Shown in pieces: positions 1 through 64,000 of a stretch of 64,000 nucleotides of DNA. Numbering within the stretch: the stretch's first letter is position 1; the number at the start of each line of letters is the position of its first letter. Below the pieces are notes generated by a model. The model was not told the origin of the DNA, did not search any database, and saw nothing but the letters and a program-made list of their open reading frames with translations. The stretch comes from an uncultured bacterium (GTDB taxonomy: Bacteria; Acidobacteriota; Aminicenantia; Aminicenantales; CALLJL01): positions 1-64,000 of the forward strand of contig CALLJL010000023.1 of the NCBI GenBank assembly GCA_938092135.1, in the 5' to 3' direction. The position numbers were made by a program, and so were the translations under genes.

Positions 1-633
1 ATTGTCTGAGAGCATATCTTTAATTGCTTTTTCAACTTGCTCCCTCCCCTCATTTTTTATATCAAAGCCAAATAAATAACCATCTTCTATACTCATTTTT
101 ATGATCTCTTTTCTTGAATCATTGCTTCCTCTTTTGAAAAAGCCCTTATTTGCCAGGCAATGTGAAAAAAATACTATACCTATATCCTCATTATTAACTT
201 TTTGGATAAGTTCTTTAGTTGTTATTCCAATCGGAACGTTTCCTGACTGATCAATTGGATTACTTAACTGACATGAACTTAAAAAATTTCTAACAGCATC
301 ATTCCAGGAATTATAATTATTTTTTTCTTTCCATTCTGGATTAAAAATGATGAAAATATGCCATCCTTCTTTTGCGTTTAACTCAACGCCAGGCAATAGG
401 ATTATATCTAAACTTTCTTCTTCTTTTATCTTTAGTGCTACATCTATAGAACCACCAAAATTGTGGTCAGTTATCGCTATTACTGAAAGCCCATTTTCTA
501 TTGCTTTATTCAAAAACTCATTAATGCGATTTTTGACGCTATCACTGTCAGGTTCAAAATTTGAACACCAGTTATTTTCTGCTGGATGAATTTGTAAATC
601 CCATTTTCTCCACTCAGATCCTTTTGGATGCAT
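1..633 (-). CDS. TrlF-like PHP-domain protein (C-terminus beyond window)
   Basis: The ORF track misses this gene because it runs off the left edge; 211 codons are open. It begins MHPKGSEWRKWDLQIHP, the usual opening of TrlF-family proteins, in which an N-terminal PHP metal-hydrolase domain precedes an AAA/SMC-like ATPase. PHP landmarks are ITDHN (about residue 55), PGVEL (about 80), HIFIIF and FSHC. The first PHP motif reads DLQIH where DLHxH is usual, so one metal-binding His is Gln. AGGAGA lies 7 nt before the ATG and supports the start. It is the fourth gene of a run after HsdM, MNT and HEPN (51 nt gap). TrlF proteins commonly sit in type I restriction loci; a nucleic-acid defence role is inferred. 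The ATPase part is not visible. Confidence 0.8.
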   Translation of the reverse strand, partial: MHPKGSEWRKWDLQIHPAENNWCSNFEPDSDSVKNRINEFLNKAIENGLSVIAITDHNFGGSIDVALKIKEEESLDIILLPGVELNAKEGWHIFIIFNPEWKEKNNYNSWNDAVRNFLSSCQLSNPIDQSGNVPIGITTKELIQKVNNEDIGIVFFSHCLANKGFFKRGSNDSRKEIIKMSIEDGYLFGFDIKNEGREQVEKAIKDMLSDN

Positions 634-684
634 AAAAATCTCCTTTAATCTCTGTTTCCATAAATTCAGTTCCCCAGCGGAGTT

Positions 685-1092
685 TCACTTTAAATCCTCG
701 CCTATATTTAACTTTTTAAGAACGAACTCTTTAATAAAAGTGGCTGATTTAAATGCTTCTTTTGCTTCCTCAAGTGTTGGTATGTAGAACTCATCAGGAT
801 ATCTCACCTCAACTGCATAATCTGTTAAACCTTTTACCTTTTCATAAAGATTTTTAAATTCTTTATCTACACAAGAGCAAAGCTTTATAAGGTATTCTAT
901 TGAGTGAGTTTTTCCAAAGTCTATCCCAGCATTTATCAAAAAGGTTTTTAAAAATTTTTCAACAGTTTGTTGACAATGAAAACACAAAGTATCTGTCACT
1001 ATTTCTTCTTCTGGCATACTTAAAAGAACTTGAGCAGTTTTGTAGTCATTTAATGCTTTAATAAGCCACTTTTTTGCCTCTTCCTTTATCAT
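685..1092 (-). CDS. HEPN domain protein (MNT partner)
   Basis: This 135-residue all-helical protein has the MNT-linked HEPN signature: CFHCQQTVEKFLK near residue 38, KTHSIEYL near 62 and YAVEVRYPDE near 92. HEPN proteins of HEPN-MNT pairs act as toxins (often RNases) or as binding partners of the nucleotidyltransferase. The RNase motif R-x4-6-H of HepT-type toxins is not visible; the only Arg is in VRYP. It may therefore be a non-catalytic HEPN. Its ATG overlaps the MNT stop by four bases (ATGA), so the two are translationally coupled. Family assignment is firm; activity is not. Confidence 0.85.
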   Translation of the reverse strand: MIKEEAKKWLIKALNDYKTAQVLLSMPEEEIVTDTLCFHCQQTVEKFLKTFLINAGIDFGKTHSIEYLIKLCSCVDKEFKNLYEKVKGLTDYAVEVRYPDEFYIPTLEEAKEAFKSATFIKEFVLKKLNIGEDLK

Positions 1093-1406
1093 AAAGGAAT
1101 CCCTTCTTTAAGAGCTGTTCTAATAACACTTCCAATCATATCTTTTCTTTCCTCAATCTCACGCTCAGATTTTATCAAAACATCACATGGGATAAATTCT
1201 TCAGCCAGTCTTTTTCTTATAATATGAGCAATTTCTAACTTTTGTTTTCTATGTAGATCATTCTCAATTATAATAAGCAAATCCCAATCACTTTCTTTTT
1301 TGTAATTATCTCTTGCCCTTGACCCAAAAAGAATAATTTTTTTAATCTTTATATCTCTGTTTTCAAAGATTTTTTGAATTAAATTTTTAATAATTTCTTC
1401 TCTCAT
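1089..1406 (-). CDS. MNT-type minimal nucleotidyltransferase
   Basis: A 105-residue polymerase-beta-fold minimal nucleotidyltransferase. The catalytic motif GSRARDNYKKESDWDLL (about residues 29-45) keeps both metal-binding Asp residues, and a later Asp in PCDVLI (about 76) could be the third. In studied HEPN-MNT pairs this enzyme AMPylates and silences the HEPN toxin. The track's start is a TTG five codons upstream; I prefer the ATG at 1406 because GAGGT lies 8 nt before it, inside the last codons of hsdM. The gene starts 4 nt after the hsdM stop and overlaps the HEPN gene by 4 nt, so it is embedded in the methylase operon. Confidence 0.88.
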   Translation of the reverse strand: MREEIIKNLIQKIFENRDIKIKKIILFGSRARDNYKKESDWDLLIIIENDLHRKQKLEIAHIIRKRLAEEFIPCDVLIKSEREIEERKDMIGSVIRTALKEGIPL

Positions 1407-1410
1407 GCTT

Positions 1411-2961
1411 TTATACCTCAAAATTCAATGCCTTAAAAACTTCTTTTACCTTTTTTGTGAGTTCTTCATCCTCTTTAAGCAGTTTTGAAAGTTCCTCTGA
1501 ATAATTTTTCATCTTTTCTTCAAAAGGAACTTCATCTTCTTCAAGTTTTATTCCAACATATCTTCCAGGAGTTAGAACAAATCCGTTCTTTTCAATCTCT
1601 TTTAAATCAGCAACCTTTGCAAAACCAATTTCATTTATTTTTTCTTCTTTCTCCCCCTTTTCAAACATCCTGAATTTTTCAACAATTTTTGTTATATGCT
1701 CTTCAGTAAAAACAACCTGCCTTCTCGAAATCTGCTTGAATAATTTTTTGGCATAAATAAACAGAACCTTACTTTTTATGTGCTCTGGTTTTGACTTTCT
1801 CAAAAACCATAGAGACACTGGCAAAGACACATTATAAAATAGCTTTGCTGGACATGCCACAATCCCCCAGACCAGATCGTCTTCAATTATTCTTTTTCTA
1901 ATCTCTCCTTCTTGATTACCACCTGATAAGGCACCATTTGCCATGACAAAACCTGCCATCCCATTGGGTGCAAGATGGTAGATATAATGTTGTATCCAGG
2001 CATAATTTCCGTTGTTGTCTGGAGGAAGGCCATATTTGAATCGCGGGTCGTCATATTTTATTCTATCTGCACCCCAACCGCTATCATTAAAAGGTGGATT
2101 TGAAACGACATAATCTGACCTTAAATCAAAAAATTTATCATTATGATAAGAATCTCCAATCCTTATATCTCCCTCTGCTCCCCTTAAGGCAAGGTTCATC
2201 TTACATATCTTCCATGGCATCTGCTTTGATTCCTGCCCGTAGATTGTAAGCTTATTTTTGTCAATGCCTTCTCTCTCTAATTTCTCAAGGGCAGAAACGA
2301 AAAAACCACCTGAGCCGCAAGCAGGGTCAAAGATTCTTCCACCTTTTACATCAAGCACCTTGACTATGAGCTCTGTTAAAGAGCGCGGAGTATAAAACTC
2401 TCCACCTTTTTTACCCTCTGCTTCGGCAAATTTGCCGAGGAAATACTCATAAATCCTGCCGAATATATCCTTCCCTTTATGGTCATATCCAAAATCTATT
2501 GAAGTAAAAGTATTTATGAGATAAGCAAGATCAAAGGGATCGAGATTAATGCTTGTATATATCTTTGGAATTACATCTTTTAATTGGCTGGGATATTCTT
2601 CTTCAAGGAGTTCAATTGCTCTATCAATAATCTCTCCAATATTTGGTTGATTTGCATTCTTAACGAGATAATCCCACCTTGCTTTTTTTGGAACATATAG
2701 AATGCCTTCTGAGAGATATCTATCTTTGTCTTCAAGGGCTTTTTCTCTTAAATCCTCATATGGAATAAAATCCTCACAAACCTTGTTAGCAAGTCTTTCT
2801 TTTAATTCTCTCTTCCTTTCTTCAAAGGCATAAGAAATGTATCTTAAAAATATCAAGCCAAGCACCACATATTTATATTCATGCACTTCTATTTTTTTCC
2901 TAAGCTTATCAGCGGCTTGCCAGAGCTTGTGTTCAAAATTTAATTCCAGTTCTTTTTTCAT
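1411..2961 (-). CDS. hsdM: Type I restriction-modification DNA methylase subunit HsdM
   Basis: This 516-residue protein is the N6-adenine methyltransferase subunit of a type I restriction-modification system. It has an N-terminal HsdM helical domain (about 8-150), GEFYTPR (about 187-193), the SAM-binding motif DPACGSGGF (212-220) and the catalytic motif NPPF (288-291). Length is typical. It needs an HsdS subunit for specificity; neither hsdS nor hsdR is in the window, so they would have to lie beyond the left edge or be absent. It is the promoter-proximal gene of the run HsdM, MNT, HEPN, TrlF. Codons are more AT-rich than in the genes to the right, consistent with a horizontally acquired island. 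Confidence 0.93.
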   Translation of the reverse strand: MKKELELNFEHKLWQAADKLRKKIEVHEYKYVVLGLIFLRYISYAFEERKRELKERLANKVCEDFIPYEDLREKALEDKDRYLSEGILYVPKKARWDYLVKNANQPNIGEIIDRAIELLEEEYPSQLKDVIPKIYTSINLDPFDLAYLINTFTSIDFGYDHKGKDIFGRIYEYFLGKFAEAEGKKGGEFYTPRSLTELIVKVLDVKGGRIFDPACGSGGFFVSALEKLEREGIDKNKLTIYGQESKQMPWKICKMNLALRGAEGDIRIGDSYHNDKFFDLRSDYVVSNPPFNDSGWGADRIKYDDPRFKYGLPPDNNGNYAWIQHYIYHLAPNGMAGFVMANGALSGGNQEGEIRKRIIEDDLVWGIVACPAKLFYNVSLPVSLWFLRKSKPEHIKSKVLFIYAKKLFKQISRRQVVFTEEHITKIVEKFRMFEKGEKEEKINEIGFAKVADLKEIEKNGFVLTPGRYVGIKLEEDEVPFEEKMKNYSEELSKLLKEDEELTKKVKEVFKALNFEV

Positions 2962-3522
2962 TTTTCGCCATTAATTTTATCATAAGGTTTTTAAAATGAC
3001 ATTTGTCTTTAATCTAATATACATAATTAATTATTGTTTCAATTGCTTGACGTACTCTCTTCAACGTAATAAATTCATTCAACCAAACCAGGTTTTCCTT
3101 AACTTTTAGAAAAACACGCCCTATCTCTTTGCCCCCTTTTAGGTTATTAAAAAGAAAACAAAATTATTTTAATCTTAATACCTGTTTCACTCATAGAACT
3201 ATCATATAAATAAATCAATCAATAATATTATGAGACGACCATTTTCCAAATCTTATTCTTTCGTCTCCCCTCTTGACTATAATTTTTATTTCTTTTCAAT
3301 TTCTTTTTAATCTTTATATTTTTTGCAGTTTTCTACTTTCTTCTGATTTAAGTATATTTAGTTGGCAATAGAAAATCAAATTAAGATTCCCACTCGGCTT
3401 ATAAAAAATCTTTCTAAAATTGATTCATTGCTTCTCAGAAAAATTTATAAAAAATTCCATTCTCTTCTGGCAGCTAAGGCTGGCAATTTCAAAAGATGTC
3501 AGCTTGGATGCAAATCAAGGAG
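2962..3522. other. AT-rich spacer with one possible transposase remnant
   Basis: This 561-bp gap separates the defence operon from the carboxypeptidase gene. Apart from the 3014-3140 reading-frame fragment I see no gene, RNA or clear terminator. The plus-strand ORF at 3362-3625 starts with TTG, has no ribosome-binding site and runs into the carboxypeptidase gene, so I regard it as chance. Confidence 0.5.
3014..3140 (-). pseudogene. Possible remnant of an integrase-core transposase C-terminus
   Basis: Read on the minus strand, an open stretch ending in a TAG at 3014-3016 gives KENLVWLNEFITLKRVRQ followed by AIETIINYVY. This resembles the end of rve-type IS transposases, whose C-termini often read E-x-V-Y/W-L-N-E-Y-x-T-x-x-x-A-x-x-A-I-x-x-F/Y-I-x-x-V-Y. 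There is no start or upstream catalytic region, so only a decayed tail would remain. The match was made by eye and is short; it could be chance. Confidence 0.3.
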
Positions 3523-5094
3523 TTACCTTATTGTTTTAAATTCCCATGGTTTTTGGCCTTTGGAGGAAAGACCTATTTCTGCGGCAAGCATATTGTTGCC
3601 AATAGTGACAGATAAAACGCGATAGTTATAATCTGCGGAAGTGATGAGAAGCGTGTATTTACCGGGTCTGAGCAATCGAACAAACCTTCCTGTTTTTGGG
3701 TCGCTTGTTCGCGGCCAGATGTAATTAAAATCATCAATTTCTAAAATCGAAACTTCCGCTTCTATGGGCTGGCGGGCTCCGACATCAAGAACCCGACCCT
3801 TTATGCCAGCTCCGGTGAGTCTATCGAGAAGATAAAAGAGGCCTTCAAGATTGGCGTCAACAATTGGTTTAATTTTATATCCAGGCGGAATAAAGGAAGT
3901 TCCGGTTTCAATGAGAAATTCGAGAGTGCCTAAGCGGCCATACATCCAGATCGGACTCTGATTAGCTCCCGACAGTCGAGCGAGGCTATAATGGCCAGTT
4001 CCCGCCTCATTTTTTATTCTTTTGGCCATTTCAGAGGCAATCTCCAGGATGAGATCATGATCGGGAGCCCGAGCTCCTGATTGAGGCCAGGACCAGCAAT
4101 ACATGACTTCTTCCCCATAGCTATGATAGGAAACAGAAGCCACAAATCTTTCTCGCAGAGCCAGGTCTCGTTTGGCCTGGGTTTCCTTTTCCGAGAAAGC
4201 AAAGGGGCCACGATAGGTCCAGTCAGCCGGATTGGTGGAACCTCCATAGTGCCAGTTATAGTCGTAATTTCGATTGAGATCGACGCCATCATAGTCGGGA
4301 TCTATCTTGCCGTTGTTATTGTTATCTCTTAAATTTTTTCGCCACCAGGGAGAAGAAAGATTGTTGTCAACGATATATTTATACCCTTCGGGATTGAGAA
4401 TGGGGACAACCCAGATTTCATATTCATCTACCCAGCGGGTAACCCTCGGCTCCCGGCCATAATTATTTAAAACATAATCAATAAAAGCCAGCGAGATTTC
4501 ATTGCCCAGAGGCTCGCGAGCATGATGCATTCCATCAATATAAAAGGCGAGTTCATCTTCGTCCTGAAGAACATTATCCGAAATCTTAAGAGCATAAATG
4601 GGCAGACCGAAGCGCGTGCTTTGACCGATCACGAAGACCCGGGCGATGTGGCCATAAGTCCTTTCAGCCTGCTGGAGAATGGCCACTGTTTGTTCATAGG
4701 TATGATAAAGGGGGTCAAGGGCAGTAGCTGCCTCTCTTTCTCGCTGGAGAATTTCTACTTGAAAGCCCGAGGCCAGAAGTTCCAGAAGTTCCTTCTCAGT
4801 AACAACAATATCCAGATATTCCTTGATGGCCGAGGAAGCAAAATCAAAGGGCTTGGAAGCCAATTCTCGTAATTTCTGCGTCTCACCTTTTACCCGAACA
4901 AGATAGCGCTCGGTTGATCCGGGGGAAGGTAAATCGCTTTTTTCTGAATTGGGTAAACAATCATGATGATTCTCATAGTTATCAGGAATGTTTATTTGGC
5001 TATTGGAGGCAGGATAATGGGAGACGAAATAAAATAAGCTGAAAATTATTATTAATCTAAAAAATTGGGCTAATTTAGGGCAATTATTTTTCAT
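3523..5094 (-). CDS. Secreted zinc carboxypeptidase, M14 family
   Basis: An exported metallopeptidase that should remove C-terminal residues from peptides. With the start used here it has 523 residues: a signal peptide (MKNNCPKLAQFFRLIIIFSL), a propeptide-like segment to about 120, then the M14 domain. Zinc ligands are in HARE (His191, Glu194) with the third His in SYHSYGE; the catalytic Glu is probably in LEFLIETG. About 90 residues follow and look like a carboxypeptidase-regulatory-type beta domain. The track starts 29 codons upstream, but GAGGG 6 nt before the ATG at 5094 and the signal peptide beginning there favour 5094. It shares its strand with the VPS10-like gene upstream, with a 313-nt gap. 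Confidence 0.9.
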   Translation of the reverse strand: MKNNCPKLAQFFRLIIIFSLFYFVSHYPASNSQINIPDNYENHHDCLPNSEKSDLPSPGSTERYLVRVKGETQKLRELASKPFDFASSAIKEYLDIVVTEKELLELLASGFQVEILQREREAATALDPLYHTYEQTVAILQQAERTYGHIARVFVIGQSTRFGLPIYALKISDNVLQDEDELAFYIDGMHHAREPLGNEISLAFIDYVLNNYGREPRVTRWVDEYEIWVVPILNPEGYKYIVDNNLSSPWWRKNLRDNNNNGKIDPDYDGVDLNRNYDYNWHYGGSTNPADWTYRGPFAFSEKETQAKRDLALRERFVASVSYHSYGEEVMYCWSWPQSGARAPDHDLILEIASEMAKRIKNEAGTGHYSLARLSGANQSPIWMYGRLGTLEFLIETGTSFIPPGYKIKPIVDANLEGLFYLLDRLTGAGIKGRVLDVGARQPIEAEVSILEIDDFNYIWPRTSDPKTGRFVRLLRPGKYTLLITSADYNYRVLSVTIGNNMLAAEIGLSSKGQKPWEFKTIR

Positions 5095-5407
5095 GGCGGC
5101 CCTCATTCCCTCCTTAATGATTTTTATCCTAAATTGTCTATTGTTTTTATTGCTCCCTCTTCCCCAAGACAAATTTAACATTTTAATTTTTCAGATATAC
5201 CTTAAATAAATCTCCCTTTTAAGTAAAGTCATAACCCAAGTGTTCTTTAAAGAGAATATTGATTTTTAATATTAATGTTAGCGAAATAATATTAAGGAGC
5301 TGTAAAAAGAGGGGAATATTTGATCGAAAATAATTTGAGCTTCCCCTCTCCTTTTAAAAATTTGATCCTTCTCTAAAATTTAATTCTTCTTCCAGAAGAG
5401 CCGGCTT

Positions 5408-8400
5408 TTAATAAATTACAGGGCCAAGGCCGGCTTGTCTTATTTTTTGGTTGAAGGCGGCCACCTGGTCTTTAAATATTTTATCGAGTTTGGATAATTG
5501 CCGCTCAGCTTCAGCCTTGAGCTCGTTAAAAACCTCATAGGAAGCATCTGTCGGCCGAGAATCAACGCTGGCCACCACTGAAGCCAGAGCCGCCAGCCGA
5601 TTATCCAGCTTGATGGGGTAGTTTAAAGGATCCTGAGGAGCCTGGGACTTCGGTTGAATTAAAGACTCTTCAATTTCTTTGAGGTCGTTGATTATCTTGC
5701 TGGCTGCAATCGCCAAGTCTTTTACTTCAAGTCCCGATTCAGGTTCTCTTTCAGCTTTTTTCTGAATATGTGAAATAAAATCCTCCAATTGTTTCCTGGT
5801 TGATCTTAATTTCAGAATAGCTCGATTGACTTCGCTCAATTTATCTCTTATCTGGAGCAGTAAGTTATATTGTTCTTGCAGATCTGCGGCCGTAGCTTCA
5901 ATTCTGGGATCTTTTTTCCATTCCCATTTTTGGGTCTGGCTCTCCTCGCCTATTTTAAGTCTTACCTGATAAATCCCAGGAGGAACGACCGGCCCGGCCA
6001 GGGTTCCGGCCCAGATAACCGCGCCAGGAACAGCCTCAGCAGATGGCACCCTCATATCCCAGACAAAACGATTGAGGCCCTTTTCAGCCGGTATAAGGGG
6101 CGAGGGACGGTAAAGGTCGGCAGGCCCGATCTTTTTTACCATTTCAGGCGAAAGAGACTGGCTGGAAAAGAAACAGAGAGGTTTTCCCTTTTCATCGAGG
6201 AATTCCATCACCACCGGCTGAGCTGGTTTTTCCTGCAAATAATAAAAAATCATTGATCCAAAGGGTGGATTTTCACCGGCCGGACCGCTGCCAAAACCTC
6301 CACCCCGGGCCAGCCGGAAGGAATCCCTGGGCTTAAAGAGATGAAAATTGGCCGTAAGAATTTCCGGGGTCAACTGATGAAGGGGCGTTAAATCATCGAG
6401 AATCCAGAAAGAACGACCGTGGGTTGCGGCCACAAGATCATCCTCTTTGACAAAAAGATCATGAATGGGAACCACCGGCAAATTGAGCTGCAGGGACTGC
6501 CAGTTAGCCCCATCGTCAAAGGAGATAAAAACGCCGGTTTCACTTCCGGCATAGAGCAAACCTCGCCTCTTCGGGTCCTCGCGGACAACGCGAATAAATG
6601 TATCTTCGGGCAAGCCATGGGTGATTTTTTTCCAAGTTCTACCGAAATCTTCTGTTTTGTAAATGTAGGGCTTATAATCATCGAGCTCATGGCGGTCGAC
6701 GGCCAGATAAGCTGTCCCAGGATTAAAGGTTGAAGTCTCAATCATTGAAATCAGGCTCCAGGGAGGTAAATCCTTGGGAGTAATATTCACCCAGGTTTGC
6801 CCTCCATCGCGGGTAAGATGAACGAGGCCATCGTCCGATCCAGCCCACAGAATTTTGGGGTCATGATATGATTCAGCCAGAGCAAAAATTGTACAGTAAT
6901 ATTCGACTGAGGTGTTATCTTTGGTGATAGGCCCTCCTGAGGGTCCCTGTTTACTTTTATCATTGGTGGTCAGGTCAGGGCTGATGATTTCCCAGCTCTG
7001 CCCTCCATTGGTTGATTTGAATAAAACCTGGGCAGCATGATAGAGAACATTAGGGTCAAAGCGGGAGACCAGAATGGGCGCTGTCCACTGGAAACGATAT
7101 TTCAGGTCCGCAGCGGCCCAGCCCATCGGGTTATCGGGCCAGGGGTTAATAACGCGGGCGGTTTTGGTCCGACCATTCCATTGGGTGATGTAACCTCCAT
7201 AGCTTCCGGCATAAACAATTTCAGGATTATCAGGTCTGGCCACCACATGACCGCTTTCACCGCCTCCAACCGGTTCCCAATCAGTGGCAAATATGCCGGC
7301 ACCACCGGTGCGGCTGGCGATGCGCACGGTGGTGTTATCCTGCTGAGCGCCAAGAACGCGATAAGGAAAATGGTTATCACAGGTGACATGATAAAACTGG
7401 GCGGTCGGCTGATTATCCAGGGATGACCAGGAGAGACCGCCGTTCAAACTCACGCAGGCCCCGCCATCATTGCCATTAATCATAATCTCGGGGTTATGAG
7501 GATTGATCCAGAGATCATGGTGGTCGCCGTGGGGTGCCCGGATAACAGAATAGGTCGAGCCCCCATCGATTGATTTATAAAGGGCGGTATTAAGAACGAA
7601 GACTGTATCGGGATCAGTGGGATGGGCATAAATCCGGCTATAATACCAGGCTCGCTGCCGCAGGCGGCGGTCGGAATTAAGGCGCTGCCAGGTTGAGCCG
7701 GCATCATCGGAGCGAAAAACACCACCATCCTCAGCCTCGATTATAGCCCAGACCCGACTTGGATTGGCCGGGGAAACTGTGACGCCAATTTTGCCGATTA
7801 TCCCCTGGGGGAGTCCGGGATTTCTGGTCAGTTCCACCCAGGTGTCGCCACCATCGACTGATTTAAAAAGACCACTTCCAGGGCCACCGCTTACCAAGCT
7901 GTAAGGGGTGCGGTAGGCTTCCCAAAGGGCGGCATAAATTATTCGGGGATTGGTAGGATCAAGGATAAGGTCGATTGCTCCGGCCCGGTCGCTACGATAA
8001 AGGATTTTTTCCCAAGTGCGGCCGCCATCGCGGGAGCGAAAAACTCCCCGCTGATCGTTAGGCCCGTAGACATGTCCTAGAGCGGCTACATAAATCAGGT
8101 CAGGATTCTGGGGATGAATTCTGATTCGGGCTATCTGCCTGGTGTCTTTGAGGCCAAGATGAATCCAGGTTTTCCCCCCATCAGTTGATTTATAGAGGCC
8201 ATCGCCATGGGAGACATTGCCTCTTATGGGCGACTCGCCCATGCCAACATAGACAATATTGGGGTCGCTGGGAGAAACGGCAATTGCGCCCACCGAACCT
8301 GTTTTGAAAAAGCCGTCGGAAATATTGAACCAGGTAAGGCCAGCATCTTCGGTTTTCCAGACTCCACCTCCTGTCGCTCCCATATAAAAGATAAGGGGCT

Positions 8401-8635
8401 TCTGAACGACGCCGGCCACAGCCGTGACGCGGCCACCGCGATATGGCCCGATACACCGCCAGCGTAGGGCTTTATAGGCGTCAGGGGGAATAGTCGGGGC
8501 GACCTTTCTAGCCTGGGCTGCTGAGGATTGGCCGGATAAAGAGAGGCCAGATAAGGAATGGCCAGAAGATAAAATTATCCAGATAATTAAAAAAGAAACA
8601 GCTATGGAAAAAGTTTCTGATCCTCTTTTTCGCAT
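5408..8635 (-). CDS. Secreted VPS10/sortilin-like BNR-repeat protein
   Basis: A 1075-residue exported protein. A signal peptide (about 1-40) is followed by many beta-propeller repeats with Asp-box cores such as STDGGKTW, SRDGGRTW, SVDGGDTW, SDDAGSTW and STNGGQSW, spread to about residue 720. After this come a beta region and a helical C-terminus (about 900-1060). This is the VPS10/WD40/BNR glycosyl-hydrolase-like family, abundant in peptide- and polymer-degrading bacteria. The fold is clear but no enzyme activity is established for this type; binding or cleavage of extracellular polymers is a guess. GGAGG 6 nt before the ATG supports the start. It may be co-transcribed with the M14 gene. Confidence 0.88.
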   Translation of the reverse strand: MRKRGSETFSIAVSFLIIWIILSSGHSLSGLSLSGQSSAAQARKVAPTIPPDAYKALRWRCIGPYRGGRVTAVAGVVQKPLIFYMGATGGGVWKTEDAGLTWFNISDGFFKTGSVGAIAVSPSDPNIVYVGMGESPIRGNVSHGDGLYKSTDGGKTWIHLGLKDTRQIARIRIHPQNPDLIYVAALGHVYGPNDQRGVFRSRDGGRTWEKILYRSDRAGAIDLILDPTNPRIIYAALWEAYRTPYSLVSGGPGSGLFKSVDGGDTWVELTRNPGLPQGIIGKIGVTVSPANPSRVWAIIEAEDGGVFRSDDAGSTWQRLNSDRRLRQRAWYYSRIYAHPTDPDTVFVLNTALYKSIDGGSTYSVIRAPHGDHHDLWINPHNPEIMINGNDGGACVSLNGGLSWSSLDNQPTAQFYHVTCDNHFPYRVLGAQQDNTTVRIASRTGGAGIFATDWEPVGGGESGHVVARPDNPEIVYAGSYGGYITQWNGRTKTARVINPWPDNPMGWAAADLKYRFQWTAPILVSRFDPNVLYHAAQVLFKSTNGGQSWEIISPDLTTNDKSKQGPSGGPITKDNTSVEYYCTIFALAESYHDPKILWAGSDDGLVHLTRDGGQTWVNITPKDLPPWSLISMIETSTFNPGTAYLAVDRHELDDYKPYIYKTEDFGRTWKKITHGLPEDTFIRVVREDPKRRGLLYAGSETGVFISFDDGANWQSLQLNLPVVPIHDLFVKEDDLVAATHGRSFWILDDLTPLHQLTPEILTANFHLFKPRDSFRLARGGGFGSGPAGENPPFGSMIFYYLQEKPAQPVVMEFLDEKGKPLCFFSSQSLSPEMVKKIGPADLYRPSPLIPAEKGLNRFVWDMRVPSAEAVPGAVIWAGTLAGPVVPPGIYQVRLKIGEESQTQKWEWKKDPRIEATAADLQEQYNLLLQIRDKLSEVNRAILKLRSTRKQLEDFISHIQKKAEREPESGLEVKDLAIAASKIINDLKEIEESLIQPKSQAPQDPLNYPIKLDNRLAALASVVASVDSRPTDASYEVFNELKAEAERQLSKLDKIFKDQVAAFNQKIRQAGLGPVIY

Positions 8636-9115
8636 GAAAACCTCCTTTCTTTTCCGCCGTCTATTTTAAAACCAATCCAATTTATTGAGCAAGAAAATCT
8701 ATTTCAGGTTTAAATTTTGAGAGCTCTGAATCCTTTGACCTTTGAACACAATAATACAGATATAACTTTGGTGATTCGATTTAAACCCATTGTTTTAACC
8801 CTTTGTTTCCAATTTATGTTTTGGGCTAAAAGACTATGATTATCTGTTCATAGTGAGAAACAGGCGGGCGCTATGGGGTCAAGAAGGCTTAAAGAATATT
8901 TTTGAGACTAACGTAATCATTTTTTATATATCTTTAGCTCCAGACAAATGAAGAAAAAATGAAGGAGTCATTTTATGTTCTGAGTTTTTAAGGAGGATAA
9001 GATAGTTTTATCACGCCTCAGGCCGAGAATTAAAAGCTCTTAGCTCTACGAAGATGTCATAAAGATCTTTTTTGGGCTTGGCAGGAGAGCTTTTTGGGTT
9101 TTTTAAAAAATTGTA

Positions 9116-9133
9116 TGTGTCCCCATTTTTTTT
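9116..9133 (+). repeat. Dispersed short repeat, core TGTGTCCCCATTTTT (copy 1)
   Basis: The 15-base core recurs exactly at 10646 and, inverted, at 53238-53252, and with one change in each of two tandem units at 48708-48749. Copies lie in spacers or at gene ends. It recalls GTGTCCCC/GGGGACAC parts of REP elements linked to REP-associated tyrosine transposases, but no such transposase is in the window. Confidence 0.55.
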
Positions 9134-9154
9134 AATATTTTAATTTTGGTCGCT

Positions 9155-9192
9155 TTTATGATACCATTTTATATATAAATTGGTATCATAAA
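9155..9192. promoter_or_regulatory. 38-bp near-perfect palindrome over the AAA ATPase RBS
   Basis: Arms TTTATGATACCA (9155-9166) and TGGTATCATAAA (9181-9192) match over 12 bases, and the 14-nt centre is itself palindromic apart from one mismatched pair. It ends at the GGAG ribosome-binding site of the gene at 9203. It could be an operator for a dimeric regulator or an RNA hairpin limiting translation. No regulator gene is adjacent; self-regulation by the ATPase is a guess. Confidence 0.65.
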
Positions 9193-9202
9193 GGAGACCA
9201 AT

Positions 9203-10531
9203 ATGAGCATCCATAAATATCTTTTAAAGCAAGTTATCAGGGAATTTCATGAAACATCATTACCGGAGGTTTTCCCCCGCGACCTTGAACTCCCGGCCAG
9301 GCCTGAAAAAATTATTGCTCTTACAGGACCGAGAAGAAGCGGAAAGACTTATTTACTATACAGTATGATAAGGAAGCTTCTGGAGCAGGGCATTCAATCC
9401 GAAAAAATAGTCTATATTAATTTTGAGGACCCCCGGCTTCGTCCATTTGAAGCAGCAGATTTCGAAACGTTTTATGAAGCTTACCGTGAACTTTACCCGA
9501 AGACTGTATTATCTGAAGATTTTAAGGGTTATCTTTTTTTTGATGAAATCCAGGCCGCTATAGGCTGGGAGCTGGGTGTACGCCGGTTATTTGAAACCAG
9601 AAAGTTTCATATCTATATAACGGGTTCTTCTTCTAAGCTGATGAGCTACGATATCGCCACCGAGCTTCGGGGAAGAGCTTTGACCTATGAGCTTTTTCCC
9701 TTTTCCTTCCAAGAGCTCCTCGTCGCCAGGGGGGTTAAATTTGATGAAGAAAGCCAGTATTCAAGTGCCCGCTTCTCTATTGCTAATGCCTTTGAAGAGT
9801 ATCTGAATTATGGGGGGTTTCCAGAAGTGATTCTAGCCGGGTCTGATGAGCAAAAAATCAGAATTCTTCAGTCTTACCTGGAAACCATGTTTCTAAGAGA
9901 TCTTTTTGAGCGTTATGAAATAAGAAATCAATTAGTCTTGAGAGAAATGGTTAAACATCTGGTTAATTCTACGGCCACTCAATTTTCTATTAGCGCTTTC
10001 TATAAATGGATAAAGACTGTATATCCCGTTACCAAGAGGACTCTGATTAATTACCTCGGTTATTTGGAGGATTCCAGGCTTTTTCTTATGCTTCGCCGGT
10101 TGTCACCTTCGCTGAAAGAGCAAGCTCTCACCCCCAAAAAAGTTTATTTGATTGATGTGGGGTTGAAAGAAGTTTTCGGGATCGGACCGAGCAGGGATAC
10201 AGGAAGAAGGCTGGAAAATATCGTCGCCATAGAGTTGATGAGGAGGCGGGCAAGAAACCCCAGGATTGATGTTTTCTTCTGGAAAGATGTCCGCAATAGA
10301 GAGGTGGACTTTGTTGTAACAGAATGGGGGCAGGTGAAAGAACTCATCCAGGTTTGCGCCGATATGTCAGATTTTAAGGTTAAAAAGCGAGAATTGAGAG
10401 CCCTCGCTGAAGCTTCTGATAAACTTAAGTGTGATGATTTGAAGGTCATCACATTTGACCAACGGGGTGAAGAAAAAATAGAGGAAAAAAACGTCAAGCT
10501 TATTCCCGCACGGGACTGGCTCTTACCATAA
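9203..10531 (+). CDS. AAA_14/DUF4143 family ATPase
   Basis: A 442-residue P-loop ATPase with Walker A GPRRSGKT (42-49), Walker B-like LFFDEIQ (about 111-117) and a sensor-like YITGSSSK segment. It then has the DUF4143 region, whose FFWKDVRNREVDFVV segment (about 357-371) resembles a PD-(D/E)xK nuclease core (Glu-Val-Asp). Such proteins are common, scattered and transferable; their function is poorly known, though many resemble archaeal-type ATPases with a nuclease-like C-terminus. GGAG 7 nt before the ATG supports the start. It stands alone, facing the minus-strand gene at 10603, with a strong palindrome in front. Imperfect direct repeats follow the stop. Confidence 0.88.
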   Translation: MSIHKYLLKQVIREFHETSLPEVFPRDLELPARPEKIIALTGPRRSGKTYLLYSMIRKLLEQGIQSEKIVYINFEDPRLRPFEAADFETFYEAYRELYPKTVLSEDFKGYLFFDEIQAAIGWELGVRRLFETRKFHIYITGSSSKLMSYDIATELRGRALTYELFPFSFQELLVARGVKFDEESQYSSARFSIANAFEEYLNYGGFPEVILAGSDEQKIRILQSYLETMFLRDLFERYEIRNQLVLREMVKHLVNSTATQFSISAFYKWIKTVYPVTKRTLINYLGYLEDSRLFLMLRRLSPSLKEQALTPKKVYLIDVGLKEVFGIGPSRDTGRRLENIVAIELMRRRARNPRIDVFFWKDVRNREVDFVVTEWGQVKELIQVCADMSDFKVKKRELRALAEASDKLKCDDLKVITFDQRGEEKIEEKNVKLIPARDWLLP

Positions 10532-10542
10532 ATCAAAATTAA

Positions 10543-10626
10543 ATTGGTGACGCCTACTATATTTACCATTTAATCTGGCTTATTTAATTGGTAAGGCTTA
10601 CTCTATTTATAATTTAATCCGGCTAA
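10543..10626. repeat. Tandem imperfect direct repeat between convergent genes
   Basis: Two 40-base units start with ATTGGT at 10543 and 10587 (period 44) and agree at most positions, including TACT and ATTTAATC. Inside, TTACCATTTAA (10563) and TTAATTGGTAA (10584) also form an inverted pair with one mismatch. The second unit covers the 3' end of the minus-strand gene at 10603. Confidence 0.6.
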
Positions 10627-12576
10627 GAATTTTAACAAAAATGTTTGTGTCCCCATTTTTTTGGCAGGAGCTGCTTTAAACCTGGCAGCCGTACTTCCGT
10701 AGTTGAATTCAATTCCATGATTTCTTTCCCCGAAATAGTTGGTATCACCATGAACAATGATGTCTTCGTCTTTTTGAGCGGCTAATATTTTTTGTTGGCC
10801 GCAGGTGGTGTCGGCAAATTTGTCTAAATCGGGATCGAAAAGCAATTCGAGCCTTTTTAAATCACCCTGAGCGAGATCTATCGAGTAATTAAAATGCGGT
10901 AACCCTGGATATTTTGACTTTTGAAAGACCGTGATAGCTATGGGAACTTTTATGGCTTTTCCATTTTTCTGTTTAAAAAGGGGAATTGGAAAATAGATAA
11001 ATTCATTGTAAGCCAGGTCGTTTCTGTCCAGAATCCCATCCTTGTTTTTATCCTTCTTGACAATGTTGTATTTCTGTCCTCCAATATCAGCCTCGATAAC
11101 AAATTCCTGGTCCTCTGGATTTAAGGAAAGGGCTTCCCCTCGGGCTGTATATCTGGTCACACCAGCGATTCTGTCGATCCGGAGATAGCGATGACGTTTG
11201 GCGAGCGCCGGTTGCGTCGCCGCCTTTATATTAAAAAGTTCGTAACTATACTTCAGGCCATCCCAGGAAAACAATTCGAATTCAAATTCCTTACTTCCTA
11301 TGTAATAATCAACTTCGCAGTAAATTTTTATGTTACCACTCAATACCTCATAATTATTATCGCCATAAACTGAGTATTGAAAAGCTGGGGGAGATATTAT
11401 TTCGACCGCCCCACCAAGATTAAAAGAATTCCGCAAGATGATAAGATTGACTTCAAGGCCAGCACTTGCCCAGCTTAAACCAACTCCAGCTTCCCCAAAG
11501 CCAATCAATTGGGACTGGAAATGAGATCCGGCGCTTATTTTTGGTTGGTCGGTTACTCCGCCTCGGGCATCGAGCTGTCCTCCTCCAGTCATGCCCACTT
11601 TCCCGGTAATGGGAATCGGCCCGATGGTAAACTGGAAGGGAAATTCAATTTCAAGTAGATCGTCCTTTTTAAAAATAGTATAGTTATTATCATATCTGAG
11701 AATGATCTCATCACTCATCTTAATGCCGGCAGCGGTTTCCAAGGCGGCTACTTCTGTCAGATCCCTCAGATTTTTTAACAAACTGTATTTTAAATAACTA
11801 TCGTTATCTTTCCGATATATTCCGGCATCAATAAAGGAAACCTTATTTCCGAATACCGTCAAATCGCACTTGATGGCTGAATTGAGATCAAGCCCCTTTT
11901 TATTCTCTTCACCTTTAATGGACAAATTGGCGCCCAGACGGACGCCAAAATCCTCAAGGCCTTTTCCATCCGGATTCCCCCAGGAATCATCCCAGTTCCA
12001 TTCCCAGTTAAATGGAAAGGGATCATATATGTCCTGGGTTTCGGCTGATTTAAGAGCTTCATTGTATTCTTTCAACCAGGTCTGATAAGGCGAAGAATAT
12101 ATTCGGGAGGAAAGAAGCGTTGCTTGAAATATTTTTTTCTGCCGATCGAAATTTTCTACTGGAACCTTTAGTCTTAAAAACCTAACACGGCCTGCCGCAC
12201 CTTTAACCAACCGCCCTTCCTGGTTTCTTAAGGAAAAGCCGTATTTATTCAAGAAGTTTTCAAATTCATTAAGCTGTTTTATATAATCTTCGGCCTTTAT
12301 TGAAGCGACAGTTCCATCTTTCTTCTTAAAAGTTACCATCTGATCTTTAGTTAGGCCCAGTTCCTCAAGAGTTATGGGTTTAATTATTTTCTTGATATCA
12401 TAAGGGGGTGGGGCGGCTTCTAATTTTTCTAAGGGAATGATTATTGGCTTGAACTTGACGGTGAGCACGCCTGGTCTACGAAGCAACCTTACTTGGCTCT
12501 GGGAGGAAGCGGATCCAAAAAAATAAAAGAGCAAAAAAATTAATACCCCTGACCTAAAAAAAATCCCTTTTTTCAT
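10603..12576 (-). CDS. Secreted protein of unknown function with calcium-loop motif
   Basis: I do not recognise the family. It has 657 residues, a clear signal peptide (MKKGIFFRSGVLIFLLFYFF...SSQS) and a mostly beta-rich body. DKNKDGILDRND (about residues 509-520) fits the EF-hand/dockerin calcium-loop pattern DxNxDGxxDxxD. GAGGGAT before the ATG supports the start. The last ~18 codons are odd: MGTQTFLL is the reverse complement of the dispersed repeat copy at 10646, and the stop lies inside a tandem repeat. The C-terminus was therefore probably replaced or extended by repeat DNA. It is convergent with the AAA ATPase gene. Confidence 0.75.
   Translation of the reverse strand: MKKGIFFRSGVLIFLLFYFFGSASSQSQVRLLRRPGVLTVKFKPIIIPLEKLEAAPPPYDIKKIIKPITLEELGLTKDQMVTFKKKDGTVASIKAEDYIKQLNEFENFLNKYGFSLRNQEGRLVKGAAGRVRFLRLKVPVENFDRQKKIFQATLLSSRIYSSPYQTWLKEYNEALKSAETQDIYDPFPFNWEWNWDDSWGNPDGKGLEDFGVRLGANLSIKGEENKKGLDLNSAIKCDLTVFGNKVSFIDAGIYRKDNDSYLKYSLLKNLRDLTEVAALETAAGIKMSDEIILRYDNNYTIFKKDDLLEIEFPFQFTIGPIPITGKVGMTGGGQLDARGGVTDQPKISAGSHFQSQLIGFGEAGVGLSWASAGLEVNLIILRNSFNLGGAVEIISPPAFQYSVYGDNNYEVLSGNIKIYCEVDYYIGSKEFEFELFSWDGLKYSYELFNIKAATQPALAKRHRYLRIDRIAGVTRYTARGEALSLNPEDQEFVIEADIGGQKYNIVKKDKNKDGILDRNDLAYNEFIYFPIPLFKQKNGKAIKVPIAITVFQKSKYPGLPHFNYSIDLAQGDLKRLELLFDPDLDKFADTTCGQQKILAAQKDEDIIVHGDTNYFGERNHGIEFNYGSTAARFKAAPAKKMGTQTFLLKFLAGLNYK
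10646..10662 (+). repeat. Dispersed short repeat, core TGTGTCCCCATTTTT (copy 2)
   Basis: Exact core match to the copy at 9116. Flanks extend the similarity to the copy at 48701: both read AAAAATGTTTGTGTCCC before diverging. On the opposite strand it encodes MGTQT of the gene at 10603-12576. Confidence 0.55.
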
Positions 12577-12899
12577 CTTCTTATCCCTCTTTTAAGAACT
12601 ACTTTATTCTTTGGCCTTTTGTCAAATGAAGCCTTCTTTAGTCTTTCTCTTCATGGCCTATTATGGGTTTAGCATTCAAATCCGATCTGGGACTGAAAAA
12701 TGAAAGATTAAAAAATTATTATATTTTGAAAAGAAAATTGGTTATAAAAAGAAGATTGGGAATATATTTTTCTTTTATTTTCTTTACCTCCAATGGTCAC
12801 CATTTCTACAATTGTCTCCATTTCTAGCAAAAATTTCGGTTAAAAAACCCTTTTTTTGAATAAGCCTATTTTTTATAATTTAATCTGTGAATTTAGCCT
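12577..12899. other. AT-rich divergent spacer
   Basis: This 323-bp gap between divergent genes must hold promoters for both; I cannot pick convincing -35/-10 pairs. GTCACCATTTCT (12796) and GTCTCCATTTCT (12814) form a short direct repeat that may be a degenerate relative of the GTGTCCCCATTTT element. Confidence 0.4.
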
Positions 12900-14054
12900 G
12901 TGCGGGTTGAGATAATTTTTCTGAGGTCAATTCCTTTATTCCTGAGCAGTTTTCGGTTTGTTATCGTTTTGTTTCTGATTGGTCTGGCCATAGCCTGTAA
13001 GGTTGGCGAAGTTGATCCCCACCAAAAAGTGGATCACCTTTTTTCAAGCCTTATTTCAAAAAATGAACCCGGAGTAGCTACACTCGTTATCAAAGAGGGT
13101 CAAGAAGTTTTCAAAAAAGGTTATGGAGTAAGGGAGCTTCGCACGTTTCGTCCGATTGATAATCACACCAATTTCCGCCTGGCCTCATTAACTAAAGCCT
13201 TTACCGCGACGGCCATCATGCTTCTTGTTCGGGAGGGAAAGCTTGCCTATCAAGATCGATTGACCGATATATTTCCGGATTTCCCTGAATATGGTCAGGA
13301 GATTAAAATTCTCAATCTTCTTCAGCATACTTCAGGTTTACCTGATTATGAAGATCTTATGCCTCCCTGTGAAAGAAATAAACCAATTGAGGAAGTTCAA
13401 ATTAGGGATCAAGAGGTGCTGGCCCTTTTAAAGAAAACAGATAAGGGCAAATTTCCACCGGGTACTCATTGGGCTTACAGCAATTCAGGCTATGTTCTAC
13501 TTGGTTTAATCGTAGAAAAAATTTCGGGCCAATCGCTTCCTGATTTTTTAGAGCAAAGAATATTTGTTCCCCTGGGAATGAAGAATACTGGGGCTTATGT
13601 TCGCGGCCAGAAGGAAATTCCTGAGCGGGCTTTTGGTCATTCCAAAAGAAAGGGACAATGGGTGGAAACTGACCAGAGTCCAACTTCAGCGACCCTGGGC
13701 GACGGCGGAATTTATTCCTCCCTTGAAGATCTGGCCAAATGGGATGAGGCCTGGCGAGGCCATAAATTGTTTAATGGAGAAGAAATTAAGCTTGCCCTGA
13801 CTCCGGTAAAGGTTCCCGGTAGAGGCCCAACCGAGCCTGATGGGAACCCGGCGGCCTATGGCTTTGGCTGGTTTCTTAATCCCTGGAAAGGTCATCAAAG
13901 GATCTGGCATTATGGTGAGACCATTGGCTTCCGTACAGCCTACCAACGTTTTCCAGATAAAAATCTAACGGTGATTGTTTTAGCCAATCGCTCTGATCTT
14001 GAAGCGATCTCCCTGGCCCTCAAGGTGGCCGAATTTTACCTGATCAAAGATTGA
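12900..14054 (+). CDS. Serine hydrolase lipoprotein, class C beta-lactamase-like
   Basis: A 384-residue exported penicillin-binding-like hydrolase. A signal sequence ends in the lipobox LAIAC (Cys about 33), so it should be membrane-anchored. The serine beta-lactamase/DD-peptidase motifs are present: SLTK (nucleophile Ser in RLASLTKAFTAT, about residue 92), YSN (about 194) and HYG (about 339, in the place of KTG). The family includes DD-peptidases, esterases and aminohydrolases; the substrate cannot be told. The start is GTG at 12900, the only start upstream of the signal sequence that keeps a short N-region. It converges with the acetamidase gene, only 5 nt away. Confidence 0.88.
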   Translation: MRVEIIFLRSIPLFLSSFRFVIVLFLIGLAIACKVGEVDPHQKVDHLFSSLISKNEPGVATLVIKEGQEVFKKGYGVRELRTFRPIDNHTNFRLASLTKAFTATAIMLLVREGKLAYQDRLTDIFPDFPEYGQEIKILNLLQHTSGLPDYEDLMPPCERNKPIEEVQIRDQEVLALLKKTDKGKFPPGTHWAYSNSGYVLLGLIVEKISGQSLPDFLEQRIFVPLGMKNTGAYVRGQKEIPERAFGHSKRKGQWVETDQSPTSATLGDGGIYSSLEDLAKWDEAWRGHKLFNGEEIKLALTPVKVPGRGPTEPDGNPAAYGFGWFLNPWKGHQRIWHYGETIGFRTAYQRFPDKNLTVIVLANRSDLEAISLALKVAEFYLIKD

Positions 14055-14059
14055 ATTTT

Positions 14060-15139
14060 TCATCTAATTGAGATTGATTTTAATTTGTTATGAGGCGTTT
14101 TTAATTTACCCTCGGGTAAATATTTCTTGGGGAAGCAGGCCGCCACAGTATAATTCGGATCAACTACCTGGGCTATTCTGGCGACCCCGACCTGGGAAAG
14201 AAGCTGATAGGCATCCATCATTTCCAGGCCGAAATCTTTAACCAGCCATTCAACCATCTCTTTATGGGCAATCCGGAAGGCATCCTCCAGGGGCCGGTAG
14301 CTGCCGACGCTCATAATATATTCATCGCTTTCCACTCGAGGCCAGCTGATCTTCCAGCTTTTAATAACCTCCACAACGAAAGTAACTTTCATGGCTGCTT
14401 CAACCGCGGTGCCAATGATCTCTCCATCTCCCTGAACCAAATGGGCATCGCCCATGAAAAGGAGAGCCCCCTTAACATTAACGGGCAAATAAATGGTGTT
14501 TCCAGCTCTTACCTCAGGAAAATCGAGATTGCCGCCAAAAGCTTCAGGAACGACCGTCCATCGGGCTTCATTATGGGCGGGCGCAACTCCTAAACAGCCG
14601 AGGAATGGCCGCATCGGTATTTCCCAGGTGAAATTGCCGCTCAAAGCTTTAAAGCGAACTGTATTTTTTTCCCGATTTATTTCATACCACCAAACCTTTT
14701 CGGGCAAAGGAGAATGAAGCAAAGCTGTGTATTCGGTGACACTCAGGGCCCCGAAAAAGGGGAAATAACTGCTGATACCATAATCGCGGGCTGGCTCCAG
14801 TTTAATCAGGTGAACAGCTAAGGTATCACCAGGTTCAGCTCCTTCAACATAAAAGGGTCCTGTTTGGGGATTATCATGGTCGGGTGGAATAACCTGCGTG
14901 GGTATATCCAGGGGCGATTTGACCCGGCCATCATAGCAATCCTCAGTTGCTGTTTCGATAATCCAGCCTGGCTTGATACTCAGGACGGGTTTATGCTGGC
15001 CAAAAGTATATTTATACTCTCCGGGCTTGGGAATATAAGTTACTTTTTTAACCTTGGCCTGAAGATGGGTCGGGGAAAGCGGATAAACAATCAAAGCAAC
15101 CAAAATAGGGAGAATAATCAGAACCCCATGTTTTCTCAT
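14060..15139 (-). CDS. Exported acetamidase/formamidase family protein
   Basis: A 359-residue member of the FmdA/AmdA family, which hydrolyses short amides to ammonia and a carboxylate. Family features include the GPFYVEGAEPGDTLAVH segment (about 97-113), FLGCLGVAP and LLFMGDAHLVQGDGEI (about 226-241). An N-terminal signal peptide (MRKHGVLIILPILVALIV...) indicates export, whereas well-known formamidases are cytoplasmic. The natural substrate may thus be an extracellular or periplasmic amide. GGAGGG 7 nt before the ATG fits the start. No amide transporter or regulator is next to it. Confidence 0.87.
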   Translation of the reverse strand: MRKHGVLIILPILVALIVYPLSPTHLQAKVKKVTYIPKPGEYKYTFGQHKPVLSIKPGWIIETATEDCYDGRVKSPLDIPTQVIPPDHDNPQTGPFYVEGAEPGDTLAVHLIKLEPARDYGISSYFPFFGALSVTEYTALLHSPLPEKVWWYEINREKNTVRFKALSGNFTWEIPMRPFLGCLGVAPAHNEARWTVVPEAFGGNLDFPEVRAGNTIYLPVNVKGALLFMGDAHLVQGDGEIIGTAVEAAMKVTFVVEVIKSWKISWPRVESDEYIMSVGSYRPLEDAFRIAHKEMVEWLVKDFGLEMMDAYQLLSQVGVARIAQVVDPNYTVAACFPKKYLPEGKLKTPHNKLKSISIR

Positions 15140-15430
15140 CTCATTTCCCTCCTTTTTTAATTGGCTAATCTTTTCATTCCATTCTGTTAATTTTATCTTT
15201 TTTAGTCTTTTTTAAAAGATTTTCTTTCAATTTTCGGACCGATCAGCCCTTGGCCATGGACGTTAATTTGGACCTGATAATGAAATTTTTAAAAAAGAAA
15301 ACCATTAGCTTTTAAATATGAGACTCTTTAAAAATCTTTTATACAAAGGGAGTTCAAATCTAAATAAAAAAGTTTAACTTCTCAGGGATTATTGTCAGGT
15401 TTGAAGCCTCGGGCTTTTCTTTTAGCTGAA

Positions 15431-16420
15431 TTATCTTAATTGAAAAGTAATGGTTACTATAAAAATAACGCCACGGGGTCGGCCATTGATGATCATAGGC
15501 TCATAAATCCATTGCCGAACGGCATCGATGGCCGCCTGGTCAAGGAGAGGAACGGAGCGAATTACTTTAACATTCTGCACTCGGCCGTAAATATCAGTGG
15601 TCGCTTCAAGAATAACGACGCCTTCAACTCTAGCCTGACGGGCGACTTCAGGATAAACCGGATCAACCTTGTGGAGCAGCTTGGGAGGCTTAATATCACC
15701 AAAGGCCCTTACCGGAGCTTCCACTTCGCCAATGACCCCACCGAGAACGCCACCAACCACCCCGCCTAAAACCCCACCAACCACCCCGCCTTCGACTCCT
15801 CCCTCCACCCCGCCTTCAACGCCAAAATCGCTGACCTGTTCTTCGGGTATTTCTTGAGGAATCTCCACTGGGGCAATAAGTTTTCCCGGCTGAATAATAG
15901 CCTGGGTCTGAACGGGCCTTATTCTTGTTTTTCCTTCTGAGGAACGTTTTTTAGGCGGAGGTGGGGGAGGGGGTGGAGGCGGAGGAGGAACCGGAGCAAC
16001 AAAGGCAGTATAAATTTCGACCGGAGGTGGCGTCCCTGGATTGAGTAAAGGAAGAATAACCAAGAGAGAAACAGCGGCAATATGCGCCGCCAGAGAAAGG
16101 GGAAAGGCGATTACTTTAAATGTCAGTCCCTTTTTCTTTTCAATAAAGGAATCAGCAAAAAGAGGCCTGGCCCCTTCCCTAAATCCGATTTTTTTATTAA
16201 TATAGGTCATAACTTTCTGAGTAAATGAGTTCCAGTAATTTTCGTCTTTCAAGTTAGATTCTAAGGAGCGAGCCTTCCTTTGTAAAGCCCTAAGCTCAGC
16301 AATTTGATGACGGCAATCTTCGCATTGCTCAAGATGGCGGGCCATAAGCTCTTTTTCATGGGCCTCAAGGTCGCCATCAAAATAGGTCCTGAGGCGCTCG
16401 CTAAAATATTTATGGTTCAT
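15431..16420 (-). CDS. Zinc-finger-TonB fusion protein
   Basis: A 329-residue inner-membrane protein. It has an N-terminal anti-sigma-type zinc finger (His29, Cys33, Cys36 in ARHLEQCEDCRHQ), one membrane segment (about 105-128), 12 prolines in a row, a Gly/Val repeat (GGVEGG, GGVVGG, GGVLGG; about 207-235) and a TonB C-terminal domain with VDPVYPEVARQARVEG (about 258-273). The layout puts the zinc finger in the cytoplasm and TonB in the periplasm. TonB passes energy to outer-membrane receptors; the zinc finger normally binds a sigma factor. No sigma-factor, exbB or exbD gene is adjacent. GGAGA 6 nt before the ATG supports the start. Confidence 0.88.
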   Translation of the reverse strand: MNHKYFSERLRTYFDGDLEAHEKELMARHLEQCEDCRHQIAELRALQRKARSLESNLKDENYWNSFTQKVMTYINKKIGFREGARPLFADSFIEKKKGLTFKVIAFPLSLAAHIAAVSLLVILPLLNPGTPPPVEIYTAFVAPVPPPPPPPPPPPPKKRSSEGKTRIRPVQTQAIIQPGKLIAPVEIPQEIPEEQVSDFGVEGGVEGGVEGGVVGGVLGGVVGGVLGGVIGEVEAPVRAFGDIKPPKLLHKVDPVYPEVARQARVEGVVILEATTDIYGRVQNVKVIRSVPLLDQAAIDAVRQWIYEPMIINGRPRGVIFIVTITFQLR

Positions 16421-16789
16421 TTTATTTCTCCAAAAAATCGACTAATTCCTGGTGTAATTTTTTTCGCCCTTCTTGGCCTGACTGATGTCCCATTGATCAA
16501 GGACTTTTTCTGATCTCATTGACTTCCCACATTATATATACTTTTGAGAAAGCCATTTATTCCCTTTTTTCATGATTTCCCCTTTCTCCAGAATAATTAA
16601 GAGCAATATTTGTGCCAACTTGAGAAAGATCCATTTAAGAGAACTAAGGGCGGAAAAAGGGGGAAGATTTTATTAAAGCTGAATAAAAACTGAATAAAAA
16701 CAGATTTAGATAAAAAAATTTAAAGGCAAAGATTAAAAAACTTTACACTTTGGGTTAAAAAGCTTTTTCAGGGCCTTGCCAAGCTGCTT
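16421..16789. other. Spacer upstream of the zinc-finger-TonB gene
   Basis: This 369-bp gap lies between two minus-strand genes. A TATATAAT-like box on the minus strand near 16531-16540 could be a -10 for the TonB gene, but I find no matching -35. Nothing else was recognised. Confidence 0.35.
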
Positions 16790-17998
16790 TCAGAGATAAC
16801 GGCGGGGAAGGAGCGGATTTAATCCTAAGAGAAGGCGGTAGGTGGAAATTCCCGAAGCTGACGCCAGCGAAGCGGCGGTTAAGGGAGAGCTTTTTTCAGA
16901 GTCAAGGAGAATGGCTTCATCGCCAATTTTAATTTTAGAATTTTTTTTAAGATCGATCATAAGATGATTAGCGGTTATCAGAGGAAGGACAAGAAAGCTT
17001 TCCCCCCTGATTATGGCCTGGCTTTGACCACCTAGCTGGACCTGGTAGCCGTCGGAATAACCTATGGCCAGGGTAGCCACCCTCATTTTTTGAGGAGCCT
17101 TAAAAACCCGATGATAGGAAAGGGTTTCTCCAGGGTTCAGTTCCTTGATAAAAATTACCCTGGCTTTAAGGCGAAGAGCTGGTCTGAGGTCGAGAGGATC
17201 TTCTTTCTGAGTTTGCTCATTGGGGTAATAGCCATAAAGAGTAATGCCAGGACGGACCATGTCTAAATAAAAATCAGGCGAAGTGAGCAGGCCTGCTGAG
17301 CTCGCCGCATGGCGCAGTCCACAATTGATGCCCTTTTCTTTCGCTTGAAAATAAACTTCGTTGAGACGCCGAACCTGTTCCCGATCAAATTCCGGTTCTT
17401 CCGTTAAGGTTGTAGCCAAACCTTCAAGAGAAAGATAGGGACTTAGGGCTATTTTTTCAATTAGGGAAAAAGCTTGCTGATAGGGAAGGCCGGTTCGGCC
17501 CATTCCGGTATCTATATCAATATGAATGGAAACTTTTTGCTTTTTCTTGGCAGCCGCCTCAATGAGATAAAAAACTTCGTCCGTCCAAATTGATTGACTG
17601 AGACGATAATTAATTATTGTTTCCGCCTCATGGCGACTAAAGGGACCAAAGTTAAGAATGGGGCATTTTAGGCCAGCTTCGCGGAGTCGGACAGCTTCTT
17701 CAAGTTTACCCACCATCAGCCAATCAGTCCCGGCTTGTTCTAAAACCCGAGATACTTCAATTAAGCCATGACCGTAGGCATTGGCTTTGACCACGGCCAT
17801 TACCTTAACTCCCACCCGCTTTTTGATCTGCAGGAAATTCCATTTGATGGCCTCCAGGTCAATTTCTATCCAGGGGTCCATCAGACTTTTCCGGTGTTCT
17901 GTAATTGAAATTTCAGGGAAAGATTCAGATGGTTGAGATCTTAGAAGTAAACCTGGGGCGGCCAAACAAGAAAAATTAAAAAACTCTCTTCTTTTCAA
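16790..17998 (-). CDS. Alanine racemase-like PLP enzyme with Tat-like leader
   Basis: A 402-residue fold-type III PLP enzyme. The Schiff-base Lys is in VKANAYGHG (about residue 70) and the second catalytic Tyr is in LSYHRVF (about 280). Alanine racemases make D-Ala for peptidoglycan. Two oddities: the N-terminus MKRREFFNFSCLAAPGLLL carries an RR-x-F-F twin-arginine pattern and a hydrophobic run, suggesting export; and the loop usually reading ICMDQ-x-MVD reads ITANHLMID here, losing the Cys-Met-Asp residues that shape the active site. A periplasmic broad-specificity racemase is possible. Length exceeds the usual 360-380 because of the leader. It stands alone upstream of the TonB gene. Confidence 0.87.
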   Translation of the reverse strand: MKRREFFNFSCLAAPGLLLRSQPSESFPEISITEHRKSLMDPWIEIDLEAIKWNFLQIKKRVGVKVMAVVKANAYGHGLIEVSRVLEQAGTDWLMVGKLEEAVRLREAGLKCPILNFGPFSRHEAETIINYRLSQSIWTDEVFYLIEAAAKKKQKVSIHIDIDTGMGRTGLPYQQAFSLIEKIALSPYLSLEGLATTLTEEPEFDREQVRRLNEVYFQAKEKGINCGLRHAASSAGLLTSPDFYLDMVRPGITLYGYYPNEQTQKEDPLDLRPALRLKARVIFIKELNPGETLSYHRVFKAPQKMRVATLAIGYSDGYQVQLGGQSQAIIRGESFLVLPLITANHLMIDLKKNSKIKIGDEAILLDSEKSSPLTAASLASASGISTYRLLLGLNPLLPRRYL

Positions 17999-18083
17999 AT
18001 TTTACTCCTTCATAGAAATATTTAATTTATAGAAATTTTAATTGAAATTTTAATAGAAATTTTTTAAAACCTTTTGCTTTAAC

Positions 18084-18281
18084 TTAAACTTTTTCCTTTT
18101 GGCTCAATTCTTCAATTTCTTTTTCCACTTCTCTGAGTTCAGCCTCGAGATCTTCCTTGTATCTTTTGAGCATCCTTAAATATTCTTCTTTACTCGGATA
18201 TGATGGTGGCCAGTGGAAATAGAAACCGAAAGGGAAGAAGCCAAAACGGAAGCCGCCAAACATTCTTCCCCGAGCGAACAT
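18084..18281 (-). CDS. Small Gly/Phe-rich coiled-coil protein, DUF5320-like
   Basis: A 65-residue protein with an N-terminus rich in Gly, Phe and Arg (MFARGRMFGGFRFGFFPFGF), a Trp/Pro segment, then a charged helix ending VEKEIEELSQKEKV that should form a coiled coil. This arrangement resembles the DUF5320 family, whose function is unknown. The track begins 16 codons upstream, but AAGGAGG lies 6 nt before the ATG at 18281, so that start is preferred. It stands alone, 85 nt upstream of the racemase gene. Confidence 0.7.
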   Translation of the reverse strand: MFARGRMFGGFRFGFFPFGFYFHWPPSYPSKEEYLRMLKRYKEDLEAELREVEKEIEELSQKEKV

Positions 18282-18446
18282 TTTTTCCTCCTTTTTAATT
18301 ATTTTAATAAATCTAATTTTCTCAGGCAATTTAACCCGTTGAGATAACCTGGTGATTATTTAAATACCAATTTATAGCCAAATTTTTATTTAGGTTTGAT
18401 TAACTATCAACAATTTTTTATTATTTTTTAAGTCTCTTTAAGGTTG

Positions 18447-19103
18447 ATGAGGATGGAAAAATGGAAGCTGGTTTATCTAGCCAAAAATATGAAGGCTTTT
18501 TATTTGGCATCGCCTGAAACAATTGAGAGCGATTTGAATTTTCTGAAAAAGAGATTTCGCTACCGGCGAATTGGGATTTTAAAAGAACAGGCCCAGCTCT
18601 TTTCTAAACCCCTTGAGGAACCTCTAGTTGTTTTCGATGAAGATGAAATTGGCCCCTTGGTTGAATGGCCATCCCTTAAAGGGATCATGGCCAAGGTTCT
18701 TCCTCTGGCCTCTCTTTTTATGGTGCCGATTCTGAGTTCAAAGTGCTGGCTGGTTCAATGGCAACCTTATTTTTTCTGGATTCTCCGTCGGGAAAAGCCT
18801 TTTTCATCTCAGGAGTTTCGCTTAATTTTACGGCTTCTGACTTACATTCCGATTGATATGGCGGAAAAAGAAGAGGAGAGAATGGCCGGCGCTTTAAAAA
18901 AGAAAGAATGGTCAAGCTATCTTACGTCAAGGCTTGAACGATTGTCCCAAGAGGCCACCAAACGCTTCTGGCGCTGGCCGGAGGAAGCTGCGGGCAAGAT
19001 AAAACTCGGGCTTATCGATCCTTTGGGTCTTTTGCCCTCAATCCCTTCTCCAGATGAGTTTCCCTTTACCTTCCCTGTAGGCATCTTTTTTATCGATAAT
19101 TGA
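18447..19103 (+). CDS. Hypothetical protein
   Basis: About 218 residues, no family recognised. No signal peptide; Trp-rich, mixed hydrophobic and basic, with one moderately hydrophobic stretch (MAKVLPLASLFMVPILSS) around residue 80-97 that is too polar at its edges to be a sure membrane helix. It reads as a genuine coding sequence by its even amino-acid composition and lack of a better reading frame. The track starts at TTG 18444; ATG at 18447 or 18453 is more likely, with AAGG just upstream. No operon partner. Confidence 0.6.
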   Translation: MRMEKWKLVYLAKNMKAFYLASPETIESDLNFLKKRFRYRRIGILKEQAQLFSKPLEEPLVVFDEDEIGPLVEWPSLKGIMAKVLPLASLFMVPILSSKCWLVQWQPYFFWILRREKPFSSQEFRLILRLLTYIPIDMAEKEEERMAGALKKKEWSSYLTSRLERLSQEATKRFWRWPEEAAGKIKLGLIDPLGLLPSIPSPDEFPFTFPVGIFFIDN

Positions 19104-19829
19104 TATAACGATATTCTTATTTAAATCGATAGCCCCTCTCTTTAAATAGAAAAATGCAGGCATCAACAGCCCTCTCATCAAAAAGCTTTCTTTCCCCTGA
19201 TCATGATTATTTTAAGCAAAATGATTCCGTCCCTTAGCCGATCATCAAGAGTTTTAAATATTTCCCTGAATTTGGCTTGACCTGAAGAGGAAGAGCTCAT
19301 GTTTCTCATTGCTCTTTACAAGTTAAATTTTTTTTAAATTTTATTTTCCCTTTAGCATTTATCAGTCTTTTCAAAAATAGGCTAAAGCTATTTATGGTGC
19401 TTCAAAAAAGTGCCTTATTGTTTTTCCAGCAAATGAAACTTAAGCGTCCATAAAAAAGCGCCTAAGCAAGCTAGAAAAACTCAACTGAAGCGGAAGGAAG
19501 CAATTCCCCCAAGGGGAGTCCCAACCGACATTTTATCCTTCCTTTTTTGATAATTACATCTAAATTTCCTTAAAGCCAAATAAATTAAGTCCGCAAAAAA
19601 ATAATTGATTTTAGCCTTCCAACTTGCTCGAAGCGATTGGCTGGGATATAATTAGTTCTGTTTATGATCGCGCATAAGAGGTTGGGGATGGTCCCATACC
19701 TTGTTTATTCAATATTGTGGTCAAAAGGAAAAGGTTGGAATATAATTAATAAACAAAGGATGGGCAATTAAAAATTAAAGGAAGAGGATTTTGAAAGCTA
19801 TAGTATGATGACTTACTGATTTTAAAGAT
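19104..19829. other. Long spacer before tRNA-Leu
   Basis: In this 726-bp gap I find no open frame of note and no recognisable RNA. A CGGAAGGAAGCA string at about 19490 matches part of the SRP RNA tip by letters, but the flanking bases do not pair. A small unknown RNA or decayed gene cannot be excluded. Confidence 0.45.
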
Positions 19830-19915
19830 GCCGGGGTGGCGGAACGGGAAGACGCAAGGGACTTAAAATCCCTCGGTTGGCAACAACCGTGCCGGTTCGA
19901 GTCCGGCCCCCGGCA
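19830..19915 (+). tRNA. tRNA-Leu (UAA)
   Basis: A complete 86-nt cloverleaf. The acceptor GCCGGGG pairs with CCCCGGC, the discriminator is A, the anticodon stem AGGGA/TCCCT holds the loop CTTAAAA (anticodon TAA, 19864-19866), the long variable arm CGGTTG-GCAA-CAACCG marks a class II tRNA, and the T-arm is CCGG-TTCGAGT-CCGG. CCA is not encoded. Confidence 0.97.
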
Positions 19916-19986
19916 TTCTTTGGGCGAAATTTCATTCTAATTTATTAAAAACAAAGCTGATAATTAAATCGGGGCAAGGGGAAAAG

Positions 19987-20454
19987 ATGGGGGTAATGAA
20001 AAAGAGGGTAATAAAGCTTCAAAGTATTTTATCCCGACTAAATATAAACAGATTTCCTTTTTTATTGTTCATTTTTTTTAGCCTTTGCTTGTTCCTTCTC
20101 CTATCCTGTTCGCCCAAAAAGGAAACGCCCTATGGAGAAGGAGAGCTTTCTGGGGAAGAAGAGCTCGAACCTGAGGCCATGCAAGAAGAGGTGGAGGCGG
20201 GCAAAGCTCCAGAGGCGCCAAAGATGACAGAAGAGCTTTATATTGACCTCACTGCCAGGTCAGCCCTCATCTGGGATAAATATAAAGACGAGCCAGAGAA
20301 AGCTCAGCAAGAAGTGGATAACCTTTATCTGCGAGCCGGGGTTACTTGGAAAGATTATAAAGACTTTGAATCTAAACTAACGCCCCAACAGCGAGACGCT
20401 CTCCAAAAGAAAATTATCGATTATTTACAAAAGATAATTCACGAATATCGTTAA
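19987..20454 (+). CDS. Small lipoprotein of unknown function
   Basis: 155 residues. A long basic-hydrophobic leader ends in the lipobox LLSC (Cys about 43), so the mature part should be lipid-anchored. It is acidic and Glu-rich (GEGELSGEEELEPEAM), followed by a helical domain of about 80 residues (TEELYIDLTARSALIWDKY ... KKIIDYLQKIIHEYR). A purine-rich GGGGAAAAG precedes the ATG. A second ATG three codons in would also work. It stands alone, 71 nt after tRNA-Leu. No function can be inferred. Confidence 0.72.
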   Translation: MGVMKKRVIKLQSILSRLNINRFPFLLFIFFSLCLFLLLSCSPKKETPYGEGELSGEEELEPEAMQEEVEAGKAPEAPKMTEELYIDLTARSALIWDKYKDEPEKAQQEVDNLYLRAGVTWKDYKDFESKLTPQQRDALQKKIIDYLQKIIHEYR

Positions 20455-20609
20455 TTTTGATCAGGACTTTTCTCATTAATATTTCCGATTGGCCGATAAT
20501 ATGTTAAAATATATAGGGACCTCAAATTATTCTTTAGAAATATTTAAATATTTTTAAAAAATTTTAAATAATTTTTTAATTAGAAAATAAAAAATTTTTT
20601 ACAGAAAAC

Positions 20610-20638
20610 TTGACAGTTCAATAAATAAAATTTAATAT
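20610..20638 (+). promoter_or_regulatory. Sigma-70-type promoter for the ArsR-family gene
   Basis: TTGACA (20610-20615) and TAATAT (20633-20638) are 17 nt apart, a near-consensus pair 28 nt before the ATG. An ArsR-family repressor often binds over its own promoter; no clear dyad was found here. Confidence 0.65.
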
Positions 20639-20666
20639 TTAGAATCGAAATTATAAGGAGCGAACA

Positions 20667-20972
20667 ATGAAAAAGAAAGTGGCTAAAGCGCAGGTGATTA
20701 AACTTTCTAAAAAATTTAAAGCTCTTTCCCATCCCGCCCGATTAAAAATTGTCTTGGAATTAATGAAGCGCGAATGTTGTGTAGGTGAATTGCAAAAATG
20801 TGTTTCTTTGAGCCAGCCCCATGTTTCTCAGAGTTTAAGAATTTTAAAACAGGCAGGTATTGTTGTTGGCCGTCGCCGAGAGCGACGCATCTGTTACCGG
20901 ATTAAAGATCCGGCAACCGAGGAAATAATCAAGCTTTTATTTGAAAAAACTAAAGCCAGTTCAAAAAAATAG
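20667..20972 (+). CDS. ArsR-family winged-helix regulator
   Basis: A 101-residue transcription factor. The HTH spans about residues 12-80 with FKALSHPARLKIVLELM, the helix SQPHVSQSLRILKQAGIV and a wing RRRERRICYRI. ECCVGELQKC (about 35-44) sits where metal-sensing ArsR proteins carry ELCVCDL, and its three Cys could bind a metal, but the exact motif is not conserved. Such proteins repress transcription until the ligand binds. GGAG 6 nt before the ATG and the strong promoter upstream fit the start. No target gene is adjacent, so it may act elsewhere or on itself. Confidence 0.9.
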   Translation: MKKKVAKAQVIKLSKKFKALSHPARLKIVLELMKRECCVGELQKCVSLSQPHVSQSLRILKQAGIVVGRRRERRICYRIKDPATEEIIKLLFEKTKASSKK

Positions 20973-21144
20973 TCTTCAAATAACCTAGAAAAATTTTCAA
21001 AAAATGCCTTTAATTTCTATCCTTAAATAAATCTGTTACTGTGGGGAAAACTTTAAAAAAGTTTTAAAGATCAAACAGCTTCTGGATATAAATAAGAATT
21101 TACCCATTAGAACAAAAGATAGGCTCCTGCAAATTAATGAATTT

Positions 21145-21942
21145 TTAGAAAAGTCTCAGGGAATATTTCTTTGGCCAAGTTAATTTTAGACAATGAAGAT
21201 AGAAAGCCTTTCTTTTAAGAAAGGTTGAGGCTGGCTCATCGAGGAAAACGTAAACTGAAGGATGCCATTGCAGGCAACTGGCCGGAACGGAAGTGGTCAC
21301 TGGCCCCTCAAGAGCCTCCTGGACAATTTGGGCCTTTTCTTCCCCGGTCGCTAGAAGAAGAATATTTTTGGCTTCAAGAATGGTCGCTAAGCCCATAGTT
21401 AAGGCCATTACAGGTGTTTCTTCCCCCATTGCCTGGAAATAGGCCAGATGAGCAGCTCTTGTCTCTTCCGTTAGAATTTGGAGCCTGGTTCTTGAGCCAA
21501 AAGAGGATCCCGGTTCATTAAAACCGATATGTCCATTTAACCCAATTCCCAGAATTTGAATATCGATGCCTCCCATTTGAGTAATCAACGCTTCGTAAGC
21601 CTGGCAGTGAGATTCGATGTTTTTAGCTTGACCATCCAGTAGAAAAATATTTTCAGGACGAAGATTAACCAAGTTGAATAAATTCTCCTTGAAATAAGAG
21701 GCAAAGCTGAGAGGGTGGTCATGATTTAAGCCTTTAAACTCATCGAGGCCGAAAACTCTAATTCGGGAAAAGTCGATTCTCTTTTCTTGATAAGCCTGGA
21801 CGAGGCAATTATAAAGATTAAGGGGAGTTCGTCCAGAAGCAAGACCAAGAACAAGATCGGGCTTTTTTTCCCAGGCTTCAATTATCAATCGGGCGGCTTC
21901 TTGGGCCAGTTCTTGCTGATCTTTAAATATGAATATATTCAT
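21145..21942 (-). CDS. nagB: Glucosamine-6-phosphate deaminase
   Basis: A 265-residue cytoplasmic enzyme converting glucosamine-6-phosphate to fructose-6-phosphate and ammonia. Family motifs are GLASGRTPLNLY (about 34-45), the catalytic-site FGLDEFKGL (about 69-77; Asp in DEF) and GIGLNGHIGFNEPGSSF (about 132-148, with the catalytic His). Length is typical. It is not in an operon here; nagA or a sugar transporter is not adjacent. A decayed partial copy of its residues about 85-131 lies upstream at 22013-22145 on the same strand. It links to amino-sugar use together with the PIG-L and ROK-like genes at the right end. Confidence 0.93.
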   Translation of the reverse strand: MNIFIFKDQQELAQEAARLIIEAWEKKPDLVLGLASGRTPLNLYNCLVQAYQEKRIDFSRIRVFGLDEFKGLNHDHPLSFASYFKENLFNLVNLRPENIFLLDGQAKNIESHCQAYEALITQMGGIDIQILGIGLNGHIGFNEPGSSFGSRTRLQILTEETRAAHLAYFQAMGEETPVMALTMGLATILEAKNILLLATGEEKAQIVQEALEGPVTTSVPASCLQWHPSVYVFLDEPASTFLKRKAFYLHCLKLTWPKKYSLRLF

Positions 21943-22315
21943 ATCTTAATCATATCAAAAAAATTTAAGACTAAAAAATTTGGGCATGGTCTATCTTATG
22001 CTCGATGAAAGCTGATTTGAATCTCGGTGCTTTCCATTTGATAATCAACGATTCTAAGGATTGGCAGAGATTCGATGTTTTAGCTTGGCCATCCAGAAAA
22101 AAAATATTTCAGGACGAAGATTAACCTAAGGGAATAAGATTGCTTGCTTTATTGGTTTAAGTAATGTAGGTTAAGTAAACTGAAATTATAAGTAAAAGTT
22201 GAAGGTAAATTAAAAAGCTCTAGAACTTATTTAAAATTACATGAGTTGGGATAAAATCGGGTAAAATATAAATATTGAGTAAATTTTTTGGTAAGATTAA
22301 TTTCAGGAGAAAGGA
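21943..22315. other. Divergent spacer with nagB fragment
   Basis: This 373-bp gap between nagB and the GMP synthase gene must hold both promoters. Its middle is taken by the nagB fragment at 22013-22145; the rest is AT-rich with nothing recognised. Confidence 0.6.
22013..22145 (-). pseudogene. Decayed partial duplicate of nagB
   Basis: About 133 bp align with nagB bases 21552-21690 at roughly 80% identity by eye. Shared runs include TTCAGGACGAAGATTAACC and GAGATTCGATG, and several single-base deletions destroy the frame. It has the same orientation as nagB and lies about 70 bp upstream of its start, as expected from an old tandem duplication or recombination with a diverged nagB copy. No upstream or downstream parts of the gene are recognisable. 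Confidence 0.8.
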
Positions 22316-23248
22316 ATGGAGGCTAAAGCTTTTATTAATGACCAAATTGAGCTTATAAAAAAAACAGTAGGTGAGGCTGGGGCTTTATCCGCCCTATCAG
22401 GAGGTGTCGATAGTTCAACTTGTACGCTTCTTGCCTGGAAAGCCCTTGGTTCCAGTTTGAAGGTGGTTTTTATTGATGACGGACTCATGAGAGAAGGAGA
22501 ACCACAGCAGGTTCAATCAATTTTTGCCGAGCTTGGCATTCCCGTTGAGATTGTTATGGCCCAGGAAGACTTTTTCAGAGCCCTCTCAGGCCTTGTTGAT
22601 CCAGAAGAAAAACGAAAGGCCTTTCGTCAGGCCTTCTATGGCACCCTAAGCCGGATTATTAAAGAAAAGGGGGTTAAATTTCTAATCCAAGGTACGATTG
22701 CTGCCGATATCATTGAAACTAAGGAAGGGATAAAAACTCAGCATAATATTCTTGAGCAAATTGGCATTGATCCAGAAAGGAGTTTTGGATTTAAACTAAT
22801 TGAGCCCCTTAAAACTCTTTTTAAACATGAAGTCAGGGAAATAGCCAGGAAGCTAGGTTTGCCAGAATCTATCTTAAAACGAATGCCTTTCCCCGGTCCC
22901 GGGCTGGCTGCGCGGGTACTGGGTGAGGTAACTCCTGAGAGAGTGGCCATAGTTAGACAGGCGACCAAGATTGTCGAGCAAGAATTAAGTCCCTTTGAGC
23001 CTTTCCAGGCCTTTGCCGTCCTTTTATCTGATAAGGGTACTGGCCTCGAGAAAGATAAACGCAAATTCGGAGACATAATAATTATTCGCTCAGTCAACAG
23101 CCGAGATGCCATGACCGCTGAACCGTCAATTCTTCCCTGGGAAGTTCTGACCAGGGTAACTGAAAGGATAATCAAAGAAATTCCCTCAGTTACCCGGGTT
23201 GCCTATGAGCTGACGCCAAAACCTCCGGCGACTATTGAATTCATTTAA
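22316..23248 (+). CDS. guaA: GMP synthase ATP-pyrophosphatase subunit (stand-alone)
   Basis: A 310-residue protein that adenylates XMP and aminates it to GMP. It has the PP-loop SGGVDSS (28-34), the XMP-binding PFPGPGLAARVLGEVTPE segment (about 187-204) and the dimerisation domain ending KPPATIEFI. The glutaminase domain fused at the N-terminus of most bacterial GuaA proteins is missing; this is the two-subunit arrangement known best from archaea. A separate glutaminase subunit would be needed for glutamine use and is not in the window. AGGAG 7 nt before the ATG fits. tRNA-Glu follows. Confidence 0.9.
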   Translation: MEAKAFINDQIELIKKTVGEAGALSALSGGVDSSTCTLLAWKALGSSLKVVFIDDGLMREGEPQQVQSIFAELGIPVEIVMAQEDFFRALSGLVDPEEKRKAFRQAFYGTLSRIIKEKGVKFLIQGTIAADIIETKEGIKTQHNILEQIGIDPERSFGFKLIEPLKTLFKHEVREIARKLGLPESILKRMPFPGPGLAARVLGEVTPERVAIVRQATKIVEQELSPFEPFQAFAVLLSDKGTGLEKDKRKFGDIIIIRSVNSRDAMTAEPSILPWEVLTRVTERIIKEIPSVTRVAYELTPKPPATIEFI

Positions 23249-23287
23249 AGAGTAATTTAATTCCCTGTCCAAGTCAGCTCTTTTCAA

Positions 23288-23316
23288 TTGACAGGGAGAA
23301 GGGTATTTGCTATTTA
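23288..23316 (+). promoter_or_regulatory. Promoter of tRNA-Glu
   Basis: TTGACA (23288-23293) and TATTTA (23311-23316) are 17 nt apart and end 12 nt before the tRNA. The -10 is weak but the -35 is consensus and the position is right. Confidence 0.55.
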
Positions 23317-23328
23317 ATGGAAATTAAT

Positions 23329-23401
23329 GGCGCTATCGTCTAGAGGCCTAGGACAGATGGTTCTCAGCCATCAGACCCGGGTTCGAATCCCGGTAGCGCT
23401 G
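23329..23401 (+). tRNA. tRNA-Glu (CUC)
   Basis: A 73-nt cloverleaf. The acceptor GGCGCTA pairs with TAGCGCT (G-U at the end), the anticodon stem GATGG/CCATC holds the loop TTCTCAG (anticodon CTC), and the T-arm is CCGGG-TTCGAAT-CCCGG. Discriminator G; CCA not encoded. Confidence 0.95.
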
Positions 23402-23448
23402 TTTTCAATTTGAAAAAGCTACAGAAAGTCGGGGTTGTTTCTATTTAA

Positions 23449-23865
23449 ATGCAATTTCTTTATAGGGGTCTAAATCTCTTCTTTTTTATTTTCCATTCCT
23501 CTCTAATTATGTTTAATCTTTTTGCCTGGATTTGGCGGAAAACAAGGTTAATCAATCTGATAATTATCCTTCTTACCCTTGGTTCATGGTTTCTTCTTGG
23601 TCTTTGGTATGGTTATGGATATTGTCCCTTTACCGACTGGCACTGGCAAGTGAGGGAAAAGCTAGGTTATTATGACCATCCTCCTTCCTATACTGCCTTT
23701 CTAATTCGGGAAATTATTGGATGGGAGCCCCCCGAGGAACTAGTTAATCAGCTGACCCTCGGATTATTATTGGCTGCTTTAGGAGCTTCGCTATTTTTTA
23801 ACAGCTATGACCTCATTAAAAGAAAAAAGAGAAAGAGAGAAGTTTCAAAGCGATTGCTGGCTTAA
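23449..23865 (+). CDS. DUF2784 family membrane protein
   Basis: 138 residues with three or four membrane segments (about 5-25, 35-53 and 98-118). The WYGYGYCPFTDWHWQVREKLG segment (about 53-73) is the hallmark of DUF2784, a family of small inner-membrane proteins of unknown function. A basic tail (RKKRKREVSKR) should face the cytoplasm. The ATG at 23449 has no strong ribosome-binding site; later starts are possible. It stands alone between two tRNA genes. Confidence 0.82.
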   Translation: MQFLYRGLNLFFFIFHSSLIMFNLFAWIWRKTRLINLIIILLTLGSWFLLGLWYGYGYCPFTDWHWQVREKLGYYDHPPSYTAFLIREIIGWEPPEELVNQLTLGLLLAALGASLFFNSYDLIKRKKRKREVSKRLLA

Positions 23866-24024
23866 AGGTCAGATTTTTTTGAAGAGGAATAAAAATAGCG
23901 AAAAAAGCAGGGAATATATAAAGTAAATTTGATTAATATAAAAAGAATTTTTTAAAAAGCTTAATATTTTAAGACGAGATTTGAAAAAAGTGGAATTTCT
24001 TTAAAAATTTCTTAATTAAAGGCG

Positions 24025-24050
24025 AGGGGCTTTCTCCTTGGAAAGCCCCT
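24025..24050 (-). terminator. Hairpin terminator of tRNA-Gln
   Basis: A perfect 10-bp stem, AGGGGCTTTC/GAAAGCCCCT, with a 6-nt loop begins 3 nt past the tRNA-Gln CCA end. On the minus strand it is followed by CGCCTTTAATT, only weakly U-rich, so termination is plausible rather than certain. Confidence 0.65.
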
Positions 24051-24053
24051 CAT

Positions 24054-24127
24054 TGGCTGGGAAGCAGGGATTCGAACCCCGATTCCATGATCCAGAGTCA
24101 TATGTCCTACCGTTAGACGACTTCCCA
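24054..24127 (-). tRNA. tRNA-Gln (CUG)
   Basis: A complete cloverleaf on the minus strand. The acceptor TGGGAAG pairs with CTTCCCA, the anticodon stem TATGA/TCATG (closing imperfectly) holds the loop CTCTGGA (anticodon CTG), and the T-arm is GGGG-TTCGAAC-CCC. CCA is encoded, unlike in the other tRNAs of the window. Confidence 0.95.
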
Positions 24128-24141
24128 GCAATTCTCTTTTA

Positions 24142-24169
24142 AATATACCAAACTTTTAGCCTATTTCAA
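24142..24169 (-). promoter_or_regulatory. Promoter of tRNA-Gln
   Basis: On the minus strand TTGAAA (24169-24164) and TATATT (24147-24142) are 16 nt apart and end 14 nt before the tRNA 5' end. Confidence 0.5.
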
Positions 24170-24311
24170 GCCCTGTTTCTTAGAGAAAAATGGTCGAACC
24201 TTCTTAAGCTAATGTTTACTCTTATTGGCCTAAGATTATCTACGTTAATTTTTTTAATTTTATCCAAAGACTAGAATCTGCCGACAGGAACCCGACTATA
24301 ATCAGCCTAAA

Positions 24312-24340
24312 TTGACATGATTTGGGGATGTTGATAACAT
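24312..24340 (+). promoter_or_regulatory. Possible promoter overlapping the annotated start of the UPF0104 gene
   Basis: TTGACA (24312-24317) and TAACAT (24335-24340) are 17 nt apart. If real, transcription would begin near 24347, downstream of the ATG at 24339, and translation would have to begin later, for example at TTG 24366, which has GAGG 4 nt before it. Confidence 0.35.
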
Positions 24341-25406
24341 GACCACTTCAAGAGAAGAGGCTACTTTGGATAAAATAACTATAAATAAAAGAATAATTCG
24401 CCTGGCTATCTTTTTTCTCATCAGTCTGATTTTTCTTTACTTTTTTTTCCGCAGTGTCGATTGGGGTGAGGTAGCTAAGTATCTGACTACGGTTAATCCC
24501 ATGATATTTGCTTTGGCCGTCCTTCTTACTCCGCTTCATCTTTTCACCCGGGGGGCTCGTTGGCGTTTTCTTCTTCTTCCGGAAAAAGCCAAAATAAGCC
24601 TCTGGAATCTCTTTGCCAGCAACGCCGTTGGCTTCACCGTAACTTTTCTTTTTCCTGGCCGACTTGGCGAAGTGGTCAAGCCCCTTTACCTGGCTCAAAA
24701 AGAGGGTATGAAAAAGGGATTTGTTTTAGGGACGGTGGTGGTTGAACGGATGTTTGATATCTTCACCATGTGCTTTCTTCTTGGACTTTTTTTAATGGCC
24801 CAGCCTCTTTATGTAGCTCTTTTCAAAGTTGAGGAAGCTGTCAGCGCCAATCTTCGTTTATTGGGAACTATAGGTTTAGCCTTTGCCACCGTTCTTCTTG
24901 TTGCCAGTCTTCTCCTTTATTTTTTTAAAGAACCATCTCTTCGTTTTATTGCCTTTTTATTTCGTCCTTTACCAGAGAAGCTACGCTTAAGTGTTTTAAA
25001 TCTGGCTGAAGAGTTCATTATCGGTCTTAAGTTCTTTCATTCGCTGGGAGCAGTTTTAGCTTATATAATTTTCTCCTTTATAGTCTGGCTATTAATAATT
25101 TTTTATTATTGGGTATTTTTTCAGGCTTATAAAGTTAATATTCCTTTTTTCTTTCTTTTCCCTTACGTTTTTTTGACTATGGTGGGTGCCTCAATCCCTA
25201 CTCCCGGTATGGTTGGTGGTTTCCACTATTTTAGCAAGCTAGCCTTGACTTCCCTTTATGGCCTCGACCCTAATTTGGCTGTGGGTATGACCTTGGTCAC
25301 TCACGCTCTTCAGCTGGTCGTGACATGCATTATTGGCTATGTTATATTATGGAGAGAAAGTTTATCTTTAATTAAAATAAGCCAATTAAGGGAGATCGAT
25401 GGCTAA
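24339..25406 (+). CDS. UPF0104/LPG-synthase-like transmembrane protein
   Basis: A 355-residue integral membrane protein with about eight hydrophobic segments. FLFPGRLGEVVKPLYLAQKEG (about 104-124) and TPGMVGGFHYF (about 288-298) are typical of the lysylphosphatidylglycerol-synthase transmembrane/UPF0104 family. The soluble aminoacyl-transferase domain of true MprF is missing, so lipid transport or another envelope role is more likely than lysyl-lipid synthesis. The nrdR ATG follows its stop directly. The start is uncertain: a promoter-like sequence overlaps the ATG, and TTG at 24366 is an alternative. Confidence 0.85.
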   Translation: MTTSREEATLDKITINKRIIRLAIFFLISLIFLYFFFRSVDWGEVAKYLTTVNPMIFALAVLLTPLHLFTRGARWRFLLLPEKAKISLWNLFASNAVGFTVTFLFPGRLGEVVKPLYLAQKEGMKKGFVLGTVVVERMFDIFTMCFLLGLFLMAQPLYVALFKVEEAVSANLRLLGTIGLAFATVLLVASLLLYFFKEPSLRFIAFLFRPLPEKLRLSVLNLAEEFIIGLKFFHSLGAVLAYIIFSFIVWLLIIFYYWVFFQAYKVNIPFFFLFPYVFLTMVGASIPTPGMVGGFHYFSKLALTSLYGLDPNLAVGMTLVTHALQLVVTCIIGYVILWRESLSLIKISQLREIDG

Positions 25407-25862
25407 ATGAAATGCCCCTATTGTCAGCATCCTGATACCAGGGTTATCGATTCAAGGGAAAGCAAGAAGGGCTTGAGCATTCGGCGGCGTCGTCAATGTT
25501 TAGCCTGTAAGCGCCGTTTTACCACCTATGAAAAAATTGAAGAGGTTCCTTTTATGGTCGTTAAAAAGGATGGCAGCCGTCAGCCCTTTGATGGCCAAAA
25601 GCTTCTGAGGGGAATGCTTAAAGCCTGCGAGAAAAGGCCAATTCCGGTTTCCAAGTTAGAAGAAATAGTTGAAGAAATTGAGAATAAACTTCAGGAAAAA
25701 CCAGAAAAAGAAATGAGTTCAGCTGAAATAGGGGCTCTGGTAATGGATAGATTAAAGGAGCTAGATAAAGTGGCCTACGTTCGTTTTGCCTCGGTCTACC
25801 GGGAATTTAAAGATGTCGTCGAATTCAAGCAGGAGCTTGAGAATCTCCTAAAAGAGAAATAA
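25407..25862 (+). CDS. nrdR: Transcriptional repressor NrdR
   Basis: A 151-residue zinc-ribbon and ATP-cone repressor of ribonucleotide reductase genes. The four-Cys zinc ribbon (MKCPYCQH ... [12 protein letters not shown]) spans 1-42 and the ATP-cone runs about 49-139 ([20 protein letters not shown]). Length is standard. The ATG abuts the TAA of the gene before it and the next gene starts 6 nt after its stop, so all are likely one transcript. No ribonucleotide reductase gene or NrdR box was seen in the window. Confidence 0.95.
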
Positions 25863-25868
25863 TCGGCT

Positions 25869-26282
25869 ATGAGTTTGAAATCCAAGTCAGGCAGGATTTC
25901 CAGGAAAACAAATATTTCTATCAGGCAGTTAAAGGAAGAGGAAAACATAAGAGAGATTTTCCCCTCCTGGCCTATGCCCTGGGTTCCCAGAGTTGATATC
26001 TATGAACAAAGTGAAGAACTGGTGGTGGAAATCGAATTACCTGGAGTTGAGCCTCACGAGATTTCCGTAACTGTTCATGCCAATAAAATTGAATTGAAGG
26101 GCAAAAAGAAGGAGGATGAAAAAGCTAGAGGGGCCCATTATATTCGCCTCGAAAGAGAGTACGGTCATTTTTCTCGTTTTATCCCATTACCTTTTCTCGT
26201 TTTTCCCGATCATACTGTTGCCTGGCTTGAAGATGGTGTGCTGACTATAAAATTAAAAAAATATAAAAAAGATTATAAGTAG
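25869..26282 (+). CDS. Small heat-shock protein, Hsp20/alpha-crystallin family
   Basis: A 137-residue holdase chaperone. The alpha-crystallin domain starts at PRVDIYEQSEELVVEIELPG (about 39-58) and ends with the conserved A-x-x-x-DGVL signature (AWLEDGVLTIKL, about 118-129). The N-terminal arm is short and basic, and no C-terminal I-x-I motif is present, which may limit oligomerisation. It lies 6 nt after nrdR and 34 nt before lon, so chaperone and protease are probably made together. No CIRCE element was found. Confidence 0.93.
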   Translation: MSLKSKSGRISRKTNISIRQLKEEENIREIFPSWPMPWVPRVDIYEQSEELVVEIELPGVEPHEISVTVHANKIELKGKKKEDEKARGAHYIRLEREYGHFSRFIPLPFLVFPDHTVAWLEDGVLTIKLKKYKKDYK

Positions 26283-26316
26283 ATTTGATTTTTGGCTGAA
26301 AAAGTTGGAGGAATAA

Positions 26317-28767
26317 ATGAGTGAGTCGGAAAAAGAAAAATCAAATTCTCCCTTCGATTTTGAGGGAGGTTCTGGAAAAGAAAGCTCAGACTTGGGCGGA
26401 ATGAGGCTTCAAATTCCATCAAAATTGCCCGTTTTGATGCTTCGAGATATCGTTGTTTTTCCCTATATGATTGTGCCTCTTTTCGTTGGCCGAGAAAAAT
26501 CTAAAAACGCCATTGACCTAGCCCTTTCCAGCCATCGGATGGTTCTGCTCCTTACGCAAAAAGACATGGAAATTGAGGATCCCAAGCGAGAGGATGCCTT
26601 TGATATGGGCACAGTGGCCATGATCATCAGAATGCTCAAGTTGCCTGACGGCCGGATAAGAGTTCTGGTTCAGGGCCTCGTGAGAGCCAAGGTTGAAACC
26701 TTTGAAGATGATGGTCGGGTAATACAATCGGAAATTACAGTTATCCATGAACCTGAGATTACCGAAAAAACTATTGAAATAGAGGCTCTCATCAGAAACA
26801 TCCGTTCTGGCCTGGAAAAGGCTTCTTCTCTTGGGAAGAATATTCCCCCAGAAGTCCTAATAATCGCTGCCAACATGGAAGATCCTGGTCGGCTGGCCGA
26901 TCTTACCGCCGCTAATCTTGATTTAAAAGTTGAAGAAGCCCAGAAGGTTTTAGAAATAATTGAGCCAATTGAGCGATTAAAAAAGGTTCATGAGCTTTTA
27001 ATGCGTGAGCTTGAATTGCTTGATCTTCAATCCAAGATTAGTAGTGAAGCCAGAGGAGAAATGGATAAACTTCAGCGCCAATATTTCCTCCGTCAACAGC
27101 TTAAGGCAATTCAAAAGGAACTTGGCGAGGGAAGTGAGCTTCAGGAAGAGATAAAAAATTATCAGGAAAAGCTGGCCAAATTACAGGTGCCCGATGAGGT
27201 TAGGGAAGAACTGGAGAAGCAGATCAACCGTTTAAGCCAGATGCATCCTGAATCAGCTGAGACGGCCGTCGTCCGCAATTATTTAGACTGGATGTTTTCT
27301 CTTCCCTGGAATGAAAGCACTGAGGATAATCTTGACCTTAAGGCCGCCAAAAGGATTTTAGATGAGGACCACTATGGTCTCGAAAAGGTCAAAATGAGAA
27401 TTCTTGAATATTTGGCTGTGAGGTCCCTTTCCCAGAAAATCCGGGGCCCAATCCTTTGTTTTGTTGGTCCTCCTGGAGTGGGTAAGACCTCCCTTGGTCG
27501 TTCTATTGCCCGGGCCTTGGGTCGCAAGTTTGTCCGTATTTCTCTCGGGGGAGTTAGAGATGAGGCTGAAATTAGGGGCCACCGGCGGACCTATGTTGGA
27601 GCTATGCCAGGGAAAATAATTCAGGGTATTAAACAGGCTGGAAGCAATAATCCCGTCTTTATGCTGGATGAGGTGGACAAGATTGGGGCTGATTTCCGAG
27701 GGGATCCTTCTTCAGCCCTTCTTGAAGTTCTTGATCCAGAGCAAAATCATTCCTTCCGCGATCATTACTTAGGTGTTCCCTTTGATCTTTCCAAAGTTAT
27801 GTTTATTGCCACAGCTAATCTTCTCGATCCAATTCATCCTGCCTTTCGCGACCGCATGGAAATAATCGAGCTTCCCGGTTATACCGAAGAAGAAAAGCTT
27901 GAGATTGCTCTTCGTCATCTGATTCCCAAGCAAATTGCTGAAAATGGTTTAGATAAAAGCCTCATTTCTTTCAGCCGAGCAGCTGTCCAGAGAATAATTT
28001 CTCAGTATACAAGGGAAGCCGGGGTAAGGAATCTAGAAAGGGAAATTGCCGCTGTTTGCCGGAAAGTAGCTCGCCGCGTGGCTGAAGGGAAAAGGGAAAA
28101 GCATTATATAACGATAAAAAATCTGGAAGAGTTTCTTGGTCCACCACGAATCTTCCGCGATCAGATGTTGGCTAAGGACCAGGTTGGGGTAGCTACCGGT
28201 GTGGCCTGGACGGCGACAGGTGGTGAAATCATTTTCGTTGAAGCTACAAAAATGAAGGGCAAGGGCGGTTTACTTCTTACTGGCTCTCTGGGTGAAGTAA
28301 TGAAAGAATCAGCCCAGGCAGCCCTGAGCTATCTACGCTCCCATGCTGATGAATTTGGTATTGACCCTTCCCTTTTCAGTGAATATGATTTCCACATTCA
28401 CATTCCTGAGGGAGCTATTCCCAAAGATGGTCCCTCTGCTGGAGTAACAATTGCCACTGCTCTTATATCAATCTGTACAGATATTAAGGTAAGACACGAT
28501 GTGGCAATGACAGGAGAAATTACTTTACGAGGCAATATTTTGCCCATAGGAGGGGTGAAAGAAAAGGTTCTGGCGGCTCAGCGGGCAGGAATAAGAAAGA
28601 TGATTTTGCCCGCTCCGAACAAAAAAGATTTAGTCGATATCCCAGGTAAAATTAAAAAGGAAATGGAATTTATATTTGTCGAAAATATTAACCAGGTTTT
28701 TGAGTCAGCTCTAGTCATTTCTCCTTTTAAACCCCGTCATGAAATTGCGACAGCTCAGCGAGTCTGA
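26317..28767 (+). CDS. lon: ATP-dependent Lon protease
   Basis: An 816-residue cytoplasmic protease degrading misfolded and regulatory proteins. It has an N-terminal substrate domain ([22 protein letters not shown], about 38-60), coiled coil (about 220-290), Walker A GPPGVGKT (384-391), Walker B (MLDEVDKIG) and a Ser-Lys protease domain with catalytic Ser707 in DGPSAGV and the Lys in GGVKEK (about 750). Length and order are standard. GGAGG 6 nt before the ATG supports the start. Its 3' end overlaps thiL by 29 bp. Confidence 0.97.
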
Positions 28768-29728
28768 GCTTATTGCCGCTATTCGGAAGGATTTTCCCGG
28801 CCTTAAAAGGTCTATTTTAGTCAATATTGGTGATGATGCTTCTGTTTTAAAAACAGATAAAGGCTTTTTGATTGTTACTAAGGACCTGCTGGTTGAAGGG
28901 ACTCATTTCCGGAGGGAATTTGGTCCGGCATATCTTCTCGGTCGAAAAAGCCTGGCAGTCAATTTAAGCGATGTGGCGGCTATGGGCGGGCGCCCTCTTT
29001 ATTGTCTTCTTGGTCTTGGTTTGCCCCCATCCATTCCTCCTTCCTGGGTTGAGGATTTCATGGCTGGAATAAAATCTCTGTGTCGACAAGAAGGAATTTT
29101 TCTTGTGGGCGGTGACCTTAGTCGATCGAAAATTATAATTATATCCATTACAGTTATCGGCCAGGCCAAAAAATTTATTACGAGAAGTGGGGCCAAACCT
29201 GGGGATACAATTTGGATATCAGGTTATCCAGGTTTAGCTTCCGCTGGTCTTCATTTTCTCAAAAGAAAAAAAGGGCTGGCGAAGAACAAAAAAGCAAAGA
29301 CAGGCTCGATTAATGTTCTAATAAAAGCCTTCCTTGATCCGGTTGCCCAAATTCGTCTGGGTACGTGGTTGGCTCAAAGGGACTTGGCCACAGCTATGAT
29401 TGATACGTCTGATGGTCTTTCCATTGATCTTTACCATATCTGTGAGGAAAGCAAGGTTGGGGCTGAAATTGATTTAACCAAGATTCCTATTCACCCTGCT
29501 CTACGGGCGAATTTCCATGATCCCTGGCCTTTTATCCTTAACGGAGGCGAGGATTATCAGTTGCTCTTTACCGTTTCGCCATCCAAAAGGAAAAGGGTCG
29601 TTCAGGCAAGCCACCGCTTTAGACTTTACGAAATCGGCGAGATCAGAGAGGATCGCCATCTTTGGGTAGTAGATCAGGGCCATCGTCGTCTTTTAAAACC
29701 GGCGGGCTTTGTTCATTTTAAAGCCTGA
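28739..29728 (+). CDS. thiL: Thiamine-monophosphate kinase
   Basis: A 329-residue ATP-dependent enzyme phosphorylating thiamine monophosphate to the cofactor thiamine diphosphate. PurM/AIRS-fold landmarks are NIGDDASVL (about 24-32), the LVEGTHFRREF segment, LAVNLSDVAAMGG (about 71-83), MIDTSDGLSIDL (about 220-231) and LNGGEDYQLLF (about 263-273). The start lies within the last codons of lon (29-bp overlap, different frame), indicating coupled translation. No other thiamine genes or THI-box riboswitch were seen. Confidence 0.94.
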   Translation: MKLRQLSESELIAAIRKDFPGLKRSILVNIGDDASVLKTDKGFLIVTKDLLVEGTHFRREFGPAYLLGRKSLAVNLSDVAAMGGRPLYCLLGLGLPPSIPPSWVEDFMAGIKSLCRQEGIFLVGGDLSRSKIIIISITVIGQAKKFITRSGAKPGDTIWISGYPGLASAGLHFLKRKKGLAKNKKAKTGSINVLIKAFLDPVAQIRLGTWLAQRDLATAMIDTSDGLSIDLYHICEESKVGAEIDLTKIPIHPALRANFHDPWPFILNGGEDYQLLFTVSPSKRKRVVQASHRFRLYEIGEIREDRHLWVVDQGHRRLLKPAGFVHFKA

Positions 29729-29878
29729 TTTTTCCCCCAAATAGATACCAATAAAAAATCAAACGACCGATTTTAAAAAAACAAACAAAAAATTTTCTTG
29801 ACGTTCTACCCAAATTTCTTATTAGATATAAACATCAAAAAATTATTATTAAAAAATAGCCTAAAAAGGGAGAGAAAG

Positions 29879-31081
29879 ATGACCAAAAAAAAGGAAAAAT
29901 TTGGCTTTGTTTTGGTCCTAATTATCTTTCCCCTTACCTTGAGCGCCGGTGGTTGGAATAATACTTTGCTGGGTTGTCGGGCTATGGGCATGGGCGGAGC
30001 CTTTATTGCTGTAGCTGATGATCCCAGTGCTATCTTCTACAATCCAGCCGGTCTCGTCAGACAACGAGATGCCTTTAATTTTTCTTTGAATGGCTTTCAT
30101 ATCTGGCCGACCCATATTTATATAGCCCCTACAGGCCAGCAAATTCAAAGTCGCTTTGAAAGCTCTGTTCCTCAGATCTTTGTTACTTATCGAATGAATG
30201 AAAAAATAACGGTTGGCTTCGGAGCTTATATTCCCTTTGCCGGTGGGGGAGTCGAATGGCAAGAGTCGGATCTGGGCTTTCCTTTTAAATCCACCCTAGG
30301 CATTATTTCCTACTCACCCTCTCTGGCTTTCGAAATTAATGAAAGACTTTCCGTGGGCTTTGCCCTCAATTTCTATCATGGAATTTTAAATGTCAGCACT
30401 AAAATGGATCCCTTTGGCGAGATGAAAGAAGAAGAAAGTGGCTCAACCATTTCAGCCTCTTTCGGTCTTTTATATCGCTTTTCCGAAAAAGGAGCGGTGG
30501 GCTTCAGTGTAAGAGGCCCAGGCAAAATAAATCTGGCGGGCACGACCGCCGTTAACTATGGAGGTTTCAGACTTAAGCTTGATTCTGAGACCTCCTTTAA
30601 TTTACCCTGGGACCTAGAAGCTGGCTTTTCCTACCGTTTGAGTGAGCGTCTTCTTTTCTCGGCCAGCACTCAATATACCCTTTGGTCCTCGCTAGATAAA
30701 GTTGATAAGGTAATTAAAAATATCCCTATAATAGGGGAGATTAGAACATCAGAAGTTATGAACTTCGAAAATATTTTAATCAGCCGAGCAGGCTTGGAAT
30801 ACGCCTTTCCTCAGGGTGTTTTTCTACGCGGTGGAATTGGCTATGATCGCAACGCTACCCCCGATGAGTCCCTAAATGTCATGAATATTGACGTCGATAA
30901 ATTTAGCTTATTAGGCGGAGTTGGCTATCGCTCTGGACGAGTCTCGATTGATTTTGCTTATATTTATGCTCTGGGTAAAGAAAGAGAAAAATCCATACCT
31001 GGATTTGGTCCCCATCCTCTCATTGAAAAATATAACCTTAAAGTTTTTATTCTTGGCCTTGGGCTGACTTACTCTTTTTAA
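29879..31081 (+). CDS. OMPP1/FadL/TodX-family outer-membrane transport protein
   Basis: A 400-residue exported beta-barrel. The signal peptide (MTKKKEKFGFVLVLIIFPLTLSAGG) is followed by the family N-terminus CRAMGMGGAFIAVADDPSAIFYNPAGL (about 32-58), which plugs the barrel. Alternating beta-strands fill the rest, ending in the outer-membrane-type aromatic terminus TYSF. Members import hydrophobic compounds such as fatty acids. The track's start is 27 codons upstream, but AAGGGAGAG before the ATG at 29879 and the signal peptide favour the later start. It converges with dapF (4-bp overlap of stops). Confidence 0.92.
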   Translation: MTKKKEKFGFVLVLIIFPLTLSAGGWNNTLLGCRAMGMGGAFIAVADDPSAIFYNPAGLVRQRDAFNFSLNGFHIWPTHIYIAPTGQQIQSRFESSVPQIFVTYRMNEKITVGFGAYIPFAGGGVEWQESDLGFPFKSTLGIISYSPSLAFEINERLSVGFALNFYHGILNVSTKMDPFGEMKEEESGSTISASFGLLYRFSEKGAVGFSVRGPGKINLAGTTAVNYGGFRLKLDSETSFNLPWDLEAGFSYRLSERLLFSASTQYTLWSSLDKVDKVIKNIPIIGEIRTSEVMNFENILISRAGLEYAFPQGVFLRGGIGYDRNATPDESLNVMNIDVDKFSLLGGVGYRSGRVSIDFAYIYALGKEREKSIPGFGPHPLIEKYNLKVFILGLGLTYSF

Positions 31082-31923
31082 ATGACCAATCGGCCTTCGA
31101 AAACAACCTCAGCTGGTCCGGTTTGATAGACTTTTTGACCCTGCCATTCCACTAGAACTGAACCCATGCTGGTTTTTACTTTTACTTGATTATCCGTCAG
31201 TCCTTTAAGAATCGAGGCTACGGCGGCTGCAGTTGAGCCACTGCCAGAGGAGAGAGTTTCACCAACGCCCCTTTCCCAGAAGAGGACTTCAATTTCGCGG
31301 CGATTTAAAACCCGGATAAATTCAATATTGGTTCGATTGGGGAAGAAGGGATGGGACTCGATTTCCCGGCCAAGTTGATGCCATTCGATTCTGGCTGGAA
31401 AGCGGTCGACGAAAATAGCACAATGGGGATTACCCACCGAAACGACAGTTATGGGATAGATTTTTTGATTTATCGAGAGAGGATAGTCGATGATTTTTTC
31501 ATGATAAGAACCATCATCAAAGGGAATATCCTTAGAAGTTAGCTTGGGAACACCCATGTCAATTTGAATTATATAGCTAGTAAGAGAAGCTTCAATAAGA
31601 GTACTTTCTTTTTCTCCTGCTGAAGTTAAAAAAATTATTCGAGGGGTGTTTATTTTTTGATGATAATATAAGCAGGCAGCTGCACAACGAAGTCCATTAC
31701 CTGAAATTTCGGGTTCTGTTCCATCGGCATTAAAAATGCGGAAATGGACGATGCCTTCTGAAGCATTGCGAATAGAAGTGATGATTAGGCCGTCGGCTCC
31801 AACCCCTATGTGACGATCACAGACTTTTCGGGCAAACTGGCCAAAATCGATTGTCAGACTGATTTCCCCGTGATCAATAACTAAAAAATCATTACCTAAA
31901 GAATGAAGCTTCGTAAACTTCAA
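31078..31923 (-). CDS. dapF: DapF-like diaminopimelate epimerase lacking both catalytic Cys
   Basis: A 281-residue protein with the DapF fold: MKFTKLHSLGNDFLVID, EISGNGLRC, GNPHCAIFVD and GETLSSGSGSTAAAV. DapF interconverts LL- and meso-diaminopimelate using two Cys, one before GNGxRC and one before GxGxxA. Both are Ser here: Ser74 (TCA, 31702-31704) and Ser226 (TCT, 31246-31248). The rest of the active-site scaffold is kept. Either a Ser-containing DapF clade or a changed activity is possible. It follows htrA by 1 nt, so they are probably co-transcribed. Confidence 0.88.
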   Translation of the reverse strand: MKFTKLHSLGNDFLVIDHGEISLTIDFGQFARKVCDRHIGVGADGLIITSIRNASEGIVHFRIFNADGTEPEISGNGLRCAAACLYYHQKINTPRIIFLTSAGEKESTLIEASLTSYIIQIDMGVPKLTSKDIPFDDGSYHEKIIDYPLSINQKIYPITVVSVGNPHCAIFVDRFPARIEWHQLGREIESHPFFPNRTNIEFIRVLNRREIEVLFWERGVGETLSSGSGSTAAAVASILKGLTDNQVKVKTSMGSVLVEWQGQKVYQTGPAEVVFEGRLVI

Positions 31924-31924
31924 A

Positions 31925-33412
31925 TCAAGGCATCCTTAAAGTGACAATAAAATCGCGGCTTAGGCCTTCTCTTTCCCGCCGCATAAGAAGCAAAATAGGC
32001 TCACCGGATTTTATCCGTCTTAAGGCTTGCTGGAATTCCCGGGCTGAAGTGACTTTAATTCGATTTACCTCAAGGATGATATCACCTGGCTGAATTCCCT
32101 TTTTAGCTGCTTCACTAAAAGGACTTACGTCAGTTACAAGGACCCCTTCCTGAGTTTTCAGGCCATAGGATCGGGCTATCCGAGGGGTTAGAGTGGTCAC
32201 GGTTAGACCAATATCTTCCGGACCTGATTCTGGAGTCCTCTCTGTTTCTTCCTCTGGCAATTCACCAATAGTGGCGGTAAGAGTTTGTTCTTTTCCATCT
32301 CTTATGATTTTAAGGGTGGCTTTAGAGCCAGGCGGAATTTCAGCAATTTTAAAGCGAAGATCCATGTCATCCTTAACTTTTTGTCCATTAATCTCAAGGA
32401 TGACATCATATTGTTTTAATCCGGCCTTATCGGCTGGACTATCAGGTTCCACTGAGCTAACGACCACTCCTTCTTTGCTTTTTAGCTTTAGAACCTGTCT
32501 TAATTCTTCATTAATGGCTGTGGGGACGATGCCAAGATAACCCCGAATAACTCGGCCCTTTTCTTTTAGCTGGGCTACAACTTTTTTAGCCAGATTGGAA
32601 GGAATGGCAAAGCCGATACCAGCATAGGCTCCAGTGGGCGAAAAAATATTGCTGGTAATTCCAATGACTTCACCTTTTAAGTTGACCAGAGGACCACCAG
32701 AATTACCCCGATTTATGGCGGCATCTGTTTGGATGAAATCCTGATACACTGGTTCGGACGTGCCCAGTTGCCGGCCTTTGGCACTGACTATTCCAGCCGT
32801 AACTGTATGTTCAAGTCCCCAGGGGTTACCTATAGCGAGAACCCATTCCCCAACCTTTATCTGGGAAGAATCGCCCATTTCGACAAAGGGGTAATTGTTA
32901 CCATCAACTTTAATTAGAGCTAAATCGGTTCGAGCATCTAAACCAACCGTTTTGGCAACGATTTCATCGCCCTTACTGGTAAAAACTGTTATCTTGTTTG
33001 CTCCTTCAACCAGATGGTTATTGGTGACGATATAACCATCAGAGCTTATAAAAAAGCCTGTCCCCTGAAAAGTATTTTTAAATTCCCGAGGCTGCCTTCT
33101 GGGGATCCCGAAAAAGCGATCCCAGAATTCGTCAAAGGGCCATTCCTCAAATCGCGTCACCTTTTCTATCCGCTCGCAAACTATTTTAACTACTGCCGGA
33201 GCAACCTTTTCGGCCACCCGGGCAAAATCAAAGGGCGAAACAGCTTCAGGCAAGGTTGAGGCGTAAAGAGGAGAGGGAGAGGAGAAATTGTTATCAGAGA
33301 TCCGAGTGGGGCTTAGTTGTCTTTCCTGATTTTCAGGTTGAATCAAAATTAGCCCGGCCACAAGAAGTCCTAGGACAAAACCGCTTCCGCCGATCCAAAG
33401 ATACTTTCGCAT
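31925..33412 (-). CDS. Periplasmic serine protease, HtrA/Do family
   Basis: A 495-residue envelope quality-control protease. A signal/anchor segment (about 6-25) is followed by a trypsin-like domain with catalytic His133 (TNNHLVEGA), Asp163 (ARTDLALIK) and Ser238 (GNSGGPL), then two PDZ domains (about 287-375 and 400-490). This DegP/DegQ layout degrades or refolds misfolded periplasmic proteins. GGAGGT lies 7 nt before the ATG, and a good promoter (33432-33460) precedes it. dapF starts 1 nt after its stop. Confidence 0.95.
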   Translation of the reverse strand: MRKYLWIGGSGFVLGLLVAGLILIQPENQERQLSPTRISDNNFSSPSPLYASTLPEAVSPFDFARVAEKVAPAVVKIVCERIEKVTRFEEWPFDEFWDRFFGIPRRQPREFKNTFQGTGFFISSDGYIVTNNHLVEGANKITVFTSKGDEIVAKTVGLDARTDLALIKVDGNNYPFVEMGDSSQIKVGEWVLAIGNPWGLEHTVTAGIVSAKGRQLGTSEPVYQDFIQTDAAINRGNSGGPLVNLKGEVIGITSNIFSPTGAYAGIGFAIPSNLAKKVVAQLKEKGRVIRGYLGIVPTAINEELRQVLKLKSKEGVVVSSVEPDSPADKAGLKQYDVILEINGQKVKDDMDLRFKIAEIPPGSKATLKIIRDGKEQTLTATIGELPEEETERTPESGPEDIGLTVTTLTPRIARSYGLKTQEGVLVTDVSPFSEAAKKGIQPGDIILEVNRIKVTSAREFQQALRRIKSGEPILLLMRREREGLSRDFIVTLRMP

Positions 33413-33431
33413 TTAAATCTACCTCCTTAAC

Positions 33432-33460
33432 ATTATAAAATTAACATAGGCAAAAGTAAA
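33432..33460 (-). promoter_or_regulatory. Promoter of htrA-dapF
   Basis: On the minus strand TTTACT (33460-33455) and TATAAT (33437-33432) are 17 nt apart, with a consensus -10, 20 nt before the htrA ATG. It looks like a housekeeping promoter rather than a sigma-E type. Confidence 0.55.
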
Positions 33461-33642
33461 AAACAAATAACTGAATAGAATGAAGAACAAATAAAATGAG
33501 TTAAGGTAGTTCATATAAATGTTTGGTTTAATTTTTTCCTTCTTCAAAAAAATAACTTTGTTTAGCCGAGAAAAGTTGCCTGAGATTTCCTTTATGGTTT
33601 ATCATGGCAAGGAATAAATTGATTTGTCGGAAAAAGGAGAAC

Positions 33643-34260
33643 ATGCTTCAAAGACCAGGTTTTTTAGTGGTTCTTGAAGGAATTGATGGATCGGGAAAAT
33701 CAACCCAAGCTCGGCTCCTGGCGTGGAAATTGAAGAAAATGGGTTGGCCAGTGGTTATTCTCCGGGAACCAACGCGGGGCAAATGGGGAAGAAAAATAAG
33801 GGCTAAGGCAAAAGTGGAGAAAGCCCTCAATCCTCAGGAGGAACTTGAGCTTTTTTTGAGAGATCGCCAGGATAATGTCAAACGTTCCATCGAGCCGGCC
33901 CTTAATCAGAATAAAATTGTAATTCTTGATCGTTATTATTTTTCTACTATGGCTTACCAGGGAGCCAGGGGAATTGAGCCTGATTTTATCCGGCGTCAGA
34001 ATGAAGCTTTTGCTCCCCGTCCAGATGCTGTTTTTATTCTTCATTTACCGGCCAGGGAAGGTCTTGCCCGAATTCTTCACCGCCGCCAGAAAGATATCCT
34101 ATTTGAACAGGAGAGATATCTCGAAAAGGTTGAGGAAATTTTTAAAAGGATTAGGGGACGCCATATTTATCATCTTGATGCCACTCAAAGCAAGGAAAAA
34201 ATTAATGAAATCATTTTTCGACGGGTTATGTCCCTTTTGAGGAAGAAGTTATCGGGATAG
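33643..34260 (+). CDS. tmk: Thymidylate kinase
   Basis: A 205-residue kinase making dTDP from dTMP. The P-loop EGIDGSGKST lies at 12-21, VILDRYYFSTMAYQGARG (about 94-111) holds the DRY motif, and a lid-like Arg-rich stretch (RILHRRQKDILF) follows. The usual REPGGTxxGExIR motif reads REPTRGKWGRKIR, an unusual variant. The track starts 13 codons upstream, but AGGAG 3-4 nt before the ATG at 33643 and family length favour this start. It is followed 43 nt later by the PBP1a gene on the same strand. Confidence 0.9.
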   Translation: MLQRPGFLVVLEGIDGSGKSTQARLLAWKLKKMGWPVVILREPTRGKWGRKIRAKAKVEKALNPQEELELFLRDRQDNVKRSIEPALNQNKIVILDRYYFSTMAYQGARGIEPDFIRRQNEAFAPRPDAVFILHLPAREGLARILHRRQKDILFEQERYLEKVEEIFKRIRGRHIYHLDATQSKEKINEIIFRRVMSLLRKKLSG

Positions 34261-34303
34261 GGCCTCTCGAATTAGCTTTTACTTTTTGGTAAGATTCAAG
34301 AAT

Positions 34304-36706
34304 ATGAAAAGAAAAAAAAGCTTATTGACTTTTAAAAGAAGCCGCCGGAAAAGATGGCGCTTCTGGCTTATTTTATTAATTTTATTTGGCTTCTCTATTT
34401 TTGCTGGCACAATTGCTGGGATTTTCAGAGCCATTAAAATAAATTTACCTAATGTTAGCGAGCTCGAACATTTCGAGCCCAATATTATTTCCACCGTCCT
34501 GGCCGATGATGGCTCGCCAGTCAAGGAATTTGCCATTGAGCGTCGGGTTAAAATTCCCTATGAGAAAATACCTCTAGTTTTAAAACAGGCTATTATTGCC
34601 ACTGAGGACCCTCGGTTTTTCCGACATCGCGGAATAGATTTCCGGGGTATTCTACGGGCTATAATGGCCAATTTAAGACAAGGCCGGGTTCGTCGACTCC
34701 AGGGAGGAAGTACCATCACCCAGCAGTTGGCCCGCCAGCTTTTTCTTTATAGCCAGCAGACCTTGAGTCGGAAGCTCAAAGAAACTTACCTAGCTCTGCA
34801 AATTGAAAGAAGATATTCTAAAGAAAAAATTTTCGAAATGTATTGTAATCAATGCTATCTTGGCCATGGCGTTTATGGGGTTGAAACTGCCGCCAATCTT
34901 TTCTTTGGCAAGAGTGTTTCTGATTTATCCCTTGAAGAAGCGGCCTTGATTGCTGGAATTTTTCGTGGGCCCGAACTTTATTCCCCTTATACTAACCCTG
35001 AAATAACTTTAAGAAGACGAAATCATGTCCTAACAAGAATGGCCGAGGAAGGTTTTATTTCCAAGAAAGAAGCGGAGGAGGCCAAAAAGAAACCCCTCAA
35101 TGTTCTTCCCCTTCACCGGCAGAGCTCTGAATTTGGGGCATATTTTTTTGAAGAGGTAAGGAAATATGTGGAAAAAAAATATGGAGCTGATCTTCTCTAT
35201 CGATCGGGACTCAGAATTTATACCACTCTGAATCCTCAGATGCAGAGCTGGGCTGAGGAGGCTTTGCTCAAGAGATTGAGGGAAATAGATAAATTGAAGG
35301 GCTGGAGAAAGGATAAGAAAAATCTTCTTCAGGAGGAAAAAGTTGATCTAAATAAAGCTTGGCTTCCAAGCTGGCGGATGGCCCCTCTGAGGCCTGGAGA
35401 TGTCGTTCAGGCTATTGTCCTTTCCGTTTCAAGGCAGGAGGCCACAATCAGAATTAAAGATTATCTCGGTTTGCTGACCAATAGAAACATTGCCTGGACA
35501 AAACAAGATAATCTCGAAAAGCTCATTAAGCCTGGTGATATCATTGATGTGGAAATAAAAGAAATTGATGAAGCTTCTAAAAAAATTGTAGTTTCCCTTG
35601 ACCAGGAGCCGCTTATTGAAGGAGCCTTTTTAGCCATTGAACCCAATACAGGTGAAATTAAAGCTATGGTGGGTGGCTATTCCTTTAGCCGCAGCAAATT
35701 TAATCGGGCTACTCAGGCACTACGCCAAGTTGGGTCAGCCATAAAGCCTATTCTCTATGTCGCCGCTCTTGAAAATGGCTTCACTGCAGCCAGTCAAATT
35801 ATAGATGAACCAGTAACTTTTATTGATCGCTGGACTGGTCAGCCCTGGGCGCCCCGCAATTATGATCGAAAATATAAAGGAGCAGTCACCCTGAGAATAG
35901 GCATAGAAGAATCAAGAAATGTAGTCACGGCCCGCCTCCTTGATTATATTTCTCCCCAGCTTGGAGTTGAATATTGCCGGAAGTTCGGTATAACTTCACC
36001 AATTTATCCTTATCTTTCCCTTTCCTTGGGATCTTTTGAGATAAGTCTTCTTGAATTAGTCTCCGCTTATACTGTTTTTCCCAATAAAGGAATAAGAGCT
36101 AAACCCTACTTTATTCGCCGCATTGAAGATAAAGAAGGAAATCTTCTTGAAGAAAATTTCCCCCAGACCGAAACAGTAATTTCACCTCAAATAGCTTATA
36201 TAATGACTTATCTTCTAAAAGGAGTCATCGAAAGAGGGACAGCCTCTCAGGCGGCTCCGTTACTTAACGATAAGGCTCTGGCTGGAAAAACAGGCACAAC
36301 CGATGACTATACCGACGCCTGGTTTATTGGTTTTTCTCCCTCTCTTTGTGCTGGAGTTTGGATTGGCTTCGATACCAAGATTACCATCGGTGATAGAATG
36401 GCGGGAGCAGTGGCTGCTCTTCCTGTCTGGATAAATTTTTTTAAAAAAATTATTGAAGCTGAAAAGAAGAGGGCGGAAGAAAACGGCCAGGAATTTAATT
36501 ATGAGGATTTTGATGTCCCTCCCAATCTTAACTTTGTGACCATTGACCGCAAAACAGGTTTATTAGCTACCCCCAGTTGTCTCTGGCCATTCCGGGAAGT
36601 CTTTTTACCTGGCACTGAACCCCTGCGTTTTTGCACGCGACAGGATCATCTTCTGATTTTGGACTATTATGGAACTTCCAAAGCAGTAGAAGAACACGAT
36701 AATTAA
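34304..36706 (+). CDS. Penicillin-binding protein 1A-type bifunctional peptidoglycan synthase
   Basis: An 800-residue inner-membrane enzyme that polymerises and crosslinks peptidoglycan. A short cytoplasmic tail and one membrane anchor (about 18-41) lead to the GT51 glycosyltransferase domain with EDPRFFRHRGID and GGSTITQQLARQLF (about 145-158). An OB-like insert follows, then the transpeptidase domain with GSAIKP (SxxK), SRNVV (SxN) and GKTGTT (KTG). This is the PBP1a layout. The track starts at TTG six codons earlier; the ATG at 34304 is preferred although neither has a strong ribosome-binding site. Confidence 0.94.
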   Translation: MKRKKSLLTFKRSRRKRWRFWLILLILFGFSIFAGTIAGIFRAIKINLPNVSELEHFEPNIISTVLADDGSPVKEFAIERRVKIPYEKIPLVLKQAIIATEDPRFFRHRGIDFRGILRAIMANLRQGRVRRLQGGSTITQQLARQLFLYSQQTLSRKLKETYLALQIERRYSKEKIFEMYCNQCYLGHGVYGVETAANLFFGKSVSDLSLEEAALIAGIFRGPELYSPYTNPEITLRRRNHVLTRMAEEGFISKKEAEEAKKKPLNVLPLHRQSSEFGAYFFEEVRKYVEKKYGADLLYRSGLRIYTTLNPQMQSWAEEALLKRLREIDKLKGWRKDKKNLLQEEKVDLNKAWLPSWRMAPLRPGDVVQAIVLSVSRQEATIRIKDYLGLLTNRNIAWTKQDNLEKLIKPGDIIDVEIKEIDEASKKIVVSLDQEPLIEGAFLAIEPNTGEIKAMVGGYSFSRSKFNRATQALRQVGSAIKPILYVAALENGFTAASQIIDEPVTFIDRWTGQPWAPRNYDRKYKGAVTLRIGIEESRNVVTARLLDYISPQLGVEYCRKFGITSPIYPYLSLSLGSFEISLLELVSAYTVFPNKGIRAKPYFIRRIEDKEGNLLEENFPQTETVISPQIAYIMTYLLKGVIERGTASQAAPLLNDKALAGKTGTTDDYTDAWFIGFSPSLCAGVWIGFDTKITIGDRMAGAVAALPVWINFFKKIIEAEKKRAEENGQEFNYEDFDVPPNLNFVTIDRKTGLLATPSCLWPFREVFLPGTEPLRFCTRQDHLLILDYYGTSKAVEEHDN

Positions 36707-36776
36707 AATTTCAGCCTAAATTTTTATTTTTTTCTATTGCCGAAAATAGAGTCGATAATTTTTGGATATTTTTGGT

Positions 36777-37811
36777 TTACTTCTTATGCCAATAAAGTTT
36801 TAAATAATCAAAGGCTGGGGCAAGTTCCTTTCGGGTTAAGGTAGAAATCGTGGGCTCCAAAACTGGAGGCTCCCTTAAGCCAGAAAGCTGATAAAGAATT
36901 TCCCTAACCCCATTTTTTAAGCCTTCTAAGCTATAGCCACCCTCAAGGACAAGGAGAAGCCTTCCCTCACAGTTTTCCCTCGCCATTTCCATAAGTTGAG
37001 CTGTCAGGGCCGCGAAGCCTTTGGCTGTGACCATCATTCCGCCTAAGGGGTCGCCGGCATAAATATCAAATCCCGCTGAAACAAGGATAAACTGGGGTTG
37101 ATAACTTTGGACAATTGGGTAAAGGATTTCTTTAAAAATAAAAAAATAATCAGCATCTCCCTTACCGGGAGAAAGAGGAACATTAAAGGTGTATCCAGTT
37201 CCCTCTGCTTCACCAACTTCATCCCAGTTGCCAGTTCCAGGATAGAAGGGAAACTGATGAGTGGAGAAATAAAGGACTTCCTTTTCCCGGTAAAAGGCAT
37301 GCTGGGTTCCGTTACCATGATGGAGATCCCAGTCAACGATCAAAATTTTCTCCAATCCAAATTGTTTCTTCAGCCACTTTGCTGCGATGGCCACATTATT
37401 GAATAAGCAAAAACCCATAGCCCGGGAAGATTCAGCATGATGTCCAGGCGGACGAATCAGAGCGAAGGCATTATCAACCCTTTTCTCCATAATGGCTTGA
37501 GCTGCTTCAAGAACACCACCCACAGCTAGCAGGGCAGTTTCATAGGAAAGAGCACAGGTTGAAGTGTCAGGGTCAAGAATAACCCTGGGTTTTCCCCTTG
37601 TTTCTTTGAGGCGCTCAATATAACTAGGATAATGAATAAGGGCAATTTCTTCTTCTGTAGCTTCTCTTGGTTTAATGAAAACAAGATTTGAAAAAGCGGG
37701 CTCAGCTTCAATCATTTTATAGATAACTTCTAAGCGAGCTGGGCTTTCTACATGATAGGGGCCCATGTTATGATTTAAATAACGCCAGTCTTGAACAAGT
37801 CCAGTGTTCAT
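36777..37811 (-). CDS. Histone-deacetylase-family amidohydrolase
   Basis: A 344-residue zinc deacetylase of the HDAC/AcuC/acetylpolyamine amidohydrolase superfamily. Motifs are IRPPGHHAE (tandem catalytic His), FCLFNNVAIAA, DWDLHHGNGTQ (zinc Asp and His), FYPGTGNWDE and ILVSAGFDIYAGDPLG (second zinc Asp). In bacteria these remove acetyl groups from polyamines, proteins or small amides; the substrate here is unknown. It is last in a run of four minus-strand genes and starts 2 nt after the symporter stop. Confidence 0.9.
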   Translation of the reverse strand: MNTGLVQDWRYLNHNMGPYHVESPARLEVIYKMIEAEPAFSNLVFIKPREATEEEIALIHYPSYIERLKETRGKPRVILDPDTSTCALSYETALLAVGGVLEAAQAIMEKRVDNAFALIRPPGHHAESSRAMGFCLFNNVAIAAKWLKKQFGLEKILIVDWDLHHGNGTQHAFYREKEVLYFSTHQFPFYPGTGNWDEVGEAEGTGYTFNVPLSPGKGDADYFFIFKEILYPIVQSYQPQFILVSAGFDIYAGDPLGGMMVTAKGFAALTAQLMEMARENCEGRLLLVLEGGYSLEGLKNGVREILYQLSGLREPPVLEPTISTLTRKELAPAFDYLKLYWHKK

Positions 37812-37813
37812 TT

Positions 37814-39286
37814 TTATTTTTTTTCAGAGAAAAATTGGGCAAGTTCTTCAGGCTTTGGTTTTTTCGTTAAAAGACTCACCACAATCAGGGTAATTAAGGA
37901 GGCAGCAAAGGAGGGGTAAATTAGGGGTATTCCCCAAGGGTCGCCTTCTGGAACTTTCTCAGGAGGTAGTACTTCGGCCAGAATTTTCAGGACAACACAG
38001 ACTATAGTTCCCGAAGCAATGGAGGCCAGTCCGCCAGCTTTCGTTGCTCTTTTCCAGGCCAAAGCAGCAACAAGAGCCGGAGTTATGGCCACACCATAAA
38101 TTGTATAAGCAAAATAACTCATCTCGAGAACCGATTTAAGCCTTGTAGCCAGAAGGAAGGCTATAACGCCAAGCAAAGTGACCAAGGTTTTTTGGATGGC
38201 CACCATCGTTTTCTGGTCAGCCTCTTTTTTGAGGAAACGCTGATAGATATCTCTCATGATGGTCGTCGAAGGTGATAGAAGATAATTCATGCCGGTACTT
38301 ATCACTACGGCACAGGCAGCTCCAAGGAGCAAAACACCTACAGGGGGTGGAACCAAATTTCGGGCAGCCATGAGCACCACCTTACCCCCTTCCTTAGGAA
38401 TAGAGAGGTCAATTTGATCCTTGAATTTGCTGTAGGCGAAAACGGCAATGACGACCACCATTGTTTCGACGAAAATGGTGCCTATGGTCCAGAGAATGAC
38501 AGCTTTTTTAGCATCTTTGGGAGTGCGGGCACTGTAAAATTTCTGATACATGCTCTGAACCCCCATAAGAAGGAGCAGAGTTGATAGGAAGTAGCCTCCA
38601 ACTTTGAGGGTTGGATGGGCGCCAAACTGTTCATTGACGACAGCGAAATAACCTGAGGGAAGAGTTTGCGTGGCCGTAGAGAGGCCACCAGCAGCTATGT
38701 ACACAAAGGGAACAGAAAGAAGGCAGGCCAAAAGTATGATAATGCCATTAGGAAGATCCGTATAGGCTACGGCAACCATGCCTCCTAAGGCGGTAAAAAG
38801 AATAACAAACAGAGCTGCGATGATGGTACCCACTGAATCAGAAATAGCCCCGTCAGTGGCCACATTGAGGATAAAGCCGCCAGCAACAAACTGATAAGAA
38901 ACAATAGCAATAAATGAAATTATCAAGGCAATGGCCCCAATTATTCTGGCGGCTTGGCCATAACGGGTTTCAAGAATATCGCCGATGGTATACTGACCAA
39001 AGGTTTGAATTTTTCCAGCTAAAAAATAAATAACAATTATCCCAACCCAGGCACCAGCAGCTAACCAAAGGGCTGAAAAACCTGCCTTAGATGCAAATTC
39101 TGCGCCGGCAATGAAGGTTCCAGAACCGATCCAGGTACAAATAAGAGTGAAAACCATGACTGACCACTTGAGTTTTCGACCAGCCACCATAAAGTCTTCC
39201 TGGCTTTTAATTCTTTTGGACCGGATAAAATTGATTATCGTAAGTACCAGAAGGTAAGCAAGAATAATGTAGAGATAGGTATGCAT
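37814..39286 (-). CDS. Sodium:solute symporter (SSS family)
   Basis: A 490-residue inner-membrane transporter with about 13 hydrophobic segments and the LeuT-like SSS pattern: WIGSGTFIAGAEFASKAGFSALWLAAG near 53-79, GMVAVAYTDLPNGIIIL near 168-184, and YQKFYSARTPKDAKKA (about 245-260) typical of the family. Substrates in the family include sugars, amino acids and organic acids; none can be assigned. It sits between the radical SAM gene (13-nt gap) and the deacetylase gene (2-nt gap). Import of a compound acted on by the deacetylase is a guess. Confidence 0.9.
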   Translation of the reverse strand: MHTYLYIILAYLLVLTIINFIRSKRIKSQEDFMVAGRKLKWSVMVFTLICTWIGSGTFIAGAEFASKAGFSALWLAAGAWVGIIVIYFLAGKIQTFGQYTIGDILETRYGQAARIIGAIALIISFIAIVSYQFVAGGFILNVATDGAISDSVGTIIAALFVILFTALGGMVAVAYTDLPNGIIILLACLLSVPFVYIAAGGLSTATQTLPSGYFAVVNEQFGAHPTLKVGGYFLSTLLLLMGVQSMYQKFYSARTPKDAKKAVILWTIGTIFVETMVVVIAVFAYSKFKDQIDLSIPKEGGKVVLMAARNLVPPPVGVLLLGAACAVVISTGMNYLLSPSTTIMRDIYQRFLKKEADQKTMVAIQKTLVTLLGVIAFLLATRLKSVLEMSYFAYTIYGVAITPALVAALAWKRATKAGGLASIASGTIVCVVLKILAEVLPPEKVPEGDPWGIPLIYPSFAASLITLIVVSLLTKKPKPEELAQFFSEKK

Positions 39287-39299
39287 TAGCCCTCCTTTT

Positions 39300-40799
39300 T
39301 TATTTGCTTCTGGCCTTCCTGATCTTTTTGCTCATTTGTTTCAGTTTCAATTTCAGGAAGACGAACGCCATAATAATATAGCGTTTTAAATCTTCAAAGC
39401 TTCTTATATTTTTGATCACATTAACTGCCTTTCTCCAAAGGGAAATACGACCGCCGCTCATGGACCACCGGAAGAGAAGTTCTGAGATTTGAGCCCAACT
39501 GAGCCGGTCAATAAAGAGAGGCACATCTCCCTGAGCTGTTGGTAAAGTAACAATCCCGGGAATATGTTTTTTGCTCCAGGTAAAATCAGGTGGGAGTAAA
39601 CCTCTTTGTTTCGCCTCTTTTTCGAGAGGTGTTCCAGGATATATGTGCAGTATCGCCACGGTGGCTTCTATTTTTCCCTGATACTCTTCAATAATCTTTA
39701 TCGTTTCCTGGGCTTCTTCCCAGGTTTCAGTGGGGTGGCTGAAAATGAAGAAAGCACTGGGAATGATTTCGAGTTCCCGGCACCAGGAAACTAAATTATG
39801 GAAATCCTCAATTTTTATTTTTTTATTGATGATTTCATTACGGATTCTTTCTGAACCGGCCTCAAGACCAAAGGAGATTTGAAAGAGGCCAGCTTCTTTC
39901 ATTCGAGTGAGGAGCTCTTTCGACATAAGATCAATTCTCACTTCGCAACACCAGTTGATCGGCAGACGCCTTTCAATCATAAGACCGGTAATCTCTTCGA
40001 CTCGGTGCGAACTAAGGTTAAAGGTATCATCATAAAAATAAATGACCTTCGCTCCATAGCGCTCAATCAGAAATTCTATTTCCTCGATGACCCTAAGGGG
40101 AGACATTGCCCTAACGTGGCGACCCCAATTGACAGGGGTAGCACAAAAATTACAGTTAAAGGGGCAGCCCCGAGAGGTCATCATATTGATGGCCGGAAGC
40201 AAGCCTTTCCCCAGAACAGGAATTTTAAAATTATATTTTTCAAAGGGAATAAGATGAAAGGCAGGATAGGGAAGAGAGTCTAAATCAGCTATAAGGGCCC
40301 GCGGCGGATTAGCAATAATTTGGCCATTGTGGCGATAGGAAATACCCTCAATTTTTTTCAACCGATCAAAATTTCTTTTACCTCCTTCTAAAGCCCGACA
40401 TAGTTCGACCATGGTTAATTCGCCCTCACCTCGAACCACCACATCGATTTCAGGAAAATGAATCAGGGCGTCTTCTGGGGCCATTGAAGCATGGGGTCCA
40501 CCGAGAACAGTAACGGCTTGAGGATTGGTCTGGCGAGCGATTTGAAGAAGTTTGAAGCTTTGAAAGCGGTTTTCTGTGGTTGAGGTGACCCCAATAATAT
40601 CAGCTCGATCAGCCTCTATTTTCCGGGCAATTTGGCGCCAGCTTAAATTAAGAATATCGGCTGGAATGATCTCGACTTCGATCCCTTCCCTTTCGAGAAA
40701 GGCGGCAATATAGAGGATACCAAGGGGCGGCATCGACGTTCCCTTGGACCAGCGTTCAGCTAGATAGCCACCCGGTGGAACGAAAAGCTGAACCTTCAT
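39300..40799 (-). CDS. B12-binding-domain radical SAM protein
   Basis: A 499-residue protein with an N-terminal cobalamin-binding-like Rossmann domain (about 1-150; GILYIAAFLEREGIEVEII, VTVLGGPHAS) and a radical SAM core with CPFNCNFC (CxxxCxxC, about 206-213). Members carry out methylations, cyclisations and ring changes in lipids and metabolites, including hopanoids and bacteriochlorophylls. The DxHxxG motif of B12-Rossmann folds is not visible, so cobalamin use is uncertain. The C-terminal 60 residues are basic and hydrophobic. Its start overlaps the smc stop by 4 nt (ATGA). Confidence 0.88.
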   Translation of the reverse strand: MKVQLFVPPGGYLAERWSKGTSMPPLGILYIAAFLEREGIEVEIIPADILNLSWRQIARKIEADRADIIGVTSTTENRFQSFKLLQIARQTNPQAVTVLGGPHASMAPEDALIHFPEIDVVVRGEGELTMVELCRALEGGKRNFDRLKKIEGISYRHNGQIIANPPRALIADLDSLPYPAFHLIPFEKYNFKIPVLGKGLLPAINMMTSRGCPFNCNFCATPVNWGRHVRAMSPLRVIEEIEFLIERYGAKVIYFYDDTFNLSSHRVEEITGLMIERRLPINWCCEVRIDLMSKELLTRMKEAGLFQISFGLEAGSERIRNEIINKKIKIEDFHNLVSWCRELEIIPSAFFIFSHPTETWEEAQETIKIIEEYQGKIEATVAILHIYPGTPLEKEAKQRGLLPPDFTWSKKHIPGIVTLPTAQGDVPLFIDRLSWAQISELLFRWSMSGGRISLWRKAVNVIKNIRSFEDLKRYIIMAFVFLKLKLKQMSKKIRKARSK

Positions 40800-43700
40800 G
40801 AAAGAGTTGACGCCTCCTGCTTCTTTTCAAGGCGAACGGAATAAAGGGAAGTGACATTGGGTTCTTCCATGGTTGTTCCATAAATATAATCGGCCACTTC
40901 CATCGTTTTGTAGTTGTGGGTAACAATGATGAATTGAGTCGTTGATTTCATTTCCTCCATTAAATCGAGAAAACGGGAAATATTGTTTTCATCTAGAGCG
41001 GCATCAACCTCATCCAGAATGCAGAAGGGGGTAGGTCGGGTTCGAAAGAGGGCAAAGAGAAAGGCAAGGGAGGTTAGACTCTTTTCGCCTCCAGAAAGAA
41101 GATTAATGTTTTGAAGTTTCTTACCTGGGGGCTGTGCCATGATTTCAACCCCGCTTTCCAAAGGATTTTCAGGATTAGTGAGGCGGACTTCAGCAAGGCC
41201 ACCGCGGAAAAGAAAATTGAAAATTTCCTGAAAATTACGATTGACCTGGTCGAGAGCCTGTAAAAACTGCCTTTTACTTTCCTCATCGATTTTATCGATC
41301 GCCTCACGAGTGGCCTCAATCGATTGCCGGAGATCATTTCTTTGGGTGATAAGGAAGTCGTAGCGTTCTTTTTGCTGTTGATATTCTTCTTCTGCCATTA
41401 GATTAACGGCTTTAAATTTTTGAAGCTCCTCTTCGGCTTTTTCCAGTTCAGCCTCAATTTCTTCAATAAACATTTCTTTCTGGGGGGATTCAGCTTTGAG
41501 TTCTTCCAGGGTTTTGCGCAATTCCTGCCAGCAATTTTCACTCAGATTGGTGAGATCTCTTTCAATTTCAGTCCGGGCTATCTCTTGGCGTATACGTTCA
41601 TCCTTTTTTTTCTCGTACAAACTTCTCAATTCAGCAATTCTTTTCTCCTCAATCTCGTTTTCCTTTCGGAGCAAGCCATACCTGTTTTCAAGCGCCGCCA
41701 TTTCTTCTTTCTTCTTTTCAATTTTGGCGGCAACCGATTTTATATCTTCAGCTATTTTTTCTAGGAATTGTTTTAAATCCTTTTCCTCCTTTTCCCAGGC
41801 TTCAATCTGAAGACTAAGGTTGTGAATTTTCTGATTAAGGTTTAATTTTCTCTGTTCCAAATCTTCCATTTGGCGCCGGAGATGACCCTTTTTGGTTTCT
41901 TCAATTTCGACCAGAGACTTTAATTCCATCAAGCGCTGTGTCTGCAAGTTAAGGCTTTTTTCTTTTTCTTCAAGGAATTGCTCCGATGCCGAAATTTTCT
42001 CTCTGATAACTCTTTCTTCCTCACTTACCAGATTTATTTCTTCTTTAACTGGATTTACTTTTTCTTTTATTTGCCTTTGCTCCTGAAGAAGGAGCTCAAG
42101 TTCTTTTTGAAAAAGGTCAGCATTTTGAAGAAGCTGACTTTCTTCCATTTTTAAACGAGCTAAGTCTTTCTCTATTTCCTTGAGTTTCTTTTCCAAATGG
42201 AAAGATTCCTCTCTTTCTTTTTCGAGAGCCTTTTCTATTTCTGTGATTTCCTTCTTTAGTTGGTTTAACTTCTCTAGAAGAGGATTCATTTCTTCTTCAA
42301 TTTTAAGTAAATCCTGATGGCGCCTTTGTTCTTCTTCTTTCAGAGCAAAAAGTCCTTCGGAGCTTTCAGAGACTTTAATCAGGCCATTCGATAGGAGAAC
42401 TTCTCCCTTTAAGGTGATAAAATTTAGATTGGGATATTGGAGCCAGAGTTCAATAGCTGTTCTCAGAGTGCGGACAATTATTGCATCGGGGAACCAGCTC
42501 CATCTTGAAGTTAGGGGATCTCGGGGATGGATGGAGCTTTTGAGCCAGCCGACAATTTCTGGATGGTTAGGTAATTCTAATTTGGGAGTAGGTCTGGAGT
42601 TGGGAAGGATAAAGAGCTTCCCTTTAAATTCAGGAATGTCTTTATTGATTAGAGCCTCGGCTGGAATAACCAAGGCGTGAGCGGCTTCGCCCAAAAAAGT
42701 ATCAAGCAGGCGACCAGATCCAGGATCAAAGCTAAGAAGGTCAATTAACTTTCCCCAGCTTACCGGAATCTCCGCTTCAAGCTGACTGGCCGATGACTCA
42801 ATAATCTTTTTCAGAGCCTTAATTTCATAGGTCAAGACTTCTATTTTTTCCTGTTTTTCCCTAGTCTCTTCCTCTATTTTTTCAAGCTGCTTGTTTAGAG
42901 CCTCCCTTTCGAGACTGAGCCTTTCTATATTTTTCTCCCTCAATTTTTTATCTTTTTCTACCTTATCCATATGATCCTTTATCTCGTTAATTTTCGCCTG
43001 AACTATTTGAAGTTCCTCACTTACTCTTTTTATTTGGGTTCGGAGTTTATTTTCTTGCCTGCAAGAAAGCTCCAATTCTTTCTCAAGACGACTTAGCTTA
43101 TTTTTAGCCTCGGTTAAACGAACAACTTTTTGCATATGTTCATCACGAAGTTTTTGCAGATTAGCCCCGATCTGGCGTCGGATTTCGTCGTTTTCAACCC
43201 ATTCTTTCCTGGCCTGATTAAAGGCAACGAGCTTATCCTTCAGCCCTTCTTCAAGCTCAATTTCCACACTTTTTAAAAGATTAAGTTCCTGCTCGATAAC
43301 GTCTCTTTCTTCTACAAGCTGTTTAATTTCTTCTGAGGCCTGTCTCTTTCTTTCTTCAAGAAAATCAATTCTTCTTGTCTCTTTTTCAGCTTCAAGTTTT
43401 TGGCGATGCTTCTCAAGAGAATGAAGGTCCTCTCGCTCCTGTTCGAGTTTTTGACCAGCTTCCCATAATTCCTGGCGAAGGGAACTTATCTTTTTTTCCA
43501 GAGACTTAATTTCATTTAAACAAATTTTTTCCTCTTCGAGGCAGTTCTGGTAAGCAGAGGCAATATCTCTTTTTCTTTCTTCCAGCAGGTTCAATTTTTT
43601 TAAATACATTAAGCTACGTAATTCTCTTATTCTTTCCCTGAGTTGGCGATAACGGCGAGCGGCTGCCGCCTGCCGGGCCAAGGAGTTTTTCAATCTGGCC

Positions 43701-44272
43701 ACCTCAGAGATGATATCCTCGAGGCGGGTTAGATTTTGTTCAGTATCTTCCAGCTTAAGCTGAGCCTGCCTTTTCTTTTCCTTATAAAAGGCAGTCCCTG
43801 CAGCCTCTTCGAGGAGCTGTCTCTTTTCTTGGGGTTTGGAGGTCAGCAAAAGGCCAATGCTTCCTTGTTCAATAATGTAATAATCTTTTTCAGCCACTTC
43901 TTTTTTCCATAGGGTTTCCTGGATATCTCGAAGGCGCACTGGTTTGCCATTAAGGCGATATTCGCTTTCGCCCGAACGAAACAACCGGTGACTGATGACG
44001 AGTTCTTCGTTTCCCTCTTCTAAGGTCAAAAGGACTTCAGCCATACCCAAAGCAGCTCGCCTGTTATTGCCATTAAAGATAATGTCTTCAGTTCTTTCGC
44101 CCCGAAGAGCCTTCTGTCTTGTTCCGCCCAGCACCCAAAGAATGGCATCGATTATATTACTTTTGCCAGTTCCATTGGGACCAATAATAGCTGTAATTCC
44201 AGGATGAAAGAGGATTTTGGTCCGCTCGGGGAAAGATTTGAAGCCATGGATTTCAAGTTTTTTGATAATCAT
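40796..44272 (-). CDS. smc: Chromosome segregation ATPase SMC
   Basis: A 1158-residue condensin subunit. The N-terminal head has Walker A GPNGTGKSNI (about 32-41). Two long coiled-coil arms (about 165-490 and 660-1000) flank a hinge (about 500-650). The C-terminal head has the ABC signature LLSGGEKSLTSLAF and Walker B FCILDEVDAALD. It folds back on itself to bring the two heads together and organises the chromosome with ScpA/ScpB, whose genes are not here. It is the first gene of the run ending with the deacetylase. The ATG at 44272 is supported by family alignment (MIIKKLEIHGFKSF). Confidence 0.97.
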   Translation of the reverse strand: MIIKKLEIHGFKSFPERTKILFHPGITAIIGPNGTGKSNIIDAILWVLGGTRQKALRGERTEDIIFNGNNRRAALGMAEVLLTLEEGNEELVISHRLFRSGESEYRLNGKPVRLRDIQETLWKKEVAEKDYYIIEQGSIGLLLTSKPQEKRQLLEEAAGTAFYKEKKRQAQLKLEDTEQNLTRLEDIISEVARLKNSLARQAAAARRYRQLRERIRELRSLMYLKKLNLLEERKRDIASAYQNCLEEEKICLNEIKSLEKKISSLRQELWEAGQKLEQEREDLHSLEKHRQKLEAEKETRRIDFLEERKRQASEEIKQLVEERDVIEQELNLLKSVEIELEEGLKDKLVAFNQARKEWVENDEIRRQIGANLQKLRDEHMQKVVRLTEAKNKLSRLEKELELSCRQENKLRTQIKRVSEELQIVQAKINEIKDHMDKVEKDKKLREKNIERLSLEREALNKQLEKIEEETREKQEKIEVLTYEIKALKKIIESSASQLEAEIPVSWGKLIDLLSFDPGSGRLLDTFLGEAAHALVIPAEALINKDIPEFKGKLFILPNSRPTPKLELPNHPEIVGWLKSSIHPRDPLTSRWSWFPDAIIVRTLRTAIELWLQYPNLNFITLKGEVLLSNGLIKVSESSEGLFALKEEEQRRHQDLLKIEEEMNPLLEKLNQLKKEITEIEKALEKEREESFHLEKKLKEIEKDLARLKMEESQLLQNADLFQKELELLLQEQRQIKEKVNPVKEEINLVSEEERVIREKISASEQFLEEKEKSLNLQTQRLMELKSLVEIEETKKGHLRRQMEDLEQRKLNLNQKIHNLSLQIEAWEKEEKDLKQFLEKIAEDIKSVAAKIEKKKEEMAALENRYGLLRKENEIEEKRIAELRSLYEKKKDERIRQEIARTEIERDLTNLSENCWQELRKTLEELKAESPQKEMFIEEIEAELEKAEEELQKFKAVNLMAEEEYQQQKERYDFLITQRNDLRQSIEATREAIDKIDEESKRQFLQALDQVNRNFQEIFNFLFRGGLAEVRLTNPENPLESGVEIMAQPPGKKLQNINLLSGGEKSLTSLAFLFALFRTRPTPFCILDEVDAALDENNISRFLDLMEEMKSTTQFIIVTHNYKTMEVADYIYGTTMEEPNVTSLYSVRLEKKQEASTLS

Positions 44273-44409
44273 GGAGGCTCAAATTTATTTTCATTTCCTC
44301 TTTTACGAGCGTATTTTAATGGAATTTGGTTAATTTGCCAATTAGAAAAATAAAAACAGATTGACTCCAATCAAAAAAATAAAATCATTTCTTTATCCGA
44401 AAGCTAACC

Positions 44410-44438
44410 TTGACATCCAGGGGAGATTTAGTTATCTA
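44410..44438 (+). promoter_or_regulatory. Promoter of tRNA-Thr
   Basis: TTGACA (44410-44415) and TATCTA (44433-44438) are 17 nt apart and end 18 nt before the tRNA 5' end. The -35 is consensus; the -10 is weak. Confidence 0.55.
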
Positions 44439-44451
44439 TGGAGAGGGATAT

Positions 44452-45768
44452 TTAAAGCCAGTGTAGCTCAGTCGGTAGAGCGGCTGATTCGTAATCAGCA
44501 GGTCGAGGGTTCGATTCCCTCCGCTGGCTGATTTTTTTATTCTTCCTTCTGATTGATGAAGCATAAAGTAAATTTATCAGGGCTAAAAAAATTACTATTA
44601 GTAAAATTGTTATCCAGACATATCTTTCTTTTCGGAAGAGCCAGAAACCGGCCCCAATTGGGGAGCGATAGCTGGCTTGGGGGTTTACCTTTTGAGCAAG
44701 GCTATTGGTGAAGTCGGCTGACCAGGCATAGCCTGATAATCTCAGCGTGAGGGGGCAATATTTTTCAAGAAAAAGGTTTTCTCTAAAGGCGGCCAGAAGA
44801 GCCTGTTCTCTTTTACGGCCGGGGGGAAGCTTAGAGGCCTCCTTTAATTTTTGATCGCGGCGAAAAATCCTTACCCGGAATTCGTGAACAAAAGGGTCTT
44901 TTTGAGCGCTATAAATTCGGAGGAAATCTTCGTAGGGCTTATCAGCCCATTCTTTAAGGATTGCGGCCAATTCTTCATGCCTGGTTTCATCCAGAATCCT
45001 CAATTCCTCCAGATTGAGGCGAGAGAAAAAAAGGCCAAGGCCAGGCAAATTGTGTTTCTTTATCGTGAAGTCATGCATAATTTCTTCTTTCTCCAAAAAG
45101 GAAAGTCCAGGAATAATCCGACTATAGGCTTCTACTCTTTTTGGGGTATTTGAAAAACAGAGACCCAGGAGAATTAAATTTGAAGATAAGAGAATAGAGG
45201 CAAAACGAAGAGAGCGGGGCGGAACTAATCTGGTCAGACCTTCTGGTTTCAGGCCAAAAGCCAGAGCCACTTGAAAAAGAAGAACAGCCAAAGCATTTAG
45301 ACCGACATCGCGAAAATCCCAGTATCTTCCGGGAGTTATCCATTGCAGAATCTCATCGAATATACCCACCAACGCGCCCAAGAAAAGAGCAGAAGAATAA
45401 ATACTTATATCAGAAAAGTGGTTTCTTAAAGCCCGGAAAAGAAGAAAACTAAGTAGACCGTATTCGAGAAAGTGAACAGCCTCTTCGGGATGAGCCCAGA
45501 GTTTTAGAGTGAAATAAATATAGGCGAAGCCAACAGCTGCGAGACACAGATAATTTGATATTCGACGTACTTTGAGACGGAAGAAAAGAAGCCAGACCAC
45601 AAAGGTCAGAAACAAGGTCACTGAAAGAAGAACAAAATAACCAAAAGCGGATCGACCTAACCACCTGGTGACAAAATTCTGAATTGACCGGGCAAGAGGA
45701 ACTATCGTCAAAATCGAGGCGATACAGAGAATGACCCAAAGCCAAGAAAGAAGAGGGCTTTTTTTCAT
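44452..45768 (-). CDS. VanZ-family membrane protein
   Basis: A 438-residue inner-membrane protein. Six or so membrane segments lie before residue 220, and the VanZ-like core is HFLEYGLLSFLLFRALR ... GIFDEILQWITPGRYWDFRDVGLN (about 98-160). A soluble extracytoplasmic domain (about 220-385) and a last membrane helix (about 390-410) follow. VanZ-like proteins are membrane proteins of unclear role. The last ~24 residues (ESNPRPADYESAALPTELHWL) are the antisense of tRNA-Thr, so the original stop was probably lost and the frame now reads through the tRNA. The start overlaps the radical SAM stop by 4 nt. Confidence 0.85.
   Translation of the reverse strand: MKKSPLLSWLWVILCIASILTIVPLARSIQNFVTRWLGRSAFGYFVLLSVTLFLTFVVWLLFFRLKVRRISNYLCLAAVGFAYIYFTLKLWAHPEEAVHFLEYGLLSFLLFRALRNHFSDISIYSSALFLGALVGIFDEILQWITPGRYWDFRDVGLNALAVLLFQVALAFGLKPEGLTRLVPPRSLRFASILLSSNLILLGLCFSNTPKRVEAYSRIIPGLSFLEKEEIMHDFTIKKHNLPGLGLFFSRLNLEELRILDETRHEELAAILKEWADKPYEDFLRIYSAQKDPFVHEFRVRIFRRDQKLKEASKLPPGRKREQALLAAFRENLFLEKYCPLTLRLSGYAWSADFTNSLAQKVNPQASYRSPIGAGFWLFRKERYVWITILLIVIFLALINLLYASSIRRKNKKISQRRESNPRPADYESAALPTELHWL
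44457..44529 (+). tRNA. tRNA-Thr (CGU)
   Basis: A 73-nt cloverleaf. The acceptor GCCAGTG pairs with CGCTGGC (one G-U), the anticodon stem GCTGA/TCAGC holds the loop TTCGTAA (anticodon CGT), and the T-arm is GAGGG-TTCGATT-CCCTC. Discriminator T; CCA not encoded. The opposite strand carries the 3' end of the VanZ-family gene. Confidence 0.96.
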
Positions 45769-46802
45769 AGAATCCTGTTTAATAAATGGAGATTGCCGAT
45801 GAACACTCTTGTTAAATGGCGACAGGCAGCTTCATAACAGGCCATAACTTGATCCCGGGGGGTAACAGGTAAGTCCCTCATACGGTCATCAGGATGAAAA
45901 ACGAGAAGTGAATAGGGAAAGTCAGGACTAATTGAGGATAAAAAGCGGGCGATGCTGTCAACTTCTTTTTCGTCGACATAGTAGGGAACAAGAAGAGTGG
46001 TGGCTGTCAGGAGGTTCTTTTGGGGAAAAAGACGGCCGAGCATGGCTAAATTGTCATAAGAACGCTTGAGGGATACGCCACAAAGAATCTGGCCGAGCTC
46101 AGGTGACCAAGCCTTAAGATCAAATTTGACCACGCCCTTTGTTTCTAAACTTATTTCAGTAGCCTTTCGAACCAGGGAGGGATGACCAGCTCCATTCCAT
46201 TCCCAGCATATATGAATGAGATGCTTCGAACGACGCTTGATTTCTTGGCTAGCTTCAATAGCCAACGGCAGCTGGGGTTCAGGGGAGCCTCCAAAGAAAC
46301 AGACACATCTTACCTGAGGTGCTAAGGCGGCCTCAACTAATTCTTCAAGAGAAATAAACTGGGATTGATTTATCAGGCGATGGGAGGCATTCTGGCAGAA
46401 AAGGCAATCAAAATTGCAACCATAAAGGAAGACCGCTAAATTAGCCCCCTTCTCTTTTGATCCTGGACAGAACCAGGCAGCACAACAGTTTGTGGGCAAA
46501 GGGTCATAGTAAATATAAGCTACAAATTTTTTGGCCGGAGCCACTGAACGAATCTGTTTATCCCGATTAATTCTAAGACCACAAAAGCCAACTTTTCCTT
46601 CGGTTAAAAGGCATTGGTTAGCGCAAAAGCGACAGCGAACACCACCTTCTTCCAATAATGGTGACGGAGGTAGACCATATTTAAGACGGGAAGAATGCAC
46701 TTGCCAAACAAGCTCCGGGCTAAAATTATCTCTTAAACAGGAAGGACAAAACCCGATGATTTGAGAAGCCTCTTTCTTCCCGCATTGGCGACAGGACATC
46801 AT
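45765..46802 (-). CDS. Radical SAM protein, PflA-activating-enzyme-like
   Basis: A 345-residue iron-sulfur protein. It has an N-terminal zinc-ribbon-like region (CRQCGKK ... GFCPSC), a second Cys cluster CRFCANQCLLTEGKVGFCGLR (about 56-76) and the radical SAM motif CNFDCLFC (about 129-136). This layout occurs in PflA-like activases and AmmeMemoRadiSam-type proteins that act on partner proteins. No glycyl-radical enzyme is adjacent, so the target is unknown. Either of two adjacent Met codons may start translation. It is translationally coupled with the VanZ-family gene. Confidence 0.87.
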   Translation of the reverse strand: MMSCRQCGKKEASQIIGFCPSCLRDNFSPELVWQVHSSRLKYGLPPSPLLEEGGVRCRFCANQCLLTEGKVGFCGLRINRDKQIRSVAPAKKFVAYIYYDPLPTNCCAAWFCPGSKEKGANLAVFLYGCNFDCLFCQNASHRLINQSQFISLEELVEAALAPQVRCVCFFGGSPEPQLPLAIEASQEIKRRSKHLIHICWEWNGAGHPSLVRKATEISLETKGVVKFDLKAWSPELGQILCGVSLKRSYDNLAMLGRLFPQKNLLTATTLLVPYYVDEKEVDSIARFLSSISPDFPYSLLVFHPDDRMRDLPVTPRDQVMACYEAACRHLTRVFIGNLHLLNRIL

Positions 46803-46998
46803 TTCCCCAAACAGTTCTTCTTTTAAATAATATTCATTTTTTAAAATTAAAGAAAGAGGGCCTCTCGATATCTCATGTCAAAGTAGCGTTTTATTTTTCT
46901 TGAAATTGATTTTTTCTCTCTTTAATTTGACTTAATTAACTAAAAAGGCCATATATGTATTCAAATTTTTATTTGAATTTTAAAAATGAGGTAATTTA

Positions 46999-48513
46999 AT
47001 GAAAAAAGTAGGGTTTGACAACGAAAGATATCTTGAAGCGCAAACTAAAGCTATCTTGGAAAGAATTAAAAGATTTAACAATAAATTATATCTCGAGTTT
47101 GGAGGCAAGCTTCTTTATGATTATCACGCCGCCCGGGTTCTTCCAGGTTACGATCCTAACGTCAAAATGAGGCTACTTCAACTCCTTCAGGATAAAGCCG
47201 AGATTTTACTTTGCATTTATGCTGGCGATATTGAGAAAAGAAAACTGCGAGCCGATTTCGGTATTACTTACGATGCTGACGCTCTTAAGATGATTGATGA
47301 ACTTAAGGAGTGGGGGCTTGAGGTTAGAGGGGTAGTTATCACCCGATATGAGAATCAGCCTGCCGCTAAGATATTTAAAAATAAACTTGAGAGGCGAGGC
47401 ATAAGGGTTTATTGCCATGCCTATACCAAAGGTTATCCCACGGATGTTGATCTTATTGTGAGCGACGAAGGCTATGGAGCCAATGAATTTATTATGACGG
47501 AAAGACCTTTAGTAGTTGTCACAGGTCCTGGGCCAGGAAGCGGTAAGTTGGCCACCTGTCTTTCCCAGCTTTATCATGAGCATAAAAGGGGAGTTGAGGC
47601 CGGCCTGGCCAAGTTTGAAACCTTTCCTATTTGGAATCTCCCTCTGAAACATCCAGCCAATGTGGCCTATGAGGCGGCTACGGCCGATATTGGGGATTTT
47701 AATTTAGTCGACCCCTTTCACCTTGAAGCCTATGGTACAGTAGCTATCAACTACAATCGAGATGTTGAAATTTTTCCTGTAGTGAAGCGAATTCTGGAAA
47801 AGATTACTGGCTCTGAATCAGTATATAAATCGCCCACGGACATGTGTGTAAACTGTGTTTCCGCTGGTATTGTCGATGAGGAATCAATCATAGAAGCTGC
47901 CCGCCAAGAAATAATAAGACGTTATTTTCGCTATGCCTGTGAGTATGCTATGGGTTTTATGGAACGGGAGACAGTGCAGAGGGTGGAGCTTTTGATGAAG
48001 GAATTAGGGTTAAAACCTGAAGACAGGCGAGTGGTTGTAGCCGCCCGGGAGGCTGCCAGGGAAGCGGCCGAAAAGGGGAAGGGCCATAAAGGGGTCTATT
48101 GTGGCGCAGCCATTGAGCTCAAGGATGGAACAATTGTTACTGGTAAGAATTCTCCTTTAATGCATGCCGCTTCGAGCCTTGTTCTTAACGCTATAAAAAG
48201 GCTGGCTGAAATTCCCGATAAAATCCATCTCCTTTCTCCTTCAACGATCGAATCTATTCGCAAAATGAAGGAAGATATTATCGGCACAAAAGCCATCAGC
48301 CTTAACCTAGAGGAAGTTCTCATCAGTCTGAGCATTAGTGCTTCAACTAACCCGACTACACAACTGGCCCTCGAAAAATTGAAATATCTGAGAGGCTGTG
48401 AAGTCCATATGACCCATATGCCAACTCCAGGTGATGAGGCTGGATTAAAGAAACTGGGTGTTAACCTTACCTCTGATCCCAATTTTTCCACCAAAGAGCT
48501 ATTTTCATCTTGA
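46999..48513 (+). CDS. DUF1846 family protein
   Basis: A 504-residue cytoplasmic protein matching DUF1846 along its full length: [44 protein letters not shown] (about 29-53) and [22 protein letters not shown] (about 170-191), where GPGSGK looks like a nucleotide-binding loop. The function is not established. GAGGT 6 nt before the ATG supports the start. A TTGACT box at 46927 with TATATG 19 nt downstream could be a weak promoter. It is monocistronic. Confidence 0.9.
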
Positions 48514-48704
48514 GGATCAATCTTAGACTAAGCTCTCTGCAAAATTTAAAATATATTTGATAGGCATATATGCTTAATCTATGATGATATTAGGTGGTGA
48601 AAAGTAGATAGATAAGGAAGGCCGATGGTTAAAGTTCTATTGGTCTCTTTAATAAGGCAAATTTTAAAAAGTATTTTAAGTTAGAAATTTTAAAAGGCTA
48701 AAAA

Positions 48705-50384
48705 ATGTTTGTGTCCCTATTTTCTTTCTTTGTGTCCCTATTTTCTTTCCGAAATATTGGGAAATTATTATTTTATATTTGGTTTTCTCTTTCCTTTCTT
48801 TTCTTTTTATTTTCCTGTCAATCTCAGGTAAAAGTTGTCTCGGCGCCTCCAGCCTCTTTTTATTTAGAAGTTGAATCAGCCCTAAATAAAGCTGCCGCTC
48901 ACCTTGAACGGGGTTGCTATCTTGGCTTTCGCGAAGCTTTTAAAACTCTGAAGCCCCTGGTTCCTTTGGCTGCTCCCTGGGCTGAACTCAGTTCGCGCGT
49001 TCTTCCTCTTTATATCAAAAGCGGCTTGCTTCTCGGAATGAGGGAAAAAGAAATTGGCCTTTCCACTTCTACTCTTGACGAATTTGAACCTTTGCTTAGT
49101 TCTCATAATAAATGGGTGGAGTTAAAGGATTTCTATGAAGTAGCCAAGGCAAGCTCGGTGCAATCAAAAGGAATAATGGCTTTTGATGAGAGAAAATTTG
49201 ATACTCAAGCTAATGTTAAAGACTGGGAAAAAAGGAAAAAAGACATCGAGCGATTGAAAGAAGAGGCTGAAAACCGCCTGCAAAGGCTGGCGATAGGCGC
49301 CCAAAAGGATGAAGTAGCCGCTTATTTCTGGCTGACCTCTTATTTTAATTTTTTCCTAAGCCAAGATTCAGAACTAAAGCCCCAGAATCTTTTTTCTCTT
49401 TTCCCCAGAAGCCGTTTAATCCGTTTTAAAATAGCCATCAATTCAACTCCCGTTCCCCGAAGAGATATCCTCGAAGGTCTTCTTGAAGAAGAACCCGAAT
49501 TTTACGAGGCCCATTATTTTCTCGGTGAGGAGGCTTTAAGGCGAGGGCTATTATTTTCAGCGGAAAAACATTTCCTTAAAGCTTGGGAAGCTATCCCCGA
49601 GTCACCGATAATTGCCATTTCTTTAGCGAGTATTTATTTTCATTTGGAAGAACTCGAAAAAAGTCTTGAAATGTATGAAGCTGCGCTTCAGGTTTTACCA
49701 GGTTACCGAGAGGCCATGCTTGGAAAAGCCATCTGTTTAAGCTATCTTGGCCGCCATGATGAGGCCCTTAAAGTACTTAAGGAAATGATTGACTTAGGTT
49801 ATTGGCTTCTAGGAGAAGCCCATTACTGGATTGCCTGGAATCTTTACCATTTGAACCAATATGAAGAAGCTTGGGTTCATTGCAAGGAGGCCCAAGGACG
49901 GTTGCCTACTAGTTCCCAGGTTTTTTCTCTCACTGGCACGGTGGCTTTTGAGCTCGAAAACCTGGTTCAGGCTGAAGAAAATTTTTATAGGGCTCTTGAA
50001 TTTGATTCCAGTAATTCTGAAGCTTTGCTTGGCTTGGGCAGACTTAAAGCTCGCCAGGAGAAATGGATTTCAGCCGGGGATTATTACCACCAAGCGGCCA
50101 TCGTCTTTGAAAGCCAGGCTCGGGCGATTCAGGCCAAAATAAAAGAAATAGAAAATTCTGAAGTAAGCGATGAAAGAAAAAGGGCTCAGCGACAGAAAAA
50201 AGATTTCCAGCTCAAAGATGTGATTCTGAGGAAAGCCACCTGTCTTTATAATGGAGCCACCTGTTATTTTAATGCTGGAATTTACGAAAAAGCTCTCCCT
50301 TTAGCTGAAGAGGCTTCTTCCCATCCTTCTTTAAAGACTAAAGCCACTGACCTAATAAATAAAATCAAAATAAAAAGATTCTAA
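48705..50384 (+). CDS. TPR-repeat lipoprotein
   Basis: 559 residues. A leader ending in the lipobox LFSC (Cys about 38) gives a lipid-anchored protein. A helical region (about 50-240) precedes several tetratricopeptide repeats (about 265-490; e.g. AEKHFLKAWEAIPESPIIAI, SLEMYEAALQVLPGYREAML, AEENFYRALEFDSSNSEALL), which usually hold protein complexes together. The start codon and first 15 residues (MFVSLFSFFVSLFSF) come from two tandem units of the dispersed GTGTCCC repeat, and no other start codon is in frame before the hydrophobic core. The repeat therefore appears to provide the start of translation. Ribosome-binding site weak (AAAAGG). Confidence 0.82.
   Translation: MFVSLFSFFVSLFSFRNIGKLLFYIWFSLSFLFFLFSCQSQVKVVSAPPASFYLEVESALNKAAAHLERGCYLGFREAFKTLKPLVPLAAPWAELSSRVLPLYIKSGLLLGMREKEIGLSTSTLDEFEPLLSSHNKWVELKDFYEVAKASSVQSKGIMAFDERKFDTQANVKDWEKRKKDIERLKEEAENRLQRLAIGAQKDEVAAYFWLTSYFNFFLSQDSELKPQNLFSLFPRSRLIRFKIAINSTPVPRRDILEGLLEEEPEFYEAHYFLGEEALRRGLLFSAEKHFLKAWEAIPESPIIAISLASIYFHLEELEKSLEMYEAALQVLPGYREAMLGKAICLSYLGRHDEALKVLKEMIDLGYWLLGEAHYWIAWNLYHLNQYEEAWVHCKEAQGRLPTSSQVFSLTGTVAFELENLVQAEENFYRALEFDSSNSEALLGLGRLKARQEKWISAGDYYHQAAIVFESQARAIQAKIKEIENSEVSDERKRAQRQKKDFQLKDVILRKATCLYNGATCYFNAGIYEKALPLAEEASSHPSLKTKATDLINKIKIKRF
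48708..48749 (+). repeat. Tandem 21-bp repeat related to the GTGTCCCC element (copy 3)
   Basis: Two perfect 21-bp units occupy 48708-48728 and 48729-48749, each containing TGTGTCCCTATTTTC, one base different from the core at 9116 and 10646. The left flank AAAAATGTTTGTGTCCC is shared with the copy at 10646. It encodes the heptad FVSLFSF twice. Confidence 0.75.
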
Positions 50385-50637
50385 TAAAAATATTTTAAAC
50401 TGGCTTCAGAAAAGAGATATATAGCTAAAAGAAGAGGAGTAGTTTTTGCTCCAATTTTTATTTTTTTTAAATGATTTTATAAGGGGAAAAAATCGTTCCG
50501 GCTTGAAATATCGCCACAGAATAGAAATTTTTTCTGTGAATAAAATTTAAAGGGGGTATTCCCTTTTCGAATTTAATTCTTTGCCTTTGAGCCCGATTTT
50601 TTAGGTCTGGACCAGTCAAAGAATGGTCAGGTTTCTT

Positions 50638-51450
50638 TCAATCGGGAAAAAGAGGATAAATTATCGGAGGTTCGGGAACCAGGGCGTTATAGGGAATTAA
50701 AAAAATAGCAAGAGTCAGAAGCGAGACAAAAATATACCAGCCCTTTGCTATTCTCCCTTTCAACCGGAAGCTTAGCAGGGTAAGCCAGAAGAGGAAGACA
50801 ATATGCCACCTGTCAGCGAGAAGATTATCCCCTACAGGAAAGCCGGACCACCAGGTTCCAAATTTATATTTATCGATGATTGAAGCGAAGAGAAGACAGC
50901 CAAAAAATAAAAACAAAGTTGTCATCACAGCAAGGCGCCAAACCATATTGCCTTGGCCTATAGCGTCAAGGCCAGTTCTCAGAGCAAAACAGAGACCTAG
51001 AAAGAGGGTGATCAGCTGAAGAATTGTCAAAGCCTTAGGCACAGGCCCATGCCAACGCATGACAACATAACCATTGGGAGGAATGCTTATTTCAATGTCC
51101 CGGTCATTGTCAAAAAGAACAATACGATATTCGATCGTCTTGATGGAGGGAAGGGGATAAATATATGTTGTAATTATATCTCCCTTGCGTTTGAAAGCAT
51201 TTCTTGTCCACAGGTCTTCAGAGTCGTATCGTCTATATTCTACATAGGCTAAAATATTTTCATCAGGAACGACAAGCTCAAGAGGGCAATCAGAGTTCCA
51301 AGCATGGGTTCGAGGTAATTTATAAGGGATTTCAAGCTGATCAAAAAAGGTTTTCCCCTTGATTGGATAATTGGGGCCAGTCAAGTATTGATAGGTGGCC
51401 ACACCAAAAGTGATAAGGGTTGAAAAAATCCAGGGAAAAATTTTTTTCAT
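50638..51450 (-). CDS. Multi-pass membrane protein of unknown function
   Basis: 270 residues, family not recognised. An N-terminal membrane segment (about 5-22) is followed by an extracytoplasmic beta-rich domain (about 25-130) and then four membrane segments (about 135-155, 168-190, 215-230 and 238-256). RHxGP-like PNGYVVMRWHGPVPKAL links domain and membrane part. The overall plan suggests a sensor or transport accessory protein, but nothing in the neighbourhood supports a role. The start ATG lies after a purine-rich GAGGAAAG stretch. Confidence 0.7.
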   Translation of the reverse strand: MKKIFPWIFSTLITFGVATYQYLTGPNYPIKGKTFFDQLEIPYKLPRTHAWNSDCPLELVVPDENILAYVEYRRYDSEDLWTRNAFKRKGDIITTYIYPLPSIKTIEYRIVLFDNDRDIEISIPPNGYVVMRWHGPVPKALTILQLITLFLGLCFALRTGLDAIGQGNMVWRLAVMTTLFLFFGCLLFASIIDKYKFGTWWSGFPVGDNLLADRWHIVFLFWLTLLSFRLKGRIAKGWYIFVSLLTLAIFLIPYNALVPEPPIIYPLFPD

Positions 51451-51629
51451 GCCACTTTCCTCGTCTAATTTTTAAGTTGATATTTACCTCATCGGCATAC
51501 CATAGTTCTAAGCTATTGATATAAAAAAATTACTCATGCGTTTTCGGGCCAAAAGATAGCCTTAAACCTTTCTTTTTAAAATTTTAGGCTTTTAATTAAT
51601 AAAGACGAAGAAAAAAGGAAATTTTATCA

Positions 51630-53198
51630 TCAATCTTTTTCTTGTTGCCTTAAAATTCTCCAGAGAAGAGTTAGCTCTTTGATCTTTAAAAAATAACAGG
51701 CGATGGAATAAACCAAGGCAGCTCCACCGAGAAGGTAAATTAGATGGAGGATTTTAATTTTCAGAGAGGAATTGGGCAGATTAAGAGGCCAGAAATGGTC
51801 AAGGCCAAAAATGGCTATTCCCATTAACAGTGAGGCCAGGAAAATCTTGCCAATTGCTTTCAGCCAGGCGTTCCAGTCAATGGAGCCAAATTTTTTGGTC
51901 ATAAGCAGACTCAACCCGGTGAAATTGATAACAGCTGAAATTGAAGTGGCGAGAGCCAGACCACGAAAGCTCATTGGCTTCATTAGTAAAAGATTGAGGA
52001 TGATGTTTGTCCCGACGGACAAAAAGCTAATTTTAACGGGCGTTTTTGTATCTTGAAAAGAATAAAAGACCTGAGCTACCACCCGCACAGAAGCAAAGAA
52101 AAAGAGGCCAAGGGCATAGAATAATAGAGCCTGCGCGGTGGCCACTGTGTCGATATAAGTAAATCGGCCGTGCTCATAGAGAACTGAAATAAGGGGGCGA
52201 CCGGCTAAAGCTAGAAAAAAAGTGGAAGGCAGGGTTAAAAAGGCAACAAGTTCAAGGGAGGAACGGCAGGTGGCCAGAACATTGACCTTATCTTTCTTGG
52301 CTGCAAAGGAGGAAACCACCGGAAGTGTTACCGTCGCCACGGCTATGCCAAAGATCCCAAGGGGGAAATAGAGAAGACGCAAGCTATAATTGAGATAGGA
52401 AGGACTGGCTTCAGGTAGAAGAGAGGCGATGATGGTATTGACAAAAGCATTAATTTGCGTTGAGGCCAGGCCGACAACAGCTGGAGTCATCAGGACTAAA
52501 ATCCGCTTGAATCCAGGATCATTAAAGGAGAATAAGGGCTGATAGCGATAACCTTCTTTGATGAGTAGGGGAATCTGAAAAAGCCATTGCCCGAGACCAC
52601 CGATGAGAACACCTATGGCCATTCCTATAATGGGGGGCGAAAATAAAGGTGAGATAAAAAAACCTGCAAAGATCATTCCCAGATTAAGAAAGACAGGTGC
52701 CAGAGCTGGAACAGCAAAATAGCGCAGAGTATTGAGCATGCCCATGGAGATTGCAGCCAGGGAAATAAACAAAAGAAAGGGAAACATGATCTGAGCCAGA
52801 AGAGTTGTCAGCTCTGATTTGCCGGGAATACGGCTGAAGCCAGGGGCAATAAGACGAACGAGATAAGGAGTAAGAAAAATAGCTACTGTAATAATGGCCG
52901 TCAAAATTAAAGTAAGACCGTTGATTACCAGGTTGGCTAACCGGAATGCTTCTTTTTTCCCTTTGTTTAATAGATGCTCAGTAAAAACTGGGACAAAAGC
53001 TGCTGAAAGTGCGCCTTCAGCAAAAAGGTCTCTGAGAAGATTTGGTAGTCGGAAAGCAGCGACAAAAGCATCGGTGGCCGTTCCAGCTCCAAAAAGGTAG
53101 GCAAAGGTCTGTTCTCTCAATAAGCCAAAAAGCCGAGAAGCGAAGGTGGCCGAGCCAACAACAATGGACGAACGGGCCACACTTGATTTTCCTTCCAT
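51630..53198 (-). CDS. murJ: Lipid II flippase MurJ
   Basis: A 522-residue inner-membrane flippase that moves lipid II to the outer face for peptidoglycan synthesis. It has 14 membrane segments and the MVF-family pattern: GSATFASRLFGLLREQTFAYLFGAGTATDAFVAAFRLPNLLRDLFAEGALSAAF near the N-terminus includes the conserved Arg and Asp/Glu positions of the central cavity. Length is typical. It belongs with PBP1a and DapF to cell-wall synthesis but is monocistronic here. A copy of the GTGTCCCC repeat lies just upstream. Confidence 0.95.
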   Translation of the reverse strand: MEGKSSVARSSIVVGSATFASRLFGLLREQTFAYLFGAGTATDAFVAAFRLPNLLRDLFAEGALSAAFVPVFTEHLLNKGKKEAFRLANLVINGLTLILTAIITVAIFLTPYLVRLIAPGFSRIPGKSELTTLLAQIMFPFLLFISLAAISMGMLNTLRYFAVPALAPVFLNLGMIFAGFFISPLFSPPIIGMAIGVLIGGLGQWLFQIPLLIKEGYRYQPLFSFNDPGFKRILVLMTPAVVGLASTQINAFVNTIIASLLPEASPSYLNYSLRLLYFPLGIFGIAVATVTLPVVSSFAAKKDKVNVLATCRSSLELVAFLTLPSTFFLALAGRPLISVLYEHGRFTYIDTVATAQALLFYALGLFFFASVRVVAQVFYSFQDTKTPVKISFLSVGTNIILNLLLMKPMSFRGLALATSISAVINFTGLSLLMTKKFGSIDWNAWLKAIGKIFLASLLMGIAIFGLDHFWPLNLPNSSLKIKILHLIYLLGGAALVYSIACYFLKIKELTLLWRILRQQEKD

Positions 53199-53510
53199 GG
53201 AGCTTTCTATAGCATATAAAAGCTATTTCCTCAAACCAAAAATGGGGACACATACTTTTTTTTGAGATCATAACTCTTTTTCTTCTCAAAATAATATTGA
53301 TCGCCATAAGATGGAAAAAATAAAAAAATAAAATGTCAAATTAATTCAAGGATAATTTTAGCTTTGATGAGTTTCCAATCGCCACAAATAAAATGGGGAA
53401 ATAAATTTTTTCTTCTGATGATAAAAATAATTTTTAATCGCCATGAGTTGACAGTGAGTGAAAAGTTGAGTCACAATATAATTTAGAAAAATCGTTTAAA
53501 GGAGAAAGTC
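53199..53510. other. Divergent spacer upstream of murJ
   Basis: A 312-bp gap with no gene. It holds an inverted copy of the dispersed repeat and three scattered ATCGCCA words (about 53302, 53381 and 53437). TATAAT (53477-53482) is a likely -10 for the gene at 53511, but the TTGACA at 53448 is 23 nt away, too far for a standard pair. Confidence 0.45.
53238..53252 (-). repeat. Dispersed short repeat, core TGTGTCCCCATTTTT (copy 4, inverted)
   Basis: Exact reverse complement of the core found at 9116 and 10646, 40 nt upstream of the murJ start and in the same orientation as murJ. Confidence 0.55.
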
Positions 53511-54380
53511 ATGAAGAAATTAAGTGGCCTACTTTTGTTAGGAATAGCTACCTTTAGTTTTATATTGATTCCTAGCCTCTCTGGCCAACAAAAGGTTGTT
53601 GAGGTTATTTGGGCGCCTACGCCGGTTTTGATTGACGGTCAAATGAGTGAATGGGCTGAAGTCTCAAGGTATACGCAAAAAGACCTGGCCGTCGACTATG
53701 CTTTCCGCCACGATGGCCAGAACTTATATATTTTATTTGTTTTTAACGATCCCAAGTTCCTGAGCACAATTAATGCCACGGGAATGACAATTTATTTTAG
53801 TCCGGCCACTAAAAAGAGCAAGGATTTCGGTCTAAAGTTTACTCCCAAGAATGTAACTGGCGCGGAAATGATAGCTTTGATGGAAAAGCTAAAAACAGAG
53901 CTTTCTGAAGAACAGAAAGACAAGTTGTTGGCCAATCCTAAGGCCCGCTACCTCTTTTATGAAGTCTTGGTTGTCGGGAAAAAAGGAGAGATATATCCCC
54001 CCCATGACCAAGAAGGGGTAGCTCCGCCTGTTTTCAGAGTTGGCCGAAGCGGCAAGAGCGTCATTTATGAATTTCGGGTTCCCTTAGCGCCTCAAAGTAC
54101 CTATGTAGCTGGTATTGGATTTCAGCCTGGACAAGCTTATCGAATTGGCTTTGAATGGGGCGGCATGACTCCGGAAATGAGAAAAGCAATGATGGCCAGG
54201 ATAGCTGAACAAGGAACCCAGGCCAGAGCCACAGATACCTCTCTTGAGAGAACTCTTAGCGGCGGCGAAGAAGGTTATGAAGGTTTAATGATGGGTGGCG
54301 GTGGCGGTGTGCCCTTAAGATCGACTCCTAAAAAATATTCTTTCTGGGTCGAAGTGAAAATTGCCCAGAATCAGCAATAA
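53511..54380 (+). CDS. Secreted DOMON/CBM9-like beta-sandwich protein
   Basis: 289 residues. A signal peptide (about 1-25; MKKLSGLLLLGIATFSFILI) leads to a beta-sandwich beginning VLIDGQMSEWAEVSRYTQKD (about 40-59). The IDG-x-xx-EW pattern and the DGQNLYILFVFNDPKF segment are typical of DOMON/CBM9-like domains that bind sugars, haem or other ligands. The C-terminus is Gly-rich (GGEEGYEGLMMGGGGG). Family-level assignment only; the ligand is unknown. GGAG before the ATG supports the start. It stands alone. Confidence 0.75.
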   Translation: MKKLSGLLLLGIATFSFILIPSLSGQQKVVEVIWAPTPVLIDGQMSEWAEVSRYTQKDLAVDYAFRHDGQNLYILFVFNDPKFLSTINATGMTIYFSPATKKSKDFGLKFTPKNVTGAEMIALMEKLKTELSEEQKDKLLANPKARYLFYEVLVVGKKGEIYPPHDQEGVAPPVFRVGRSGKSVIYEFRVPLAPQSTYVAGIGFQPGQAYRIGFEWGGMTPEMRKAMMARIAEQGTQARATDTSLERTLSGGEEGYEGLMMGGGGGVPLRSTPKKYSFWVEVKIAQNQQ

Positions 54381-54552
54381 GCAAAGAAAAAAATTTATTT
54401 CTTATCTTATTAAGAAGATGAATTTATCTTTTTAAGAAAATGAAATTATCTTGGAGAAAAGGTTAATTAATAAATTTCCTTCGGCCGCTGTTATTTCATC
54501 CAAAGGCATTTAAATAAATTGATTTTTCCAATTAGTAATTTTTAATTTAAAA

Positions 54553-55437
54553 TCAATTCCAGGAAGCAAGAAAAGCACCACAGAAAGCAATCATTAAGGC
54601 AAAAAAACGCCAGGCTGTTAGCCTCTCCTTTAGAAAAATGACCGCTAAAAGGAAAATAAAAATTGTACTCAACTGATTAAGAGGAGCAGCAATCGAAGCG
54701 GCTGTATATTTCATTCCGGCTACCCAAGCAATAATTCCGCCATAGGCGCCAATAATAGAGGCGGCTGTCATTATTCCCCAATTAGAAGTAACAACAAGCG
54801 ACTTGAAAATTTTGCTTTTATCAGGGAAAAAAGGCAAGCTTAGCCAAAGAAAGAAAGCCCCAGAAAGCATCCTAATGGCCGAGGCCCAAAAAATAGAAAT
54901 TTCCCCAAGCAATGGTTTAATCATTACGATACCCACGGCCATAAAGGCCATGGATAAAATACCAGCCAGAATTCCAGATAATAGCTGATCTCCATTTCTT
55001 TTCTCATTCCTTTGCCAGGTAATAGCGATAACCGCACTCAGAATAAGACTGACCCCAAATAACTGTCTCCCTTTTATTTTTTCTTTTAGGAAGATCATCG
55101 AAAGACTAATGACAAAAGGGCTATAAAGGCATTCAATGATGGCCGTCAAACTTGCTCCGACTTTATTTAAGCAGATAAAGAAAAGGGTATCCGAGAAAGT
55201 AATCCCCAAGAGACCGCTAAAAAGAAGAAGGAAAAGGTTTCCTGAATTTTTAAGGCCATGTGATGGGGCAATGATACAGGCTGTTAGGAAGAGAAGAAAA
55301 CCAGCCAAGCTACTTTTAAAAAGATTAAGGGCCAAAGGAGTTACAGTTCGGCCACTTACTCGAAAGAGAATAACCGCCACGGCCCAAGCTAAAGCGGAAA
55401 GAAGCGAAAAGATTTCACCTTGGTAAGGGAAATTCAT
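54553..55437 (-). CDS. EamA/DMT-family transporter
   Basis: A 294-residue inner-membrane protein with ten membrane helices arranged as two EamA repeats (about 10-140 and 150-290); the conserved Pro/Leu-rich LIxxLYSPFV and IAAPLNQLSTIFIFLLAVIFLKERLTAW segments fit the drug/metabolite transporter superfamily. Substrates vary (amino acids, sugars, drugs) and cannot be assigned. It starts 9 nt after the alpha-mannosidase gene's stop on the same strand, so both are probably on one transcript. Confidence 0.88.
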   Translation of the reverse strand: MNFPYQGEIFSLLSALAWAVAVILFRVSGRTVTPLALNLFKSSLAGFLLFLTACIIAPSHGLKNSGNLFLLLFSGLLGITFSDTLFFICLNKVGASLTAIIECLYSPFVISLSMIFLKEKIKGRQLFGVSLILSAVIAITWQRNEKRNGDQLLSGILAGILSMAFMAVGIVMIKPLLGEISIFWASAIRMLSGAFFLWLSLPFFPDKSKIFKSLVVTSNWGIMTAASIIGAYGGIIAWVAGMKYTAASIAAPLNQLSTIFIFLLAVIFLKERLTAWRFFALMIAFCGAFLASWN

Positions 55438-55446
55438 TTTTCGCCT

Positions 55447-57951
55447 TCATTTCTTACCTTTATCTATTGTTTTTTCCATAAGGTCGCAATTAATAAAAGT
55501 TTTAGTTTGAGGATTGAAAAGAATTGTTCTTAATTCAAAGGGCTTAAGTCGAAGTCTTTTTTTGACCTCGTAGAGAGGTAAATGAAGAGTCATTTCCTGA
55601 TTCATTCCGGTAGGCTCAAAAATCCTGATTAAAAGATTATTACCAGATTCACTTTTTTTAACAGCAGGGATAATGACGGCCGGGTTATCGAGAATTAATA
55701 AAGGCTTAACTTTTTTCCCTTTCCCAGGAGGAAAATGAACGAGAGCTGGAGGTTTTTCATGGTGAATCAAAGCTTCCCTTTCCACAAGAGAAAGTCTTTC
55801 TTCAACAGGGCCGGCGTTAATCCAGAAATGGAATATTCTTTCCCCCTGATCATGGCGGACAATGAAGCGATCCTGGGCCAACATTGGTCGATCAGGGACA
55901 GGATCAGCCGCATAGGCTGGTGAGCGAAGAAGGGAAAGCCGAATCTCCCCGGCTCGACAATCAGAGCCATAAAGACCATCATTAATACAGGTTAAGGCCA
56001 GGTCTTGGTTTTTAGAAATGAGAGCTACCCACTTTTGGCTAACAGTTTCCCGGCCATCCACGGGAAGTTCCTCCACTCCATAAACTGTCTGGCCAAGATA
56101 CCAGGCCTCATGAAGGGTTGTGGGCAGGCTCAGCTTAAGCAATCTATCTTTTTCTTGCCAATAAACATTAACTTCAATTTCTATTTCTGTTCCCTTTTTT
56201 GGCAATTTATAGCGAATCAAAAGGAGCGAAAGGTTATAGCCAAAAACGCTTTCGATTATTGTTCTAACTGGTCCATCCTCAATTACCCTGACGGAAGGCA
56301 GAGGAGATGACAGTCCCTGAATTTCCCAGGTTTTGTTTTCAGGAGGAAGGAGTTCAAAACGACCGGCTATTTCTCTAAAGGCTTTTACTGTCATCCCCCA
56401 GGGATCAGCATTATCCACCATAACTAAGGGTTCAAAGGCTCTTGGTTCAAAGATTTCCTGATCTCTGATTTTTAAACGATCGACTAATCCTGTAGAGCAA
56501 TTGATCAATACCTCAAGATCGTCTGACTTGAAATGGATAAAGCCATTTTTTTCTTTGATCTCCTTAAAAGGTCTGGTCTCTTTTCTTTCGAGATAGCAAG
56601 AAAAGCGATGCATCTCGCCCGGTTTCAAATCAGCCTCAAAGACTATTTTCTTTCGCCATTCCACATTTAAATTGCTTTCTTCTTTTTCCAGCTGACAATT
56701 AATAGGTTGCCCCTCTATTTCAAGACGGGGCCACCAAAAGCCACCCTCCCAGTTTATTTCGTGGGGCTGAAATTCTATTTCGATCAGGCTTTTGAAAGAA
56801 AAAGGATGGGGATTAAGAATTAAAATTGGAATTTCTCCTTCCTTGGCTTCAGGCTCGGCGGAAGCGGTGAGAAAGAAAACTTTAGCCTTAATTCGATTGA
56901 GAATTTCAAGACCATGATAGATGATTTTGAGGGCATCTTTTTCGGCTGATTTTATGGCTGAACCGGGAAGAATATCATGAAATTGGACAAAAAGAAGATC
57001 TCTCAGGGCCTGCCTGAGTTCATCGGCTGGATAGGGCATAAGACCCTGAAAGTAGGCCGCTGTGGCCATTTTTTCTGTAAGAAAATACTCAGCTTCAAAT
57101 TCACGAAACGCCCTTTTAATCAGATTCATCGACGTGTAACAGCCTACAGCCCAGGGGTTAAGATCTTTTAGCCATCGGGGTAAAAATTTTTTTTGACGCT
57201 TTAAATCTTTAAAGAAGGCTTCAGGAGTTGAATGTTTGATTTCAAAATCTTTAATTTCTTTAATCAGTTTATCTAGCTCTTTCAAATCTAATTCTGAAGG
57301 TCCGCCCCCATGATTCCCTACTCCCCAGAGAAGCAAGCTTAAATTTTTGTCGGGATTTGATTTTATCCAGCCCTCGACTTTTTCCCTGGCCCGGCCTAAA
57401 CGGGAGTTATAGTGAGCTGTGACCCTCGTGGCCAATATCTCAGAGCCATCGAAGCCGACCCAAATGAATTCTTCACCCGGTAAGGAAAGGTCAACGGGCG
57501 AGGGACGACAGAAAACATAGGAATCATAACCGCTTTTGGCCAGAATTTGAACAAGGCCACGGCTATGGCCAAAGGAATCAAAATTGATGGCTGTCTTTGG
57601 TTCAACCCCAAAATTGGCCATGAAAAATTGGCGACCATAGAGAATCTGGCGAACAAGACTCTCTCCTGAGGGTAAGTTAACATCAGGTTGCAAGAACCAG
57701 CCGCCCATAATATGCCATCTCCTGGAAGCTACAAGTTTTTGAATCTGGCGAAAAAGATCGGGCTCATAATCTTTAACCCATTCATAGAGAAGAGCCTCAT
57801 TGTGGTTGAAGATAAATTCAGGGAAGGATGAGCATAATTTGGCTGCCACTCGGAAGGTAGCCAGAGCTTCTGAGGCTCCTTCTTGCCAGCACCAGAGCCA
57901 GACAGGATCAATATGAGCATTGGCCACAAGATGAATTTTTTTTCTAGCCAT
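55447..57951 (-). CDS. Alpha-mannosidase, glycoside hydrolase family 38
   Basis: An 834-residue retaining alpha-mannosidase. Zinc ligands HxD are at His13-Asp15 (NAHIDPVWLW) and Asp125 in INFDSFGHS is the nucleophile. The central helical domain (about 270-350) and C-terminal beta domain (about 370-834) follow family order. There is no signal peptide, so it acts in the cytoplasm on imported mannosides. Length is shorter than the ~1000 residues of eukaryotic members but usual for bacteria. Followed 9 nt later by an EamA transporter gene; the pair could process and move a sugar, which is inference. Confidence 0.94.
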   Translation of the reverse strand: MARKKIHLVANAHIDPVWLWCWQEGASEALATFRVAAKLCSSFPEFIFNHNEALLYEWVKDYEPDLFRQIQKLVASRRWHIMGGWFLQPDVNLPSGESLVRQILYGRQFFMANFGVEPKTAINFDSFGHSRGLVQILAKSGYDSYVFCRPSPVDLSLPGEEFIWVGFDGSEILATRVTAHYNSRLGRAREKVEGWIKSNPDKNLSLLLWGVGNHGGGPSELDLKELDKLIKEIKDFEIKHSTPEAFFKDLKRQKKFLPRWLKDLNPWAVGCYTSMNLIKRAFREFEAEYFLTEKMATAAYFQGLMPYPADELRQALRDLLFVQFHDILPGSAIKSAEKDALKIIYHGLEILNRIKAKVFFLTASAEPEAKEGEIPILILNPHPFSFKSLIEIEFQPHEINWEGGFWWPRLEIEGQPINCQLEKEESNLNVEWRKKIVFEADLKPGEMHRFSCYLERKETRPFKEIKEKNGFIHFKSDDLEVLINCSTGLVDRLKIRDQEIFEPRAFEPLVMVDNADPWGMTVKAFREIAGRFELLPPENKTWEIQGLSSPLPSVRVIEDGPVRTIIESVFGYNLSLLLIRYKLPKKGTEIEIEVNVYWQEKDRLLKLSLPTTLHEAWYLGQTVYGVEELPVDGRETVSQKWVALISKNQDLALTCINDGLYGSDCRAGEIRLSLLRSPAYAADPVPDRPMLAQDRFIVRHDQGERIFHFWINAGPVEERLSLVEREALIHHEKPPALVHFPPGKGKKVKPLLILDNPAVIIPAVKKSESGNNLLIRIFEPTGMNQEMTLHLPLYEVKKRLRLKPFELRTILFNPQTKTFINCDLMEKTIDKGKK

Positions 57952-58232
57952 GCCTTGCCTCCTTTGAAAGCCTTAGATATTTAAAAACATATTTTCCTGT
58001 TTAAAAGAAAAACGATTGAAGGTTAATTTTCCCTGAAAAATTTCAGGTTGGCAATATTTTTCCCTTTTTTAGACGGAGGAAAATTAGATGGCAGCGATTT
58101 TAATTTTTAAAAATAAACTTTTTGGTCAAAATTAGGCTGGCCTTTTTAAGGTCGATAAGGGTTTTAATTGATCCGGGGTAAATTAGGCTTTTATATTTGA
58201 AAAGGTAACTGGTCTTCGTTTTTTATGGCTAC

Positions 58233-58478
58233 TTACATCCTTTGAGCTGTTGGTGCTTCGCTTTCCTTTTCTTCTTCAAGTTCGCTTTCAAGGCCAAGCA
58301 ACTTAGCTGCTCCTTCATAGATCATGCGAAAGGATTTCTTTGATTCTTGAAGCTCAGCCAGTCTTTCGCGGACTTTTTGGAGCTCTCTTTCTATATGGGC
58401 GTCAATTTCTTCGAGCATTTTTTTGGCTTCCATCATGGTTCGTCTATACAATTCTTCTTGTTCTTTGGTCAAAGGCAT
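58233..58478 (-). CDS. Small coiled-coil protein
   Basis: 81 residues, nearly all helical and strongly charged (LYRRTMMEAKKMLEEIDAHIERELQKVRERLAELQESKKSF), with an acidic tail (ESELEEEKESEAP). It should form a coiled coil; the family is not recognised. The track starts 22 codons upstream, close to the stop of the receiver-TonB gene, but AAAGGAGAAAGG before the ATG at 58478 decides for the later start. It follows the receiver-TonB gene by 37 nt and is probably co-transcribed with it, so it may be an accessory of that protein. Confidence 0.72.
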   Translation of the reverse strand: MPLTKEQEELYRRTMMEAKKMLEEIDAHIERELQKVRERLAELQESKKSFRMIYEGAAKLLGLESELEEEKESEAPTAQRM

Positions 58479-58515
58479 GTCCTTTCTCCTTTCATCAGCC
58501 AGTTTCCACTTTTCA

Positions 58516-60342
58516 TTATTTTCTAAGCCGGAAACGAATTTCAATAGGTTTCCAGACTTTTACTTTAAGGCCATTTTTCACGGCAGGCGTAAATTTCCAT
58601 TGGCGGACAGCGGCCTCAGCTGCCTGCTCAAGAGAGGAACCGTTTTTGATTCCTCGGAGAATTTCGGTTTTGATCACATCACCCTTTTCAGAGATAAGGG
58701 CATTGACAACAACTATTCCTTCAAGGCCCATCTGTTTGGCCAACTCAGGATATTTTGGTTCCACTATTTTAACCGGACGAGGCTGAATATCAACCTGACT
58801 AATAGGCACAAGGTCGCCTTCATTTATATTTAGGGATTGAGATTCAATTTTAGGCTCAGCTTTGGTTTCCTGTTCCTTAACTTCAGTTGCCTGAACAGAG
58901 GAAAACTCTTTTTCAGTTTTAATTGGAGTTGGATTTGCGGGTAAAGCTAGGGGAGCTGAAGAGGATTCAGTAGCTAAAATGGGTAGAGGCTCTTCCTCGG
59001 GTGGTTCTTCTTTATTTAAAGGAAGGATCGAGGCAAGCTTGTTTATTTGCTTTCTGACCGCATCTTCTCCCGGCACTGGTTTAGCTACGGTTGCCTGCTC
59101 TTCAATCCTTGAGGAAATATTCTGAGATATATCAGAGGTAGATATATCGGCAGTAACCTTTTGCGTTTCCGCCACTGCTTGCTGGGGAATGGGCAGTTCG
59201 GTCTTTTTAGGCTTAAAGAAGAAAATTCCCAAAAGAGTTAAAGCGATGGCTCCAGTCACACCAAAAAGAATGTAAGCGGGTGATCTCTTTTTTCCCTCGT
59301 GTTCAGTTTCAAAATAGCCCAGGTAAACCGAAGGTCGATCAGGACTACCAACCTTTTCAACTTCTTCTTCCATAACCGTTTGCTTGATAGATTGCTCATA
59401 AGATTTTGTTTTTAATTCTTCGGCGACTTTCTTTCCAAGGTCAACCGCGCTAGCGAAAGGTTGCTTTTCTGTGTCAATTATTTTTTCTTTTTCAGTAATT
59501 ACAGAAAAAGGTGATTTTTTGATTTCAGTTTCTATGACTTGCTTTTCTGCGATATGGGTTTCTTCGATTGAAGGCTTGGGCTTCAGAGGTTCAACGGGCT
59601 TTAATTCTGGTCCCTTGAGTTTACTTTCAGAGGGAAGAGCTGTTTTTATAGGCAGCGGTTCCTTGAATATTTTTTGCGGTTCTTCTTTCTTTTGTTCAGG
59701 AGAAAGCTTTTTTCGTCCATCAAAGCCAAGATCGGCTAATGTTTTTTCAAGAAGTTTATCGATTTCATCGCCGCTTGCAATTGGCTTTTTAGTCATTTTT
59801 TCCTTTGAGGGAGAGGCTGAAAAAGACGAAGGTTCGATTACTTTAAGGGGAGGTATTTCTTTTATTATTGGCGATAGTTCTTCCAAGGATTCAAGCATCA
59901 ATTCTTCTTCATCAACCGGCGGTTTTACGGCTGGGCCAAGAACATCGAGAATTGCTTTAGCCATTTCTTCTCGCTGCCAAGGTTTCGTCAAGAAAGCAGC
60001 TGCTTTATAGGTTTGGATTGCTTCCATTTTATGACGAGAATCTTTATATATTCCTGTAATGATAATTACCGGCACCTTTCCCTGAGTTTCAATATAAATT
60101 TGTTGGCTGAGCTCAAAGCCGCTCATTTTGGGCAGCATGGCTTCAAGAAAGACTATTTGAGGTTTCTGATTCCTAAACAGCTCTAAGGCCGTGAGGCCAT
60201 CCTTGGCCATGATGACTTCCATGCCGGCTTCCTTAAGATAGGAGCTAAGAATTTCAAGCGAAGTGGAATCAAAATCAGCAATAAGAGCCTTCAGACCGAA
60301 GACCCGGTTTCGCAAGCTCTCGGTCGAAAGTGTTAGGGGCAT
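58516..60342 (-). CDS. Receiver-domain-TonB fusion protein
   Basis: A 608-residue chimera: a response-regulator receiver domain (about 17-135), a long Pro/Lys/Glu-rich linker, one membrane helix (AYILFGVTGAIALTLLGIFFF, about 358-380), a periplasmic linker and a TonB C-terminal domain (about 525-608; VEPKYPELAKQMGLEGIVVV). The phosphoacceptor Asp is Glu67 (FLEAMLPKMSG), and the acidic pair reads DFD (23-25); Lys119 is kept. It may thus be locked in an active-like state or bind a partner without phosphorylation. No histidine kinase, exbB or exbD gene is adjacent. A small coiled-coil gene follows. Confidence 0.88.
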   Translation of the reverse strand: MPLTLSTESLRNRVFGLKALIADFDSTSLEILSSYLKEAGMEVIMAKDGLTALELFRNQKPQIVFLEAMLPKMSGFELSQQIYIETQGKVPVIIITGIYKDSRHKMEAIQTYKAAAFLTKPWQREEMAKAILDVLGPAVKPPVDEEELMLESLEELSPIIKEIPPLKVIEPSSFSASPSKEKMTKKPIASGDEIDKLLEKTLADLGFDGRKKLSPEQKKEEPQKIFKEPLPIKTALPSESKLKGPELKPVEPLKPKPSIEETHIAEKQVIETEIKKSPFSVITEKEKIIDTEKQPFASAVDLGKKVAEELKTKSYEQSIKQTVMEEEVEKVGSPDRPSVYLGYFETEHEGKKRSPAYILFGVTGAIALTLLGIFFFKPKKTELPIPQQAVAETQKVTADISTSDISQNISSRIEEQATVAKPVPGEDAVRKQINKLASILPLNKEEPPEEEPLPILATESSSAPLALPANPTPIKTEKEFSSVQATEVKEQETKAEPKIESQSLNINEGDLVPISQVDIQPRPVKIVEPKYPELAKQMGLEGIVVVNALISEKGDVIKTEILRGIKNGSSLEQAAEAAVRQWKFTPAVKNGLKVKVWKPIEIRFRLRK

Positions 60343-60518
60343 CTCCCTTCTCCCCGAAATAACTTTTATTTCAATTTCATTCTAATTATTTTTTTCCCTA
60401 TATAACCCGGTCAATCACCCTTTAGGGTGATTCGAAGGAGGAAATTGGGAAGTTATTAGGGTTAGAAAAGTGAATAGCGCCGCCAGAAGCAATGAGTTAA
60501 GATATTAAAAGGAATAAT

Positions 60519-61301
60519 TTGCTTCGGAAAAGGAGGCCAGAAATAGGTCTTATTGGTCGGGAAGTTAAGGCTCGGAGCCTTCTTAATAAATCCAAAATAT
60601 TTGATTACTGTCTTAATCCTTATACAGGATGCCAGGTTGGGTGTCGATACTGTTATGCCAGGCTATTCATACCCCGATATAGCGGCCATAGGGAGCCCTG
60701 GGGGACTTTCGTCGATGTCAAAGTTAATGCCGTCGAGGTTCTTATGAGACAGCTTTGCCATGCTCGAAGAGGGGTAGTTTGGATTTCTTCGGTTTGTGAT
60801 CCCTATCAGCCTATAGAACGCCGTTTTCAATTGACTAGGCGATTGCTTGAAGTTTTGCTCACCTTCCAGTTTCCAGTTAACCTTCAGACAAAGAATATCC
60901 TTATTCTCAGGGATCTTGATCTCCTCCGTCGCTTTGAAGAAATCGAAGTTGGTTTGACCGTAACTACTGAAAATGAGGCTATAGCTCGGCTTTTTGAGCC
61001 CGGAGCCTCCTCCGTTAAAGAAAGAATTGAAGCTCTTGATAAACTAAAAAAGATCGGTCTAAGAACCTTTGCTTTCCTTGGGCCGTTGCTTCCCGGTGAC
61101 CCAAGGAAATTAATTTCCCTTCTTGAAGGCAAGGTGGATCATATTTTTATTGACCGGATGAATTATCTGCCGACCGTCATCGGTTTCTATCGGCAGCATG
61201 GCCTTGAAAGATTTGCTTCGGATAACTTTTTCTTTGAGCAAAAAGAAAAATTGCTCAAAGCTTTGGAATGGACGACCATTTCGGTCGAAGTTTTATTTTG
61301 A
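60519..61301 (+). CDS. SplB-like radical SAM protein (Rv2578c-type)
   Basis: A 260-residue iron-sulfur enzyme. The CxxxCxxC motif is in NPYTGCQVGCRYCYAR (about 33-48), and VWISSVCDPYQPIERRFQLTRRLLEVL and LTVTTENEAIARLFEPGASSVKERIEALDKL are typical of the spore-photoproduct-lyase-related family often named DNA repair photolyase. A DNA repair role has not been shown for this subgroup. The start is TTG at 60519 with AAAGGA 5 nt before it; no ATG lies upstream of the cluster. Confidence 0.86.
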   Translation: MLRKRRPEIGLIGREVKARSLLNKSKIFDYCLNPYTGCQVGCRYCYARLFIPRYSGHREPWGTFVDVKVNAVEVLMRQLCHARRGVVWISSVCDPYQPIERRFQLTRRLLEVLLTFQFPVNLQTKNILILRDLDLLRRFEEIEVGLTVTTENEAIARLFEPGASSVKERIEALDKLKKIGLRTFAFLGPLLPGDPRKLISLLEGKVDHIFIDRMNYLPTVIGFYRQHGLERFASDNFFFEQKEKLLKALEWTTISVEVLF

Positions 61302-61343
61302 AATTATAAAAAAGATTTTAAATTGACTTTAATCGGAAGCTTT

Positions 61344-62204
61344 ATGTCTAAATTTCATTTTAAAGATATTATCTGTCTTACCTATCTTTTTCTTGTTCTT
61401 ATTTTTATTCTCCTTTTTCGAAACAATATTTCTGAATGGGAAATTCACACTCTTCGCCATGTCCTCCTTATAGGGGGAATAATTTTTATCACCAAATTCA
61501 AAATCCATAAGGAGCGAAAACTTTGGCTTTTTAGCCAAATTTTTTATCCTGTCGCCATCATCATTTTCTCCTGGATAGAATTGAAACCCCTAGGACAAAT
61601 GATTCCCTTTCGACAGGATTTGACTCTGTTTATTATTAAAGGTGAAGCCTTTATCTTTGGGTTTGAAAACTTAAAATCCCTTCATCGATCCTTTTGTTTC
61701 TGCCTGGATGAGTTTATGAGTTTCCTCTATCTAAGCTATTATTTAATCTTGCCCCTTGTCACCATCCCCCTTTTTTTTCGTAAAAAAATAGATTTTACCG
61801 AGGCCATTATTTTTTTAGTTACTTTAACTTACCTGAGCAATTTTCTCTTTTTTTACTTTTTCCCTTCATTAAGTCCCAATTATCTCAACTTTTGGGAAAT
61901 AGAGAGCAAGAAGTCCTCCAGAGGAGGTCTCTTTGCTCGGCTGATCGACTTTATCCAGACTAAAGAAGGGGTTAGGGGGGCTGCCTTTCCTTCCTCCCAT
62001 TTGAGTGCCGTCACCTGTCTCACTTTAGCTTCCTGGATTTATTGGAATAAATTAGTCGCCATTTTCCTTTCTTTTTTGGGTCCTTTGATCGGCTTTTCAG
62101 CCATATATCTAGGTTATCATCATGTCCTTGATTGCCTGGCCGGAATTATCTGGGGCGGGTTGAGTTTCTTAGTCGGCCTAAAGCTTCTGAAGATTAAAAA
62201 ATGA
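61344..62204 (+). CDS. PAP2-superfamily membrane phosphatase
   Basis: 286 residues with about seven membrane segments. Motifs AAFPSSHLSAV (PSxH) and YLGYHHVLDCLAGI (HxxxD) are the second and third parts of the PAP2 active site; the first (K-x6-RP) is not clear. Members dephosphorylate phosphatidate, undecaprenyl diphosphate or similar lipids, or make inositol phospholipids. The track starts at TTG seven codons earlier, but GGAAG 4 nt before the ATG at 61344 favours that start. It follows the SplB-like gene by 42 nt. Confidence 0.84.
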   Translation: MSKFHFKDIICLTYLFLVLIFILLFRNNISEWEIHTLRHVLLIGGIIFITKFKIHKERKLWLFSQIFYPVAIIIFSWIELKPLGQMIPFRQDLTLFIIKGEAFIFGFENLKSLHRSFCFCLDEFMSFLYLSYYLILPLVTIPLFFRKKIDFTEAIIFLVTLTYLSNFLFFYFFPSLSPNYLNFWEIESKKSSRGGLFARLIDFIQTKEGVRGAAFPSSHLSAVTCLTLASWIYWNKLVAIFLSFLGPLIGFSAIYLGYHHVLDCLAGIIWGGLSFLVGLKLLKIKK

Positions 62205-62304
62205 TTTTTGCTTCCCGATTCGAAGATTTAAATATTGGGAAATTAAAAAATAAAAATATAGATAAAAAAAATAGCTTGAATTATAATATTTAAAGAAAAA
62301 GAGG

Positions 62305-63717
62305 ATGTTTCAGCTTAAAGGAATAGGTGTATCTGTTAAGATGAAGCCTCCTCTTGATCCTGATTTTATTCCTTCCAGCCTCTGGAATCGGGCCTTCCGA
62401 CAACAGGTAACCAAGTCAGTTTCTAAGGCGGTCAAAGTGGCTTTAGAAAGAGAATCAGGTGGTCTTTCATGTTATGAACTGACCTTAGCCGGCTCTTCAG
62501 CTAAGGAAGCAAGGGAGGCCAATCTTTTTTATGTGGATAGAATTATTAAAAATTTGTTATGGATGAGAGGAGGCTGGCGTCTTTATTTAAGCGGACCAGA
62601 TGAGATTGTCCAACCTCTCTTGAAAGTTTATTCAAGAGAAGGAGAAAGAGCTTTTGACGTGGATTTAATGTCTAAGGCTTACCGCGAGTCCTTTGAAGTT
62701 ATCGTCCTTGACCAAAAAGAAGAATTTCCTTCTCCCCAAGAGAAGACAAGACCCCTCGGGGGTCATCTTGATGGTTACCGGATAGGTTTCGACCTTGGCG
62801 CAAGTGATTGGAAAGTGGCCGCGTTAGCTCAGGGAGAAACCGTTTATACCGCTGAATTTCCCTGGTTACCCTCAGAGGCTGCTGATCCCCATTATCATTA
62901 CCATCATCTTCAAGCAGCTCTTCATCTAGCAGCTGCCCATTTGCCCCGAGTTGAAGCCATTGGTGGCAGTGCCGCTGGAATTTATATAAATAATGAACCC
63001 CGCGTTGCTTCCCTTTTTCGAAGCCTTTCCCCTGAACTTTTTGATCAAGCCATCAGGCCTCTTTTTCATCGCCTTAAAAAAGAATGGGGAGTTCCCCTTG
63101 AAGTGGCCAACGATGGCGAGGTGGCCGCCTTAGCCGGGGCGATGGGTTTCAAAATCAATAAGCTGCTGGCGATTTCCATGGGTTCAAGTGAAGCCGGCGG
63201 CTATATTAATAAAGACGGCTATATTACCGATTGGCTTAATGAGTTAGCCTTTGTTCCCATTGATTATCGTTCTGATGCGCCTCAAGATGAATGGTCTGGA
63301 GACAGAGGCTGCGGTGTCCAATATTTTTCACAACAAGCTGTTTTCCGGCTAGCCCGGTCAGCTGGTCTGGCCCTCGATGAGAGCCTGCCACCCACTGAGA
63401 AATTAAAACAAGTTCAAGACTATCTTAAGAAGAACGATCGAAGAGCCCGCCTTATCTTTGAAACTATAGGCGTTTATCTTGGATATGGAATTGCCCATTA
63501 TGCAGACTTTTATGACCTCGATCATGTCTTCATCCTTGGTCGGGTGAGTTCAGGCGATGGGGGATCGATCATAGTGGAAATAGCCCAGAGGGTTCTCCAA
63601 TTAGAGTTTCCTGAACTTGCTGAGAAAATTAAATTTCATTTGCCTGATGAAAGATTCAGACGTCTTGGACAAGCGGTGGCGGCGGCCACTTTACCCATCA
63701 TTCCTGCAAAGAATTAA
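62305..63717 (+). CDS. ASKHA-fold ROK-like protein with N-terminal extension
   Basis: 470 residues. The C-terminal ~310 form an actin-like ATPase/kinase fold: FDLGASDWKVAAL (phosphate loop, about 163-175), VEAIGGSAAGIYI, VANDGEVAALAGAMG (about 269-283) and AISMGSSEAGGYI (about 289-301), resembling ROK sugar kinases. The ROK zinc motif CxCGxxGC is missing, and the first ~150 residues match nothing I know. It could be a kinase, a glucokinase-like regulator or a scaffold. The PIG-L deacetylase gene follows 120 nt later, hinting at sugar metabolism. Start at 62305 is uncertain; a second ATG lies 36 nt downstream. Confidence 0.75.
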   Translation: MFQLKGIGVSVKMKPPLDPDFIPSSLWNRAFRQQVTKSVSKAVKVALERESGGLSCYELTLAGSSAKEAREANLFYVDRIIKNLLWMRGGWRLYLSGPDEIVQPLLKVYSREGERAFDVDLMSKAYRESFEVIVLDQKEEFPSPQEKTRPLGGHLDGYRIGFDLGASDWKVAALAQGETVYTAEFPWLPSEAADPHYHYHHLQAALHLAAAHLPRVEAIGGSAAGIYINNEPRVASLFRSLSPELFDQAIRPLFHRLKKEWGVPLEVANDGEVAALAGAMGFKINKLLAISMGSSEAGGYINKDGYITDWLNELAFVPIDYRSDAPQDEWSGDRGCGVQYFSQQAVFRLARSAGLALDESLPPTEKLKQVQDYLKKNDRRARLIFETIGVYLGYGIAHYADFYDLDHVFILGRVSSGDGGSIIVEIAQRVLQLEFPELAEKIKFHLPDERFRRLGQAVAAATLPIIPAKN

Positions 63718-63837
63718 AAAGGGATATAAATTGAAATTTGGCTTAAAGCAATAAAATTTTTAGCCCAAAATAACTAAGGGAATTAATCGGAAACTAATAG
63801 ATAGAAAGATTGAAGTAGAAAAAGGAAGGGGATGACA

Positions 63838-64000
63838 ATGAAATTGAATCATGAAGGTTCAGAAATTTTTATTCCTGACGGGGTTGATGAAGAAAAGGCT
63901 TTTGCCCGAACTACCCACCTAGGCATCGGGGCCCATCCTGATGATCTAGAAATAATGGCCTATGATGGAATTCTCCGTTGTTTTAAAAATCCTGAACTTT
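63838..64000 (+). CDS. PIG-L/LmbE-family deacetylase (C-terminus beyond window)
   Basis: 54 codons are visible and the gene runs off the right edge. AHPDDLE is the zinc-binding signature of the PIG-L/LmbE family, which removes N-acetyl groups from GlcNAc derivatives and related compounds. AGGAAGGGG with 6 nt spacing favours the ATG at 63838; an in-frame ATG lies 6 nt before it. It follows the ROK-like gene on the same strand. Confidence 0.85.
   Translation, partial: MKLNHEGSEIFIPDGVDEEKAFARTTHLGIGAHPDDLEIMAYDGILRCFKNPEL

Follow-up and report, generated by a model that had tools for sequence, protein, structure and literature searches.

A type I restriction-modification operon with an MNT-HEPN pair at its hsdM-hsdS junction and a likely TrlF insertion in hsdS

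Extra open reading frames can be found embedded in type I loci, as with the rlo genes of Campylobacter. At least 16 HEPN clades have been reported to be linked to restriction-modification (R-M) systems, and one family, HEPN-T (PF05168), clusters with R-M operons in several instances (PMC3710099). In several cases an aspartate takes the place of the histidine in this family, and a histidine at another position is conserved (PMC3710099). The PrrC protein of EcoprrI is described as a second line of defence (PMC3710099). The type VII toxin-antitoxin pair HepT/MntA, finally, is defined by the motifs RX4HXY and GSX10DXD (PMC7641770).

The DNA described here, called the window, is a stretch of 64,000 nucleotides from an uncultured bacterium (GCA_938092135.1). 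It starts at base 1 of contig C23, which is one of the 33 contigs of a genome that is 94% complete; the leftward extension that a first-pass annotation had asked for is therefore impossible. This annotation had placed four genes at the start of the window: hsdM, MNT, HEPN and a TrlF-like PHP gene. All four are indeed found at that place, on the minus strand, and Pfam and NCBIfam support each of them. In addition, PADLOC calls HsdM a type I methyltransferase, and has MNT among its PDC-S09 candidates. What had been missed is a short piece of hsdS between HEPN and the TrlF-like gene; this piece overlaps the stop of HEPN by 4 nt (GTGA). The features are listed in Table 1.

Table 1. Features at the start of the window, with positions counted from its first base.
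Feature	Position	Strand	Details
hsdM, type I DNA adenine methyltransferase subunit	1411..2961	-	516 aa, intact; N6_Mtase 9.9e-108, HsdM_N 5.6e-24
Ribosome-binding site of MNT, GAGG	1411..1420	-	inside final hsdM codons, TTTTGAGGTATAAAAGCATG
MNT, minimal nucleotidyltransferase	1089..1406	-	105 aa from ATG 1406; NTP_transf_2 5.5e-11, Polbeta 2.9e-12
HEPN, HEPN-T (PF05168) family	685..1092	-	135 aa; PF05168 1.6e-25; no RX4-6H
hsdS 5' stub	647..688	-	14 recognisable codons, VKLRWGTEFMETEI; GTG start overlaps HEPN stop
TrlF-like PHP-ATPase gene, 5' part	1..633	-	211 aa, contig end cuts gene; ribosome-binding site AAAGGAGAT

The reading preferred here, which is judged to be rather probable, is that this is an acquired type I operon in which an MNT-HEPN pair occupies an exchange slot as a second-line or addiction module, and in which TrlF was later inserted into hsdS.

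The first-pass annotation had named a decaying hsdM as something that would count against its own proposal. Decay is ruled out by the full open frame, by the intact motifs I (DPACGSGG) and IV (NPPF) seen on inspection of the sequence, and by a dN/dS of about 0.07 against L011 and L069. This value indicates purifying selection, but it is rough, with dS being high in several comparisons.

The operon itself stands out from its surroundings. GC content is 27-40% at positions 1-3500 of the window, versus 44-55% for the greater part of the 5 kb that follow, which makes this a compositional island at the contig start. HsdM matches do not exceed 51% identity in the sample of 147 further genomes that belong to the order, class and phylum of the window. 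Taken together, these two observations suggest that the operon was acquired horizontally. When genome contigs were scanned, HsdM relatives with 66-93% identity turned up on 13 of them, in bins that carry the labels Omnitrophota, WOR-3, Bathyarchaeota, Zixibacteria, Nitrososphaeria, Thermodesulfobacterium, DPANN and Archaeoglobus. In viral contigs the only matches were part of a TrlF, at 28%, and 38 residues of an HsdM. Plasmids gave three HEPN matches only, at 32-36%, and matches to the TrlF N-terminus in plasmids and phages were limited to 24-32%.

Downstream of hsdM, alignment with relatives makes the ATG at 1406 the likely MNT start; the ORF list has a TTG at 1421 instead, which would yield 110 aa. 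The claim that the MNT ribosome-binding site lies within the 3' end of hsdM is borne out by the GAGG there. The 4-nt overlap between MNT and HEPN is also real, since HEPN runs from 1092 to 685 and MNT ends at 1089. MNT has an intact GSX10DXD motif (GSRARDNYKKESDWD), and a PF05168 HEPN directly downstream of an MNT is what defines the two-gene HEPN-T/MNT module. Both genes are under purifying selection, with dN/dS of 0.14-0.25 for MNT and 0.12-0.15 for HEPN; the comparisons for hsdM and the pair were made with L011, L068 or L069, and these figures too are rough because of high dS. Among solved structures, a search by sequence found none matching HEPN or TrlF, and one weak nucleotidyltransferase match for MNT.

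The window HEPN has a single arginine, R97 (RYPDEFYIP), and histidines only at 39 and 63. Inspection of its sequence found neither the RX4HXY RNase/AMPylation motif nor the looser RX4-6H. The pair is thus not a canonical type VII toxin-antitoxin, although it could function in the manner of one. The 'AMPylation control' proposed in the first-pass annotation, if meant in the type VII sense, is therefore doubtful, as the motif that defines HepT is missing.

The hsdM-hsdS junction can be compared between relatives. MNT and a PF05168 HEPN sit between hsdM and hsdS in the window, in L068, in L069 and, in decayed form, in L023, where the last 56 hsdM codons are left and HEPN is frameshifted. L069 has the full operon, hsdM-MNT-HEPN-hsdS-AAA-hsdR, with Pfam support for hsdR, AAA, HEPN and MNT. 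In both L068 and L069, HEPN and hsdS overlap by 4 nt. The same slot holds an MNT-HEPN pair of an unrelated, HepT-type family in L010, L016, L017 and L019; in the last three of these the HepT pair keeps RNVVIHxY. In L017 and L019 this pair is followed by an AAA ATPase, 77% identical between the two. Other cargo consists of GmrSD plus a 220-aa protein (L018), RNase H (L020), and a 23S_rRNA_IVP protein plus an ORF (L012). The junction is empty in L011, L013 and L015, where hsdM leads straight to hsdS. L011, whose HsdM is 88% identical, has the same hsdM end (GAGGTATAAA) and then goes directly into hsdS (GAGGTATAAAATG).

The placement of MNT-HEPN next to the methylase is therefore not a matter of chance, as the order recurs in L068, L069 and the decayed L023, and an unrelated pair takes the same place in four further loci. 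The first-pass annotation had suggested looking for its four-gene order in other genomes, and had taken an order found in this genome alone as a refutation. The three-gene order hsdM-MNT-HEPN does recur, but the order with TrlF is unique as far as searched.

Some of these loci have further features. In L017 (10501-12771) and L019 (10212-12500), both archaeal, the ATPase is AAA/KAP-like, measures 756-762 aa and lies between MNT-HepT and hsdS. L011 (1-2800), the closest full HsdM, has a shortened hsdS and only the last 167 residues of hsdR, with a deletion across both. In L016 (7177-10208) there are MNT-HepT pairs on either side of hsdM, which is apparently split over two frames. In L014 (1203-5626), next to an hsdM of the same family come a protein of 254 aa and then an Argonaute-like one with a Piwi domain, and no hsdS was seen there; an association between hsdM and pAgo is possible. 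In L023 (1632-2532) and L022 (2135-3035) an MNT-HEPN pair directly precedes the hsdM remnant of 56 codons. Its proteins are 98-100% identical between these two differently labelled bins. L023 has a second MNT-HEPN pair after the remnant, and L022 ends at the hsdM end.

In a tree of HsdM, the window groups with L011, which has an empty junction; L010 and L016, which have the HepT pair, belong with it to a clade that is well supported. L068 and L069, which share the HEPN-T pair of the window, are placed elsewhere. This mismatch means that the content of the junction changes faster than hsdM does. MNT-HEPN pairs were found in 6 of the 13 junctions, versus 3 in about 140 other gene junctions (P = 8e-6, with no correction for the relatedness of the loci and against a background that is estimated).

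Such a mobile pair could also stand on its own, as an addiction or stress module that is carried along in the operon and has no functional tie to restriction. Pairs like this are common and also occur with no hsd genes nearby, as in L072, L073 and L074. This reading is doubtful, if worth keeping in mind, given that two unrelated HEPN families use the same slot, that HEPN and hsdS overlap by 4 nt in L068 and L069, and that another type I operon of the same assembly, on contig C17, also has an MNT-HEPN pair, there between hsdS and hsdR. The many HEPN clades linked to R-M systems (PMC3710099) also speak for a tie to restriction.

What follows HEPN in the window becomes readable by comparison with these relatives, in which hsdS begins at the HEPN stop, with GTGAAACTCTGCTGGGAAACAGAATTTAAGAAAACAGAGATTGGAGAT... 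in L023 and ATGAAATTCC... in L068 and L069. At 688-647 the window has GTGAAACTCCGCTGGGGAACTGAATTTATGGAAACAGAGATT, which is identical to L023 in 37 of 42 nt, to L069 in 35, and to L068 and L011 in 34 each. At a fixed register the P values of these identities range from 7e-15 to 1e-11. The stub is joined to the TrlF ATG at 633 by AAAGGAGATTTTT. The hsdS frame continues into TrlF, out of frame, and stops inside it at 614; TrlF may therefore be translated by re-initiation, besides from its own site.

Given that 14 hsdS codons precede the TrlF start, the sequence is most likely the result of an insertion of TrlF into hsdS, or else TrlF has replaced all of hsdS that lay beyond codon 14-16. The TrlF ribosome-binding site GGAGAT recurs in codons 15-16 of the L023 hsdS, which is a possible micro-homology. 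On the sequenced side hsdS is broken, and with TrlF most likely inside it the restriction system may be disabled.

The junction lies some 650 bases from a contig end. It could be an assembly chimera, with hsdS being the true neighbour of HEPN, and conserved hsdM ends and hsdS starts among organisms that possibly occur together are a known cause of misassembly. Yet the N-terminus of TrlF is complete and the gene has a ribosome-binding site to itself, as an insertion would leave, and no shared word other than GGAGAT was seen at the junction. A chimera is accordingly thought to be quite improbable.

The TrlF-like gene itself is cut by the contig end. It matches the TrlF model NF045780 over model positions 1-181 of 944 (1.5e-26), and its 93 bits should be read against a cut-off of 350 bits that applies to full-length proteins. 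PHP (PF02811) also matches, at 2.8e-5. Of the TrlF-type PHP-ATPase that the first-pass annotation had named, the N-terminal PHP region thus stands, but the ATPase half is absent from the assembly. A search of the assembly for the remainder gave weak matches to other PHP/ATPase genes only. The best further match, of 56 bits on contig C3, was rejected, as its N-terminus looks like a RecN/SMC-type ATPase. In the window the HxH metal site of PHP reads QIH, while the first histidine is kept in 11 of 13 aligned TrlF relatives. This change may alter nuclease activity.

TrlF was not found above the family cut-off in any of the 13 genomes that carry HsdM relatives. The N-terminus of the window TrlF has no other match at 1e-15 among the 396 genomes of the phylum (395 besides its own). 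In the phylum of L016, TrlF-type genes are present at 1e-80 in 31 of 395 genomes. TrlF loci were read up to 7 kb per side, but some are shortened by contig ends, so that the count of embedded genes is a lower bound: TrlF is embedded in type I operons in at least 4 of 33 loci. It lies between hsdS and hsdR in L108 and L134, between hsdM and hsdS in L110, and between hsdS and hsdM in L131. Three of these four have 4- or 8-nt gene overlaps. In L128, TrlF is near hsd genes, and the other 28 loci have no hsd gene within the up to 7 kb that were read. None of the four embedded cases has MNT-HEPN. This suggests that TrlF has been recruited to type I operons repeatedly, and independently of MNT-HEPN.

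These data also bear on the proposal of the first-pass annotation that TrlF is a joint member of a composite defence system. In its integrated form, methylation by HsdM, AMPylation by MNT and a TrlF nuclease would act jointly, perhaps with HsdM working without hsdS. The genes do overlap or lie close together on one strand. In L108, L110 and L134, too, TrlF lies within a type I operon and overlaps its neighbours, and the best match to the window TrlF, at 36% over 109 aa, is the hsdS-hsdM case L131. Against this, TrlF is absent from all other hsdM-MNT-HEPN loci found, is mostly stand-alone elsewhere, and in the window starts within hsdS with its HxH changed to QxH; the type I operons that do carry it lack the pair. 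Joint action is for these reasons considered highly unlikely. The chance that the loss of hsdS is itself functional, leaving an hsdS-free system with the methylase as sensor or scaffold for an MNT-HEPN switch and TrlF as the effector nuclease, is put at close to negligible.

As TrlF is cut by the contig end, hsdS and hsdR may be present in intact form beyond it. For the window operon, which runs into the gap that holds the rest of TrlF, the only HsdS in the assembly besides the 14-codon stub is an unrelated one on C17, and the only HsdR sequences are a gene on C17 and, on C8, a degenerate piece. The C17 locus (L045:5084-13351) has hsdM, small genes (one of 329 aa), hsdS, MNT, a PF05168 HEPN and hsdR. 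Its hsdS and hsdR were rejected as the missing parts, because this is a separate type I operon with its own hsdM. A 47% hsdM on C26 was likewise set aside as belonging to a different system, on a 5.5-kb contig with no recognisable hsdS. The C8 piece, near 204493-204723 (L145), is an hsdR remnant with several stops.

It could be that TrlF came with a copied hsdS start, and that a complete hsdS and hsdR lie past the contig end. The enzyme would then be functional and TrlF would be extra cargo. This fits with relatives that have cargo on either side of hsdS, with the position of TrlF in L108 and L134, and with an hsdM that is intact and under purifying selection. It fits less well with an assembly whose only HsdS and intact HsdR are those of C17, even if the gap could hold both, and with cargo in relatives that precedes the hsdS start and is not behind a stub. 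On this evidence the extra-cargo arrangement is unlikely.

The reading of an acquired operon with a later TrlF insertion would work as follows. The type I operon (hsdM, hsdS and hsdR), of a family common to diverse bacteria and archaea, would have arrived by horizontal transfer, with its hsdM-hsdS junction serving as a slot for the exchange of accessory genes. MNT-HEPN would be translated off the ribosome-binding site that lies within the last hsdM codons, and the 4-nt overlap would couple the pair to hsdS. By analogy with PrrC in EcoprrI, the pair would most likely be a second defence line or an addiction module, tied to the type I enzyme. At rest, MNT would nucleotidylate HEPN, or else a target that is shared. 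If the pair or the R-M complex is disturbed, an inhibitor directed at translation or RNA would then be released.

The insertion of the TrlF-like PHP-ATPase gene, at about codon 14-16 of hsdS, would have come later. It probably cost the operon its type I specificity subunit, unless a copy past the contig end supplies one. From the old operon TrlF would be expressed in its own right, as a nuclease-ATPase gene for defence, and the break in hsdS would probably uncouple the type I enzyme and the MNT-HEPN module in this genome. The gene order, its conservation, the hsdS stub and the lack of the HEPN motif are observations; the insertion as an event and all biochemical roles given here to MNT, HEPN and TrlF are inferred.

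What the loci offer is a comparative series of one junction. It is empty in L013, L015 and L011, holds the HEPN-T pair in L069 and L068, the HepT pair in L010, L016, L017 and L019, and other cargo elsewhere, and in the window it is followed by an insertion. The series lets one follow the gain, exchange and loss of defence cargo by a type I operon at a single junction. If it is true that MNT-HEPN guards an R-M enzyme like PrrC does, the intact L069 operon would be a compact test system, with a HEPN that has no known RNase motif.

Each of these associations is already known in outline, and this is not a new kind of system. Like the window, EcoprrI has the gene of an RNA-directed HEPN nuclease embedded in an hsd operon. 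PrrC is however a fusion of an ABC-ATPase and a HEPN with the RNase motif, whereas the window has a stand-alone HEPN without it, plus an MNT. The window also resembles type VII HepT/MntA (PMC7641770), in that an MNT with GSX10DXD is directly upstream of a HEPN; the window HEPN however belongs to PF05168 and not to PF01934 or PF08780, and has no RX4HXY.

TrlF is known from the temperature-restricted locus of Photorhabdus (PMC7554251; NF045780), and the likeness covers the N-terminal 181 model positions. The trl locus of plasmid pYR3 contains two small genes annotated as hsdM. The window gene differs in its QxH, and is known from its N-terminal part alone. A plasmid operon of M. jannaschii (L057, hsdM 69%) has the order hsdM-small ORF-hsdS-hsdR with related HsdM, HsdS and HsdR, but its junction ORF of 111 aa is not MNT-HEPN. 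The window also matches the HEPN-T/MNT pairs reported in R-M operons (PMC3710099), which likewise combine PF05168, an aspartate for the RNase histidine, an upstream MNT and a setting in an R-M operon. What the present loci add to these is that the pair lies between hsdM and hsdS, and that it recurs there in four genomes.

Follow-up and report, generated by a model that had tools for sequence, protein, structure and literature searches.

The dapF gene in the 64,000-nucleotide stretch of acidobacterial DNA analysed here (the window; Table 1) encodes an orthologous, functional DapF that binds diaminopimelate (DAP) and most likely acts as an LL-/meso-DAP epimerase through Ser74 and Ser226 as its acid/base pair, in place of the two catalytic cysteines; we assign this reading a probability of about 0.68. 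As judged from the sequences compared, the Ser-Ser form is not peculiar to the window genome but represents a line of DapFs that occurs throughout the phylum. It is rather probable that Acidobacteriota, as a whole or for the most part, make meso-DAP for the cell wall and for lysine with a cofactor-independent, thiol-free two-serine epimerase.

Table 1. Positions in the window of the dapF gene, its two exchanged codons and the adjacent upstream gene.
Feature	Position	Strand	Product	Basis
dapF, Ser-Ser diaminopimelate epimerase variant	31078..31923	-	281 aa, TTG start	TIGR00652, PF01678, AlphaFold model, Foldseek
Codon 74, TCA = Ser, at the site of the first catalytic Cys (H. influenzae Cys73)	31702..31704	-		
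Codon 226, TCT = Ser, at the site of the second catalytic Cys (H. influenzae Cys217)	31246..31248	-		
htrA/degP-type serine protease gene, directly upstream of dapF	31925..33412	-		TIGR02037 over cut-off

The window protein scored 235.9 bits against TIGR00652, the DapF equivalog model, which is about twice the cut-off of 114.65, and 162.8 bits against PF01678 (cut-off 34.7), the only Pfam family matched at E <= 0.001. The proline racemase family profile gave no match, the identity to structures of that kind being 12–16%, and the kinship to PhzF is weak (14–15% identity, TM about 0.7, well under the DapF matches). Around the first site the window protein reads FNADGTEPEI-S-GNGLRC and the solved DapFs FNSDGSEPEM-C-GNGIRC; around the second the sequences are WERGVGETLS-S-GSGS and WERGAGITLA-C-GTGA, respectively. 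By this alignment residues 74 and 226 are certain to occupy the positions of the catalytic cysteines of the solved DapFs. In each of the 59 Ser-Ser rows aligned, the cysteine pair that marks the DapF family is replaced by serine at both sites.

The AlphaFold model (mean pLDDT 91.5) has the two-domain DapF fold, with two predicted helices, 74–86 and 226–238, that carry the active-site serines as their N-terminal residues. The best PDB matches found by Foldseek were DapF structures (TM 0.84–0.89), and both the C73S and the C217S mutant of H. influenzae DapF rank high among them. The original prediction had described an intact DapF scaffold with Ser74 (TCA) and Ser226 (TCT) in place of both cysteines; codons and alignment agree with the exchange, and the profile scores over the cut-offs and the DapF-like predicted fold bear out the scaffold.

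The 59 Ser-Ser proteins all share N11, N65, G75, N165, N199, E217, R218 and G227; position 76 is Asn in 57 of them and Asp in two, and position 228 is Ser or Thr throughout. Most of these conserved contact residues correspond by alignment to DAP ligands of Anabaena DapF, where the residues listed hold both ends of the substrate (PMC12039745). The dN/dS ratio of the window dapF and its nearest relative is about 0.04, a value that is only rough because dS is near saturation. The TTG start lies one base past the htrA stop codon, and a synteny comparison showed that the htrA–dapF order is kept in the Aminicenantia loci that extend far enough upstream. The low dN/dS, the conserved DAP contacts and the conserved synteny, together with the genomes that have DapB and LysA and no DapF match besides the Ser-Ser one (see below), make it very improbable that the protein is a decayed or non-catalytic DapF retained for a non-enzymatic role, as the loss of both catalytic thiols and the apparently incomplete DAP pathway of the window genome might lead one to think.

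The close relatives of the window genome are Candidatus Aminicenantes. A DapF match was found in 57 of the 59 genomes searched (the window genome and relatives), and the Ser-Ser pair in all 61 Aminicenantes loci besides the window's for which both positions could be read (L003–L065); two further, incomplete loci have Ser at the second site, and the whole-genome Aminicenantes copies, which overlap with the loci of the named collection, agree with Ser-Ser. The codons vary synonymously (TCN at both sites, and AGC at site 74 in six cases), hence it is the residue and not the codon that has been kept. Since all Aminicenantes relatives read share the pair and use varied codons, sequencing error and chance are excluded; taken with the dN/dS of the gene, a pseudogene is ruled out as well. 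The search for another dapF that the original prediction had proposed found no second copy, and in particular no Cys-type DapF, in the window genome (94% complete). Among other Aminicenantes, one genome (G049) carries a Cys-Cys DapF-like gene (L086) in addition to the Ser-Ser one, and second DapF matches are also present in G025, G016 and G057.

Sixty DapFs from other Acidobacteriota, a non-random choice from the matches with the better scores in 247 genomes sampled from the phylum, some of them from further families of the window genome's class, comprise 44 Ser-Ser, 14 Cys-Cys and two Cys-Ser proteins. The paired change, which had been predicted to be a coherent one, is thus fixed across Aminicenantes and present in most of the other acidobacterial DapFs read. 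The two Cys-Ser proteins (L155 and L188) come from genomes without a LysA match and group with Cys-Cys proteins. Two Holophagae-type Ser-Ser DapFs (L161 and L175) have SGDG, not SGNG, beside the first catalytic position. Outside Acidobacteriota the pair is Cys-Cys in E. coli, in seven of eight DapFs from a plasmid collection and in two viral-contig matches; a divergent DapF paralogue of Burkholderia stagnalis (L249) has Cys and then Ser at the catalytic positions. No paper on a Ser-Ser DapF was found among open-licence papers, and a description elsewhere is possible.

Placement in a DapF tree had also been proposed. In a maximum-likelihood tree built without the two trait columns, 55 of the 59 Ser-Ser rows fall on one well-supported branch (SH-aLRT 97), and four Holophagae-type Ser-Ser rows lie elsewhere. 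After removal of four long rows, the likelihood was slightly improved when the Ser-Ser rows were all constrained to one clade (p-AU 0.547). Several independent origins were considered, as the free tree split off four rows, yet a single clade was not rejected (p-AU 0.55), and the data are compatible with a single origin of the Ser-Ser pair.

Next we consider the genomes in which the Ser-Ser protein is the sole DapF. Twenty-eight of the 44 Ser-Ser genomes outside Aminicenantales have DapB, 25 of these 28 have one DapF match, and in 23 of the 25, spread over 15 families, LysA also scores over the cut-off. LysA acts on the D centre of meso-DAP, so the cells of these 23 genomes need an epimerase, and the Ser-Ser DapF is the sole candidate found. 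DAP dehydrogenase (Ddh) scored over the cut-off in two of the 247 phylum genomes, neither being among the 23. In a single-contig Acidobacteriota genome (G278), mpl (UDP-MurNAc:tripeptide ligase, over cut-off), an ldcA-like carboxypeptidase gene and a Ser-Ser dapF lie nearly abutting on the same strand (L235:2763-5920, minus strand), apparently as an operon, which would place this dapF in a meso-DAP and peptidoglycan-recycling context.

These observations bear on an alternative that we regard as unlikely, namely that the Ser-Ser clade has changed its chemistry: it would bind DAP or a close analogue but perform an elimination or a one-sided exchange, or would act on another substrate, meso-DAP coming from elsewhere. 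Such a change would fit the near loss of racemisation in Ser mutants of Cys-type racemases (PMC11602996), the occurrence of a Ser/Thr pair with dehydration in the proline racemase superfamily (PMC4113996) and the retention of dapF in Aminicenantes without DapB, but it is at odds with the mpl–ldcA–dapF neighbourhood, the group-wide conservation of the DAP contacts and the 23 genomes that have DapB and LysA and neither another DapF match nor Ddh. Because of the last two points, only one half of the expectation of a "Ser-based or different reaction" holds: a Ser-based reaction fits, while a different one is not favoured. Likewise, of the large set of Ser-Ser DapFs with proven epimerase activity that had been named as counter-evidence to the original prediction, the large set was found and the proof of activity was not.

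We infer DAP as the substrate and proton transfer by the serines from the conserved contacts, the predicted fold, purifying selection and the genomes with a sole DapF. In Cys enzymes a thiolate removes the alpha proton, and the thiol on the other side donates one, both thiols being located at helix N-termini, which stabilise the anion (PMC12039745). Ser74 and Ser226 would be two opposed acid/base residues with a geometry as for the Cys pair, and would themselves move the proton, with help from backbone NH groups and from the N-termini of the helices, as the thiolates do. The pKa of free Ser is far above that of Cys, and among the group-specific positions of the Ser-Ser proteins no new Lys or His base stands out, so that activation of the serines does not appear to be explained by any such residue. 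Residues 6, 83 and 215 differ systematically between Ser-Ser and Cys-Cys proteins and may represent compensating changes; retention of Ser at both sites across the phylum suggests compensation elsewhere in the protein. In the proline racemase superfamily, a natural Ser/Cys 4-hydroxyproline 2-epimerase has activity, and a catalytic Ser has been proposed for it (PMC4113996), whereas Cys-to-Ser mutants of the histidine racemase HisR (C67S/C209S) lose most of their activity (PMC11602996).

Quite unlikely, in our estimate, is an epimerase in which the serines merely position water, hydroxide or another residue that transfers the proton. The weakness of Ser as a base, the lack of an evident activating residue and the group-specific second-shell changes at residues 6, 83 and 215 would be consistent with such a relay; the predicted placement of both serines exactly at the Cys positions, at helix N-termini, and the catalytic Ser proposed for the hydroxyproline epimerase (PMC4113996) argue for direct transfer by the two serines. 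The reaction seems to be run without sulfur, or by a route so far undescribed.

In the window species itself, DAP synthesis looks incomplete and the protein's own substrate supply is uncertain. The genome (G000) encodes MurE of the DAP-adding type (NF001126 over cut-off, motif DNPR) and LysA over the cut-off. The DapB C-terminal domain was not detected in any of 13 Aminicenantales genomes (the window genome and 12 relatives), and none of them has Ddh over the cut-off. With the models searched, neither LL-DAP aminotransferase nor dapA scored over the cut-off in the window genome, which has one sub-cut-off DapA-like protein. Some of the 13 genomes carry dapA, dapH, a dapE-like gene and an aminotransferase gene, the DapB step being unaccounted for. 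The Aminicenantes genome G005 combines a dapA–thrB–dapH–dapE-like–aminotransferase cluster with a single Ser-Ser DapF. A 785-aa frame of the window genome (L198:2921-5275, plus strand; G000:C8) resembles aspartate aminotransferases in its N-terminal half and is without a match in its C-terminal half among the 25 family matches listed; similar long frames occur in most of the related genomes. A literature search found nothing on the peptidoglycan chemistry of Aminicenantes. Either unrecognised enzymes may fill these gaps or DAP may be scavenged. As the DAP route of the window genome looks incomplete, the function proposed for its DapF rests mainly on the orthologues.

DapF serves as the textbook case of a two-cysteine enzyme and is a target for antibacterials. 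If the proposed reading is true, the DapF fold can abstract an alpha proton with a pKa of about 29 without the help of a thiolate, and the Ser-Ser enzymes are predicted to be insensitive to aziridino-DAP, to cysteine-directed inhibitors and to oxidation. The presence of Cys-Cys, Cys-Ser and Ser-Ser proteins within one phylum provides a natural data set for the exchange of a catalytic pair. Profile-based annotation labels the Ser-Ser proteins as DapF and leaves the change unflagged.

Compared with known systems, the window protein resembles the DapFs of E. coli, H. influenzae, Anabaena and Arabidopsis (TIGR00652) in fold, length, DAP contacts and family score, with 35–40% identity to the solved DapFs over the full length, but the characterised enzymes are Cys-Cys and also differ from it at residues 6, 83 and 215. 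Broadly the same fold, a natural Ser at the first site and demonstrated activity are combined in the Ser/Cys 4-hydroxyproline 2-epimerase and the Ser/Thr 3-hydroxyproline dehydratase of Agrobacterium vitis, which, however, belong to another family, act on other substrates and have Cys or Thr at the second position (PMC4113996). The histidine racemases HisR/CntK and O-ureidoserine racemase share the DapF fold and a two-base cofactor-independent mechanism; they are Cys-Cys, the window protein is 14–15% identical to HisR and about 31% identical to O-ureidoserine racemase, and it is set apart from them by the conserved set of DAP contacts. The H. influenzae C73S and C217S proteins (PDB 2q9h and 2q9j) carry the Cys-to-Ser exchange at the same positions and are among its best structural matches, but these are laboratory single mutants, whereas the window protein belongs to a natural double-Ser lineage.
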